A DNA stretch of 64,000 nt from Amyelois transitella (lineage: Eukaryota; Arthropoda; Insecta; Lepidoptera; Pyralidae): assembly GCF_032362555.1 (NCBI RefSeq), contig NC_083515.1, forward strand, positions 5,305,001-5,369,000, in the 5' to 3' direction. Positions 1-64,000 of this stretch are shown in pieces. Each line of letters opens with the position of its first letter. Within the stretch, counting starts at the first letter, position 1. The notes beneath the pieces were generated by a model. The model had not been told where the DNA came from. It saw only the letters and a list, made by a program, of their open reading frames with translations, and searched no databases. A program made the position numbers and the translations under genes.

Positions 1-8
1 TTCCGGAT

Positions 9-120
9 ATTAGCGTGTACAAACAAACATTCAAACAGACAGACATTTTTTTTTAAATTCACTTTTACTATTTTTATATAGGAATAATCACACAGGTCAC
101 TATTTTTATATAGGAATAAT
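9..120. repeat. LINE-tail-like remnant and short tandem duplication
   Basis: Positions 9-60 read like the 3' tail of an arthropod RTE-type repeat, with runs of CAAACA and CAGACAGACA followed by T-runs. At 67-88 and 99-120 a 22-nt word beginning ACTATTTTTATATAGG is repeated directly with a 32-nt period. The tail assignment is weak because only the last few dozen bases are in the window; the direct repeat is plain. Confidence 0.35.
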
Positions 121-1249
121 TTTTTTTAAATATATTTAATTTACAGACAAAATATTTTACTGTATTGATTTATTACACATTTATGTACAAATGAACTATA
201 TTAAGGCTACAATTTCTAATTAATTTAATAGGTTTATTTCATTTGATTTTAGTGGCGATTAAATAGTCGATGTCTTGTATTGAATTACACTAAATTATAA
301 TTATAAATCTTATTATTTGTTTTCTGCGCATCATTGATGCTGTACATGTAACATTTACATAAGTATTTATAAAAAAATGTTCCAATATTTTTAGGTAAAA
401 AAAGGATTAAAAGAGAAATAAAAACGGCATCAACAGTATGCCACTCCCGATTAACAGATTAAAATTACAGGGGATGGACGCACCACAGAATTTTTTATGA
501 ACATGCCGGGTATATTAAATTCTCATTTTCTGCTCATGCATAAAATTGGTAAATTGTGCTGACGCGATTGAATAAACGAAAATCTTGTTGTAACTTGATA
601 AACATAGTTATGATCGTCTTCTTATATTTTTATTTGAAAATGGTAAATCGTTGTCAAAAATCACAAAAGCAACGTGTAGGTATTAGGAATGTGAAAGTTA
701 CGTAGAAATTGGAATAATATTATACTGCCGCATACTATAAGAAGGCATATTTGCTCAAATGTTTTTACTTCACAGCTTAGCTAAGATATCTTCTTGCTAT
801 ACTATAAATAAAGCCATTGGCGAAAACTTATCTTCTTAAAATAAACCGTGCGTTATTTTAACACTGCGTAGATCTAAAATAAACATTATGAATGAGAAGA
901 CGGGCAGTTTATAAACATGTATCGTAGTTATATGGTTCAGTGACCGTTGCTAGACGGATATAGCCAGTCGATACAGGCCATCGCCTTTATAGCTCAACTC
1001 CGGCCGAGATTGTTTTGCCCTCTACGTTTAACTTTGTGCTGGCTACTAGAAGGGTAAAAGAGAGTGCGGTGAAAGGGCATTTCGTGAAATGTCAATTTTA
1101 TGGGTCAATCTAATAATCAATTTATTCAGGTCAGTAATTAAATCCAGATGACAATAGAGTTACTAAGTACGTACTTAATTAATGTTAAAAAATTGCAAAA
1201 TTGACGAATATATCGGTTTGGCTATAGGTATTTGTTTGTTTTGCAAATT
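121..1249. other. AT-rich DNA, no feature seen
   Basis: No convincing exon, repeat or RNA gene. The stretch is AT-rich with frequent stops in all frames. Confidence 0.5.
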
Positions 1250-1333
1250 AGCTGTTCAGCTGTACCTGGCCTTTCAGTCTTTTCAAGATTGTTGGGTCTG
1301 TCTACTCTAATAAAGACGTGATTATATGTATAA
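1250..1333 (+). repeat. SINE-A, 3' fragment
   Basis: This matches the last third of the commonest repeat in the window (called SINE-A here): a CTTTCAGTCTTTTCAAGA stretch, then a version of TCTGTCTACCCC and the GACGTGATTATATGTA tail. The 5' two thirds are missing. Confidence 0.65.
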
Positions 1334-1338
1334 ATAAA

Positions 1339-1582
1339 TAAATAAAAATATACGGGACAAATTACACTGATTGAGTTGGCCTCGAAGTTAGTTCGAAACT
1401 TGTGTTACGAGATACTAACTCGACGATACTATTAATATATATTCATTCAAGACCCAGACCAATCAGAGAAAGTTCGTTTCTCATCATGCCTCGACCGGGA
1501 TTCGAACACGTTCCGGGTTCTCTGGCCTAGCCCCTGGCCCCTGGATAAGCGTACCTATTACCGTTGCGCCACGGGGGCCGTA
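1339..1582 (-). repeat. SINE-C, tRNA-derived SINE
   Basis: Read on the minus strand it opens with a tRNA-like head (GGCCCCCGTGGCGCAACGGT as A box; a B box of the GGTTCGAATCC type, here slightly mutated), then a body with TGATGAGAAA and a tail TTGTCCCGTATATTTT followed by TTTA repeats. The same body recurs at 16985, 34915, 47338 and 53600. It is a degraded SINE, not a functional tRNA gene, because the acceptor stem does not close. Confidence 0.75.
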
Positions 1583-1936
1583 AATGTATGTATGTAGACA
1601 ATATCTTTTAAAGTTATTAAAATTCTTGTTGTTTACAATAGATACACCATGGGGAGAGAATAATGTTAATAATTTTGCTATTATTAGCGTGTTGACTAAG
1701 CGAATTAATATTGACATCACTAAAGTCGACAGAACAAATAGTTTGGTAAATTTTCGCAAAATACTTGAAAAGGTCATCGTCGTTTCTCAAACTTTTTATT
1801 TTTCTCGGTAACTTGGGACCGTCGACGTAGGTGTCAAGATAACGAGACTTAAGTGTAACTGGGGACTTATCCGAATAGGATAGTATAGGAATGACGAGAT
1901 ACCTATTAAATGTAAAATTTGAATATTGTAAATTAT
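1583..1936. other. no feature seen
   Basis: Overlapping short reading frames exist on both strands, but neither shows a domain, biased codon use or flanking splice sites. Confidence 0.4.
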
Positions 1937-2097
1937 GCCGTGTAGTTCCCGGAACCAATAGGAATAGGCTTATAAACTTGGGTTTCTTTTAGGCGATAGA
2001 TTAGCAACCTGTCGCCATTTGAACTTATCATTCTTTTCAAGACTGACGGCTTCGTCTACCCCGCAATTGATATATACGTGATTTTATGTATGTATGT
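1937..2097 (+). repeat. SINE-A copy with internal deletion
   Basis: It starts with the SINE-A head (GCCGTGTAGTTCCCGGAACC), jumps to GGCTTATAAACTTGGG, and ends with the ATGTATGTATGT tail. About 60 nt after the head and a second block in the middle are missing compared with the copy at 29845. Confidence 0.75.
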
Positions 2098-2129
2098 AAA
2101 TTTGGCGTTGTTATGCATACAAAGTATTA

Positions 2130-2390
2130 ATATACATGGAATAAATCACACAGATTAAGTTAGCCCCAAAGTAAGATCGAGGCTTCTTTTGGTTTACAAT
2201 TTTCTATGATATTATGTTGACAAAATGTGATTATAACAATTCCTTAAGTAAACTAATAATAAATCTACCTGATAAAAAAAAGTAAAATTTTTTGACTACT
2301 TACTTTTTTATGACAAATACAAATAAATACACAACCAAGACTTAGGCCACTCAGAAAAAGTTATTTTTCCATCATGACCTATAATTTATC
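2130..2390 (-). repeat. degraded SINE-C copy
   Basis: The minus strand keeps scattered SINE-C words: the tail near 2130, the TAACTTAATCTGTGTGATTT region, and the CCAAGAC...AGAAAAAGTTATTTTT body block near 2330-2380. The tRNA-like head has been lost and about 90 nt of unrelated AT-rich sequence interrupts the body. Confidence 0.5.
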
Positions 2391-4255
2391 TTTCGTTTTA
2401 GTCTCGGTTGAAAACGAAAGGGATTTTTTCGAATATTGTCGAGTAAATTGCTCGGCTATTCCGTAGCGGAATAAAAATACTCATTGGTCGGCGGAGAGCG
2501 ACTCGAGCCGCATTTGTTTTACAAGTCACACTCCTCGTTAGAGCTTTCGAGTCGAGAGTCTGAGACTTGCAAAGCTACAATTAAGAAGCACGTTTTTATA
2601 AGGATTCAATTAAATTATTCAACCAATTATCAATTACTTTATTGTGTTGTTTACACTTGTCCTTACTTGGGTTTATCAAATTTTACACTTAATTTATTAT
2701 TGTTTTTATAGGAACTTTCTAGTATAAAATTCAATATCAAACAATTTAAAGAAGAAATATAACATATGTCACTTTTGAATATCTAAATGTATATCCCAGT
2801 TATAAAAAGCATTATGAGGTCTAAATATTCAAGTGTTTAAGTTAAAATCGGTTTGCTTAAAGTTATTAGGTAATAAGTTACATAATCAATATTTTACATC
2901 CTTACAATATCGCGTAACTAAACATTAAAAGCCATTTGTTAGAGTTCCGCTAACAGCCCAGTATCACACTGAATATTTACGACTTCGGTGAAAATGGAAC
3001 CTTCCCTCTAATCTCGGTTGTTATGATAATCCTCGTCTGCGTAGAAGCTTTAAAAATTTAAAATTAAAGGTTTATTTTTTAGTCAAAATGATTTAATAGG
3101 TCGAGTTTACTTAGAATAAATATCCTTAAAATAAAAAGGTATGAACTCTGATATTATGTTAAATGAATCCATCCCATTTACATGAAAAATTCTAGCAAAT
3201 TTGCATAGAAGCCAGTTAAAATATAAGTACCATTTTACCATTGTAGGAGACCTACATCCTGCAGTGGATCAATAGGCTATAAAAGAAGATTATCCTCTTT
3301 AAGTAATGCAAAGATACGTTTTGTTATAAATTATATAATGGCCACATATGTTATCTTGCGAAACCCGCTAGCTATTTGGGGAACGAATATCTGGCCATGT
3401 CGGCTAAACTAAGCCCAGAGGGTGAAATGAAGAAGTCTTGCTTGCTTGGAGTCGTCAGGAATGATAAAATTGACTACGCCCAAAACCAGTCGAACTTATC
3501 TATCTCTATCCATTTTAGTCAAAAATACTAAATGTACAGACAAAATATTTTTAATGTTTTATTATATGTTGCTTATAACCTGTCTCAATTTTGCATGTTA
3601 GGATATTAAGTAAACATCTTCCAGCACTGAACGTTTATCAATTCAAAAATATTAGTGTGGTATCTACGAGTGTATAATCAGCAATCACAGTCGTCGCTCT
3701 GAATGTATATTCAGCTAGAAATTCGTAGCATTTTTTGTCTGTAGTCATTGACCTGACTTTTACAACTTGCACGACTTCTTTTAATATCGCTAATGAGAAA
3801 GATGAGAGATAGTATAGATAAGCTTACAGTTCGTATAGTCGCGAGCAGTCGATGTCAGACGCGAAAGGGTTTTTGTGTCAGCATCACTGACGCGGCGCCT
3901 CATGCCCTATATTTTCTATAGAAACAGTTTGAGTGTTCAAATTCCCTTTAAACCAGTTCACGATATTTTACTTGGAATTATCAGTATAAGAGAAGGTGTT
4001 AGCCATCTTTGTATGGAGATTGTTTTATTCTACATAAAATCAGGTCTTAATCATTAACGGAGTAGACAGAGTCATGCCTCTGACGCTCTAAATAGAACTA
4101 TGTTATCAATTTACTTCGGAAATATTTGCTAATAATAAAATTTCTTTTTTTTCATCTGAATGAGCCTGCGAGTAGTAGTGAGATATTGCTTCAGAGTTTG
4201 GGGATCGCAATGATAGAATATGTAAACTGGTACATGTTGTGAAAACATTCATTCA
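2391..4255. other. no gene recognised
   Basis: AT-rich DNA. A region near 2490-2575 has higher GC and a loose inverted repeat built on CGACTCGAG/TTCGAGTCG, but no exon structure that I can defend. Confidence 0.4.
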
Positions 4256-4460
4256 TATGATCACGTTTATATCCCTTGCAGGGTAGACAGCGCCAACAGT
4301 CTTGAAAAGATTAATAGACCACGTTCAGGTGTTTGGCTTAATGATAGAATTGAGATTCAAATAGTGACAGGTAGTTAGTCCATCGCCCAAAAGAAGAATC
4401 CTATGTTTTTATACAATATCCTTTACTCGATTTTTACGACATCTATGGGTACGCGATGGA
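4256..4460 (-). repeat. SINE-A copy
   Basis: Minus-strand SINE-A, nearly complete at its 3' end (GATCACGTTTATATCCCTTG read on plus) through the TTTTTACGACATC block. The head is missing and there are several substitutions. Confidence 0.75.
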
Positions 4461-7400
4461 ACTGTGAAAACATTTGCCAATTCTTACCGTCAGCTGTTTT
4501 TTTAAACTAACCATCTCTCCTTGAAATTTTTTAGTAACTAGTTGCAAATAGCAAATGATTGTTATCTTTTAATTTGTTCTTACAACGTCCATATAAAGGA
4601 ATTAAGTGATATTATTATTTTAGACCAAGCCAAGCCCTAAACGGCTGTGTTCGTACATGCATACAAAAGGGGTTCGTTTCCTTCGTGCGTTTGATGTAGG
4701 AGTAAATTAAAATGAAATGTTAATTACAATTTTATTACATTTATTTGAATTTATTTGTGACAAATGATGACATACAATATGTATATTTTATCGCTAAATA
4801 TTATTTGAGCGCATGGGTTTTCAATTCCTAAATCAGCCAAGCCAATCTGACCGCCAAAATTTGAACGAAAATATTAGCAAAAAAACTTATAGAATATTTA
4901 CAGTAAGAATACAAAATATATAATTTTGGCACAATCGCGCAGGAAGATGGTATAAAAATTCCATTAAACAAAATTATTTATATACAGATAATTTAATACA
5001 ATACATGCAATAGGCATTCTGACTGATTTCTGTTTAAGTGTTTATTTTACTACCCATACCAATTTAAACATTAGTAAAAAAAATCACATCGCTGCACAAC
5101 ACATTATTTGTGCGATACCAAAACGCCCCATATTAAATGACACTAGTTTGTGACAGCACAAGCTTTTATTTTGTTCGATCGTAAAAAAATCTACCGTATT
5201 TAACATAATACGAATTTACCGATGGTAAAATTATTTCTGAACTACCTACCTATATAAAAAAATTGAATATTACATCATACTTTGAATACATATAAAATAA
5301 TTACGGCATAAAAATTAAAAAGCCATAAATGTAAATATTGTGTATTTTATCATATTATTGACTTATTTATATGTTTGTTACTCTGTCAAAATCCCTATTG
5401 TATTTAAGTACAGATACGTTGAACTTTATTGTATTTGTAAAATATTAGGATTACAAAAAAATTTTGGTTACATACTCGTACATAGTATATGTAATATTAA
5501 ATGAAAGGTAAATTTAGTTGTATGACACAAGGAATTGAATATACATAATATGTCACTTATATACATAAAACCTTAAACCAGCAAAGAAAAATAAAAATAT
5601 TTTCTCAAACAGAATGAAATGTTTGACACCAAGAGGATTAAGTCTTTAGAAATGGTTTTTTTTTCACAATATATTTTTTGATGCACGCGCGTTTCTGTTC
5701 AACACGTTCACTGGTCATAAGCGCGTAATCGCAAACTGTATGTGTTGTAGTAGACTTAATTGATCACAAAATTTAACCTGGTTCCGACCGAAGAAAGTTA
5801 TTATTTGTTACGAGAGAAAACAAATATTTAAATGCAGTTATATGTTTGTAATTTTGAGCAGAGCTGCATTCAGTTATAGAATCGTTATATAAAGTAACTT
5901 GATAGCAAAAATCGGCTCATTTTGCGCGTTAGTGCATAATTATATATCGCAACGAATGTGCCGCTCTAGGTTGTTGAAACTTTATTGGATTTTGAATTTC
6001 TGCTTATATTGGAATTCATAGCATTGAATAACGCTAAGGTGTTCTGAAAAATCACGAAGTGTCATCGAGTCTGCGTTTGCTAGGCGTTAATTGCGATCGA
6101 CTCGCATCGTCAGTGCATAATATCAAGTCTATACGTACAGCGGGATGCGGCGCGGATCGCTTTACTAAAGATAAATATAATTTAAAGTACAGACAAGTTC
6201 TAATGAATAGTATCCTTTGCACACGCCGCGCGATGACGAAATACACTTTATAGAATAGAATTGAAAGTATACAACACACAATAGGATTTCAATATTAAAT
6301 CAATACAATAATAAAATATTAGAAGATAAACGATAGAAGTTTTGTAAAGCAATATTCTTTTAGTTTTCAGTTCTTTCACTAAAGCCGAGCCTTCATATAT
6401 GTATTAATTATATAATTAAATATATATATAATGTAACTACAGGGTCTAAGAAACCACAGTTACAGCTTCATGACTGCATCATTAAATATCCATTAGTATG
6501 TATCTATTAAATTGCCTAGACTTGAGACAGGTCCCAGTCGTCGACGTTTATCGTTCGATTAAAATGCTTAACTATGTTTTGCTAAACGCTAATGACAATT
6601 ATTATTTTTACAGTACTTAAAAATGTTGACTATTCAGTCGGGTTCCTTAACACTATGATGAACTATAATGAACCAGTAAATTTATTCTCATCGCATACAT
6701 TTTTTAATAAAAGTACGAGTGATATTAGTGTAGGAAGAAATTGGCTTGTTTTATTGAGTGTAATTACAAAACTAGTACACAATTTTAATCAATTTGATTT
6801 ATAAATTAAATGAGCGCAAATGCTAACGGAACAACTATTCGATTGTAACGTTTTTTATATATTTTAATTAAAAATATACATTTTGAATATATTTAATACA
6901 AACCAATAAGGGATATGATAATTTACAAAACCAATTTAAACAGGTTTATATCAATTGCTTGTATGAATTATTTATCAATAATTGAAAACTGGACTGAAAT
7001 GGAACTGTGTATTACTTGCACATTACTTAGTCTAATTTACACACATTCATGTTTAAATCACAAAGTACCAACAGGGTTCAATCAAAAAACGTTAAATGAT
7101 TCTATTATGATTAAACCATTTTCGTGCAATTCATCTGTCTCTACACATTAGCTTAGCTACAGAGCTTAAATGACAACAGCAGTGACTTTAAATGTAAAAG
7201 CTTCCTAATCTTGTTTCTATCTACTGTTAGTCTAAGTAACAGATGTCTAAAATCCAATCGACTTAAGATTATTAGCTGTACAGTGTTTAAAACTATTATC
7301 CTCTAGTTCAATACTTAGCAACGTAAACGAAAGATGAAATCGAAGTATACATAGTTTGTGCCAAATAAGTGGGATGTTTTTCTAACATCTAGGTAGTTAT

Positions 7401-8484
7401 ATTGCAGCGTGTGCACACTGGAAAAGTTGTAGATAACAACAATTGTTGCGTTATTATGAAAGGTAAAACAAGTATAATGACTAACTGGACTTCAGTATAT
7501 TCCTGTCTATTGGAATTGGAGAGTTTAGCGGTGAAAGTTCTGCATGTAACATTAGGTATTTAAATATTTAATTATCGATTTTGTATTGGACAAAATTTTA
7601 TGAAGCTACCAAATATCTAAAATTACTGGTATTTTACATCAATGATTTCTTTACACAAATGTATATTAATGTATACAAAGTCGCCAAAAAATGTATCGAA
7701 ACACTACATTTAGTCATGTTAATGTCGTTGTCTCTCAAGTTGATTCTTATCCTATTGCGATGGCAATTTCGAATTAGTAGATTTTCCAATTGACACACGT
7801 TCAGAGAAAGATTTTTGGTCCTAATTCACTTTTCTCTATACGTTTCACGGTGTTAAATAATTACGAAAACATCAAACGAAGCTGGACACTTTACAAAATT
7901 ACAAAATGAATCGGTAGGTATCGCTCCACCGAGGAAAGCGCATTTTAAAAACCTATTGTTAATTACGTCCCTCTCAAAGTCTATAGAACGGTAAAGGCAC
8001 GGTCATGATGTGTATTGCACTTATGGGATTACTTGTCCATACAGACAGAGAGAAGAAATTTCTTCTAAATGGTTCAAAACACGCTCTTATCTACGAGTCA
8101 AGTCGAGGAAAGCATTTCAAGGCACATACTTTTAGAAACAATAGTAGTGGTGCAAAGAGGAAATGTAGCCGCACCACGTTTAAGGTAAAGTTACGTCAGG
8201 TGAATCCAAATTAGAGAGATCGCTAAAAGCGTAACCTACGATGAGAGATCCGATATCCGAAAAGTATTGTGAATCTTCTAATTGGCTAATCTCGGGCGTT
8301 CGGTAACAGATACATCCCGTAGTACCTTCGATACGATTACATACATTTACATTCATACGTTATACAAAGTGAATAGGTATATTTTTTTTTTATCGAAGCT
8401 CTTGCAGTTCACTAAAATGATTACCTGCACTTTATCACCGTTTTATAAACAGGAAACACTTTCCGAAAGTTCACATAGAAGCAC
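4461..8484. other. AT-rich intergenic stretch or long 3' flank
   Basis: No domain, repeat or RNA gene recognised. It lies downstream of the minus-strand gene ending at 8821, so part could be an extended 3' untranslated region. The opposing short frames near 6052-6279 show no coding bias. Confidence 0.35.
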
Positions 8485-8486
8485 AT

Positions 8487-8498
8487 TTTATTTTTATT
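8487..8498 (-). terminator. candidate poly(A) signals
   Basis: Two AATAAA hexamers in a row on the minus strand, about 325 nt below the stop codon of the gene at 8821-16786. They would give a compact 3' untranslated region. The hexamer is common in AT-rich DNA, so this is only suggestive. Confidence 0.35.
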
Positions 8499-8820
8499 CT
8501 TAAATAACGAATTCATTTCCACATACATCACCGTTAGCTATCGTGGAAATATGATTTCCGTTAGTCTTTTCGTGTATGTGACAGGAGCGATTAAAGGGCC
8601 CGGGTCAAAAAACTGGAGGTTCATTTCTCCTGTCACAAGGAAGGCGGAGACACGCGCCGCGACAAAGATGTCTTGCGGCGTGCAGAAAGGCAGGGGTGCG
8701 GGGCGGGGCATGCGGGGGCGCGGGCGGCGGCAGCACGGGCGACAGCGAGCCGGCGCGGGAGGCGCTGTCCGCCGCGGACGGCGGGCGCTACACGTGTGTG
8801 CATGCGCCCGCCGCCACGGG

Positions 8821-11800
8821 TCAGCCGCCCGCCAGCGCGTCCTCCGGCTCCGGAGACCAGCAGTTGTCTGACAGCCAGCACCCCACCACAACGGTAAGAA
8901 AGCCGATCAGGAGAGCCAACACTATGTAAACCTCCGCGTTTCCTATTCAAACACAATACTAATTAGTACATATTCCCAAAAAAATATATATCATATTTAA
9001 AATATAATAAATTATAAATATGTCAATGAGGAGGGATTAATTTTAGGTTTCTCATTTGACATTTGTCTTTCTTTTTATTAGAACTTACCTAATTGTTTTC
9101 GAATGCCAAGAGGCTGCCGACTGCGCCAGAGCGAATTGATGAGCGTGGGATCCCCTCGTGTGCGCCAGTCCCGATAACCTCGCCCTCTGGAATACTGACT
9201 GAATCTGTGTGCAAATATAACGAGAGATACAATGTGATCGTGCCTTCAAAATGAAAGTAACTCTTTTATAGCTGTCATAATAATTCTACTAGGCGTATTA
9301 TTTCATCATAATTCTATCTACAATAATAAAAAAAGTGACACCATTGTAATAAGACAGCAAAATTGCCGAAGGTGCTTTGATCGCAGCTCTGGCGTCAAGC
9401 CAACAACTTTCAATGCCGAAGCTTTCCGCTCGTACAGGACTTTACTGATGACAGCAAAAAAGCGAAATTGAATTGTTACAACTTTCCGTCCTTAGGATTA
9501 AATGCGATTCGTGCACATATGTAGGTACATACCTATCTAATAATTATAATAGTGATGTGTTTCATGCGAATGCAGTTGTAACTACTGTGATAAAAATATC
9601 ATGGAAAAATCTAAAGCAAATCAATAAAGATTTAAATCTTTAATTACAGAATATTTTTTATAATTTATGGTCTTCACAAAATATATTCAGGGACTCTAAT
9701 TTTCTAAATGTTTCATTGAATTTTATAAAACAATTCAATTTCGCAAATAATTATCATATCCTAAGCCTATAATTGATTTTCTTGTCGATTGTGAGGCATA
9801 AATAAAGGATAAAATGTTTATAAAAGAGGGCCAGGATTTTTGTTTATGTCTGTTGTGGGATTGTTTATTGAATAGTTCAAAGTTGCACCAATAACGTACT
9901 TGAAACTACTGGTGGTTAATTAAAACGTGCAATTATTTTCAGTTGATTATAATCTCATGCAGCGGAACTATTCAAATCATTCATCGGCAACATTCGATGG
10001 TTTATAAAGAGTTTTGGCAATGGCTCCTAAATTATAAAAAACCTTCTGTAATTACATCTTCCAAGCAGTAAATTACTTACGTTATCTCGTCGCAGCCATT
10101 TTGTTGCGTATAATAAAATAGGTACATAAGATGATTTTCATGATCAGGTATCTTTTAACTTAACATGAGATATATTTCCCAAAAACGGTTAGGTATACTA
10201 ATTTTAAAACCATGATTAGAGAAAATCATTATAAAACATTTATTTTATATATTAATTCAGTGTGGACATGAAAAATACTTTTTAACTTAATACAGCTGAA
10301 AACTTTGTGAGACATTCTTATCAGTTATTTGAGAGCTTTCCGAAAATAACTTCACAGAAGACGTTAAATTTTTAACCGTGTTCCGGGCAAACCGTCTGCT
10401 GCACTTTGCAACTCGTGTTAAATATTTTAGACACAATGCTTCACTAGAATAGATTCTGTATTCCCAATATGCTAAAAATAAATAATGAAATACTGGCTGG
10501 AAACACGCATTTCTCTTGTAAGTATGTAAATTTTTTGGCCACGTCATGTTTAGAAGAGCCATTTTCGTCGGAAGCATTTTCTATAAAGAACTTCTATTCT
10601 TACTTAGTTTTAAACGTTTTAAATATATCCTTAACACTCTTTGGACATCTTTATTTATAGCAGTGCAAGTATTACAGATATATCTTCAAATTCAGAATCG
10701 CAGCATCTGATCTTAAGTACGCCCTAGAGAGATGATTGCGGCGTTTATCCGGTATTGGGCTTCTGTTATCGGGTTGTTACGGTACGCTGATGCTATATGA
10801 ATTTAACCTTCAAAAATGTTACTCAAAATATTGTTATAAAAGTGACATGAGGTTGTGAAATAATTTTATAACCACATTTTGCTTTGATTACTAGATGATA
10901 TAAATGAAAGCCGCGTAAGATTTTGTTCATTTTACTAGGCAGTAACAAGTAATGCACTATTGGTTTTATTTTAGAGAGGATAATATTTTATTGAGCGTTA
11001 TTTCAAGTAGATTACATTACTAACGCTGCCAGTTTGAAACGTCCTTAAATTCTTCGTTATTTCATTTTATCAGTAAAACAAGACGTTCAGTATAACTACT
11101 TTTACAGATATGAAATTTAAAAAAATATGCATGTATGTGCAGTGCTCTGTGCCTATCTAGTAATGAGAATTCAGTTGCTGTAGCATTCAAAGTGTTTCGC
11201 AGATTACTTCACGGCTGCACTAGTGTTCTGGGAAATTTATGTTCTATTACTAATGTATATGCAAGGAGCTCAGCTTGTGTAAACAGAATCTCTGATTTTA
11301 TTCTAGCACAGATTCCAAATACATGTTCATTCTAAATTTAATTCTTTCCTTATTTCTCTTGAGTCTCTGTAAAAGTACGAGATTAAAATTATTTGGTTAA
11401 TCCTACATGGTTGCGTGACTATTTTTTAATTTTCAGGCAGATGCTTATCTGCCATAATAATTCTTATGAATGTATATGCATAAGTTATGTTTATTTACTT
11501 AAACTATCTTTTTGTAAATGGATTCCTTAATAAATACGTTAAAATAATGCAAATAAATATAAATGACACAATGGATGACGCAAAATAGAATATTTTATGT
11601 AGACATGTATTATTCCTATTTGGATTGAACCTGTCATGTATGCATTGGAAATGGCCCATCTGCCCAACATAAATAGAACGCGGCTCTGTCAGTAGCCGAT
11701 TAGAAGCACATAGCACTGAAATCAATTAAGGTAATTAGATACTTATCTGCATTGATTTTGAGTGGAACTCTTCACAATCTTATTAAAAAACATTTTTCTA

Positions 11801-14800
11801 GCCATGTACTACACTACTCCATAATGCGCCCTTTCATTTCTAAATATTTTTTTTACAATCTCTGGAAAGCTTAGACAACAATGTTTTTGCACATTAATTT
11901 AATTACATTAAATGCTTTTTTTATACTAGCGATTAATAATGATTACTGACATAGATAAGTGCCTAAGAACACTTGCGACAAACCTTAATTTTTTTTATTC
12001 ATAATACTAAAAAACATTTACGATTTTGTTAAAATTTTGAAATTATAGATACCATAAATGTTAGATCAGACCCTATTTAAACTGAAAAAATGAATTTTCA
12101 CCGAAAGTCATCAAACCTTTCCTGAGATCGCCGCAACAAACATGGACCAGTCATATTTTCTTAATTTAAGCACAATGATGTTGTTACAATGAAGTTCCCG
12201 CCATCTTATTGTTACATTTTTAATAATAAGAAATATTTATTTTAATAACCTTGAGTTTCTCAAATAAAAAGGTTTCATTACACTCTTATAAATTTGCGCT
12301 TGAGTCAGTGCAAGCGGCTGCTGTCTCGCGAACTTTGCGGATGAGTTTTAGAGTGACATGTCCGGGGCTAATGTAATTGCTGCTACCAACTTTACTCGTT
12401 TCTTACTACTGAGCGTTGTTAGGGAACAAATGACTGGAGCTTATACTCGACAACATTTTATGACTAATTTAATAACAGTTCACCTGCAACTGCAATTTAC
12501 GTGCGAACACATTGTGATTTTAATTTTATATTGTGTCACTGGGAATATATGGCTCTGCAGTGCCACATTTAATCAACGACCATAGTACTAAGCTATGACT
12601 ACTTTGCATAAAAGAGCGTTGGCGTTCATAAAAATATACTTTATAAACAAACATTTTAATACTAGACGGCATTCGTCAAATAAATATAATTCGTTCAGTT
12701 TTTTTCTTCGAAAGGATTCACTCATTAAACATGAACTGATCAATATTGTTTAAAAATTTTAATGAATCGATGTTCAGTATTATAAATTAGATAAGTAAAA
12801 TCTTTCTAATCTATGTTTTTCCTATTTTTCTTCTGAAGAAAAAGTACATTTGAACATAACCTTACATCTTTTTCAGTGATTCATGAAGATTTTCATTAAT
12901 AAAATATCGTTTATTTACGTAAAGTGACGCGTTTGAGTTTAGAGTTAGAGTTTCGGTTTAGAGTTGTTTAAATTATATTATCTTATTCCTATCCAATATG
13001 TTTTGTTAAATTATATTATCTTATTCTTAACTTTGACAAATTATTTATTTCACGACATAATTTCAACAAACGCCTACGCTCTCAATACTAATGTGAAAGT
13101 TTTGAAGCGTGGAGGTTTGTAGCGGTGCGGTCATACCTGCGGACGCCGCCGACGCCGGCGGGCGGCGCGGTGGAGTGCGGCACGCCCGGCGGGACTTGCG
13201 CGCCTCCCTGCACGCCGCCCTGCACACTGCCTTGCGGCGCGCACACACAACACCCTGCGCATACACTGCTCTTACTAGGTTGTTTTATTTAAATACGGTA
13301 AGGACAAAAAAAGAGATACCAATGCGCATGTAAAAATAATTTATATTTAAAATTGGTCGCCTATAACTGTTTTTACTTACTACTCAGCTCTGATAGTTTT
13401 CCTTTGTAATAAACAAAGGCCTTTCAAACTAAATATTTCAGAGACGGACCTCTAAATCGAGAAATAGTGTTTACCTATTCTACGATACTTACATTTACAC
13501 GATCTGGGTCAGTGGAGAAAAAAAAATACCCTCATTTTACTTCTATGGCAAATATAATAAAGCATATAAAAAAAATTCATGACTTTGTTGCAATTTTTTT
13601 ACCCTCTGAGTAAAACCGCGAACAGACGAATTCATGGCGAAACTATAAGGGTATCTTGTTTATTACGGCTTACTTATCAAAAGCTTCTAGTCTACCGAGT
13701 AATCTAAAAAAAAATATTTTTAAACTTTTTACACGATCGTCAAAAATGAGCTGAGTGGTTTCCGGCACTTTAGAAAAGAACCATTCTATATCTTTTTTAT
13801 TGATGTCGCAAAAGGCGACTAAGGGATAGTCTTACAAACTTGGGATTCTGCTTGTACCTTTGCGTTATATTGTTGAATAAAGCAGAATATAATGGTTGTT
13901 TAGTAGACATTACATCACATTGAATACATTAAGCACCGCAGATATGTTAATCAAGTAAATCTATGCATTCCATTCAAAATAGGCTATACATTATGTAGCA
14001 CCTATGTTATTAGCCTCCACATAACTGTATTACTGATACTTAATTTGATATATAATGTTTTACGTACTAAGCGAGAGTAAATTATGTATCCCTTAAGGGG
14101 AAGACAGAGCCTACACTCTTAAAAAGACTGAAAGGACTTTTAGCTAGATGGGTTAAATAATGTAATGACCGGTTGCTAGCCTATCTCAAACTATCCTTTC
14201 TGTTGATATACAATCTGATGCGAAGCAGCTCGCACATACCTTGTTTTAACTTGAAAACCGTATAATCGAACTTTACGCTTTGATTGTTCTTTTTTGGTTC
14301 GAGTAGCTTAGCTGTAGAATGAACTTTCTGCGTCTACATGCCCAGACAAGTTGCCGGGAACATTCGGAAGTAGAATAAATGGTCTTCATCGTCACCTGCC
14401 TTTAGGTAAGATGGAAGATAAATGCCTAATCCAATATTGAATAAAAAAAAATCTTCGCTTCCAGCCTAGCATTGAAACTTGCAATAAATGAACTATTCCT
14501 TTAATCGTCTTTATCAAATATAACGGGGTAAAAAAGAGATGAAATGGTCGTATTCTGGTACTGGATTAGCATCAATGAATTCGCATAAGTTTCTAAATGT
14601 TGAGCGATATAAAGATGTTTTTCACTCTTAAAATATTCCTCTGTCTTCGTATTGCGGAAAAAATAAAGCACTTCATTTGTAGTTTTGTGCCGTTAAATGA
14701 AAATATACAGGCTATTTTTGTGTGAAACATGAGCGTTCTCGGAACAAAAGCAATGAAAGAGTTCGGCGAGCGCCATCAATGATGTTTGTCTGGCCGGCTT

Positions 14801-16786
14801 GTCCCTTTTGCTTGATCGTTTAAGTGATATGTGGGGGTATTCGATTACCTACCGTAAAATTATCATTACTAAAGGGGTGTTCATTTTTTGATTTGCTTTC
14901 ATTGGTTTTTGCACTGCTTTAAATAAAACAATGGGAACACCGTATTTTTATTTTTCGTCATTTTTAAAAGTAATGATTTTTAAAGAGTTATTTCTAGAGT
15001 AGCCCCGAATGCAACAAATAATTTTTGCGGAAAGTTAGCAAAGTCCTTTCTTAATGCACCTCTAGACTACATAAGGTACTTACATTGCAAATACGAAATA
15101 GCGGTTTCAGCTGTCCGTTAATATGTCAATCAGTCTGTCTTATCTTTTACAGATAAAGATGAATAGCAATCGAAAATTTCATTTGAAAATAAATTCGTAT
15201 AAATTAACTTCAATGGCGAATCGAAAATATTTAATACTGTTCTGTGATTTAGAACTTTGATGGCCAAACAAAAAAAAATATTCTTGGCACTTTGTGTTCT
15301 GCTAATTGTTATCTTGAACAGTGAAATTGAATTGAACAACCAGCATAAACGAGCATAAGGCGAAAAGACAGCGGCTTTCAAAGTGCGCCTCGCTGATAGA
15401 AAACGCTTAGAGTGACGCCCATTGTTTCATTGTGAAGTACCTATATTTCACTGAATAGGGAACATTTATCTTGTCGACAAAAATAAACAGTTTATTTGTG
15501 AATCTTTTTGTATCTTTTTTTTATTAATGGCAGATTTAATCTTGTTTTGAATAAATGAAATACTTTTCAAAATAAATAACTATTTATTTTGAAATGTTGT
15601 TGATAACAAATAATATCTGTAATAAAAATTCACGTTTACCAGCTAGAACGCATCTGATATTGACAAATAAACTATAAATCTGTTGACAATTTAACGTTTT
15701 ACTTGACTTATGATCAGGTGAATATTGATTTGCTAATTAATCTTGATTTTGTCGATTGTTTTTTGAAAAATTACAGTTAAAGTTAGTAGTTTCGCCGGTA
15801 TCAAGCTTCAAGTTTCGTATCTAGCAACGGCAACAACGAGTATCAACGAGCTGAGAACAGATCATAGCTCAATAAATAGCAAAACGATTCAGCAACGAGA
15901 GCAAACGGTCAGCTACGAGCTGTAGTAACTAACTACGACCAGGTCGTAGCTAGCCGGTAGCAACCAGCTACGAAGGAGTCGTAGCTAGCCGATAGCAACC
16001 AGCTACGAAGGAGTCGTAGCTAGCCGATAGCAACCAGCTACGAAGGAGTCGTAGCTAGCTGATAGCAACCAGCTACGAAGGAGTCGTAGCTAGCCGATAG
16101 CAACCAGCTACGAAGGAGTCGTAGCTAGCCGATAGCAACCAGCTACGAAGGAGTCGTAGCTAGCCGATAGCAACCAGCTACGAAGGAGTCGTAGCTAGCC
16201 GATAGCAACCAGCTACGAAGGAGTCGTAGCTAGCCGATAGCAACCAGCTACGAAGGAGTCGTAGCTAGCCGATAGCAACCAGCTACGAAGGAGTCGTAGC
16301 TAGCCGGTAGCAACCAGCTACGAAGGGGTCGTAGCTCAACTTTAGCAACAAGCTACGAACGGCTCGTAGCTAGCCGGTAGCAACCAACTACGAAGGGGTC
16401 GTAGCTCAACTGTAGCAACAAGCTACGAACGGGTCGTAGTTCATCAGTAGCAAATTGTGAACGGGACGTAGCTTAACTGTAGCCGGAAGCAAAGTGTACG
16501 GAGCAATGAGTCTATTACGCTTAACTAGCAAAGGTTTGTAGTTTATAAGTCTAAATTGTTCTTATATATTTTTTAAATATAATATTAGAAGTTTGTTATT
16601 TCATTTTTTATCTTCTGCTCTTCACAATACTATTATAGAATAAGAGACACCTTCAAGAATATAACTTAGAAGCAACTTTTATACACTATCATAAATACGC
16701 TAAAGACACTAAGAAGGTAGTAATAGAATACCGGCGAGTGCTGCGACAGCTGCCAGCGAAAGGAGGGCGGAGCGGCTGCGTGCCAT
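8821..16786 (-). CDS. candidate four-exon gene for a small signal-bearing membrane protein, family unknown
   Basis: Exons, in order of transcription: 16786-16732, 13254-13137, 9204-9089 and 8921-8821, giving 129 residues. Exon 1 begins ATG GCA with an in-frame stop upstream and encodes MARSRSALLSLAAVAALA, a good signal or signal-anchor helix (residues 7-23). Exon 2 (20-57) is Gly/Pro/Gln-rich. Exon 3 (59-96) is Arg-rich, with W71, W84 and an RGD at 74-76. Exon 4 gives a hydrophobic helix (about 96-113), then an acidic tail with Cys117 and a stop. Support: phases 1, 2 and 1 match at all three joins, frames stay open, exon GC is far above the flanks, and donors such as TTAG/GTAAGT are good; the exon 1 donor (GCCG/GTATTC) is weak. 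Introns hold SINE-A pieces and the minisatellite. The basic stretch before the second helix conflicts with a simple type I topology, so two membrane passes are possible. I recognise no family. Confidence 0.55.
13747..13862 (+). repeat. SINE-A, 5' half
   Basis: GAGTGGTTTCCGGCAC followed by the GTCGCAAAAGGCGACTAAGG block. It is cut off after the TTGGGATTCT word. It lies in the intron or upstream flank between the exons at 13137 and 16732. Confidence 0.65.
14086..14190 (-). repeat. SINE-A, partial
   Basis: Minus-strand match to the SINE-A 3' half (TATCCCTTAAGGGGAAGACA on plus), with a short deletion before GGTTGCTAGCC. It is in the same intron as the piece at 13747 but in opposite orientation. 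Confidence 0.6.
15820..16490. repeat. 35-bp minisatellite with a hairpin in every unit
   Basis: About 15 units with a strict 35-nt period run from 15943 to 16467 (unit starts at 15943, 15978, 16013 and so on to 16433). Each core unit contains AGCTACGA, a 5-nt spacer AGGAG, then TCGTAGCT: an 8-bp perfect stem. It also carries GCTAGC. The central units are almost identical; units diverge at both edges and decay into loose CAACGAG words before 15940. Every frame meets TAG stops, so it is not coding. It sits inside the first coding intron of the minus-strand gene at 8821-16786. Confidence 0.95.
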
Positions 16787-16869
16787 GTCAGCAGGGCATG
16801 CCGCGCGACGCGGGCCGCGTCATCGCCGCGACATGCCGGCCACCGCCGTCCACACGCCGCTACCGGGAC
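16732..16869 (-). other. 5' leader plus first coding exon
   Basis: This is the first coding exon of the gene above, with its leader. A strong pyrimidine tract and acceptor (TTTCTCTTCTTTAG) precede 16869. The leader contains a tiny upstream frame, ATG TCG CGG CGA TGA, in the same frame as the main ATG at 16786, which could damp translation. The donor after 16732 is GCCG/GTATTC, which is weak. Confidence 0.45.
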
Positions 16870-16984
16870 CTAAAGAAGAGAAATTATAGAAAAAAGATTG
16901 ATAAATCCTCTTTAAGAACTTGTGAAGAAATCGTCTATAGTTTTGTCTACTTCACTAGACGGCTAGGACTACTAGTTATTAGTG

Positions 16985-17200
16985 TCGTCTAGGACAGGGA
17001 AGTTCGAATCCCGGCCAGGGCATGATGAGAAAAGAACTTTTTCTGATTGGACTGGGTCTTGGATGTTTTATCTATTTATATATATCTATTTTTATCTATT
17101 TATTTATATATATTGTTTTATCTATTTATTTATATAATACTTATGTATTTATTATAAAATATAGTATCGTTGGGTTAGTACCTCATTCATGACCACTTTA
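16985..17200 (+). repeat. SINE-C, head-truncated copy
   Basis: It starts inside the tRNA-like head (GTTCGAATCCCGGCCAGGGC), keeps the TGATGAGAAAAGAACTTTTT body, and contains an expanded TCTATTTATATA simple repeat at 17060-17140 not seen in other copies. It ends near GTTAGTACCTC. Confidence 0.75.
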
Positions 17201-17825
17201 TACAATGTTGCAGTGCAGATGTGTGTAGGCTTTATATCATCAGACTAACGATATGCATTGCCAATGTGAAAAACACCCGCAATTATTTCGATTGGTACAC
17301 AACAAACTACAGTTCATTATCTAGAAGATATTGTTCAAGCCACACCACAACAATCAATATAAATTCCTAGGCTAGACTAGTTCAACGGTGAATTCAGCCG
17401 CGGGGTATGTTCAACTTTATTAATGGCTTCCAAATGGGTTGTATCTATGCACGTCTGAACTGCCAGTCTCCATCATACTCCTATTAATTTTCGAATATGT
17501 CCGTTGAATTATCTGTGGTAAATAGACTATGTAAATGGAATTTACCCTCTAACAAATCAATTTATCGTTATTGGACTTTATAGGCGGAAAGCAATATGGT
17601 AATGAAATGGGTATATGTGGCCACATGTAATAGCTATTAAATTGCTGTCATGGTTTTTCAATCACAGTTTGAATGGTTAAGCTTTTGTTATCATTTATTT
17701 GCAATAAATTTTGACTTTTATTTCCTAAATGTGATTTTTGTTTTACCCTGAATTACAATCGCTTGTTAACGTTATTAGCTCATCGATTGTTTTCGGTGTA
17801 TTCAATGATTATATTACTTCACTAA

Positions 17826-18025
17826 AGGCCGCCCGCGACTTCGTCCGCATGGAAACCCTATCAATCCCGCGGGAACTCTGGGATAAAAAGTAGCCTATGT
17901 GTTATTCTGGGTCTTCAGCTACCTACATACCAAATTTCATGGTAATCGGTTCAGTAGTTTTTGCGTGAAAGAGTAACAAACATCCATACAAACTTTCGCC
18001 TTTATAATAGTAGTAGGATAATTCA
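17826..18025 (+). repeat. repeat D, RTE-like LINE 3' end
   Basis: A familiar arthropod LINE tail layout: GCCCGCGACTTCGTCCGC, a middle containing TACCAAATTTCATGGTAATC and GGTTCAGTAGTTTTTGCGTG, then ACTTTCGCCTTTATAATAGT. A second copy is at 28475. No reverse-transcriptase reading frame is attached. Confidence 0.65.
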
Positions 18026-18286
18026 CGTCTTATCCCTGAGAAGAAGCCCGGACATGACCATCCTGAAGGAAGTGCGTAAGTCAGATAAATATCTAATAGA
18101 TGAAAATGTATCCAATATGAGATGAGAAAAAATAGTAAAAGTAATCTAAGAATCGGAAAAAGAACTATTTCCAATCTTGAAATTATCAAGAAGAGAACCC
18201 GTTGAGTTCTGTGGTGAGAAAGTTGCCACAGTGCCAACGAGACTATAAGGAATAACTAATTACTAAGAATGACTTTTTTTTAAAAG

Positions 18287-18500
18287 GCAATTTTTACGTC
18301 GTAAAAGGCGACTAAGGGATAGGCTTATAAACTTGGGATTCTTGTTTTAGGCGACAGGCTAGCAACCTGTCACTATTTAAATCTCAATTCTATCATTAAG
18401 CCAAACAGCTGAACGTAACCTATCAGTATTTTTAAAACTGTAGGCTCTGTCTACTCCGCAGGTATATAAACGTGATTAAATGTGTGCACATATGTATGTA
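18287..18500 (+). repeat. SINE-A, head-truncated
   Basis: It runs from TACGTCGTAAAAGGCGACTA to the ATGTATGTA tail. The first 60 nt of the full repeat are absent. Confidence 0.75.
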
Positions 18501-19789
18501 TTATTTTTAAATAGATTTCAAAGTTCATCAATTTCATAAAATAATGTAATTATTTTTAACAAACTGATGATCACAATCCATTCCTCAAAAGACATCGGAA
18601 AATTGCTTTAGAAAAAAAAAGTTTGTTACGTCACCATCACGCGACGTTCTAATCAAAGTAAAAAGGAGTTCCTTTGGGGGCGCCGTTCTCGCATGCTTTT
18701 ACAATATTAACTCACAATCGTCTGAGACGAGGGTACGGCTCTTACTTATAACGGAAAGAACAACAGGTGGTCTATATTTAATGGTTATACTAGGATACGA
18801 TTAATTTGTCTGTCTGGTTAGAAGCGATGTACGACTAAAAATGAAGAATGTGCAGAATTGCTATTTCATAAAGTAACGCAACTTCAGTAACCCGCACATG
18901 CATCATTCACATAATTTCTGTTCTGTCTCAACTTTGCACCCCCGGTCACCCTTCGCCGTAATGCTGGTTCTGGGGTTCACTTTTCACTTTATCCGATTTG
19001 CTTCGTCTTCTCTTTTAAGATCATTTGCACGCATATCAACTTTAATAACCAGGGATTCTTCGGCCTTTTGTATAGGTAAACATAAGTAACATGTTTTTCT
19101 TATCGTGTTTTGCTTACCTACATAGTATATTATTTTTAAGTGTTTTTTTAGGAACCAAGTTGTCAAGAAAAGAAAATTGTTACAAAAGACTCCTACCAAA
19201 TTAAATTAACGTATATTCTTTTGTGTTTTGATTATTTGTTTCCAATGTCACTGAAATATCGAGAGAGCGCCCATTGCGGCGAGGGCTGACGGAGGTCACG
19301 TTTACTGAAACACCCGTTTAAATGATATCCGGAGAATTTGGGTATAGCTCGGGAGATTTAATTGTTCCGCAAACAAGGGTTCTTTGTGGACCATGTAGTT
19401 TGTAGTTTGGTATTTGCTATCAAAATTAATGTAATTTAGTATAATTGTTGTAGTTTGCTCATCTAAGGAAAATTTTGGTTCGGTACACTGTAAATTGCTT
19501 ACGGTGTACCTGCCTATAGAAATATAAACATCGTTATAATGTCCGGAAATGTAGGATATTTTTCTTCAGTTTCGTTAAGTTTTTCCGATTATATTGAACA
19601 CTGCTATAAAACTATTAAAACCTTTTAATGATGCTTGTTTGTAAGTTTTTAATTAAGCAACTTTAAAACGAAAGTCATTAAAGCGTAGAAAAAAATCGGA
19701 CAGTTGGTATCTTTTCACAACATCACGCCTGTCGGAAGTGTAATTAAAGATCCTTATTGTTTTTAAAGGAAAGGAAATAAAATAAGACG
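18501..19789. other. no gene recognised
   Basis: Mostly AT-rich. A moderately GC-rich patch at 19255-19330 shows no splice sites or domain I can name. Confidence 0.4.
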
Positions 19790-19880
19790 CGGCAATAAAA
19801 TTCTCAGTACAATGATGAATGAAGGCTGAGCGTCCGCGGCAACAATAGATGTCACGCACTTGCGACCTCATAACCATCGA
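19790..19880 (-). repeat. repeat E, left copy of an inverted pair
   Basis: The minus strand carries AAGTGCGTGACATCTATTGT followed by TGCCGCGGACG. The same words occur on the plus strand at 21174-21270. Similarity is clear over roughly 70-90 nt and then fades. Both copies can be read as VRDIYCCRGRSA, but without start or splice context. Confidence 0.55.
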
Positions 19881-20904
19881 CTACAATTTATGGACACTTT
19901 CCCGCCTCCCGCGAGACACCAACACATAGTTGCCAGACCTGACAACCATCATTAATCTTAGTTATGCCAGCATATAGCTCAGTGTTTGGTAACAATGATA
20001 CAACGTTGTTTTAAGTTTAGAAAGGACATTTGAGGCTTAATATCTCTCTCATCATAGCGTTTTCTGATTGCAATTTCGTTTTGGCTTAAAGTCTGAATCA
20101 TTATAAGTTACGGAAAATCCATTTTATTCGTAGAGTCTGGATACCGATAGAATAAATTTAGTTCTCGAATGCCATTGAAAACGACGATTTGGTTTCAAAA
20201 TTGATTTTATTGGGACAACTAACCGGCGTTGTTTCAATCTACATATTTCAGATATGAATACTGAATTGGGTTTATTAATTTTGTATTTATTCATTAGATA
20301 AACGAAAACGAATGTTTCTTCATTATTGAATTTTTACCAGACTTATGTTTCTTGCATACTCGTAGTTGTGATATCAAAGAAATGCTTATTGATTACATAT
20401 TACGTCATGTATGAGTTGTCGTAAGCGATCTTCAATTATTTCCAATAATAACTATTGGATCAATTAAACTGGATCAAAACTTAATTAAAATGTATGGCAA
20501 CGTTGAAATGAAGTAGTTATGAAGCTCGTTAGCAGCCGACGCTTTCTATATCTGTAACTCTTCCATGCAACTGTAACGAAACGAGTTTCAAATACTGCAG
20601 TTTAGTTACTAAATGAATGTGCTCAAGTTTCCCAGCGCTTGTTTACAACGGGAAGTATTTGTTGGTATCATTGTTTATGTTGGTATTACTCAGATTTATG
20701 TTGGCAAGGCTGGCAAATCTGTATATTGGTGTCGTTAGAGAAGGCGGGAACACAAACAAACTTTATGTGCTTTATAGTTACGGACTTGTCAGAGTCAATA
20801 ATTACAAGTCTCAAAGCCATAAAATAATGTCAGATTGCTAGCCTATCTTACAAAAGATTTTTAAACTATAAGTAAGCCTTTAAATCTTCATTCATTACAT
20901 CATC

Positions 20905-21075
20905 ATACTCCTGGAGTTAGACTCGGTTGCGTCCTGTGATTTTCTTTATGAAGTCCCTTTTATTTCATTTGTCCTTTATAAAGACCAAACTTTGTGGTTT
21001 TACGTCCGGTTGCATGAACGTGCAGATTTCTTCACGATGTTTTCCCTCAACATAAAAACAACATTCGCAATCTTT
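20905..21075 (+). repeat. repeat F fragment
   Basis: It contains TAGACTCGGTTGCGTCCTGT and, further on, GTGCAGATTTCTTCACGATG TTTTCC. Both words recur in the same order at 42000-42242, and one or other of them at 61400 and 63580. It is a dispersed lepidopteran-type repeat, probably the end of a non-LTR element. Confidence 0.55.
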
Positions 21076-21169
21076 TCATTGATGGACTTTTAATAATCTG
21101 CACATGAAGAGTGCACTTGAAGTCAAGAAAAACAGCTGCTTACCGGCATTCCCCATGTCTTTTTAGCAA

Positions 21170-21290
21170 TTTATGAGGTCGAAGTGCGTGACATCTATTG
21201 TTGCCGCGGGCGGTCAGCCCTTGTCCATCATTGTAGCGCTATTTTTTTTGTCCAGTCTTATTTATATTTTTCTCTTGTTAAAGACACAAT
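21170..21290 (+). repeat. repeat E, right copy of an inverted pair
   Basis: ATGAGGTCGAAGTGCGTGAC and the following TGTTGCCGCGGGCGG match the minus-strand copy at 19790-19880, so the two copies face each other about 1.3 kb apart. Confidence 0.55.
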
Positions 21291-22014
21291 CATATTCAAA
21301 AGTGGCGGCAATGGAATTGGTAATTCGGAACAGTTTGTCCAATTGCTGCTTATCACCATAGGACATGTTGTTTTCAATTGTTAATATCCTAAGTTTGTTT
21401 GTGTTTGCCTAAATTTATTATAACAAAACCACACTAAAAAGTTTTGCGTGCCCGTTTATGATGTAAATTCGATTTAATCTTTTTTTCAGCAGAACGGTTA
21501 TGCGGAACTCGCACACGCTACAAACCACACGTGTCTTTTGCACTCCTTGGTAGGTGAAAATTATATCAGATATGTAAAAATTACAACGCCTTGTCTGGCA
21601 GATATTAGATCTGCAGTAATGATAAAAATTCTTCATACCATATTTCCAAATGAATTCAAACATATGATTACGATGCGACACAAAAAATCTAAATATCATC
21701 CGCATTAATCTCTGAATGTACTCGTAATTAATATAACAATGTCAAATTCACGATGTTACTGTTGAAAGCTATCAAACCCATTAATAATGTTGTTTTTATG
21801 GCTTTAGGCGTTCAGTCGTAAATTTCAACACCCTTGTATTTTTTCAAATCTTTGTTACAAATTGATCACCAGTTCAAGAATATTATCTTTTACTTTTTAA
21901 ACATTTTTTTGCAGTTAAATTCCAATTATTTTGTCGACACAGCCATATTCTGATTTCTATGGACATAAATATATATCTGTTGATATCACGTTTAATTATT
22001 CTGGTTAAAGGTGA

Positions 22015-22140
22015 CTGACATATCTTTCAATGCACAGCCGAAACCACTGATCGGATTTCACTGAAATTGCCCTGTATTAGCGCTGGAATTCTCAATAATA
22101 GATTTTAACTCATTGCAAGAAAGGGGTGACTCTCATCCGA
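22015..22140 (+). repeat. old LINE tail remnant
   Basis: CAATGCACAGCCGAAACCAC and TGATCGGATTTCACTGAAAT follow the pattern of arthropod LINE 3' regions (an 'AAACCACT..CGGATT...GAAATT' core). It is heavily decayed, and assignment is by pattern only. A similar decayed core is near 28720-28780. Confidence 0.35.
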
Positions 22141-22364
22141 ATTTATTTAATATAATAAAATTAAAAAATTATCCCATTTCAATTTGATATATAATTATCT
22201 TTGAATTATTCCTTATTGTAAGCGCGAAAGTCAATTAGTATTTTATAACCACCTTAGTGCTTTATCTACATAACCAATCTTCAATTGTCAGGAGAAATCA
22301 AAATTGGCATGAATTTAATTAGTTAAGAATATATATCTTACTGATAAGATTCTTTAAGATTAGG

Positions 22365-22500
22365 AATAGGGTCTTGGTAGAAGGGGAAGACCAAAACAAT
22401 ACTGGCTTGACGTCGGGAAAGATGATGCTAATGGCAGAGGGTGCAACTGGGAACACGCCATAATGAGAGAGCAATATAGTAAGATAAGATTATCTTATCT
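22365..22500 (+). pseudogene. reverse-transcriptase C-terminal fragment (non-LTR)
   Basis: One frame reads GRRGRPKQYWLDVGKDD, then GCNWEHAIMREQY. This is the GRPxxxWLD ... DRxxW-like C-terminal end found in RTE-type LINE proteins. There is no start, no catalytic YADD region and no attached tail, so it is an isolated dead fragment. Confidence 0.55.
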
Positions 22501-22838
22501 CGGAAAAAGTAGTACCGTGAAATTTTGTATAAAGTACTTACCTATTATTTTATGCGCAAAATCTATTACAATAATATCCCAAATATTTTTTATTGAGTGT
22601 ACGTTGTTATTGTCATAAAAAATAACGTCTTTGATACATCGTTCCCATTACGTCGTTAATAATGTTTCTGTCATAGTTTTCCTCAGTTTTCTTTCCTGTA
22701 CAATTCAGCCTGCTTTGTCGGACTCGCTAACATTGTAAAACTTCCGACTTGGAGTTAAAGCTTGGATTATTTTTCATGTCTGTTATGTGAACCATGTAGG
22801 AAGTCCATTGTTTCATGTGTCCTTATAGTTTTCATTTG

Positions 22839-23099
22839 ACATACATACATACATACATATGGTCACGTCTATATCCCTTGCGGGGTAGACAGAGCCAACA
22901 GTCTTGAAAAGACTGAATGGCCACGTTCAGCTATTTGGATTAATGATAGAATTGAGATTCAAATAGCGACAGGTTGCTAGCCCTAAAAAGAATCCCAAGT
23001 TTGTAAGCCTATCCCTTAATCGCTTTTTACGACATCCATGGGAAAAAGATGGAGTCGTCCTATTCTTTTTTTGTATTGGTGCCGGGAACCACACGGACC
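22839..23099 (-). repeat. SINE-A, full-length copy
   Basis: A complete minus-strand copy: ACATACATAC tail at the low end, the GGGGTAGACAGAGCCAACAG block, and a clear GGTGCCGGGAACCACACGG head at the high end. It is a good reference copy with that at 29845. Confidence 0.85.
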
Positions 23100-24639
23100 G
23101 TCATTTGACGCACCATTGAAAGATACATAAATAAAAAGTACTTGAATATTCATATATATTGGTGTATAGTTTTTGAATTCTCATTAAGTTATTTGGAAAT
23201 CCCGGGAAAGACTTACAGATTTAAGATTATTTTATTTTAGGCATTGGTTTAATTGTCCCTATCTCAATTCTTCAGTTGAGTCAAGGCCGTGGCCTTTGAG
23301 TTTTATGACTATTTGCTTCGTATACATACTTACATTCTATATGTATATGTATTTATTTGTAAATACTAAAATTTGAACTTTTTTTTGATACCCAAGAAAA
23401 GCATATTACCTACATATTGGGGATGTTGGATTACTCATTTAAACATGTTTCCCTTGAAACTTGCTAACGCTTCACCTAGTGTTATTATTGATCATTAAAA
23501 AATCTTTGGAAACAAGGTTTGAACATATAATTAAACATAAAGATTGTTATATGAATGAACTTATATAAATTATACGCGAACAAAGTTGCAGGTACAGCTT
23601 ATGCCATCGTTTCCAATAAAATAGGTATATTAAAAGGGAATAATGAATAAAGCTAAAATCTCATAACATTAAGAACCCTTAGTGGGGAATGGAAACGAGT
23701 ACCTACAGAAATAATTATTATGTAAATAACGAGGTTACGACGATTTGTCATTCAATTCCATTGTACTTTAATCGTTTTAATGTACCTATCTATACATAAA
23801 CAAGAACAATAAACCAAAATAAGACGGTCCTTATTGGATGTGTGAAATAGTTTTACATCTTTTGCAGCACCGTTGGGAATGGGGAATAGCTTCAAATGCT
23901 TTTGGATAAGATAAAATAATTTCGGAATAATTTCTTGTTATTTTTAAAGTACTGTCTTATCGCTGTAGTGTAGAAAATTCATTATCGAAACCTAATTAAA
24001 ATCTGATGTTCCATCATATTTTTTATATTTCATCTGAAATGCAATTTTGTTCACATCAGTAACAAAATAGGGAAGCCTGCGTAGAATAACATTCCGGTAC
24101 GAGTAGAGAACAATTTGTTCGCTCGCCCTTTACTCAATTAATTATGTAGGTACACATGTTTGCTTTGAGCAAAATTGTTTCTTCGTGTTTTGTATTTAGG
24201 ATTTCATAGCCAAGGAGTGTCAATAAAAACCCTTTTACCCGTCGGTTCGGTTGATCTTGTCTTTCATGAGAGTATTTCTTAAGAATCATCCACCAAAAGC
24301 CGAATCATGTCACTGATAAAATATGGGTACAAACTTAAATGTAAATTTAATTACAAGTTATTTTGCAGAAGAAACTTTATCGGTGTTGTTTGCTCCTTAT
24401 TGGTAAGTTTTCGGGTGGTATGCAACACTAGTATGAGACTTATACTTTTTCAGTCAGTTTATTTTATTTGTGTATTTTACATTATAAAAACAACAAGACT
24501 TAGGCAAGAGTTAGCTATACTCACAAAACGGTCACTTGTAATGATTTATTTAAAATCCAAAAATGTAAGACAGCATCTCGATGAAGATTCAGCACATGTT
24601 CAACTATTATTCTTCATTTTCAACTGAAGATGAGCACCG
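23100..24639. other. no gene recognised
   Basis: AT-rich. A 106-codon frame near 24307-24627 has no domain, bias or splice context. Confidence 0.4.
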
Positions 24640-24990
24640 CACATAGGTTGTTAAAGTTTGATATTAAAGGCAGCCGTATACATTTTAAGATGGGAAGTGT
24701 CGGTGGGTCGCGTCGGGCTCGAGCGGAGCGCGCAGGCGGCGGGCGTCGGCGCCGCTGGGCGCCACCTGTCGCTGTGGAGCGGCGTGACTGCGGCACGGGC
24801 CGTGCGGCTGCTGCGGGGGCTCACTAGCGACTGAGCCCGGGCACGTGGAGCGCCGGGCGCCGCGCCGGCCGCCGCCCAGGTGCACTGCACCCCCGCCAGC
24901 CCCGGGCGCCCCGCACAGCCTCCGTCACCGCCGCCAACGCACGCTGCCCCCGCTTGCACCGCACGGTCGCTTGCACTCCGTCTGCACGTC
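24640..24990 (-). promoter_or_regulatory. GC-rich island, possible promoter or first exon
   Basis: About 300 bp of very GC- and CpG-rich sequence in an AT-rich setting. It lies upstream of the minus-strand gene whose first coding exon is at 16732-16869, and that exon is preceded by an acceptor, so an upstream noncoding exon must exist. A donor-like GCTA/GTGAGC is on the minus strand near 24825. Minus-strand frames (ending at 24685 and 24651) are open with high third-position GC but have no recognisable domain. It could instead be an exon of another gene. Confidence 0.35.
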
Positions 24991-27194
24991 TCGTATAATT
25001 AATAATGCTAATTAAAACATCCGGAATAAAGACGTTTAATCTCACACTCGGGACATCTTTGTTCAACACGATTATGGCGTCAACATTTTTATTGCTTTAC
25101 TTAGTTAACACGTTCTTCTAGACATTTTTGCAAATAAGCATTGTAGTTAGTGCATATTTGTCGGGGTGCTCGACATTTATTAAAGAAGATAAAATTTTTA
25201 ACTCTTAAATGAATTTCGGTGAGTTTCTTTCACTTACTACATAATACTTTAAAAGTCAGATAAATTTACTTATATTTTCGTTATAATTCACATATACATA
25301 TATTTTCTTTATAAATAATAAGCGTTTACTTCAAACTTCAAAAATAATACTAAAACGTACAACAAAATATTTCAATACTTCAAAAATTTGGTAAATGGTT
25401 ATAAATTAAATTAATATTTCACAGCTCCAATTTGTGAGTTCCGAGACGTTTTGAGGACGGCAATCGGGACTGCTCGTCTAAACCAGACAATTAGTCTAGG
25501 AAGTTGGGAACATTAGAGATAAGTTCTGGTTGCAGTCGAGGAATACTAACAGGGTTCTATTAAGGTACATATAGTTATGATGAACTCAAGGTTTGTAGAG
25601 CTATGAAATTCGTACGTGTATAGCGATAATTGTTATCTACAAAGGTTTGCTAATGCTGGCAGCGCAGTGGTAAGGTCTCAATCAAATATAGTGCAATGCG
25701 AAATAAAATAAAAAACATAGTCAATTTGTTGAAATATCTCGTTACGATTTATATTAGAAACTACACGACATAGTATCGTAAATCTCTCCTTGTGACTAAC
25801 TGAAAATAGCTCTAAACCGAGTGTTCAAACAAAGAATATGCTAATAAACTTGGGAATCTTGTTTAAGTGAGGATTCACTATCTAAATATTAAGTTCACCA
25901 TTTCAGCTAAACATGGCTTTTCAGTTTTTGAGTTTTGTCTACCCGGTAAAAATAGTATTCATATTCAGCCTTATGATAAATAACAAGATTGAAGAAGGCA
26001 ATTTTACGAGTGCCTATCAACAAACGACAATAGCGACGAAAAAATTCCTAGCCGGAGATATGGTGCAAATACTTGCTGTTGTTTGGTTCAAAGACGTAGC
26101 TTCGTATTCTCGAACTGAATAAAATTGTTCAAAGACTGTAATGCACGCCCGCCCGAGCGTATGCAAGCCCGGAGTGCCCCCACTTACAACACCGTTCACA
26201 GAAGTGTGGGTTTCACCATATTAATTTAACAATAACCGCATAACATACTCTGTTCTGTCTTGTCAAATAATGTAGTTTGTTTCGCCGCTTCTTCTACACT
26301 AACGTTTTGGACGCGATATTAACTTTCGTGACAAGTGATGCTTGATACTCTTAAGTTATAGCTTGTAAAAATCTTATTTTAAACAAAATTTATTTATTTC
26401 ATTTGATGTCCTCTAGTTATTAACAATGTGTATTTTGCGTAATATGGTCACCATATCAATGGAAATATCAAATCAAAATTATAAAATAAAGTAGTAGGTA
26501 GGTACTATACTGCAGAAAATTTTTAAGACTTACATCAGTATGACAACACTTTGTTTCTCACAATGCAATAAAAATTAATTAAAAAGACAATAAAAACGCC
26601 ATATTGTAATTGAAATCGAAAGGAATGATGCATCCTATCGTATCGCATCTTATTGTTACCGCTATCGTCGGATTTCATGTTAACTGCAATCGAAGCGATG
26701 GTGCAATTCACACTTTAAAAAATCAATTCAAACTTTCGGTTCGACTTGTGTAGCGAAGTGTGGATTGGTATGGATTGTTCCGGAAAGTTTTGCAGTAAAA
26801 AAAATAAAAAAAACCCTATCGACCTCAGTGGCTCTGAAATGAACTGTTTCGTGTTTTCTTTCTCTTATTTACTCAACAAGAATTAATACTATAAGCGGCT
26901 TAGAAAAAAAACCATTTGATCAAAAAATTTAATTAAAATTTGGCAAACTTTTTCCATTTTTTAATAAAGGTTTATACCATTCAATCTTACATAAAAGATA
27001 TATTTTTTAATTTAAAGGACTTTTGTTTGTAATGAACAAACCGGTAAAGACTAAATCTTCAGGAGTTTTTGTTCTAATCAAGAGTAATCCCAAGTTATTG
27101 CTCACGGGAGCAAAGCCACCAAAACATGTCTAGTTTAAAAAACTTTGAATCATAGGTTTCACCATTTTGTGTTAAGTTTATTATTTCAAAATTA
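24991..27194. other. no gene recognised
   Basis: AT-rich DNA without recognisable repeats. A short GC-richer patch at 26140-26215 has no defensible exon. Confidence 0.4.
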
Positions 27195-27204
27195 ATATAA
27201 TCAG

Positions 27205-27704
27205 TGCACAGGGGCGTGTTGGTCCCGACATTAATGTATGGGAGTGAAAGTTGGGTATGGCAAAAGAAGCATGAAAGCAGAATAAATGCAGTGGAAATGA
27301 GAGCGTTAAGGAGTATGATGGGTGTGAAATTGAGTGACAGGATAAGGAACCGCGTGATAAGGGAATGATGTGATGTGAAAGAAGATGTAGTTACAGGAAT
27401 TGAAAAGGGTATGTTAAGATGGTTCGGTCATGTGGAGAGGATGAATGAAAGCAGGTTGACTAAGCAGATATACAAGGAGAGTGTGGAGGGAAAGGTCGGA
27501 GTGGGAAGACCTAGACGAACGTATCTTGATCAAATTAAGGACGTCCTGGTAAAGGGTCAGGTCAAAAGTACCCGAAACCGCCGAGCTTGTATGAAGAGAG
27601 TTATGAATGTGGATGAAGCGAAGGAAGTATGCAGAGATCGTGGCAAGTGGAAAGAGGTAGTCTCTGCCTACCCCTCCGGTAAAGAGGCGTGATTTTATGT
27701 ATGT
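27205..27704 (+). mobile_element. LINE-B: 5'-truncated RTE-like LINE with target duplication
   Basis: A 500-bp insertion flanked by the 10-bp repeat ATATAATCAG (27195-27204 and 27705-27714). One frame encodes the end of a non-LTR reverse transcriptase: LMYGSESW, then GMLRWFGHVERM, GRPRRTYLDQIKD, and a stop at 27690-27692. The frame is broken by one TGA at about 27366, which fits decay of CGA (Arg). The tail ends GCGTGATTTTATGTATGTAT. The catalytic domain is missing by 5' truncation, so this copy cannot move itself. Further 3' pieces are at 30161, 37498, 59930 and 60387. Confidence 0.85.
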
Positions 27705-27714
27705 ATATAATCAG

Positions 27715-28474
27715 CTTAGTCATGACAGCGTACCAGACAGGCATACTTTCGCATTTAGAATATAAGTATGGATTAATATCACGACAATGATACTGAAGAG
27801 ATACAAGTGACATTGGTTGGTAGTCGACTCGCTTCCGCGGGCAGTATGCTTCCCGGTTAAATGCGGAGATAGGACTCCCGTAGGGCTCAATTTATTACGC
27901 TTTTGATTGATTTGCATTTGTCTGTACAGATAAATAACAGAGTTATAAAAATCATATTGGATTTTTTTAAACTTAAGTTATTAAATACAATAAATCTTTA
28001 AAAGCAACATCTTTCATCGAGATATTTTCAGCTTCCTCCAAAATAAATACGTAACATCTTTCTGATTTACTATGTAGAGCGAGCTAACAGTCTCGAAAAC
28101 TTCGCCAAGCAGAAGATAAAAAAATTACGTAATTTAATAATAATATTTGGTTAACAAATCAGTAGATATATTTACAGAAAATGGTAAACTTGTAAGTGGT
28201 TACAAAAACTTTAGTATGTTATCATAGACGTAATGTAAGTAGTTTATGGGTAAAACCGTGGCGGCGGGGTCGATAGAACAAGTTATAAAATAAGTTGCGG
28301 GGTTACGCTCAAAATAAAAAGAATACAGAACCCATTTTTAAACGTTTTTTTAAAAACAAGCAAAATTGCATATGTACCTAAATATACCTAATAAATATAG
28401 TGATATTTGTACCTAAACAAAAAGGCAAGTTTTTGTTCTGTATAGGAAAAACAGGAATAAAAAAAAATATAAAA
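27715..28474. other. no feature seen
   Basis: AT-rich with no recognisable repeat or exon. Confidence 0.4.
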
Positions 28475-28640
28475 TTTGCGACCCGCTTGGTTTTGGCTTC
28501 GCACTTTTGAACAAAGAGTTCTACATTTAAATGCGGGTTTTTAACTATATGCATACCTAATTTCATTCCAGTCGGTCTAGCGGTTTTGCTGAGAAAGCGG
28601 AACAGACAGACAGACTTTCGCATTTATAATATAGTAAGGG
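28475..28640 (+). repeat. repeat D, second copy
   Basis: TTTGCGACCCGCTTGG..., CATACCTAATTTCATTCCAG and ACTTTCGCATTTATAATATA follow the layout of the copy at 17826, with many differences. It is old. Confidence 0.55.
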
Positions 28641-29398
28641 AAATAAGGGATTTTGTCACTACTAGTAGATATTAAAATGAAATCGTGCAAATATTGTAAA
28701 AATGCGTAAGGTTGCTGTTTCTTCCTGCCAAGATTTTACGGCTAAACCACTTACCGATTCCGAAGAAATTCTTTGTGAATATAGTTTGTTAATTATTCTA
28801 GCTAACGAATAATAGTTGAAGTTAACGTAAAATGTACTTCGTTTTTCAATCGATTTTTAATTACAATACTATTGGTCTTTATCATCCATTATTTATGCTG
28901 TAACTTCTCATTGTGAGCCCGCGATGCCTCCACCGAAATTGTAACTGGACACATGCCAAACCTTTGAACCCCGCACTATGAACGTACTTGCTTGCTTTGA
29001 CTATTCAATCGCCTGCTAGTTGGAGCGGGAGTCAAAATTTAATTTTCAGTGAACAATTTGTTTGCTTGGATGCGGCCTCTTGGGGGATGATTGGTTTTTG
29101 ACTCGAGACCGAGACGAGTAGTCCATTAACGAAGCGGTTAATTTAATAATAAAAGTTTAGTAAAGAGTTGTTAAATGTCTTATGTAAAGTAAAATTGAAT
29201 AAAAATATGTACTGGAAGTGTAAAGTTTACTTATATCACGCCAGGCTGTAAACAATTGGTTGTTTAGTCCCGTGACCATGACATTGGTTTTAGATACTAG
29301 ATAAGCTGTCAACCTTTTTATTTAATTAATTTTATTCAGTTTTAATGGCCTTATAGATAAAAAACTTGTATTTTGTTTGCAAAGAGTCATTAAAATAC
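28641..29398. other. no gene recognised
   Basis: A decayed LINE-tail core near 28720-28780; otherwise nothing I can name. Confidence 0.35.
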
Positions 29399-29490
29399 AT
29401 AACATATAATCACGTCGGGGTAGACAGAGCCAGTCAACAGTCACCAAAAGACTAAAAGGCCACGCTCAGCTGCTTGTCTTAATGATAGAA
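29399..29490 (-). repeat. SINE-A, 3' fragment
   Basis: Minus-strand match containing TAATCACGTCGGGGTAGACA on plus. The ATATCCCTTGC word is deleted, and the copy stops within the TAATGATAGAATT block. Confidence 0.65.
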
Positions 29491-29692
29491 TTAAAATAAT
29501 AAAATACATTTAGACAGATTTTAATAAATTTTTCACAGAGTGACATAAGTTAGAGGCTTTTATTCCTGTAATTCCCACGGAAATTTCAATATATTATCAG
29601 ATTATATTATCAGAAAAATCTGTTATGCTTGTCCAAATCAGAGCATTTGAAACTGAAACATTGATATCTCTTGAACCGAGAATTTCCTACAG

Positions 29693-29824
29693 CCACATTG
29701 CGAAGTCGGCATTGGTTTGATTCTGTTCACGGATTGCGAGCACGCGACGCAGGAATGTCGCCCTCGCAGCGCGCTATTGTGGACAGGCAAACGAAGCACC
29801 GGACAAGATATACACCACAACTGT
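29693..29824 (+). CDS. candidate internal exon, product unknown
   Basis: 132 nt bounded by a good acceptor (TTTCCTACAG) and an excellent donor (CTGT/GTAAGTAT). The length is a multiple of three. Two frames are open throughout. The phase-0 frame starts PHCEVGIGLILFTDCEHATQ and contains four cysteines, ending ...HHNC. The other includes RARDAGMSPSQRAIVDRQ. GC content is above the flanks. No neighbouring exon with matching phase was found in the window, and SINE-A inserted 20 nt downstream. It could be an exon of a large gene or a chance arrangement. Confidence 0.3.
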
Positions 29825-29844
29825 GTAAGTATGATTTTTTTATA

Positions 29845-30104
29845 CATACATACATATGGTCACGTCTATATCCCTTGCGGGGTAGACAGAGCCAATAGTC
29901 TTGAAAAGCCTGAATGGTCACGTTCAGCTATTTATCTTAATGATAGAATTGAGATTCAAATAGTGACATGTTGCTAACCCATCGCCTTAAAAAGAATCCC
30001 CAGTTTGTTTTTGTGTCCCTTAGTCGCCTTTTACGACAACCATGGGAAAGAGATGGAGTAGACCTATTCTTTTTTGTATTGGTGCCGGGAACCACACGGC
30101 ACAT
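29845..30104 (-). repeat. SINE-A, full-length copy
   Basis: A complete copy from the ATACATACATA tail to the GGTGCCGGGAACCACACGGC head, with few differences from the copy at 22839. Confidence 0.85.
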
Positions 30105-30160
30105 TTTTTTTATGAACATGAGTATTAAGTTTAACTATAACCGATAAACAAGGGAACGTT

Positions 30161-30268
30161 GGAGTGGGTGAGTTATGAATATGGATGAAGCGAAAAAAGT
30201 ATGCAAAGTTCGTAAGTGGAAAAATGTAGTCCCTGTCTACCCCTCCAGGAAAAGAGCATGATTTTATA
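30161..30268 (+). repeat. LINE-B, 3' fragment
   Basis: GAGTTATGAATATGGATGAA, CCCTGTCTACCCCTCC and GCATGATTTTATAT match the 3' end of the 27205 copy. Just after it come TTGTCCCGTATATA, the SINE-C tail word, and then the jockey-like element. Confidence 0.65.
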
Positions 30269-30286
30269 TTTGTCCCGTATATATTT

Positions 30287-31230
30287 CAAATTCAAATTTC
30301 AAATTCAAATTCAAAAATATTTATTGTGGTACACAGGTATAAAAGATATAAAAATGATAAACATGTAAGGTGTCACTGTGGCCTGTCTATAATAGACGTA
30401 CAATAATTAAGGTACTTAGTCTCTAAATTAAAAAAACAAAAAAAAACTAATTGCTTCCAAACCATAAAAAAAGAAAAAAACACATACAAATATATCCCAA
30501 AGTAATTCGTCAAAGTGGCTAATTCCAGTCCTTTAAATCGTCATTTAGAAAGTCATTTATATTATAATAGCATCTGTCTGTCAAAAATGATTTCAATTTA
30601 TTTTTAAATGTCACAAAATCGAGAATTTTAATGTTGTCGGGTATTTTATTAAAAATTATGGGAGCCATTCCGATAACATTTTTATTCATCATGGCAGTTT
30701 TAAATCCACCAGTTACCAACTTATAGGTATTTGTATTGGGGTCTGATGTGATCTACCCTCATCCTAATGTCGGAAAGTTTTTTAAATAAATTCGAATTCA
30801 ATTTCACAAAAATACATAATTCTAATATAAGAATACATGGAAATGTCAATAATTTCAGTGATTTAAATATCGATACACAACTGTCTGTACTTTGCAAATT
30901 GCACATCGATCTTAAACACCTTTTTTGTGCCTTAAAAACTTTGTCATTACCACTCGAGTTACCCCAAAAAATAACGCCGTATCGTAAATGAGGTGTAACT
31001 AAACCATGGTAAGCAGTTAATACCACTTCAATGTTTACCTTTTTTGACAATTTGAACAAAGCATATACTGCTTTATAAAGTTTTTTGCATACTTGCTCAG
31101 TGTGAGAGGACCATGTTAATTTGCTGTCAATCGAAAGTCCTAGAAATTTTGTTGTTTGTACCTCCTCCAGCCTGTAGCCATTATAATTTATATTCAGATT
31201 ACGTGGTAATTTTCTTTGATGAAACTGCAT
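30287..31230 (-). mobile_element. jockey-like non-LTR LINE, 3' end
   Basis: On the minus strand a 169-residue frame (31230-30721) reads MQFHQRKLPRN, then FLGLSIDSKLTW, YGVIFWGNSS and FKAQKRCLRSM. This is the region after the catalytic YADD motif of jockey-clade reverse transcriptases. A +1 shift near 30725 leads into a second frame, KLVTGGFKTAMMNKN to a stop at 30519. The 3' end has AATAAA and then a TTTGAATTTGAA repeat tail at 30287-30330. It is 5' truncated and frameshifted, hence dead. The clade call is from motif layout only; a CR1-type element is the alternative. Confidence 0.8.
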
Positions 31231-31239
31231 TATATTTAT

Positions 31240-34200
31240 TTATTTATGTATGTATAGCCGATAAACTGAAGAACGAATTTTCGGTTTCATTATATTTAAA
31301 GAACTTTTTTCTCACACTGCAAAGAACATATTTAAGATTATCATGTAAAATATTAAAAATAATTACTGGCTGGTACTAAGAGGCTGATAAAGTAAGAAAT
31401 TGTAACTGTTTTAATAGTGTATTCTTCTCAAGTATAAACTTGTCTCATATTTTGTAGATTTTTTCAAATAATTCCTGTGCAGTACTTGAGGATTTTTTCA
31501 CGAACTTTTTTAGTTTATGGCGATTTCGTTTAAGAAGGAATGTCCTGGTCACAGCCCACTGATATTGACAGCCACTTGAGCGAAGAGGCAGGCTATTAAT
31601 ATTCCAAATGGTTTCACGGCTAAAAGCATAGCTATTAGCTACTTACGCCGTTTTTAGAAAACGTGTCGACCTGAAGAAAAAGGAGATGGCCCAATTGAAG
31701 TATGGACGACTGCCCTGGAATGTATACACAAAACAACTATTCTTATATAATCTTGAATCACTGTATATTCATATTTTGTATGAAAAAAGTTTCAGGAACT
31801 TGTCAAATGTCTACAATCTTAAAAATAAACTTCCTCATCTACTGACTCAATTAATCAACAAACTTCTTATAAAATGCTTTTGCTATAAGTTTTTATTCAG
31901 GGGTTTTTACTGTCGCATACACATTACACATCACTTAACTAGTCTGGTGCAACATGAATCAACGTACCATTGCAGTTTGTATTTATTTGTGGTATATAAG
32001 TGGTACTAGTTGTTGCCCCGCGGCTTGAAAACAAAAAAAAATATGATTTACTAATATTTTCAGGAGAAAAAAGTACTCAAATAAAAAACATTGTTTCAAA
32101 GTGCGATTCATTTATTTGGACTGCAATAAACACATTTAACAATATTTTTCTAATTAAAAAATATAGAATGTGCCAGCTGCTACTCATCCTGCGCAGATCG
32201 TAAAAGCTGGTCTAGAGAATGAGTCACCGTGGATTTATGACAGGCGATGCGACAAGCAATCCATCACTATTTCGAATTCTTGATTTAACAATACGCCCCA
32301 CCAACTTGATAAATGTGACCTTTGTGTTTTATGGCAACAGGTCTGTCTATCCCCCAAACACGTGAGACTATCATGGTATGCGAATCCTAAAAATCTTACT
32401 TGTCTTTATCCCGTATAGTTAAAAACAGGAAATCAAAATAGTGATGGATTGCTAGCAGCATCGTCTATCATGATACACCTATTTGATTTTGGTTTAAGGG
32501 GCTCCCTTATGTGAAACTAGTGCCACCGCCGACTACAAATCATTACTCAAAACAAAATAAATAAACAATTATAAATATCAGAAGATAAAAACCTCAACGA
32601 ACGGATGAACGAACGAGTGACGTCTGAGAGATGTTCAATTCAAATGTAACTTCGCGTCGGTCTGACCAGTGTTGCCAATCATAAAATCGATTTTTAATAA
32701 ATATATATTTTTATCGATTTAAGTAACACAATCAATTACAAATGTACAGCAAACAAATTATTTTTAAAGTAAAATATATAGGTTGTTATTTAATATACCT
32801 AAACATATTGCAGCGGTCCCAAAACAACGCTTCTTACTAAGCGTATATACTGTACATGTTCATAAATATCGATTAAATCGAAATCAGTAATCGTACGGGA
32901 AGTTAATAAAAACTTTTGAATGGCAACACTTAACTCGTTGTTGTCAAGGAAGCCATGAAAGGAAGTGAAATAAGATTAAGAATCTTTTATTATAGAAAAT
33001 CATTTTGACAAGTTCTAGGAAAAAAATTAATACGTGATAATTAATAAATTAATATTTCAGTATTATAGGAAAATACCATTTATGTATACGTTTCTAGGGC
33101 AGTTTTGGGCCATCTCCTTTGTACTTCTAAATGGATATTATTTTCTTAAAAGAAACTTGTCATGTTGTAGTTAGTTCATAAGCAAAAACGAAACTCAGAT
33201 TTTATAATTTAAAAACTATTTTACACAGCTGTTTCTGAGAAGCTCGCTTTTTAATTACATTATCGCGCATCTAATAATCTCGTAGCATTTTGCTACGCGT
33301 CGTAGCTAACACGCTACGCCACCATGTAATGAAATAGTAATCACAAACGCTGAGAGCTTTGTTTGCAAATGGTTCATATTTTGTGTGGGTTGTATGTGCT
33401 GAGTGGTTTGAGCTATTTAGTATATTGTGTAAATAGAGCTCTTATTGAAAAATTTAGTTCGTAAATACTCGTATGTTTAAAAATTAAGACGTACTTTGGA
33501 AAAATCATAATCTTTATGTTTAAGCTTTCCTAAATACAGAAGGGATGAAGAATTCATTTATATAAAGTCTTAGTTTTGATTCCATGCCAAACTTGTGTCA
33601 TTTCCAAAGGAAATAAATACTGCTACATACATAACTGATATAATACGAAAATGTGTTCAGAAATGATTGTGCCGGATGAATAATTCATAGCTTGTTGTTG
33701 ATTGACTCCCACAGTATTGTTTATTATTATTATACCTACCATCTGTTAAGTAAATTTGACAGCGTGCGTAAAAAATGAAATATGGTAAATTTGTAATATA
33801 GTAATAACAACAGGGAATATTTACTATATGTATTGAAATTGACTGATGAGTTTGAATCCATTATTTGGTTACAACAAAATTTACAGGACTAAGGTTAGAA
33901 GTGTGTCAGGCTCATGATTTACTGTGCCATTCGTCAGCATTAGACTGGCGAGATTACCTCGCCTGCTTGGTTCCAACAAGTTAAGCGGAAGCGAATGCTT
34001 ACCACTGAACTAAACGGTTGCTCAGATTTCAACGAGTTAAGGTTATATTTTATTTGTCTTATTTTTGAACAAGAGTATCACGCAGCTACGCCCACGCCTA
34101 AATCCTTGATATTTCTACTCTTAGTACGCTCATATATCACAATACGGAACTTACATACCTCAAGACCCAGCGTTTGGGACTTTTTAATTTATAAACTATT

Positions 34201-34914
34201 AAATAAGACGTTATTTTAGGTATTCTTCTATTCTTTGTATCAATCATTAATTGTAAGAAAATTTTGATACGAAAATCTACTCGGAATATGATGTCACGTG
34301 GATGGTGATTCAAATTATTTATAAATAAGATGAAAAACTTCTTAAATCACCTAAAAAGCTATAGGAACGGTTCGGTTTATAGATATTTATTGACTCATAA
34401 AGAATACAATAATTCACTTATAATGAGTTTAAAACTAATTTATAAATAATTTGTAAAAATATTGACGCAAATAAACAGTGTAATTTTCGAAAGGTTAAGT
34501 AATTTACAAAATTTTGGTGTAGATATAATTTTTAAGTCAAACAAAGTGAAAGATATTATATGTTTTATTTATATGAGCTTCTGTTTTCTAGTAGCAAAGT
34601 TTTTATTATATTTGTAGCTTAAAGTATATTCAACTTGGATATCTTGTGATAAAGACAAAAAGAAAAGGAGAGTATTAGATTTGTGTATACAGATTTATTT
34701 AATTTTACCAAAGCCACAAAATCCATTTTCTAAGCGGGACGTATTTTGTTTTCTACCATTTATTTTTAGTTTGTTTGCACTGTATTTTCAAAACTGACAA
34801 AACACATTGTCTGAATATAAATAGGGGATCAAAACAAACACTCGACCCGGAGGTATTTAAGTAAGCAATTCTAAATTTTATCCTTTGTCTGCGGTATTGG
34901 TGTAGTAATAATAA
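31240..34914. other. no gene recognised
   Basis: AT-rich. It contains the small hairpin pair at 33281-33318. A block near 31490-31640 has more GC but no domain or splice pattern. Confidence 0.35.
33281..33318. repeat. two adjacent CGTAGC hairpins
   Basis: CGTAGCA-TTT-TGCTACG (33281-33297) and CGTAGC-TAACAC-GCTACG (33301-33318). These are the same stem words as in the minisatellite at 15943-16467. Confidence 0.6.
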
Positions 34915-35148
34915 TGTATATGGGATAAATTACACAGATTGAGTTAGTCTCGAAGTAAGTTCGAAACTTGTGTTACTAGATACTAAGTCACCGATACTAC
35001 ATATATTTTATAATTAATACTTAGATAAACATCCAAGACCTAGACTAATCAGAGAAAGTTAGTTTCTCTTCATGCCCTGACCGGTATTTGAACCCGAGAC
35101 CTCCGGTGTCACAGACAAGTATATTACCGCTGCGCTATAGAGGCCGTC
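34915..35148 (-). repeat. SINE-C copy
   Basis: Full-length minus-strand copy: tail at 34915, tRNA-like head ending near 35148 (GGCCTCTATAGCGCAGCGGT on the minus strand). B box mutated (GGTTCAAATACC). Confidence 0.8.
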
Positions 35149-36239
35149 AATAAAACCCAAATAGTGACCTTACTCTTTTTACAGTAAGGAATACATTTCA
35201 AATTGGTTTTCGAGTTGCATTTCATAGTTACCACTTACCAGCATGTGCCTGATTTAGAATATCCATTAAAAAGCACAACAAGTAGTTTGCTCAGTCTAAA
35301 TCGTTCGTGATGTCTGAAAACCTAAATCAAATGACTTAAAAAATTAAATAAATACCTCATGAATACCCAAGCTTTGTCCGTCGACCTTTGCCTCGCTCAT
35401 CTAAGAGTCGTAACAAAGCCGCTAATGTTCACTGAATATGTATTGAGTTGCCGGTATTCAGCGATTAGCATAATGACGACGTGGCCGTGAAGCCAACACA
35501 CTTTTACTGTAAACAACAAGTTTCGTGATTTCTTCATTTATTTAAACTCTATTACGAAACATGTGAATGACGAACGCCTAGGTCTTTTACCATACCACGA
35601 TGATGTAGAAGTGTAAAATTTATATATTAAAATATATGACTACACTAAAATAATATATTACCCTGTTAATTGATATTTAAAAAAAAACCAATATAAACAT
35701 GAAAAGAAGAAAAGTGAAAAACTGTAATATAAGATTTTTATCGTCTAATTTACCTTGTCCACGTAATTACGTACAACACTGTACTTGCTTAATATTTTTG
35801 CGTTTAATCTATCTTTTTTATACTTAAATTATATTTTTAGTTAATAATCGTGGTATTTAATAAACACCCACCTGTTTGTTACCGCAATGCTTTGGCACAT
35901 TCATTCGGAAACGTTCAAAATTTGGCAAGGGGCGTACGCCAAATTGACTGCGAGTGAATTAGTAATGAATTATGGACTACGTTTGTTTTGCGAAAACCAA
36001 TTATGTTTAGGATTCGATATATACAATTGATAACAGAGATAAGTAACTATTTAACATATTTATTTCACCTAATTAATTATTAAAAATATAATATATCAAA
36101 ATAAACTTTTCAATCCCATTTCAATTTCTGTATCTAATAACATGTTTATTTTAAAGTATTTTATTTTTTAATATTTTCCTTGACTTATAAAAGCATTATG
36201 AATATATAGGAAGGTAATAATTTGAAGGTTGGCACAAAA
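35149..36239. other. no gene recognised
   Basis: AT-rich, with no recognisable feature. Confidence 0.4.
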
Positions 36240-36640
36240 CTTTTGTGCCTTTTCACCCGTTTCAATCTCATGTTATAAATTTTTTCTAACGCGAATATAT
36301 CTCTGAACAAACGCTGCCATCGAATATTATTCATGTTTCCCCGACAGCTTGAGCAGACAATCATCATCGACGGGAAATATCGCTTCAATATAAATCTCCG
36401 GGAAACTTTCTAAATAAATATGAATGTTTGGATACCAATTTTAAAATATATTCATATCACCATTTCAATCTGGTATTATTACTATTGCTAACGCGAATAT
36501 TGTTTATGGTACATATTGGTTCGGCTGTGAAACAAATGCCGCCATCGAATAATATTCATGTTTCCCTACGATGTTGAGCAGACATCATCGACGGGAAATA
36601 TCGTAACAACATAAATCTCCGGGGAAATTCCTGAGCTTTA
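36240..36640. repeat. imperfect tandem duplication, about 200-220 bp units
   Basis: Two successive blocks share TCACC..TTTCAATCT, CTAACGCGAATAT, CATCGAA, ATTCATGTTTCCC, GAGCAGAC, ATCATCGACGGGAAATATCG and ATAAATCTCCGGG in the same order. The offset is 202 nt at the first shared words and 221 nt at the later ones, so indels have accumulated. Function unknown. Confidence 0.8.
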
Positions 36641-36896
36641 ACAATATGGGCGTACTTTATTTTCACTTTGTACATGCCATAATGTTATTGCCTTAACTGC
36701 AATACAATGGTTTCTAATTCGAGTTATTTACTTATATGAGTCTTGTTATGTATTTTGTCTTTTGTTTTGTCACTAAGCTAAAACCAATTTAATGTTAACT
36801 TAATAAAATTTAGTCTAATATAATATTCTTGTTTACTTTCATACTTGAGTAAAATGTAATACGTTACATAAGGTATAAAATGTTTAAGGGATAAGA

Positions 36897-37153
36897 TAGT
36901 GCCATGTGGTTTCCGGCACCAATATAAAAAGTATAGGACCACTCCATCTCGCTCCCATGGATGTCGTAAAAAGCGACTGAGGGATAGGCTTATAAAGTTG
37001 GGATGGGATTGGGATGGGCTAGCGCCCTGTCACTATTTGAAACTTAATTCTATCTTAAAGCTAAATAGCTGAACGTAGCCTATCAGTCTTTTCGAGACTG
37101 TTGGCTCTGTCTACCCCGCAAGGGATATAGACGTGATTATATGTATGTATATA
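36897..37153 (+). repeat. SINE-A, near full-length
   Basis: GCCATGTGGTTTCCGGCACC head to the ATGTATGTAT tail. A short duplication (GGGATGGGATTGGGATGGG) marks the middle. Confidence 0.85.
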
Positions 37154-37445
37154 AAATGTTTTACATAGATATTCGTTGTTCCGTGATATCGTTTTTAAAT
37201 AAGGGTGTTTTCATTTGGTCGCAATCTTTTCTAAAAGGTGTTCTAGTATGGACTCAGGTGTATTTATTGCAAGGGTATCAATGTGATCGTGAGGAGATCA
37301 TGCACGTGTAGAGCTATAATGGTTACTTTACCTACAATGTCGTCTCTTCTGTATTTTTTTCTGTGTGCAATAATCAAGAAATTTGAATGTACAACGAACT
37401 ACGTGTTAAGAAGTTTCGCAATTCAGGCCACCTACACCTGGAGTG

Positions 37446-38504
37446 TCAAATTTTAAATGCATAAAATAAGTTATCCAAATTTCTAAAAAAATGATTAGGT
37501 ATCTGTATTTTGATCAAATTAAGGACGTCCTGGTAAAGGGTCAGGTCAAAAGTACCCGAAACCGCCGAGCTTGCATGAAGAGAGTTATGAATGTGGATGA
37601 AGCGAGGGAAGTATGCAGAGATCGTGGCAAGTGGAAAGAGGTAGTCTCTGCCTACCCCTCCGTGAAAGAGGCGTGATTTAATGTATGTATGTATGATTAT
37701 TATCTGTTGGAGCAAGGTCCGGAGAGTACGGTGGATATCTTAGACATTCTAATCGAAGCTCCTCTAATTTGGTAGCAGTCTGTTGTGCAGTGTTTGTTTT
37801 AGCGCTGTCGTGAAACAGCAGTAGTGTGAAGCGATTAACCAGCCTCGGTTGTTTAGAAGTTAGCTTTCCCATCATAGTTTGCAATTGCTGACAAAAGACG
37901 TCTGCCGTAATCGTCTGGCCACATTTGAGAAAACTGTAATGAACGACACCGGCACTAGTCCACCAAGCGCTTACAAGTAACTTTTTTGGGTAAATTTTCG
38001 CTTGGGCAGGACTTGGCTGGTTGGCCAGGGTTCAGCCATTGCGTTGAGCATTTCGGATTATCGTATAGAATCCAGATTTCATTATTATGCCGGTTAAATA
38101 ATGTAAAGCAGCAGTCGATTCGTGTTTGCCGGTATGTTTCACTCAATTCGTGAAGTACCAACTTTTCGAGTTTCTTAATCTTCCCAATTTGCTTCAAGTG
38201 GATTAAAATAGCTTTTATTATTACTAACACCAAAATCTGAAGCTAACTCGGACATGGTTTGCGATGGATCCGCTTCCACAATAGCCTTCAATTATTCATT
38301 ATCAACTGAGGTCTCCGGCCGTCAACGGGACTTGTTCTGCAGGTAGAAATTTCCAGAACGAAAACGTTGGAACCAAAAACGTACTGTGTTTTCTATTGCA
38401 ACACGACCGCCATACCCATCATTAACCCTTCGAGCCGTTTCCGCAGCACTGGTGACACGGTAAAACTCATACTCATAAATAACGCAATATTTAAATATAT
38501 CCAT
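37446..38504 (-). mobile_element. mariner transposase pseudogene, interrupted by LINE-B
   Basis: Minus-strand pieces in order: TSAAETARRVNDGYGG and VRFWFQRFRSGNF (N-terminal DNA-binding part, 38504-38322); HELSETYRQTRIDCC, then IWILYDN and LNPGQP (38233-37955); FLKCGQTITADVF, HDSAKTNTAQQ and PPYSPDLAPTD (down to about 37700); HFFRNLDN at about 37490-37465 beyond the LINE insertion. The second and third catalytic Asp (HDS and SPD) are visible. The first, normally in a TGDE motif just before the WILYDN block, is deleted. Several frameshifts exist. No terminal inverted repeats were found. It is dead. Confidence 0.88.
37498..37692 (+). repeat. LINE-B 3' copy inserted in mariner
   Basis: A 195-bp copy of the LINE-B end, flanked by ATGATTA on both sides (37491-37497 and 37693-37699). 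It separates mariner codons for APTDNNH from HFFRNLDN. The match to the 27205 copy is nearly exact over 180 nt, so both are young relative to the decayed mariner. Confidence 0.85.
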
Positions 38505-38506
38505 TT

Positions 38507-39882
38507 TGTAAACTCAGTGACGCAAACAGAAAAATCAGAATAAAGAAAAACAATTGCATGACGGTTAGCAAAATACAAATACATGTGTAAATAGCTGAAT
38601 AAATTTGAATTCGGAGTTCCTGACCAAAGAGAAGAAATTTGTGACTGTAGTCTTAACTTTATGATCAGATTGTAAACTGCCTCCAAAGCTGTCCAAAGAG
38701 ACATTGTAAAGTTAATCAAAGTATTCTCATCACGTACTGTCTGGTACAAAACTGCCTTAAATTCATTACAGACGGACAAAGTAGCATTATTTTCTTAATC
38801 TGTTTATATTAATTGGAAATAATAAATGTTTATTTTATTTGCACATATTAATAGTAATCTTAGGCAGGCAGTTTAATGTAGTATTAAGGCAGAACACATT
38901 AAACAGTTGAATTAATTGAAATTTGATAAAAAAGTTATAGGCAGGTACTAGAAATCCATAAAGAATTAAGAATCGTAAAAAATTATCTGATCTGAACTAA
39001 GTTCACTGAAGATTATCTGATAGTAGGTAGTTGATAGATTCCTAGGAAGTACTTTATTATATCAGAAGTCGATTCTGTGACGACGTAGTATGACCTTTGA
39101 AGAGCCGATTTGAAACACGCCCGAGCTGCTTTATCGGTTCTCCTCCGAGGGATAACTGCTGTGATTTGTCATAAAGTCAACGTATATACAATGAAGCCGG
39201 CTTACTAGCTTATACCTTATGAGATACGTGCATCAGATACGCGTGACCCTTGTCCACAAATGTCCACTGATTTCGAAGGTTACTATCCAAATATGTTTAA
39301 ATATGTATCTATTCTTCAGTTTCAGTTTTGGTCTTATGCCGTGTTCTAGAAATATAATTCCGATTTCTAAGATATGTTCAAACCTAATCAATTAAGCGTT
39401 ACGAGTAAGGAGATTTTTTTTTAATTTTCTTATTTTGCAGGTTACTTGAACAATCATTAATATTTTATACCTTTAAAATTCCTAAAGCAATCTGCTGCAA
39501 AATTGTAGGTATTAACATAATATATATGTATATCCTGAAGAAACATAGCCCTACTATACCTACCTACATCTATGGTTTACAACTCACAGCTTAGAGAGCT
39601 TGTCTGATCGTGATGGATGGCGTTGAGCTAAGCGTTATTTAAGGACGCTGAGCTGACTCTCTCCGATAGATACATTCCTGGGAAAATAAATTCTGCTAGT
39701 TCAGCTGGCTGAGCAAACGTGGAATTAGTTTCACAATTGTATTTGGTCAACTGAACTTGAACAAAGGATTTTAGAAAATTAGATAGGTACCTATTAATTT
39801 TTTATCAACTTTTATGGAACTGAAACCAATATGCATTTATCATTCGACTGTTCTTAGACTCAAATGTTAGTTTAATATCTAC
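38507..39882. other. no gene recognised
   Basis: A 128-codon minus-strand frame overlaps the mariner start but shows no conserved motif. The rest is AT-rich. Confidence 0.35.
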
Positions 39883-41145
39883 TAGCGACCCGCCCCGGCT
39901 TCGCACGGGTGCAATGATACTAAATACCTACACCACAGAAAAAGATCTATATTAAATCAACAATGTATTTAAGTCATTTAATTGGATAAGGATAAATGTT
40001 GTATTGGTTAAAATCGTTTCAAAATTTGTGATTATTTGTCGTAAAAAGTAAATGACAAAAAAATTTTATTGTGGGATATCCATGAGAGATAGACATACAC
40101 CATCGCGGATTTTCTGTAGACCTTTTCAATGTGTACAAATAATTCCTAGTAGGTAAGCATGAACAAATTTGTTATTTATTTTCCTTTTGCGTTACGAGTA
40201 GATGAGATACTTAACCGTTAGTAGAAATAATATAAAACTTAAACAAAAATATTGCATTTTCCAAGGAAGAGATGTATTTATCCATACTACCATTTTCATA
40301 TAAAAGGTGCATCAATTTATCAATCGTCTCCGGGAAATTGACCAAGCCTTGAGATGACAAGACACTAATGGGATTACCTTACTTGGTAAAAAATTGTCTT
40401 TCTTTGCCTTCCGTTATTTTAAGTATAACAAGAAAACCTTACCGTAATTCTGTCATTTATTCGTTTTATTATAAGCTTTTAATTTCCCACGCTGAGAACA
40501 AAATTTCACCTTTTCCTTTCCTATCTGTTTTATCTTTGAATTTTTTTTTGTCTTTTCACTAACACCGGGATAAATATAATAGCGGATTCCGCGCAACTGC
40601 ACTAAATAAAATTATTATATAATCTCTTAAAAATACGTCGATGTGTCGATCCTGAACTGTTTAATAGTATCCAGTCTCTTCCTTATTTGGGTTTATATTG
40701 GGTTACGTCGCCCGACGCTCAGTTTCCTGATATTAAAGCATCTATTTTTCGAATAAGTAACCACCCATCCCGTACCGCACGCCTTACTCTGGTGGGCGTG
40801 ACTTTTACTAAATTTTCATTAAAAACGTCCATTTGCTATGTTCATCTTTTTTACAATAAATTACAAAAAGCGACAAATTCAGCGCTTGAAATATTAGATA
40901 CGTCTAAAAAACTAAAAGTCTGTAAAGGACATAATTATGGTACTTTGGTTCCCGTGGTATTAGCACAAAAAACCTGTATTCTTTAATAGGTGCCGCAAAA
41001 TTCGACGCTTTTTGTAGGTGGAGTTTAATTTGTTGCCTTTTGTCGGTGGTGTTAATTTCGTCGCTTTTTTATGGCTAAAAAATCGTCGTTTTTTTGTAGA
41101 TGGCGCTAAATGCACGCGGGCGAAGCTGCGGGTAAAAGCTAATTA
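39883..41145. repeat. composite repeat region with a 28-nt degenerate minisatellite
   Basis: It opens with CTAGCGACCCGCCCCGGCTT then CGCACGGGTG, a typical arthropod LINE/SINE edge, and closes with CGGGCGAAGCTGCGGGTAAA, another such edge. Between them, 40989-41115 holds about four diverged 28-nt units (starts near 40989, 41017, 41045 and 41073) built on GGTGG.GTTAATTTCGTCGC and a T-run. Part of this block, CCTGTATTCTTTAATAGGTG, recurs at 42560-42600. Confidence 0.5.
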
Positions 41146-41999
41146 AAATATACCTACTCTAAAAGGAATAATTTTTTTTCATAGCCATTTTTATTCCTTT
41201 ATAATATGTCAAATAAAGAAGTTCGGTCGCAATACCTACTTTAGATATCTGGATTAGGTAGGGAGCTTCTTTATATGGTAACAAATAACTGGAAGGAGTA
41301 TAGGGTATTTCAGCTCTGTTGGTATTTGGCACTATGCCACGAAGGGGAAATTGAAAACATTTGGGATTTCATTGTCTACTATTGAGAAATTCGACAGCTT
41401 GGTAGAATAGGAACAAAATTAAAAATATTTGCCGAAATACGTTCTTTACTAATTTACCTGGTCACTTGATTTTAAACTTTTTAATAAGCTTAAGTCTAGA
41501 TAATTTTAATCTTTGGCATATATGGACGCCTCTCTTAGTACCTATTACCCACAGCTTACCCCGCGTGAATTTAAAAAAACACAAAAGGCGATTTATCGCC
41601 ATTTAAATCAATTTAAATAAAAAAAACGACGAAATTTCGAAAATGCCACGAGAATTATAATTTTTACCGGGATGTAAGGTACCCTATGTCCTTCTGCAGT
41701 CTCTTATTTATATATGTATAGGTACATGATATTTCAAGAAGATAAATTCAGAAGATACTCGTAACTCGTGAAGAGGTAACAAACAAACAAATAAACTCAC
41801 TTGCACATTTAAAATAATAGTTGGGACTTGGAATGAAGATAAAGAATAAGTATTGCCAGAAAACTAAATCAGGAAATAAGTGGAATCATTAGGTCACAAC
41901 TTACCCAACATGATAGGTACCTAGGTGTTAGTACATCAATACATAAATCAATATTATATCATATTATGATATTACAAAAAATCTATATATTGAAATATC
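41146..41999. other. no feature seen
   Basis: AT-rich. A short LINE-edge-like word (CCCACAGCTTACCCCGCGTG) near 41550 only. Confidence 0.35.
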
Positions 42000-42242
42000 T
42001 TCTTCCTCCTGACTTTAGTCCCGGTTGCATCTTTACACATCTTCTGAACAGGAGCCTAAGGTAGGTACGACCTTGACCATTGAATGAGTCAATTTTTACA
42101 CTAAGCGAGTCCCATCTGATCTCCGTAACCTTTGCAAGTGGAACTACCCGTACTAACTATTGGATCGATCATGATTCCACATCTTCTGAATGTGCAGGTT
42201 GCCTCACGATGTTTTCCTTCTTCGTAAGAGCCTCGGATTAAA
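42000..42242 (+). repeat. repeat F, long copy
   Basis: CTTTAGTCCCGGTTGCATC, then GAGTCCCATCTGATCTCCGT and GTGCAGGTTGCCTCACGATG followed by TTTTCC. This is the most complete repeat F copy in the window. It is followed directly by SINE-A. Confidence 0.65.
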
Positions 42243-42251
42243 TATTCCGAC

Positions 42252-42448
42252 ATACATGTCTTTACCTATCCCTTACGGTGTAGATAAAGCCAGCAGTCTC
42301 GCAAAGCCTGAAAGGCCACGATCAGAAGATAAGAATTCAGATTCAAATAGTGACAGGTTGTTAGTCCATCGCCTTAAAATGGAATCTCAAGTTTTTTGCC
42401 TTTTTCTTAGGAGTGGTCTATTCTAAACTGCCGGGAACCACATGGGCA
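42252..42448 (-). repeat. SINE-A, diverged copy
   Basis: CTATCCCTTACGGTGTAGAT through AACTGCCGGGAACCACATGG. Two internal blocks are missing. Confidence 0.7.
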
Positions 42449-42603
42449 ATATCCGAGCTATAATTATAAATGCGGATGTAAGTTTATTTGCTTTGTTTGT
42501 TATCTCTTTAGGGTGCCTACCTTTCATCCCGGTAGAAACTAAAGCTCCCGTGGTAATTTCGAAAAACCTGTAATTCTTTTATACTTAGGTGGTGGTGGCG
42601 CTG

Positions 42604-43688
42604 AATAGGGATGTGGACTGTACTCAAATAAGTATAAAATTTTACCACGAAAAGGTAGTTTCTATAGTAAAAATAATAAAAAACACAATATTTTCCTCAA
42701 TAAATAAGGGATTATTTTTTTATTTAATAAAATGTAATTAAATATTTCACCCTCAAGTCACGTGACAATGAACACCAATCAAAATGCGTGATGTCACGCG
42801 TTGCAATACAAGAATTTTCGCTGTCAAATACTATGGTGTTTGTTGATATTTGGATCATATTATTACCGTGATTACCGTCCGATTATCTTAGCCACGGAAA
42901 TACTTTGTGTAGAATGAGTCTGTTCTTTTTCTCTTTCACATTCCGCTATTGATTCCAATCTTTGCCTTTTAACTGCTAATAGTCGAGTTGTTATGTTTTC
43001 GGTTCGTCTTTTTTATCGGGTTGACATGCAAACTTTCTTGGCACACAACCTGCTCTCAGTCTGATCTGGGATACTGTGCCCATCAAATGATATTCTGGAT
43101 AATTCTCCATATCATTGGCAACTATAATGAAACTAAGAAACATTGTTTACTTTATTTCTAACCTAAAAATTCGAGTTTTCGTCTTTGAAAACTTGAAGAG
43201 TTAAATTATTTTAATACAAGTAAATGTAACAAATATTATCAAACTTACATCAAAATGATCCTCACAGAAATACATTTTACTTTGTGTAGATACAAGTGCC
43301 GGATCCCGGCGGGCTAATTGAAGCCAATTTTTCAGCATCGTTTTTGTACGTGGAACGTGAATAAACAGTTTTTCAGGTGTTTTAATAGTTGTAATTTTAC
43401 ACTGCGGCACCGCACAATATTTATAAAATTTTGAATTCATATTATTATCACACAACTATGAAATAACTATTCATTGCATACGACTTCGACAATATTTTAT
43501 AACGCGTGACATCACAGCGGCCGTTTGACAGGTATCCGCGTTTTAGCGCGAAATTTTAAATGGAATTTTAAATAAATTATTTTAAAGGTATTACTTCAAA
43601 TAAAAGAATAATAATAAATAGTTTGGGTTATATTTGGTACTTATGCATGGTTTTAAACACTTTCCCAAAAATAGTCCACATCCCTATT
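42604..43688 (-). mobile_element. THAP-carrying inverted-repeat element (P-element-like?)
   Basis: The ends are inverted copies of AATAGGGATGTGGACT(G/A)T: 17 of 18 bases match between 42604 and 43688. Subterminal inverted words, TGATGTCACGCGTT, lie near 42790 and 43505. Flanks TGGCG(CTG)/TGGCG(GGC) could be an imperfect 8-bp target duplication. The 1085-bp interior carries a THAP DNA-binding domain on the minus strand but no transposase catalytic part. P-element transposases begin with a THAP domain, so an internally deleted P-like element is the simplest reading; other THAP-bearing transposons are possible. Confidence 0.7.
42991..43440 (-). pseudogene. THAP domain, two exons, one-base frameshift
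   Basis: Exon 1 (43440-43249) reads MNSKFYKYCAVPQCK, then LFIHVPR, KNWLQLARRD and MYFCEDHFD. It supplies the C2CH zinc ligands (C-x4-C ... C-x2-H), with the proline and tryptophan expected of the fold. A GTAAGT donor follows directly. Exon 2 (43121-42991) continues DMENYPEYHLMG and CVPRKFACQP (the AVPTxF-like end), then a stop. With the obvious donor and acceptor, one base is missing just after TTGCCA, so the reading frame breaks; a weaker GTTTGA donor would rescue it. An earlier ATG at 43455 adds five residues. It lies inside the inverted-repeat element. Confidence 0.75.
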
Positions 43689-44439
43689 GGCGGGCTATGA
43701 AAAACAAGTAACAGTTAAAAATACTGCAAATTTATCCCTGTAGTGTCTATGACTGAGGTGTTTAGGTACCTATGTAAGTAGGTAAGTAATAAGTACCTTA
43801 CACATAAGTAATAATTAACATCATGATCACCTAAAACCTATTTGTTAACATGGTGCAATAAAATTTAACACCATCGCCAGAATTCTACCTCATCTGTTCA
43901 TATTTATTATTCACTAAAACGACCAGCTTCAGACAGCTTCTCACGTGCGTTTGGATACCAACTCCATCATTCATGAATAATATAAAACTTTCCCCTGAGG
44001 CGGCGTCCCAGAACAATGTCTTTTCTTTACACCTGTATAAATCTTGGCGGCATTTCTTATTAATCAATGTTTACCATTGGCTCACAAGAAATACTATCCA
44101 TAGGTAGGTACAGTCAACAGCATATAGCCAAATTCACCGCAGAGTCGCCTCTATTACCACAGCATAGAGTTGATAGTCAACCGCAACCTTACCTACTAAT
44201 ATCGTAAACCAAAATTAAATGATATATTGCAAAAAATGGATGTTTACGTTTGGAACTGAAACGTGATAGATATGAAAAAGTGCTTGGTGCGTTTGTAGCT
44301 GAAAGGTAATTAGGTCGACCTCCGACTAAATCGAGTGGCAGTGGTTTAAATCCAACCGCAGTTCTGCACTTCTCTTGAATTAATAAGCCTGAGGTGCGTC
44401 TATGATTACGACCGTAAGTGGAGGAAGATAGATTTTTAC
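43689..44439. other. no feature seen
   Basis: AT-rich sequence, no recognisable repeat or exon. Confidence 0.35.
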
Positions 44440-44535
44440 ACGATGCGCCCGAAGGGTCAATCTGCCACTGTGCTTAGTGTTTGTGGATTATAAGAAGGCA
44501 TTTGATTCAATTAAGACCTGGGTAGTTCGGCTACA
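44440..44535 (+). pseudogene. reverse-transcriptase motif A fragment
   Basis: One frame reads LSVFVDYKKAFDSIKTWVV. F-V-D-Y-K-K-A-F-D-S is the catalytic motif A of RTE-like non-LTR reverse transcriptases. The frame is not open upstream or downstream. It is an isolated relic. Confidence 0.65.
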
Positions 44536-45826
44536 GTCACGTTCACAAGGCAATTCCATTTCAGTGGGGTGTGATCATCAAGCTTTAAGAATGACAAGAA
44601 CGTCTACGGTTTGTCGACGATAAAGTGGTCATGGCAGAGTTGCAATTGTTTATTAAAAAACATTTTTATACCAAAAGGTGATCGTTGCTATTCGATGCAC
44701 TTCATTGGAAAATATTTTTATGGAGATGATTTATTACGTGACGATGATTAATATTTTGTTTCTTGTATTTTGATTGACACGAAAAAGTAATAATAATAAG
44801 TATTGAACACTGGCTGTTTTTTGTTTCCATTTCTTTTTTATCTATTATCCCATCTCTTAAGACTATTGACTTATGTTTTAAAACAAGCTGATATGAAATT
44901 TCGAAAAAAAAAGCAATGATGTAATGTGCCCCTTATAATACAAGGGTATAGGTACCATAAGACAGAAATCACATATAATTTTTTTTCGTTGTGTTGCAAC
45001 AACTTTTTTTTTACGCATATTTTATGGGTAATAGAGCACACAAAGGAGCATAACATAATAATATATTAATTTTGTGATTGTAAGTCACAGAGAACTTAGA
45101 AAAAAAAATGTTTTTTTTTTTATTTTTTTATAATTTTTTATTTTAAAAAATATATGTGATATACTTTGTAATGTAACCTAACACCTCGCGTTAGTTTCAC
45201 TTCTCTATCCTAATTACCTTCAGAGATAAATCACATTCAATAATAGTCAAGCATACGGATATTTTGCTCTCTATCTCAAGGTCAAAGCGGAAGTCGGTCG
45301 CGAAAAGTACATAAATCGTGTTTGAACATCAAGTCGATATTAAAACAAAAGTTTCGATATCGATTCCCATTTGGGGGCCGACTCGTCATACGTATCCGGC
45401 TAAACCCTTTATTTTTCTTTATCAGTTTGATCTTCTTTGAGTTTTTAATTTTTTTTGTCTATGGATGGTTCATGGCTGTATATGTTATGGAGCTTTGCCT
45501 TTCTTCCATGGATTAAAAAAAGCGTAGTAAAAAAGAGATCCGGTTCGTAATTTGTACGTAGTTTGCGTTTTTGAACGAAATATACTAAGACCAAATTAAA
45601 ATGTAATGCAACAAAGTTGTGACATCTTTTTCTTACACGTGTAATTTATAGCTGCATTAGTTGAGGGCAAATTATCGATATCACAACATTTCTCATAACC
45701 TGGGTGCAGCTGTCAAAGAAATATTCTTCAATCATTGACTTTTCGTGTGGCTATGGCGTAAATTGGTTTTGAGTAGTAATTATTTACGAAATTTAAGAGT
45801 TAATAATTCTTGTGATAATTATTATT
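44536..45826. other. AT-rich 5' flank of GET4
   Basis: Long A- and T-runs near 45090-45160. No TATA box or other promoter element could be assigned with confidence. Confidence 0.35.
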
Positions 45827-47938
45827 ATGGCTGGGCGCGGCGAACGAGGTGTAGTGAGAGTTTTAGATAAGTTAGAAGCTTCTGTAAATTCAGGTCAATA
45901 CTACGAAGCACATCAAATGTACAGAACTCTTTACTTCAGGTATGTAGTAGAATTGCATATTTTTATTTGGCTGGAGTTCACAAATACCCTAATATATATC
46001 TGTTATCAAATAAACCCTAACATATATTTCAGGTATTTAAGTCAGAAAAAGTATGCGGATTTATTAAATTTATTGTATAAAGGTTCTACTCTCCTATTAC
46101 AACGCGATCAGCAAGGCAGTGGGGCTGATTTAGCAATACTACTTATTGACGTGCTAACCAAGTCTGAAACAAAACCATGTGAAGAATGGATAGACAAAAT
46201 AGCCAAACTATTTGGAATAATGGACTCTAGCATACCAGAAAGAGAAAGTTATCTGACAAACGCAGTCAAATGGTCCATGGACAACAACAAGAAAGGCCAT
46301 CCATTACTTCACAAGGTAAGTTTCTACTGTAAATGGGGTTTCTAGCAATCATCGAATCAAAGTATTTGTTGATTATTATTTTTACTGAAACATAATTAAT
46401 TAGAGATTGGTCACAAATGAAGTGCACAGAGATGATAAATAAGTCCAAAATGTTTCCCGAGGATTGCTTTCTTAAGGTTATCTCCCTATTTCTGTCAGAC
46501 ATGATTATTGTAAGTTCATAAAATTCATATGTATACAATACCTAGGTTAGTTGACTCAAAAAAGTGCTGTATTTGGTTGAAACATTCTTGAAGGCTATAA
46601 TTGCACATCTTGTATAATGCATGGCAAGTGAATACTGCACTACATCAGGTGCTGCAAAATTTACTCTCTCTGCACACATGTAACATTAAAAAATGTATCA
46701 AGATTACGAGAAATTTTAGAAAATTTATGCAGTTATGAAAAAAATTGTTGGTCTTTTTCAGAAAATAGCTGAGGTGTACTGGCGTGAATCAGACTTCACA
46801 TCTGCACATAGGCATTTCTTACACTCATGTGATGGCTCAACATATGCCAATATGCTCATTGAATTACACACAACTAAAGGACTTAAGTCTGAGATTGACC
46901 TATTTATAGCACAAGCTGTGTTTCAATTTCTTTGTCTGAGAAATATACGGATGGCAACAGAAACTTTTAATAGATACACTGGCTCTCACCCAACTATAAA
47001 AAATGAAAAAGGCCCTCCTTATTTATTTCCATTATTAAATTTTCTGTGGTTTCTGTTAAGAGCTATTGAACAGTAAGTAAAATCAATATAAATCATAATC
47101 ATGCTTATAAAACTAAGGGTGCCATGACAGAATAAAGAGATAAATATCTTGGCTCTGACGCATTGGCACAACTGAAAGTGCTACTGTAAAAATGCCTATG
47201 GCTCCATCCCATAAAATTTCCATTCCCACAAATTTCCTAGAATCTTCTTTTAGTGCAAACCTTAGGTTACATAAGGAACTTAAGCACAATACAACTCAAA
47301 GGTATAACATTCTTCCGGGTATCAGACCCTGTATGACGGCCTCTGTGGCGCAGCGGTAGTACACTTGTCTGTGGCACCAGAGGTCCCGGGTTCGAATCCC
47401 GGCCAGGGTATGATGAGAAAAGAACTTTTTCTGATTGGCCTGTGTCTTGGATGTTTATCTATATAAGTATTTATTATAAAATATAGTATCGTTGAGTTAG
47501 TATCTCGTAACACAAGTCTCGAACTTCCTTCGAGGCTAACTCAATCAGTGTAATTTGTCCCGTATATTATATTATGTATGGAACTTGCATACCAATGGAA
47601 TAAACTATATAAGCAATTTAAATTTTAAAAATATGACAAAATTCATATTAATATGTGAATATGACAGGCATTTTAATAGTGATCCCTTTTTCAGGAGACA
47701 TGCAAGTCAGTTCAAAATATTAAGGAATTGGTATGCAATTAGTATAAAGAGGGATCCAAATTATTCAGTTTACCTGGACAACATTGGTCGTATTTGGTTT
47801 GGCATAGAAGTGCAGCCAGATACCAGGAACTCCTCATCAGTTTTTGGTGGGCTGCTCAGATCTATTATTGGTGATGCTGACAGTTCCGATGAAGATGGAG
47901 ACTTTATGGGTCAAAGTGCAGCACCAGACTTAGATTAA
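45827..47938 (+). CDS. GET4: GET4, Golgi-to-ER traffic protein 4 homologue
   Basis: Exons 45827-45939, 46033-46315, 46762-47072 and 47695-47938 give 316 residues, against about 327 in the human protein. In animals GET4 is a cytosolic alpha-helical protein that bridges UBL4A and BAG6 to hand tail-anchored membrane proteins to the TRC40 ATPase. Matching family blocks: residues about 30-40 (QMYRTLYFRYLSQKKY), the PERESYLTNAVKWS block, FLHSCDGSTYANMLIE, DLFIAQAVFQFLCLRN, GPPYLFPLLNFLWFLL, and near the C-terminus RDPNYSVYLDNIGRIWFG and an acidic end. The start ATGGCTGGGCGCGG follows a non-ATG extension. All donors and acceptors are GT-AG and phases agree. Intron 1 is only 93 nt and stays open in frame. 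Intron 3 contains a SINE-C. AATAAA at 48068 is a likely poly(A) signal. Confidence 0.95.
47338..47570 (+). repeat. SINE-C, best-preserved copy
   Basis: Inside GET4 intron 3, same strand. The tRNA-like head is GGCCTCTGTGGCGCAGCGGT (A box), and GGTTCGAATCCCGG is the B box. The body has GATGAGAAAAGAACTTTTTC and the tail TTGTCCCGTATATTATATT. Polymerase III boxes look intact. Confidence 0.85.
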
Positions 47939-48067
47939 AGTGTAAATATGATTATGTACTATTATTATATTTTTTATGGACATATCGGTTGGGCCTGCAT
48001 TCACAGTAGTCATTATTTCATTTCTATGTAAATAAGTTATAGTGTAGGTATTTACTCAGTAATAATT

Positions 48068-48073
48068 AATAAA
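48068..48073 (+). terminator. poly(A) signal of GET4
   Basis: AATAAA 130 nt after the GET4 stop, followed by a T-rich stretch. Confidence 0.6.
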
Positions 48074-49241
48074 ATATAATTTTATTTTGCTAACATTCAT
48101 TTTTCGTCAAATCATGGGAAAACTTGATTGTTAGATATGTGTACATTTGATCAGATCCTTGTGATTTTAAAATAGTACCAATATGGCTATAATGGCGATA
48201 TATATCAAAGTTATTCATAAAGTACCTATCGGAGTTTTTGTTTTGCTTTCATTGGTTTTATAAGTACAACATGTTTAAAGATACTTTTATTTAAGAAGAA
48301 ATTAAAAGAAATGTGATGATACCTAGTGAAATATGTATGTAAATGCCGAGTTTAACCATATTTAAAAAAATCTGAGGTATTTTTTTGCAATAAGGCAAAG
48401 CATATGTTTTAATCAGGTTTTTTTAAATCAAAAAAGAACACATCCTTCTTTCACTTTACTATTATTTATTCTTACAATATGCACATATAAACAAAATAAA
48501 ATAGTCAATGCTTTCACTTGTTCAAATCATGCAAAATAAAGTGCAATGTGTAAGTACAGAATGAAGATTAATAAACATTTAAAAGAATAACTAGCCCAAT
48601 TTAATGTTATATTATAATAGTCTTAATAATATTAAAAAAGTTATTAAATTTATGTTCTGTTCAACTAATTTTTAATAAATCATTATTTTGGAATGTAAAG
48701 AATGTAGTGAAATGAACTTACAGCAGTCTGGTCTTAGTTGGTAGTCACTACAAATAGATGGAGGTGGATTTGTATGCCCTTTGTACAATCCATTTGACTA
48801 CCATACTTGCTGGATTTGTTTATTCTAAAACCCACTGTCAATCATTAGAGCACTACCCCAATAAAATCTGTGTTCATAGACATAATTATTTCTAATTTTA
48901 AATGTGCACTACACTGGTTGCAAGATAGTTTTTGCACTAGACAATGTATATAAGGAATGGACACAAATACCAAGTTAATAATAGATATTAACCAACTTTG
49001 GTAACATTTCATAAATATTTAAAGCTTCTATAACTATACCTATATATAAAGTTGGTAGAAGTATGTAGTGTCCATCATTTTATATTTTTCTAACATTGAA
49101 CATAAACCTCATAAATACTTATTACCCAACTTTAGTAACATTTCTTCAAATGTTTACAAACATCTCTTTAACATACAAATAAAAATTTGTTTACAATATC
49201 TATAATGTGTATAATATTTTTTAATATATTATTATATCTGA
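48074..49241. other. convergent intergenic region and NUDT6-like 3' flank
   Basis: It lies between the ends of GET4 (plus) and the Nudix gene (minus). A diverged direct repeat (CCAACTTTGGTAACATTTC near 48991; CCCAACTTTAGTAACATTTC near 49125) has a period of about 134 nt. Otherwise AT-rich. Confidence 0.4.
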
Positions 49242-50828
49242 TCATAAATTTTCTACAACAAGAGATGTAATTTCTCGTGTCCATTTAGATATTTTTAATT
49301 CATTCTTGGTGAGAGATAGCTTTATGTTCCTTTTTTTTAAATCCAATGCTTGTTTGATAATAAATCTATTGAATTCATGCACATTTGGATGATTTAAATA
49401 TTCTTCTATGTCCATCCATTTACAATCCTTTATTTCAATATCAGATTTAGTGATTACTTCTGAGGTAGCTTTGAGTATGACCACCATATATATATCAGAG
49501 TTTCCAAACATCATATTGTGAGTATGTCTGAGAGTAACCAGCGACTCAAATTCTGCATCAACTCCAGTCTCTTCTTTTACTTCTCGTATGGCAGCATCTT
49601 TTATATCTTCACCTACAAACAGTAAAACAAGTGTATAAGAGTATGAATTGAAATCAAAGTGATAAAATGTGAACCATAATTACTTTAAAATTTTATTAGC
49701 AGTATCAGATACCTCTTTCCACATACCCTCCAGGAAGTTTCCAATGGGGATATTCCAAGTAATGGTTTTCCATGACAACCAGCAACTGTCTTTTATCATT
49801 GAAGACAATACCGCCAACACCCAAATTAGTGTGACTAGGGGGTGGCAAATTTGCTTTGCTGTTGGTGGGCAGCCACTTGTACATCATAACAAAGCTGTCT
49901 CTTGAATGATGAAAATCAAAGCCTGCCTGGAAATAGAATAGTGATATCTTCATTATCAAACCTCATTATTGAATGAGGTTTGATAATGAAGATATCACTA
50001 TTCTCTATGAAGAGAGCTTAAATCTAAAGTATTGACTTTAGATTTAAACTCTCTTCTTCATTTTGAAATTTATCCTTGAGATAGGGAGAGGACATGACAA
50101 ATGCTTTGTCAAAAATCATAAAAAGCCTTTAATAATAAAACTATCCTGTTTAGGCAGGCAGGATCCTAGGCCTAATAGCTAAGATATAAGTACAGAACAG
50201 AAGAAATTAAATGAAATATTAATTAAGAAAATATATTTTACTGGAACAGTAGTTTTTTATAGTCTGTCATATTAATTTATCCAGGTGATTATATTTTTTG
50301 GCAACAGTTACTATCTAGTCTGTAATTATATGATTAACTATGCAGTTACATACTCTGGCAAGTATTGGCACCCATTCTGCATTTCTGATATTTACTTTGA
50401 ACCATATGCACCTCTTCTCCTCTTCTTCCCATTTTTTTAGGGACTCTGAAAGTTCAAAGACCTGTTAAGTTGATATAGAATTACTGTAGTTTATGTGATT
50501 TCATGTATGTATAAGTTTCCAGGTTGTAAACCCTACTCCGTATGTCTGGCTAGACAGACCTGCAAGACAGGCTTAACATTTATATTGCTTTTTTGTAGCC
50601 ACTTGACTTGAACTTTCGTCAAGACATCTCCGATTTAATCAACGTTTATATTCGCCTTCCGTAGAATATGCTTGAATAATTATGTATCAACTCAATAAAA
50701 ATTGTTCATGTAGTCAGCTCACCTGTTAGTTTGCCTAAAAAACTATTTTCTTCACAAGATTCTTTTTCAGAATCTACCGTAATTCCATTATATCTATCTT
50801 CAGTCCCCACAAATAATAGCGAATTCAT
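49242..50828 (-). CDS. NUDT6-like Nudix hydrolase, copy 1
   Basis: Exons 50828-50723, 50445-50354, 49926-49713 and 49612-49242 give 260 residues. Nudix enzymes hydrolyse nucleoside diphosphates linked to another group; the true substrate of NUDT6-type proteins is not well fixed. The N-terminal NUDT6-type domain is visible (DRYNGITVDS, then SLKKWEEEEKRCIWFKV, then GFDFHHSRDSFVMMYKWLP). The Nudix box is complete: G133-x5-E139-x7-R147-E148-V-x-E151-E152-x-G154, including the metal-binding glutamates. There is no obvious targeting peptide, so cytosolic or nuclear location is likely. Intron phases 1, 0 and 1 are identical to those of copy 2 on the opposite strand. Intron 2 holds two strong hairpins right next to its acceptor. 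The family call is firm; a one-to-one match to vertebrate NUDT6 is inference. Confidence 0.9.
49935..50004. repeat. perfect hairpin: 33-bp arms, 4-nt loop
   Basis: Arms begin AGAATAGTGATATCTTCATT and are perfectly complementary over 33 bp around the loop ATTG. On the minus strand it ends five bases before the CCAG acceptor of Nudix copy 1 exon 3, so it covers the branch-point region. Confidence 0.97.
50009..50056. repeat. second hairpin: 22-bp arms, same ATTG loop
   Basis: Arms GAAGAGAG(C/T)TTAAATCTAA... pair over 22 bp with one mismatch around loop ATTG. It starts four bases after the first hairpin ends. Confidence 0.95.
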
Positions 50829-51920
50829 TATAGTTAAATAATGAAGAATGATATTTATTTATAGTGTTCGATTGTTTAGGCAGACACTTGAAAGCTAATT
50901 TTATCACTCCTGCCCTCAAATACGTAGTTATCGTATCGAACCTACTATTGCGTAACAGTGTCGTTGTGTTTTTAATTTATTGTTTAGTTGGTTTTACTGT
51001 AATATTTTTTGTTTTTATTTAGAATTTCCTGAGTGAGATTGACACTTGACAGATCGTATTTTCAAGAGTTCTCAATTAGGATTAGGGATGACCTGTGATC
51101 GATTAATCGATTATTCTATCCCAAAAGTTTAATTTTTTTGTCGATATTTGTCCCATTCTTGAAAAAATTACCCTATGTCCCTATAAAATCGTCATTCGAT
51201 TTTTTATCATTTGGTAAAGACTATAAAATTATTTACAAATGGTTGAATGTATCAGTGTTTATTATTAAAGGGTAAATTTTTAAAAAACTCGCGAAGTGTC
51301 ATAGACATGACAATATTTTCGAATTGTACTAAAAAACAGATTTTACTCGTAAGAAATCAATTATTATGTTGTAGACAACATAATAATTGATTTCTTACTT
51401 GTTTTTTATAAAATGGATTTTTATTTACTTTTTAAATGCAAACTTGAAAAAAAAGACTAGTATTGGTCTTTTGACCTTGATTTTTTTGTGAATCAATACA
51501 TCCGCCTTCGATTTGAAACAATTTAAAAATCGATCTTTTTCGGAAAGAATCGCCATCCATATTCTCAATGTCAAAGATCATATTATCTTTTATTCATTAA
51601 TAAAATATAGCGTGGCGAGAAACCTAACTCAGTCAGTCTACGCAAATAAACGCAAATAAACTTACTTACGTCTGTCACCAACCTTTGACACTGACACAAG
51701 AACGGCCACGTTGCAATCGTCCATTCGAATAATTTTTTTTGCCCTTGCCAATGTTATCTTTTATATTGGTTGTCATTGTCAATATAACGTATTGAAGTGA
51801 AGTGATAAATAAGGCTGGCATGATAAATTATTATCTGTGTTTGGGTCAATCTAAGTTTTTAAAGTGGGCACATATGTTTAATGGGCTGATTACGCGTGTG
51901 TTTTGATTTAAAACAATATA
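50829..51920. other. shared divergent promoter region of the two Nudix genes
   Basis: 1.1 kb between the two start codons. No TATA box stands out. It contains the hairpin at 51349-51398 and a short palindromic GATCGATTAATCGATTATT near 51099. GC rises near 51640-51720. Co-regulation through this region is possible but not shown. Confidence 0.5.
51349..51398. repeat. perfect hairpin: 24-bp arms, 2-nt loop
   Basis: GTAAGAAATCAATTATTATG... and its exact complement are separated only by AG. It lies in the divergent region between the two Nudix genes. Confidence 0.97.
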
Positions 51921-54803
51921 ATGTATTTCAAAATGTTAACTAATTGCTTTTGTAGATTTAATTACCTTTATATAAGTAAAAGGATTATTCATATGAGGTT
52001 TGTGAATTAACATTTGTTTATATATTACATATCGAGACAGTACTTCATTATAAAATATTTTCTCTACTCCAATTATCTTATTGGTAATATGTTTCAGTTA
52101 TACAGCCTGCAATACTTCTTCTAACCAAACTTTATCTCATATCTTCATTGGTCGTACAGATAGATTCAACGGTATAATAGTAGATTCAACAGTAGAAAAA
52201 ATGGATGATCAGAGTGAATTTGCTCAAAAACTTCATGGTAAGAGTCTACCTGCATAAGATATTACCCATGTTGTATGTAGATATTATAACATACTAGGCA
52301 TAATTATTGTAAAGCATATTGTTTTATATCAAGCTTTTAGACATACATTATCCACATTCCTTTTTTGTCTATATATTGATTGTTATCTTTATTTCATTTA
52401 TTTGGTCTTCCATGCCATGTGGTTTCCGCCACCAATATAAAAAAGAATAGGACCACTCCAACTCATTCCCATGGATGACATAAAATGCGACTCAGGGATA
52501 GGCTTACAAACTTAGGATTCTTCTTTTAGGCAATGGGTTAGCAACCTGTCACTATTTGGATCTCAATTCTATCATTAAACCAAACAGCTGAATGTGACCT
52601 ATCAAGAGCATTGGCTCTGTCTACCCCACAAGGGATACAGACATGTTGTATGTATGTATGGTCTTCCATTGTATGCTACATTGATATGTGTTAAACAGGT
52701 TATATGTACATATAAATTTGTGGTTGAGTGTGTGAGAGGAGTGCTGTGTGGTTTCCGGCACCAATAAAAAAAAAAAGAATAGGACCACTTCATCTCGTTC
52801 CCATGGATGTCGTAAAAGGCGACTAAGGGATAGGCTTATAAACTTGGGATTCTTCTTTTAGGCGATGGGTTAGCAACCTGTCACTATTGGGATCTCAATT
52901 CTATCATTAAGCCAAACAGCTGAATGTGACCTATCAGTCTTTTCAAGAGCATTGGCTCTGTCTACCCCACAAGGGATACAGACATGTTGTATGTATGTAT
53001 GGTCTTCCATTGTATGCTACATTGATATGTGTTTAACAGGTTATACATATACATATAAATTTAATTGCTAAATGTGCAAACCATTCAGGGTAATGCCACT
53101 TGCTCAAATTCATAGTTAAAAACATTAAATTTAGTTGGTAGGTACACATAGTTATATAAAGTACAAAAATTTTGAATAAAAATTCTTTGGTGTGCATTGT
53201 AGAGTCTCTGGCTAAATGGGCTGAACAAAAAAGAAGATGTATCTGGTTTAAAGTGAACATAAAGAACTCCACACAAGTTCCAATTCTTGCTCAAGTTGGT
53301 ATTTTTTTTATAAATCAGAATATAAATCAAAGTTATAAATATGTGAAAATAGGTTACATTTACTGATCTGCATGGCATGCATAACATCATTCGTATTTAT
53401 CGCACAATAAAGTATTACTGTTTTGCTTTTTTCTATGATGTGATACAGTAAGGCAATAGTTTATCGCGCGATAAAAATGGCGACGTGCGACAAATATTAA
53501 GTAAGTTCTTCTGTATATTTTTGGAGAAAATTTTGTAGTCAAATTTTGTACACTCTTGATTAAATCATCAATCATAATAATATATATATATATACATATA
53601 TACGGGACAAATTACACCGATCGAGTTAGCCTGGAAGTAAGTTGGAGACTTGTGTAACGAGATACTAACTCAACAATACTATATTTTATAATAAATACTT
53701 ATGTAGATAAACATCCAAGACCCAGGCCAATCAGAAAAAGTTATTTTCTAACCATGCACTGACCGGGATTCGAATCCGGGACCTCCAATGTCACAATGTC
53801 TTAACCAACTTAAAGAAATAAAATTATTTACTGCTTATTATTTATTTTAATAAAGGCGCAAATTAACATCCATAGAAAGGTTTTAATTTCCACCATGCCA
53901 GAGATGACTATGTGATGATGTTCAAATGGCTGCCACTGGAATCTAAGCCCAACTTGCCTCCTGCCAGTCATACAAATCTAGGAGTTGGTGCCATTGTGCT
54001 TAATAGCATGAAGCAGCTATTGGTGGTCTCTGAAAAACATTATGATTATCCTCACTGGAAACTCCCGGGTGGTTATGTTGAAAGAGGTAAGAATGTCTTA
54101 AAAAATTTTGCAGCCTAACAATTTGAAGATCAATAATAATGAAAGGAAAAGTGACAACAATTGTAATTACAAATTATGATATTGTAAATCTGGGTATAAT
54201 AAGTTAATTATTTTGTTTTTCTAAGCTTCAATAAAATTCCAAAACTGTTTCTAAAATTACTTCAGCTTAAATTACCTTTCTTAGTCAGCAGGATTCACAT
54301 TTCGCGTGACGAATTATCGCTGTTTCACTTTTTATTATGACGTGAAACAGGAAAGGGAAAAAGCGCGTGCCTTGCTATTGCTACAGGGGCTAGTTAGCAT
54401 TCATACTATTTTATATATTTCAGGTGAAGATATCATAGATGCAGCTGTAAGAGAGGTAAAAGAAGAGACAGGAGTTGATGCTGCTTTTCAATCTCTAGTT
54501 ACCTTCAGACACATACACAACATGATGTTTGGCAACTCCGACATTTATATATTACTTATGATGAATGCTTTATCTGATAAAATAATAATGTCTGAAACAG
54601 AAGTAACTGACTGTAAATGGATGAGTATAGATGAATATACAAATCATCCGAATGTTTCTGAATTTAATAGACTTGTTCTAAAGAAAGCGCTCCAGTACAA
54701 AAACAGTAAATTCAAAATGGATTTCCAAAAGAAGAATTTTAAATGGCCTTCATTTGTGAGAGAAATAAATTTTTTAAATGTGGAATTTCAATCTGATAAG
54801 TAA
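51921..54803 (+). CDS. NUDT6-like Nudix hydrolase, copy 2, with N-terminal extension
   Basis: Exons 51921-51997, 52098-52237, 53203-53294, 53876-54086 and 54424-54803 give 299 residues. Domain layout equals copy 1: GRTDRFNGIIVDS (44-56), SLAKWAEQKRRCIWFKV (74-90), GFNFHHARDDYVMMFKWLP, and Nudix box G169-x5-E175-x7-R183-E184-V-x-E187-E188-x-G190. The extra N-terminus MYFKMLTNCFCRFNYLYISK is basic, aromatic and free of acidic residues, like a mitochondrial presequence. The first exon is the least certain part: its donor is AG/GTTTGT, and the exon-4 acceptor CATAG is weak. The 92-nt exon and the phases match copy 1 exactly, so the pair arose by duplication with inversion. Introns carry two SINE-A copies and one SINE-C. 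AATAAA at 54957 is a likely poly(A) signal. Confidence 0.88.
52412..52659 (+). repeat. SINE-A copy with target duplication
   Basis: GCCATGTGGTTTCCGCCACC to the ATGTATGTAT tail. The 10-bp word GGTCTTCCAT precedes (from about 52404) and follows (52660-52669), a likely target site duplication. It is in intron 2 of Nudix copy 2. Confidence 0.85.
52740..53000 (+). repeat. SINE-A copy made by tandem duplication
   Basis: Same orientation as the previous copy and followed by the same unique flank (GGTCTTCCATTGTATGCTAC). It is therefore a segmental duplicate of about 330-340 bp, not a new insertion. It keeps the GTCTTTTCAA word that the first copy has lost and has a longer A-run. Confidence 0.85.
53600..53795 (-). 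repeat. SINE-C copy
   Basis: Minus-strand copy in intron 3 of Nudix copy 2. Tail TACGGGACAAATTACACCGA (plus); B box region GGGATTCGAATCCGGGACCT; the outermost head is missing. Confidence 0.75.
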
Positions 54804-54956
54804 TAGGGATGGCACGTAGTAATCTGTCCAGAAATAACGATATTAAAACCAAAGTTTACTGTAAGTATGTTTTATTTAAATAATATTGTACATAATTTGT
54901 ATATATTTTTTGCAGTTGTGTACATACAGTGATAAATTTCATCTTATTTTTTGTAA

Positions 54957-54962
54957 AATAAA
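54957..54962 (+). terminator. poly(A) signal of Nudix copy 2
   Basis: AATAAA about 155 nt after the stop, followed by TTGTATTTGTTGG. Confidence 0.6.
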
Positions 54963-55002
54963 ACTTGTATTTGTTGGTTTATTGTTTTCTTAGTCACGAA
55001 TT

Positions 55003-55034
55003 TATATCCAGTAGGTTGATTTTATATCCAGTAG
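55003..55034. repeat. short direct repeat
   Basis: TTATATCCAGTAGGT occurs twice with a period of about 21 nt in the 3' flank of Nudix copy 2. Confidence 0.7.
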
Positions 55035-55227
55035 GTATTTTTACAATATCTTAATGTAATTATAAGATTTATAATCATACCTTAATAAAAATTGTACATA
55101 ATTGTACAGTCAAAAGAGTTCATCGGATCAGAGAGCCATCTAAGACAGGATACCGCATTGATATATATAGATATATATAATCTGTATGTATATAACATTT
55201 GTGATTGAACTTTTACTTATATAAATA

Positions 55228-55555
55228 CATATAGTCCAGTCTATTGCGGGGTAGACAAAAAAGTTGCATGCCGCCTTAAGTATGTTAACGGTACGGTGAT
55301 TACCTACATATAATCACGTCTATATCCCTTGCGGGGTAGACAGAGCCAACAGTTTTGAAAAGACTAATGGGCCACATTGAGCTATTTGGCTTAATGATAG
55401 AATTGACATACATATAGTGACAGGTTGCTAGCCCGTCGCCTAAAAGAAGAATCCCAAGTTTATAAGCCTATCCCTTAGTCGCCGTTTACAACATCCGTGG
55501 GAACGAGATGGAGTGGTCCTATTCTTTTTTTTGTTGGTGCCGAGAACCACACGGC
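55228..55555 (-). repeat. SINE-A copies: a fragment and a full-length copy
   Basis: 55228-55275 keeps only the TATTGCGGGGTAGACA word. 55307-55555 is a full copy from TAATCACGTCTATATCCCTT to GGTGCCGAGAACCACACGGC. Both are in minus orientation. Confidence 0.8.
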
Positions 55556-55694
55556 AATACCAACATTATAGAAATATTCCAGCATTGGAGGTAATTGATA
55601 CTGTCAAGTCATACATAGGTAGGTACCCAGGAAAACAAGATATCAAATGGGGACATATCAAAGCCTGTCAGTGTAAATGTTAGATCTATTGTTA

Positions 55695-57778
55695 TCAGAG
55701 CAATACTTTAATGTCTGGGGAAAAAATATTCGAGGAATTTGTCTCCATGATATCATCATAGACCGTTGTTTCCTGCTGCTGTCGTTGGTTACCTGTAAAC
55801 AGAATTAAATCTTAGTTGCATGATTACCTACTACAGAGTAAGTAGTAGTTAGTTACCCTTTCGTAAGTATTAGATAATATTATAAAAACATACAAAAAAA
55901 TTTTGAGAGAACATATATCATATATAGTTAAAGTTATTATAATAAAAATAAAACACTGTCACTATTAGCCGTTTATCCAGGCCAGGCCAACAGTGTTATC
56001 GCTTACTTTTAGTTTAACTTATTAATCCAACCTGCCCTGTCCACTGTGAATTAAGTATTATTTTTAAAGAGGTAAAAGATATTTACAATTTTTTTTGCTA
56101 AGCTATGATTGATGCACTTTCAGTATGTACAATTACAGTACCTACATACAAAGAAACATTGTGTTTTTCAGTCCACTCTGCGATTATCATTTCAAGCGAA
56201 GGTCACCAAAGCGTAGCGGATGTTTTTTGAAGGCAATTACTTTGAATTAAAATCATTACATTCGTCATAGAATAAGACTGCGCTAATACATATAAATTAC
56301 CTAACAACCTGCGGTAGTTAACTACCTCAGATTTTTTTGGTCATTTAAGTGACCAAAAAGTCTGAAAGGTCCCAGATTTAATTCTCGCTGACAATTTAAT
56401 ATCTCAAAACTAAGCAATGCGACAAATTCGAAATTAAGTTATTATTAAGTTTATAAATTTTAGTTAAACGCGGGCGGAAATGCGTGGGAATGATAGCAAT
56501 AAGTACTTCTGTATACATAAACTTGATGTACAGTCAAAAGCATATCGACCTACCCAAATTTTCCGCAAAGTCGCCTTTATTACCGCTTCATAAGAGTTCC
56601 ATGCAGGGTAAAGTCGTGCTAAATATAAGGCTCCTTATTGCGATTTCTTTGTAAGTTTGTAATATCTTTATTGCACAGAAATTTACACAGTTACAAGAAA
56701 TTCTTCTTTTTGTTATTCTTTATTATTATAGTTAATGTTATGACTGGCCGTTGAATATTCTTAATACGTTAGTGGGTATACAAGTTGGCCGGAGTAAGGA
56801 ACCTTACAGTTGTCACGGCTTTGTCTAGATTTCATTACTTTTTAGACATAAACAAACTCATCGAGACTTGGCTTTTTTTTTTTCATAATTTCACTTGGAC
56901 TTGGCGGGGGCACTACCGTGGAGCCACGGTAAGTAAGATAAACGAAAGCTTACGTTGCTCTTAGGTATACGCATAGGTCGCATTTAGATTCAAATGTTTT
57001 TTCTTTCGGTTCTGCCTCTAAAGCTTTTATGTTGACGGTACCAGTCTCTGATTTGCAAGGTGTTCAATCCACGCTCATGACGAAAAACTTTTCCGATCGG
57101 CATTGATTTTTTATCCATTGTTACGTACATAGGTACAACTGTCCCGTCCCGGACACAAAGAAGACAAAGTTGATATTAATGAAGATATAAACAAATTAGG
57201 TAGGTACCTAGTTAAGTAATTGAAGTATTTGGTATTATGATGGGCACGTAGCCTAATGACCGTAGGCTGACTCAGGATTTAATTATATGAAAAATTTTTT
57301 TTTTACTTTTTGGTTTATTTTATAGGTACCGACAATTTTATAGCTGGTGTTGATGAGTTAGTGCGTGGCGGGTGGTAATAACAATTTGTAATTAAAAGTA
57401 TCTTCTGTGTTGGAATTCCCGTAAGAAGTAACAAAAACCTATACAGGTGCTGTGTATATATAATATAATTTAATTATAAGAATGTCGATATACACGTTTG
57501 TTGTTAGGTATTAAGAAGAAGAAAACAGTCATGAATGCAACGTTTTCGAATGGTAAACCGTTAAATCGGAAAGGGTTAATCGTAGTGGTAATTACATCAC
57601 GAACTCAAAAAATACCTATATGAATACCAATGACAGGGTGTTCGCTTAAATTTACAATAGTACTCACCGAACATTCTTGACTTTGTCTGTATTTAATTGT
57701 AAAATACATGGAGAAGCTCAGGAACATCAACTTGAGAGTAATCGCAACCGACACCACAATAATAAACGCGTAACTCAT
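55695..57778 (-). CDS. candidate two-exon gene for a small membrane protein (A)
   Basis: Exon 1 (57778-57668) encodes MSYAFIIVVSVAITLKLMFL and on to KYRQSQECS, one strong membrane helix followed by a basic edge, and ends in an excellent donor (TCG/GTGAGT). Exon 2 ends at the TGA at 55695 and reads ETTVYDDIMETNSSN to IKVLL. With that donor the phase fits an acceptor in the CAGCAGCAG run (exon 55778-55695, 64 residues in all). The stronger acceptor at 55792 would need a different donor, so the join is unsure. Architecture and the [FY]-D-[DN]-I word resemble the gene at 60132-61122, and the leaders share a GAGCAsTGTT word. I recognise no family. The two exons may belong to separate transcripts. 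Confidence 0.4.
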
Positions 57779-58777
57779 TATGTAGGGAGCTTAATATGAA
57801 TAAGCTTCATCAGAACAGTGCTCAGCCACGAAGGTAACTTGTCGCAGTCACAGCGCAAGCAAAACTGCGAGCCATTACAACGAACGAAATGACTGTTTAT
57901 TTTTTTATCGACACTTGAACGTATTGGTTTATAAAAGTATAGAACTCCCATTTTATTTATTTAGTTGGAGCTCGTTGGACTTAATTAGAATAATTATCTA
58001 TGAGGCGTGTTCGATGCTTTGTACTTTAATGTTAATATAAGTCTAATAATGAATACCGACAATTTGATAAATATCATAAATATTGTAGAGACGAACATAA
58101 CCAGTTGTTGACTGTACTTTTAAGATATATAAATCAATACTTTTTAGAATATCCTAAGCTAGAATAACTTGATTGATTTATAAGAAAGGACCTATTGTAT
58201 ACAACTCCGACATCATCCAGTAGGTAAATCCGTATGGATCATTAATTAAAAAGGCCTTGATTTGCCAAAATGCCAAAATTTTTAAAAAGCCTGTGTGTTT
58301 TAATATAAACCTGTCTATGCATACTATAGTGGTCGAGATTGTTGTGAAAATAAAGTCTCGTAATGGTATTCGCCGCCATTGTTCGAATGGTGTGTCTAAA
58401 TAATTACGTGACTTTTGTATCAGCATGGCATTGACCAACGGAGAAACTCAACTTGAGCTAAACAAAAACAAGTGCACGGTTAGTTAAATACTTAGGTATT
58501 ATGTATGTGTACTTTTAGGTAGATAATACATAGGTACCTTTCCATCCACCTATAAGCTCCTATATAAATGGCATTAAAATGGCGATGGTCTGCGCAGGCG
58601 TTACATTTTCGGGCTCTAATGGTACCTCATCTCAATTTTTGCCTATAAAGTTCAAAGAACAGAGATCTAGATAAACTTATGTGCTGAGCTGGTTATATGA
58701 AAGCTTCTGTTATCTACGTGGATACTATTTAGTTCAAAAAGGAGTTGTTTCCTAATATGTATAGCAACTAACGCGAA

Positions 58778-58865
58778 GCTCAAGACCGAGCGGGATGGCG
58801 ACGCACTGTGGATGCCCTCTGCCCCAGCTAGGGGACATAGGACCTTAAGTCAAGTAAGTCATAGC
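58778..58865 (+). pseudogene. LINE protein C-terminal fragment
   Basis: One frame reads AQDRAGWRRTVDALCPS, the DRxxWRRxV ending found in RTE-type LINE proteins, followed by a short unreadable tail. It is isolated and decayed. Confidence 0.6.
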
Positions 58866-59496
58866 AACTAAGATGATTAACTTTACTACGTAGGAACTAT
58901 GGATTTTATTTTACTATGGTAGAGGAATTAGTTTAGGAAAAATTGTCTTATCTATTCATCATAGTCATTTTATTAAATACTTTATGGTACACAATGCTAA
59001 AACGCTACGCTTAAGAAGTAGTACATACGAAGTAGTAAAAATAGTTTGATAGTACTCAAATGGTTATTGAATATCCTTTGGATGATTTGTTATTCAGCTT
59101 AGGAAGCAACCATCAAAAGTTGCGGAAATTCAGTTTACCTACTTATCGCTTTAGGTAGAGCGCGTTGCGCGGCATCCTTATCTTTACAACTTTGTACTTA
59201 CCTATATAAGTACATAGCCTACTGAAAGTAAGTTTTTAGTTAGTATGAGCCAAGCTAAAAATAGAAATATTATTTTTATCCAAGAATCTTTCTCTTTATT
59301 CGGAGTTCAAAGAAAGTTCTTATCTATTACTTACACAATCGTTAAATAATGATAGTCTCACAAAACTGATATTTAGTATATTTATTTATTCATTGCATGT
59401 TTATTATTATATCTTATCTATATGTAGGGCGTAAATCAGATTTTTTTATACCTTGTCCATAGTTAACACATTGGAGGGTTCTTGGTGAATTATTAG
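58866..59496. other. no feature seen
   Basis: AT-rich sequence without a recognisable exon or repeat. Confidence 0.35.
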
Positions 59497-59559
59497 TCTC
59501 TATCTATCCCTCTAGAAAAGAGATATACCTACACTCTTTCCTAGAGGGATAGATAGAGA
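59497..59559. repeat. inverted repeat, 19-bp arms, 25-nt loop
   Basis: TCTCTATCTATCCCTCTAG (59497-59515) and its exact complement (59541-59559). The left arm and the following AAAAGAG resemble the CTGCCTACCCCTCC...AAAGAG end of LINE-B. Confidence 0.9.
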
Positions 59560-59929
59560 TACGTATAGCTACGACGTTCAAAGTACTAAAATGACCACCG
59601 GAAGATAAGTTCGTGACATGTCGTCAACTGATAAACACATCTATGATAATCGAATGAGATAAGTGTAGGTATTCCGTTGATAAACAATGGAGACATTGAT
59701 AGGATTGTAATCGATCAGAGGTTTATGAAAATATTATACATTGAGCGATTAGAAAAAACCCGGTTGTAAGTCTGAATGTATGAAATAATCATAAATTGGC
59801 GTAAATTAGATAATTCTTGGGAATGGTATCAGTTTGTGTCTCGTTGGTAGAGGAAAATCTATACGAACTTGCATTGGTTAAACTGGGGACATCCTGTGAA
59901 AGGTCAATAGTAACTTATACTACTTATCG

Positions 59930-60025
59930 TAAGGCTTGCATGAAAAATATATGAATGTACATGAAGCATGAAAATATAGGTATCGTGGCAAGTGAAAAAT
60001 GCTGTCTTTGTAAAAAGAAGAGTAG
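59930..60025 (+). repeat. LINE-B, decayed 3' fragment
   Basis: GTAAGGCTTGCATGAAAAAT, GAATGTACATGAAGCATG and ATCGTGGCAAGTG match the LINE-B end with many changes. Confidence 0.5.
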
Positions 60026-60131
60026 GTACCTTAAGTATGGATTAAATTGAAAAGAGATCGATAGATAAAGTCATAGGTATAACAAATATTCCCACCATCC
60101 CACGGGATAAAAAGTAAAACATTATCAATAT

Positions 60132-61122
60132 TCAACTGTTTTGTTTATTCCTGCACTTGAATTTCTGCCAGAATCTCGACGCTTTTTGAGTGTTGTGTAT
60201 AGAAGTACTGTTTGTGCGTATACGGGAAATATTGTCGAATATAATCACGTGGGGATTGTTGCTGTGGCGTCGTTCAGTATCTGCGCACGACAAAGCTGAC
60301 GGAGCCAACGACACTCTTGGCACACCCTGAAAAATTAACACCAAAAATAATTGATTGGCGGAAGGGTACCCTGACAGAGCTGTTTTGATGAGAGATTTTT
60401 GTATGTGAAGGGAGGGAAAGTAATATGCAGGGATCGTGATAAGTGTATAGATGTAGTCATTGTCTATCCCTCGGGAAAGCGACGTGATTTTTTTATTAGT
60501 ACCCATATATATGTAAATTAATTCATTTGTTAAAGATTGATCAACGGAAGAAGATTTCGAAAACAATAATTGGCGTCAATGTTAACAATTTTATGTTTTC
60601 TTGTTTGGAATTGGTGAAAAAACTTCATTCCATTTTCATAACCTTTCCCAATATTGAATTGAAATTCACTTTGTAGCACTGTCGTGCAGCGATGTTTTTA
60701 CAGAGTAAGCAATTTCACTACCAATTTCCTTCAACTGGGACTTCGTGGAGGAAATTACATGAGGTACCTTCTGATTATTTTCTAAATTTTAGGTACGTCA
60801 CTGACTTATGCCTTTATAAGTATGTAGGTACCTAAATCTCGAAGTACGTGGGATGTGATAGGTACTATTAATCTAACAATATTATATCTATTTATAATAA
60901 ACGACGTTTGGAAAAGTTAATTTTAATGCTACATGAATCCCTAAGTCAGGACAATAAATAATCAGGATAATAAAAATTTTTTGACTTGCCTAATAATAAT
61001 TTCAAGTAAATATACCTACATACCTTATCATCGTTTTTAAGGAGTGTGTGTAGTAGCGACATAATAAGAAAAACTATATTGATTGTAAGAAACACACCCG
61101 CAACGGCTAAAAACACAGTCAT
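60132..61122 (-). CDS. candidate two-exon gene for a small membrane protein (B)
   Basis: Exon 1 (61122-61024) encodes MTVFLAVAGVFLTINIVFLI and on to LLKNDDK, a single long membrane helix, and ends in a strong donor (AAG/GTATGT). Exon 2 (60326-60132) follows a good acceptor (TTAATTTTTCAG) in the same phase and reads GVPRVSLAPSALSCADTERR, then PHVIIFDNISRI, ending basic (FWQKFKCRNK). Total 97 residues: an N-terminal anchor or uncleaved signal and a 60-residue polar tail with two Cys. Third-position GC is higher in exon 2 than in the flanks. A LINE-B fragment sits in the intron. No family recognised. It lies 2.4 kb upstream of candidate A on the same strand. Confidence 0.5.
60387..60495 (+). repeat. 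LINE-B, 3' fragment
   Basis: AGTAATATGCAGGGATCGTG, TGTCTATCCCTCGGGAAAG and GACGTGATTTTTTT match the LINE-B end. It lies in the intron of candidate gene B, on the opposite strand. Confidence 0.6.
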
Positions 61123-61399
61123 ATTTTGTTTTATTATTTTATGATTTATTGACACGAACCCTCCGTAGCTACTGTAAACACTGCTCAGTTATTATTTGCA
61201 ATGCACTGATTTCAATATAATCATATCAAAATCGCGATAATCACCTTTTCCGTGTGGTTTTATATTTAGTAACGAAAAAATTAAGTAGATAGATAAATAC
61301 ACATAAATTAAGCGTAACTAATTAATAATAAAAAAGTTCCAAGTTTGATTCTATTATTACTACCTACATAGGTACAAAGTTGGTACCGCGGTCCTAGGT

Positions 61400-61525
61400 A
61401 CCGTCTTCTTTCTCTTGGCTTTAGTTCCGGTTGCGTCCTCACCATTCTGGAGAGTGATTGACCATGAATTCTGGATTTGGTGAGTCAGGTTTTTACACGA
61501 AACGAGTCCCATCTTATCTAGGTAA
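61400..61525 (+). repeat. repeat F fragment
   Basis: CTTTAGTTCCGGTTGCGTCC and ACGAAACGAGTCCCATCTTA recur from the 42000 copy. Confidence 0.55.
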
Positions 61526-62188
61526 TGATTTTAATGATTTTTCATGAAAAAAAAGAGAAGAGTCCGAAATTAAACAAGTTTTTGTGTATCACATAGATAG
61601 TTAAGTATCTAGCTTTAAAAAAGAACCCCAAATATGGAGGTTCGCCATTTGTTGCAAATAAGTATTATTTTTTAAAGGGGGAAGGAAGAGTATTTTATTA
61701 TATTAGACTTAGGTATTTTGTATAAGTCCTTAGTAGGTGTTAACAGAATCCTTAAGTTCTAAATAATATCCGAATTATTATATGGCGCAAACTATCTTTT
61801 TTTCTGTTTTTCACAAAATTTCAAATTTATTATTGATAATAGTCACACTAATAATACGTTATCTCTTCGGTACATTGAAATCATTTGTGACGTGTTAGAT
61901 AATCATTTAATCATAGAATTAAATATTTGAAGTAACTCTATATGCAAGTAACTTTAATGAATGTAGCATTTACCCGATTGGATTCTCGGCTGATAGGTTA
62001 AAATATTAACTCCATGTTCGTAGTTGATCTTTAAAGCCCGGTGCCTGTTGAGCCCACATGAAAGTAATATTTTGATATACCTACTTACATATTACTACAT
62101 AAGTACATATTGTTATCTTGACACGAAGTTTTTGCGTTCGGCATTCTGGATGATACCATCGAATTGTTTGTTAGTTTTGTTTAGTTTA
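61526..62188. other. no feature seen
   Basis: AT-rich. It might contain the body of the second piggyBac-like end described next, but no opposite terminus was found. Confidence 0.3.
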
Positions 62189-62246
62189 GATATTACGCCA
62201 GCCGCATGGAAAGGGTTAACCCTTTCCATGCGGCTGGCGTAATATC
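62189..62246. repeat. 58-bp perfect palindrome centred on TTAA
   Basis: 27 bp on each side of TTAA (62216-62219) are exact inverted copies; the inner part is CGCATGGAAAGGG-TTAA-CCCTTTCCATGCG. It consists of the left end of the element at 62220-63411 plus an inverted extra copy of that end. Confidence 0.97.
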
Positions 62247-63411
62247 ACGTATAACTAAAAACCGTTGGCCACACGGTGGGCGTATTATTGCGTCTAAAAC
62301 AAATCCTTGTGTTAAACGATTAGACCAATAAGAAAGTTGGTTCCCCTGTACTGTAGTTATAAACTCAACAACCTTACGTGAAACGGTGGAAAAATACTTA
62401 CTTATTATTATGTAGATACGAGTGCATGGTTTACGCCGATAGTGTTGTAAGCTTTTTATATCAAAAGTCTATTAATAAAAGGAGAATAATATAAATGGTA
62501 AGTTTATTACTTATAATGTTTTACCTCGACGATAATATTTTTAAAGATAAATCTTCAGATGAGACTCAAATTGACGAGCATGAACCATATTCGTAACCAA
62601 ATTTTATCGACGATGATGAGATGTCGCAAAGTATTTTATCTAGAAAACGAGGAAGAAACAATGAAATTTCTCCCGAAACTATTGACGAGGTCAAAGAATC
62701 TCAAGTATTTAAGATACCGCAACGAATTTTACAAAATAAAGTGAAATGTTATGATGACTTTCCAAATCCGATAACACCATGTCCAATAAAAACACGATAC
62801 AATGTACAAGATATGTCAACTAGCCAGTTACTTATTGTACCCTCATAAATTAAATTTTAAGCTACCCTCGTTACATTTTATTATAACCATAGATTTTTTT
62901 TTAAAAGATAAAATAATATAAAAATATGTAAAATGAGTATGTGAAAAACTGAGTGTTAATTTGCTTATATGCTTGCTCATACCCAGTTGCCCAAAAAATT
63001 ATTATGATTAATAAAAATTTGATTTCAATTTACTACATACTTCAGTTTTTTATAAAAAAATATATAGGTATGCAAGTAATTTTATATAAATATTTGATAT
63101 TCTTTTGGTATTTTTGCAGCAAATGTTCATTATTCTTAATCATAATTCAATTTTGCTCATTTCTGCTTATAAAGACGTTATTGTTTCAAGGTATGGCAAC
63201 ACCAAAATTGTCTATATAATTTTGAAAACGAAATAATACGCCATCCGCGTCTAGCGAAAAAAAATACAGGACGCAATAATACGCCTTCCGTACAGTAGAA
63301 CCAGTTTTGTTAGGACGTAATATCTCGCCCATCGTTTTATAGAAGGGCCTTAATACAAAACCGCCCGTATAGAGACGGCGAAATTGAAATAATGCTTCCG
63401 CATGGAAAGGG
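62220..63411 (+). mobile_element. piggyBac-like element, non-autonomous
   Basis: 1192 bp flanked by TTAA (62216-62219 and 63412-63415), the piggyBac target site. The terminal inverted repeats are CCCTTTCCATGCGG (14 bp, exact). Subterminal inverted words GGCGTATTATTGCGTC (near 62279) and GACGCAATAATACGCC-like (near 63270, repeated in part at 63232) support a real element. The interior keeps only a short broken frame, so transposase must come from elsewhere. Confidence 0.85.
62495..62848 (+). pseudogene. piggyBac-like transposase N-terminal remnant
   Basis: A frame starting ATGGTAAGT runs FKDKSSDETQIDEHEPYS, meets one TAA at about 62594, then continues NFIDDDEMSQSILSRKRGR and KESQVFKIPQRIL to a stop at 62846. 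An acidic, serine-rich start followed by a basic patch is usual for piggyBac-type transposases; the catalytic domain is absent. The call rests mainly on the TTAA/inverted-repeat context. Confidence 0.5.
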
Positions 63412-63415
63412 TTAA

Positions 63416-63579
63416 AACCATTTCTGGAAACCCTTTTCTAAGTATTTTGGCAGAATTTTTTGGGCAATGTGCTGACAACCCTTAAGTTAATGGGGAAAAC
63501 TTTTACCGATCAGCTGATGCCACTTTGCATAGAAACTCGGAATTATATTTATCGGTTTCCGTGTTTCAAGTAGGTAGGT
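63416..63579. other. no feature seen
   Basis: Short unique-looking stretch between the piggyBac-like element and repeat F. Confidence 0.3.
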
Positions 63580-63785
63580 ACCTAAGTACCCAGTTCTGGA
63601 AGAGTCAGCGGTGCACCCTTTGATCATGATCCCGGATTGGGTAAGTTAGGTATTTAGGTACATGAAGCGGCTCCCGCCTGACCTCCACAACCCTTACGAG
63701 GGAACCTAACCTTTAATGCATCATGGTTTCACATGACACAATTGGCGTTACCTGAATGTGCAGGTTTCCTGACGATAAGCACTCA
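63580..63785 (+). repeat. repeat F copy
   Basis: CCCAGTTCTGGAAGAGTCAG, TGAAGCGGCTCCCGCCTGAC and GAATGTGCAGGTTTCCTGAC follow the order of the 42000 copy. Confidence 0.6.
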
Positions 63786-64000
63786 AATAATTTAAGTAGG
63801 CGGTAAAACTGTGCCATAGGACGTGTTCCTCCCTATGCATCACTTTTTATTCGCGTGCATTGAAATAAGTATCAATGTAAGCAAATTACAATATCGCGAA
63901 TATGACAAGCGGCTCCGTGCAGCGGCGCAAAGCGAATCACTTGTTGAACTTGGTGTACCTTCGAGAACAACAGGTTGCCCAAGTTAAGGGGATGTTAACC

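Follow-up and report, generated by a model that had tools for sequence, protein, structure and literature searches.

A probable minus-strand gene for a small type I membrane protein in Amyelois transitella

The minus strand of the window, a 64,000-nucleotide stretch of the Amyelois transitella genome (contig NC_083515.1, positions 5,305,001 to 5,369,000), very likely carries a protein gene of some form, a judgement that sums the preferred explanation and the two alternatives discussed below that retain such a gene. In the preferred explanation, which we hold to be probable, the gene is single-copy as far as searched, has four coding exons and at least one 5' non-coding exon, and encodes a small type I membrane protein whose splicing, topology, location and function we infer from the sequence. 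In all likelihood this is an unremarkable moth or butterfly gene, uncharacterised and present in one copy, whose small product carries a signal for secretion and a single membrane anchor. Nothing in the gene suggests a new kind of system.

Anatomy of the gene

Four GC-rich blocks of the minus strand (16732-16786, within the ATG-carrying exon, and coding exons 2 to 4 of Table 1) join in phases 1, 2 and 1 without a stop, as the initial annotation had proposed. Joining them yields one open frame of 136 codons plus a stop, so the length of 129 residues given there has to be corrected, and the RGD falls in the same place as before. Each of the four blocks is unique within the window, and the AG and GT dinucleotides are correctly placed at the intron edges. 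The GC content reaches 0.74 in the block 16732-16868 and 0.79, 0.55 and 0.61 in exons 2, 3 and 4, respectively. It steps down at the borders, from 0.55-0.79 within the exons to 0.19-0.39 over the 100 bp of intron next to them; the flanks of the ATG exon have values of 0.32 and 0.28.

The ATG lies at 16786, after about 83 nt of 5' UTR, and is followed in this exon by 18 codons and one further nucleotide of coding sequence. It is preceded by two short upstream ORFs (4 and 11 codons), the second of which includes a third upstream ATG. The exon opens with a strong acceptor (score 3.78), which implies one or more non-coding exons upstream of 16869. A candidate for this role is the GC-rich island at 24.65-25.0 kb, whose donor has a fair score of 2.3. 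When further exons with good sites were sought, only two overlapping candidates at 24.77-24.83 kb emerged, together with longer, closed variants of exon 1. At the other end of the gene, GC remains high past the stop (0.82 over 100 bp), and the two AATAAA signals have their 5' ends at 8498 and 8492. The GC steps, the strong acceptor before the ATG exon and the paired AATAAA round off a gene-like anatomy.

Table 1. Features of the proposed gene, in window coordinates
Feature	Position	Strand	Details
Possible 5' non-coding first exon or promoter island	24650..25000	(-), putative, as is the link to the gene	GC-rich; candidate donor at 24766/24765
ATG-carrying exon	16732..16869	-	acceptor 16870/16869; weak donor GTATTC
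Coding exon 2	13137..13254	-	rest of the signal region and a Gly/Pro/Gln/Val stretch; weak acceptor at 13254, or in phase at 13230
Coding exon 3	9089..9204	-	Arg-rich stretch including the RGD (residues 74-76)
Coding exon 4	8821..8942	-	membrane helix (about 101-121); acidic tail of some 15 residues; TGA stop
Probable 3' UTR	8487..8820	-	GC-rich past the stop; ends at two AATAAA

Coding potential compared with chance

The agreement of phases and the lack of stops, on which the gene had originally been argued, are weak evidence because GC-rich DNA has few stops. In dinucleotide-preserving shuffles (n=20,000), a test devised with the candidate already in view, 94% of the shuffled versions of exon 2 and 46% of those of exon 3 remain open. 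The hydrophobic cores behave very differently from this. With the donor and phase fixed, the core of exon 1 is matched by 0.02% of shuffles in the right phase and by 0.065% in any phase. With the acceptor fixed, the helix of exon 4, whose 19-residue hydropathy reaches 2.56, is matched by 0.005% in frame and by 0.01% in any frame. The cores thus exceed chance, and this is strong evidence for coding. The RGD has no such standing: it arises in 4.8-6.1% of residue shuffles and, being so common there, is no evidence for integrin binding. It may be there by chance, and a role in integrin binding would be a guess.

A search for comparable exon chains was run on both strands of nine regions, 264 kb in all, made up of the window in two parts, a 20-kb flank and six 30-kb stretches. 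Its criteria are crude (four exons, GC of at least 0.5, a signal-like first exon and a membrane helix in the last), and its splice thresholds are the candidate's own weakest sites, so that the outcome demonstrates rarity and yields no unbiased probability. Chains occur in one of the 18 region-strands, that of the present locus, and in none of the other 17. There are 11 variants of the chain at the locus, all of which share the first and the last exon. The whole search produced 14 signal-like first exons and four helix-bearing last exons. At a density of 14 per 528 kb of strand, the chance that a signal-like first exon lies within 8 kb upstream of any given point is about 0.2 before phase is required, and for this reason the search alone does not prove that exon 1 belongs to the gene.

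These data also bear on a rival idea, in which the GC-rich blocks belong as exons to a gene on the plus strand or to a transcript without coding function, and the protein read from the minus strand arises by chance. The plus strand does have a good donor at 8893/8894 (ACG/GTAAGA, score 4.86), and the blocks are open in several frames. However, the chain search detects no signal-plus-helix chain on the plus strand at 1-27 kb, the minus-strand splice sites coincide with the GC steps, and the hydrophobic cores lie far beyond what shuffling produces, which makes such a chance reading very unlikely. Hydropathy, shuffles, chain search, GC steps and the search of the animal's own genome support the original proposal of a gene for a protein of no placed family, signal-like at its N-terminus and with a membrane helix towards its C-terminus.

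Splice sites and the first join

Splice scores were calculated with generic weights, not trained on this genome. Intron 2 has a donor of 4.55 (CAG/GTATGA, in the 99th percentile of the GTs of this strand) and an acceptor of 3.49 (98th percentile), while intron 3 has a donor of 6.60 (TAG/GTAAGT, 99.9th percentile) and an acceptor of -0.22 (83rd percentile). In intron 1 the donor scores -0.55 and the acceptor -2.85, and both ends rank below all five introns of a small local reference sample, with donors from 1.55 to 8.10 and acceptors from -0.28 to 3.52. These reference introns were placed by eye, three in the window's GET4 gene and one in each of two NUDIX genes, the genes of the neighbourhood having been identified by Pfam. 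For one of the NUDIX donors, the site matching the paralogue (1.55) was preferred to an alternative scoring 4.29, and one of the GET4 acceptors has a near-equal neighbour (-0.17). Four AGs occur within the 20 nt upstream of the proposed exon 2 acceptor. The alternative acceptor at 13230 keeps the phase and scores -2.37; by arithmetic, its use would shorten the protein by eight residues, to 128. The join of exon 1 to exon 2 is the least secure part of the model, and as drawn it is doubtful.

It is thus conceivable, if rather unlikely, that exons 2 to 4 are the genuine 3' part of a gene to which exon 1 is not joined as modelled. There could be an intervening exon, another start of exon 2, or 5' exons farther upstream, perhaps close to the island at 24.65-25.0 kb. 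Such an arrangement would account for an intron 1 that is weak at both ends, when three of the four sites of introns 2 and 3 (the two donors and one acceptor) are good, as is the acceptor of the ATG exon, and the in-phase site at 13230 offers it an acceptor. However, the frame of exon 2 has no ATG of its own upstream, so that an upstream coding exon is needed in any case, and exon 1 is the sole GC-rich, signal-like first exon that the chain search returns on this strand at 1-27 kb. Between 13.4 and 40 kb, right-phase alternatives with a donor of at least 1 (a threshold that excludes exon 1 itself) number only three, all AT-rich and located at two ATGs. The modelled join also creates a plausible signal-peptidase site. 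Phase-1 introns are reported to be over-represented near the end of signal peptides (PMC1626468). The proposed intron 1, in phase 1 and near the end of the signal peptide, fits this pattern and counts in favour of the join.

Protein architecture and topology

The joined product has signal-like hydropathy windows at residues 4-29, with a V-C-A/P-Q site near residue 24 that agrees with the -3/-1 rule for signal cleavage. Its best 19-residue hydrophobic windows, with hydropathy up to 2.56, cover 101-121, and so displace the helix first placed at 96-113. Between residues 25 and 100 there are 11 R/K against three D/E. Cysteines are present at 20, 21, 23, 118 and 124, and no N-glycosylation sequon occurs in the protein. 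After signal cleavage the ectodomain would be without cysteine, and a disulfide-rich ligand domain is therefore unlikely. Two other fates of the protein were considered. A GPI anchor is rejected, as the helix is followed by a polar tail. A prohormone would have R-X-X-R sites at 66 and 69 to draw on, but these are minimal, and nothing else supports it.

Of a type I architecture, the protein has an N-terminal signal-like core with a fitting cleavage site, both dependent on the first join, and one internal helix, past which only some 15 residues remain as a tail. The flanking charges are the reverse of those expected for an N-out/C-in orientation, with basic residues before the helix and acidic ones after it, and this balance opposes the positive-inside rule. 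The hesitation of the initial annotation between one and two passes is therefore a real ambiguity. In a two-pass protein the first helix would stay as an anchor and the basic segment would form a loop, and under the positive-inside rule the basic residues ahead of the second helix, together with the acidic tail, do speak against a simple type I protein. However, the N-terminus is shaped like a cleavable signal, with a basic start, a hydrophobic core and the V-C-A/P-Q site. Moreover, two passes with the N-terminus inside would place the basic loop outside as well, leaving the charge problem where it was. We consider this form improbable. Long translocated segments often disregard the positive-inside rule, and a cleavable signal peptide with a single pass is the simpler reading.

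In the preferred single-pass form, residues 1 to about 24 would be the signal peptide, cleaved at V-C-A/P-Q. The next 76 residues or so, glycine/proline-rich at first and then strongly basic, would sit outside the cytoplasm. One predicted helix at about 101-121 would cross the membrane and leave the short acidic tail inside. Cys118, which would come to lie near the inner membrane face, may be palmitoylated or otherwise acylated.

Searches for relatives

A search of the animal's own genome (327 Mb, 33 contigs) gave three matches, all of them the gene's own exons 2-4, exon 1 being too short to be detected alone. No second copy was found in this genome at the sensitivity used. Pfam gave one match below the cut-off, to PF11239 (DUF3040) over residues 75-123 (E 0.0098, 16.6 bits against a curated cut-off of 24.7), in all probability a fortuitous hit to the region of the helix. 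The NCBIfam match to NF040557 (13.8 against 65 bits) and the only PDB match (E 0.5) were likewise rejected as chance. No match was obtained by tblastn in phages, and neither the 13 pattern matches in viral contigs nor the 181 in prokaryote genome contigs could be confirmed at E 1e-3. The collections searched hold viruses, phages, prokaryotes and solved or curated families, and their negatives weigh little for an insect gene. A text search for five peptide fragments of the protein returned no paper; no paper on lepidopteran RGD membrane proteins was found either, and a search on orphan genes yielded nothing apparently relevant.

Comparison with small insect membrane proteins and possible function

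Among known insect proteins, a resemblance can be drawn to Apnoia (CG15887), a Drosophila protein of 137 aa through which Crumbs stays at the apical membrane (PMC6333334). Apnoia has an N-terminal signal peptide, as is proposed for the present protein, and nearly the same length (136 residues here). It differs by its two predicted helices (50-72 and 79-101), with both ends outside, whereas our protein has a single C-terminal helix; the two are likened by description, and not by sequence (PMC6333334). The Apnoia architecture of a signal and two adjacent helices is thus absent here, as there is one helix past the signal region. The analogy, a weak one, concerns a possible mode of action, and the protein is not filed as a member of the Apnoia family.

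The median length of short coding sequences in Drosophila is 80 aa, and they generally include a membrane helix (PMC10036370), which counts in favour of the preferred explanation. Purriato and Hemotin (PMC10036370, PMC4807881) are likewise small, with one alpha-helical membrane segment. In contrast with them, and again by description, the present protein has more than 100 codons, an N-terminus that resembles a signal and, ahead of its helix, a basic stretch rich in Gly, Pro and Arg. At 136 residues it falls outside the smORF class (<100 codons).

By analogy with Apnoia, the protein most likely plays an accessory part, either at the cell surface or along the secretory pathway. Its flexible basic ectodomain might bind an acidic partner or the matrix, and the helix and tail could hold a larger membrane protein at its site, much as fly Apnoia holds Crumbs. 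A bolder proposal, which we think unlikely, is that it belongs to a lepidopteran-restricted family of single-copy membrane proteins without relatives outside the order, the basic RG-rich ectodomain being an undescribed receptor-like or matrix-binding module. What the locus does illustrate is that hydrophobic cores and GC steps make it possible to recover, from raw sequence, a small membrane-protein gene spread over 8 kb. In other respects the product is probably one among many uncharacterised small insect membrane proteins, and would matter only given strong conservation or an order-specific origin.

Other features of the window and genome

At gathering scores, Rfam reports only one tRNA in the window, at 47339-47410. 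Open reading frames of at least 170 aa number 12 in the window and the other stretches examined; half of these (6/12) are rich in GC and come from a single locus, where they lie on both strands. Elsewhere in the genome, homeodomain matches are unevenly spread, with 23 of the 104 crowded into C9:3.73-3.83 Mb, a cluster that resembles the Shx expansion of ditrysian Lepidoptera, the group in which we place the animal.

Upstream ORFs and Neighboring Features

Ahead of the ATG of the 136-residue conceptual protein encoded on the minus strand, the 5' UTR part of the ATG-bearing exon (16787-16869, minus strand) contains two short upstream ORFs of 4 and 11 codons, and a third upstream ATG lies inside the second of these. 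The presence of the two ORFs before the start codon suggests that translation of the protein may be controlled through them. Intron 1, which in the proposed model separates that exon from exon 2, harbors a minisatellite. When two of its units were used as the query in a search of the moth's own genome, with very common words skipped, the seven matches obtained were all at the minisatellite's own locus. On the plus strand opposite exon 4, a good donor (ACG/GTAAGA, at 8893/8894) scores 4.86 with generic splice weights, and is probably there by chance.

Further along, the two NUDIX hydrolase genes seemingly have an intron position in common when compared by eye, and the pair is apparently a local inverted duplication.

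Repeat, genes, a domain fragment and a transposon-like piece in the window
Feature	Position	Strand	Remarks
35-bp minisatellite	15943-16439		Within intron 1; 14.2 copies, 93% matches
ORF resembling a mariner-type transposase piece	37678-38031	-	Recognized by eye only
THAP domain fragment	43201-43455	-	PF05485, E 1.3e-8
Gene for GET4 (Golgi to ER traffic protein 4)	45797-47938	+	At least 4 exons; Pfam PF04190
NUDIX hydrolase gene	49242-49962	-	One of two in the window
NUDIX hydrolase gene	53876-54803	+	Opposite orientation to the one at 49242-49962
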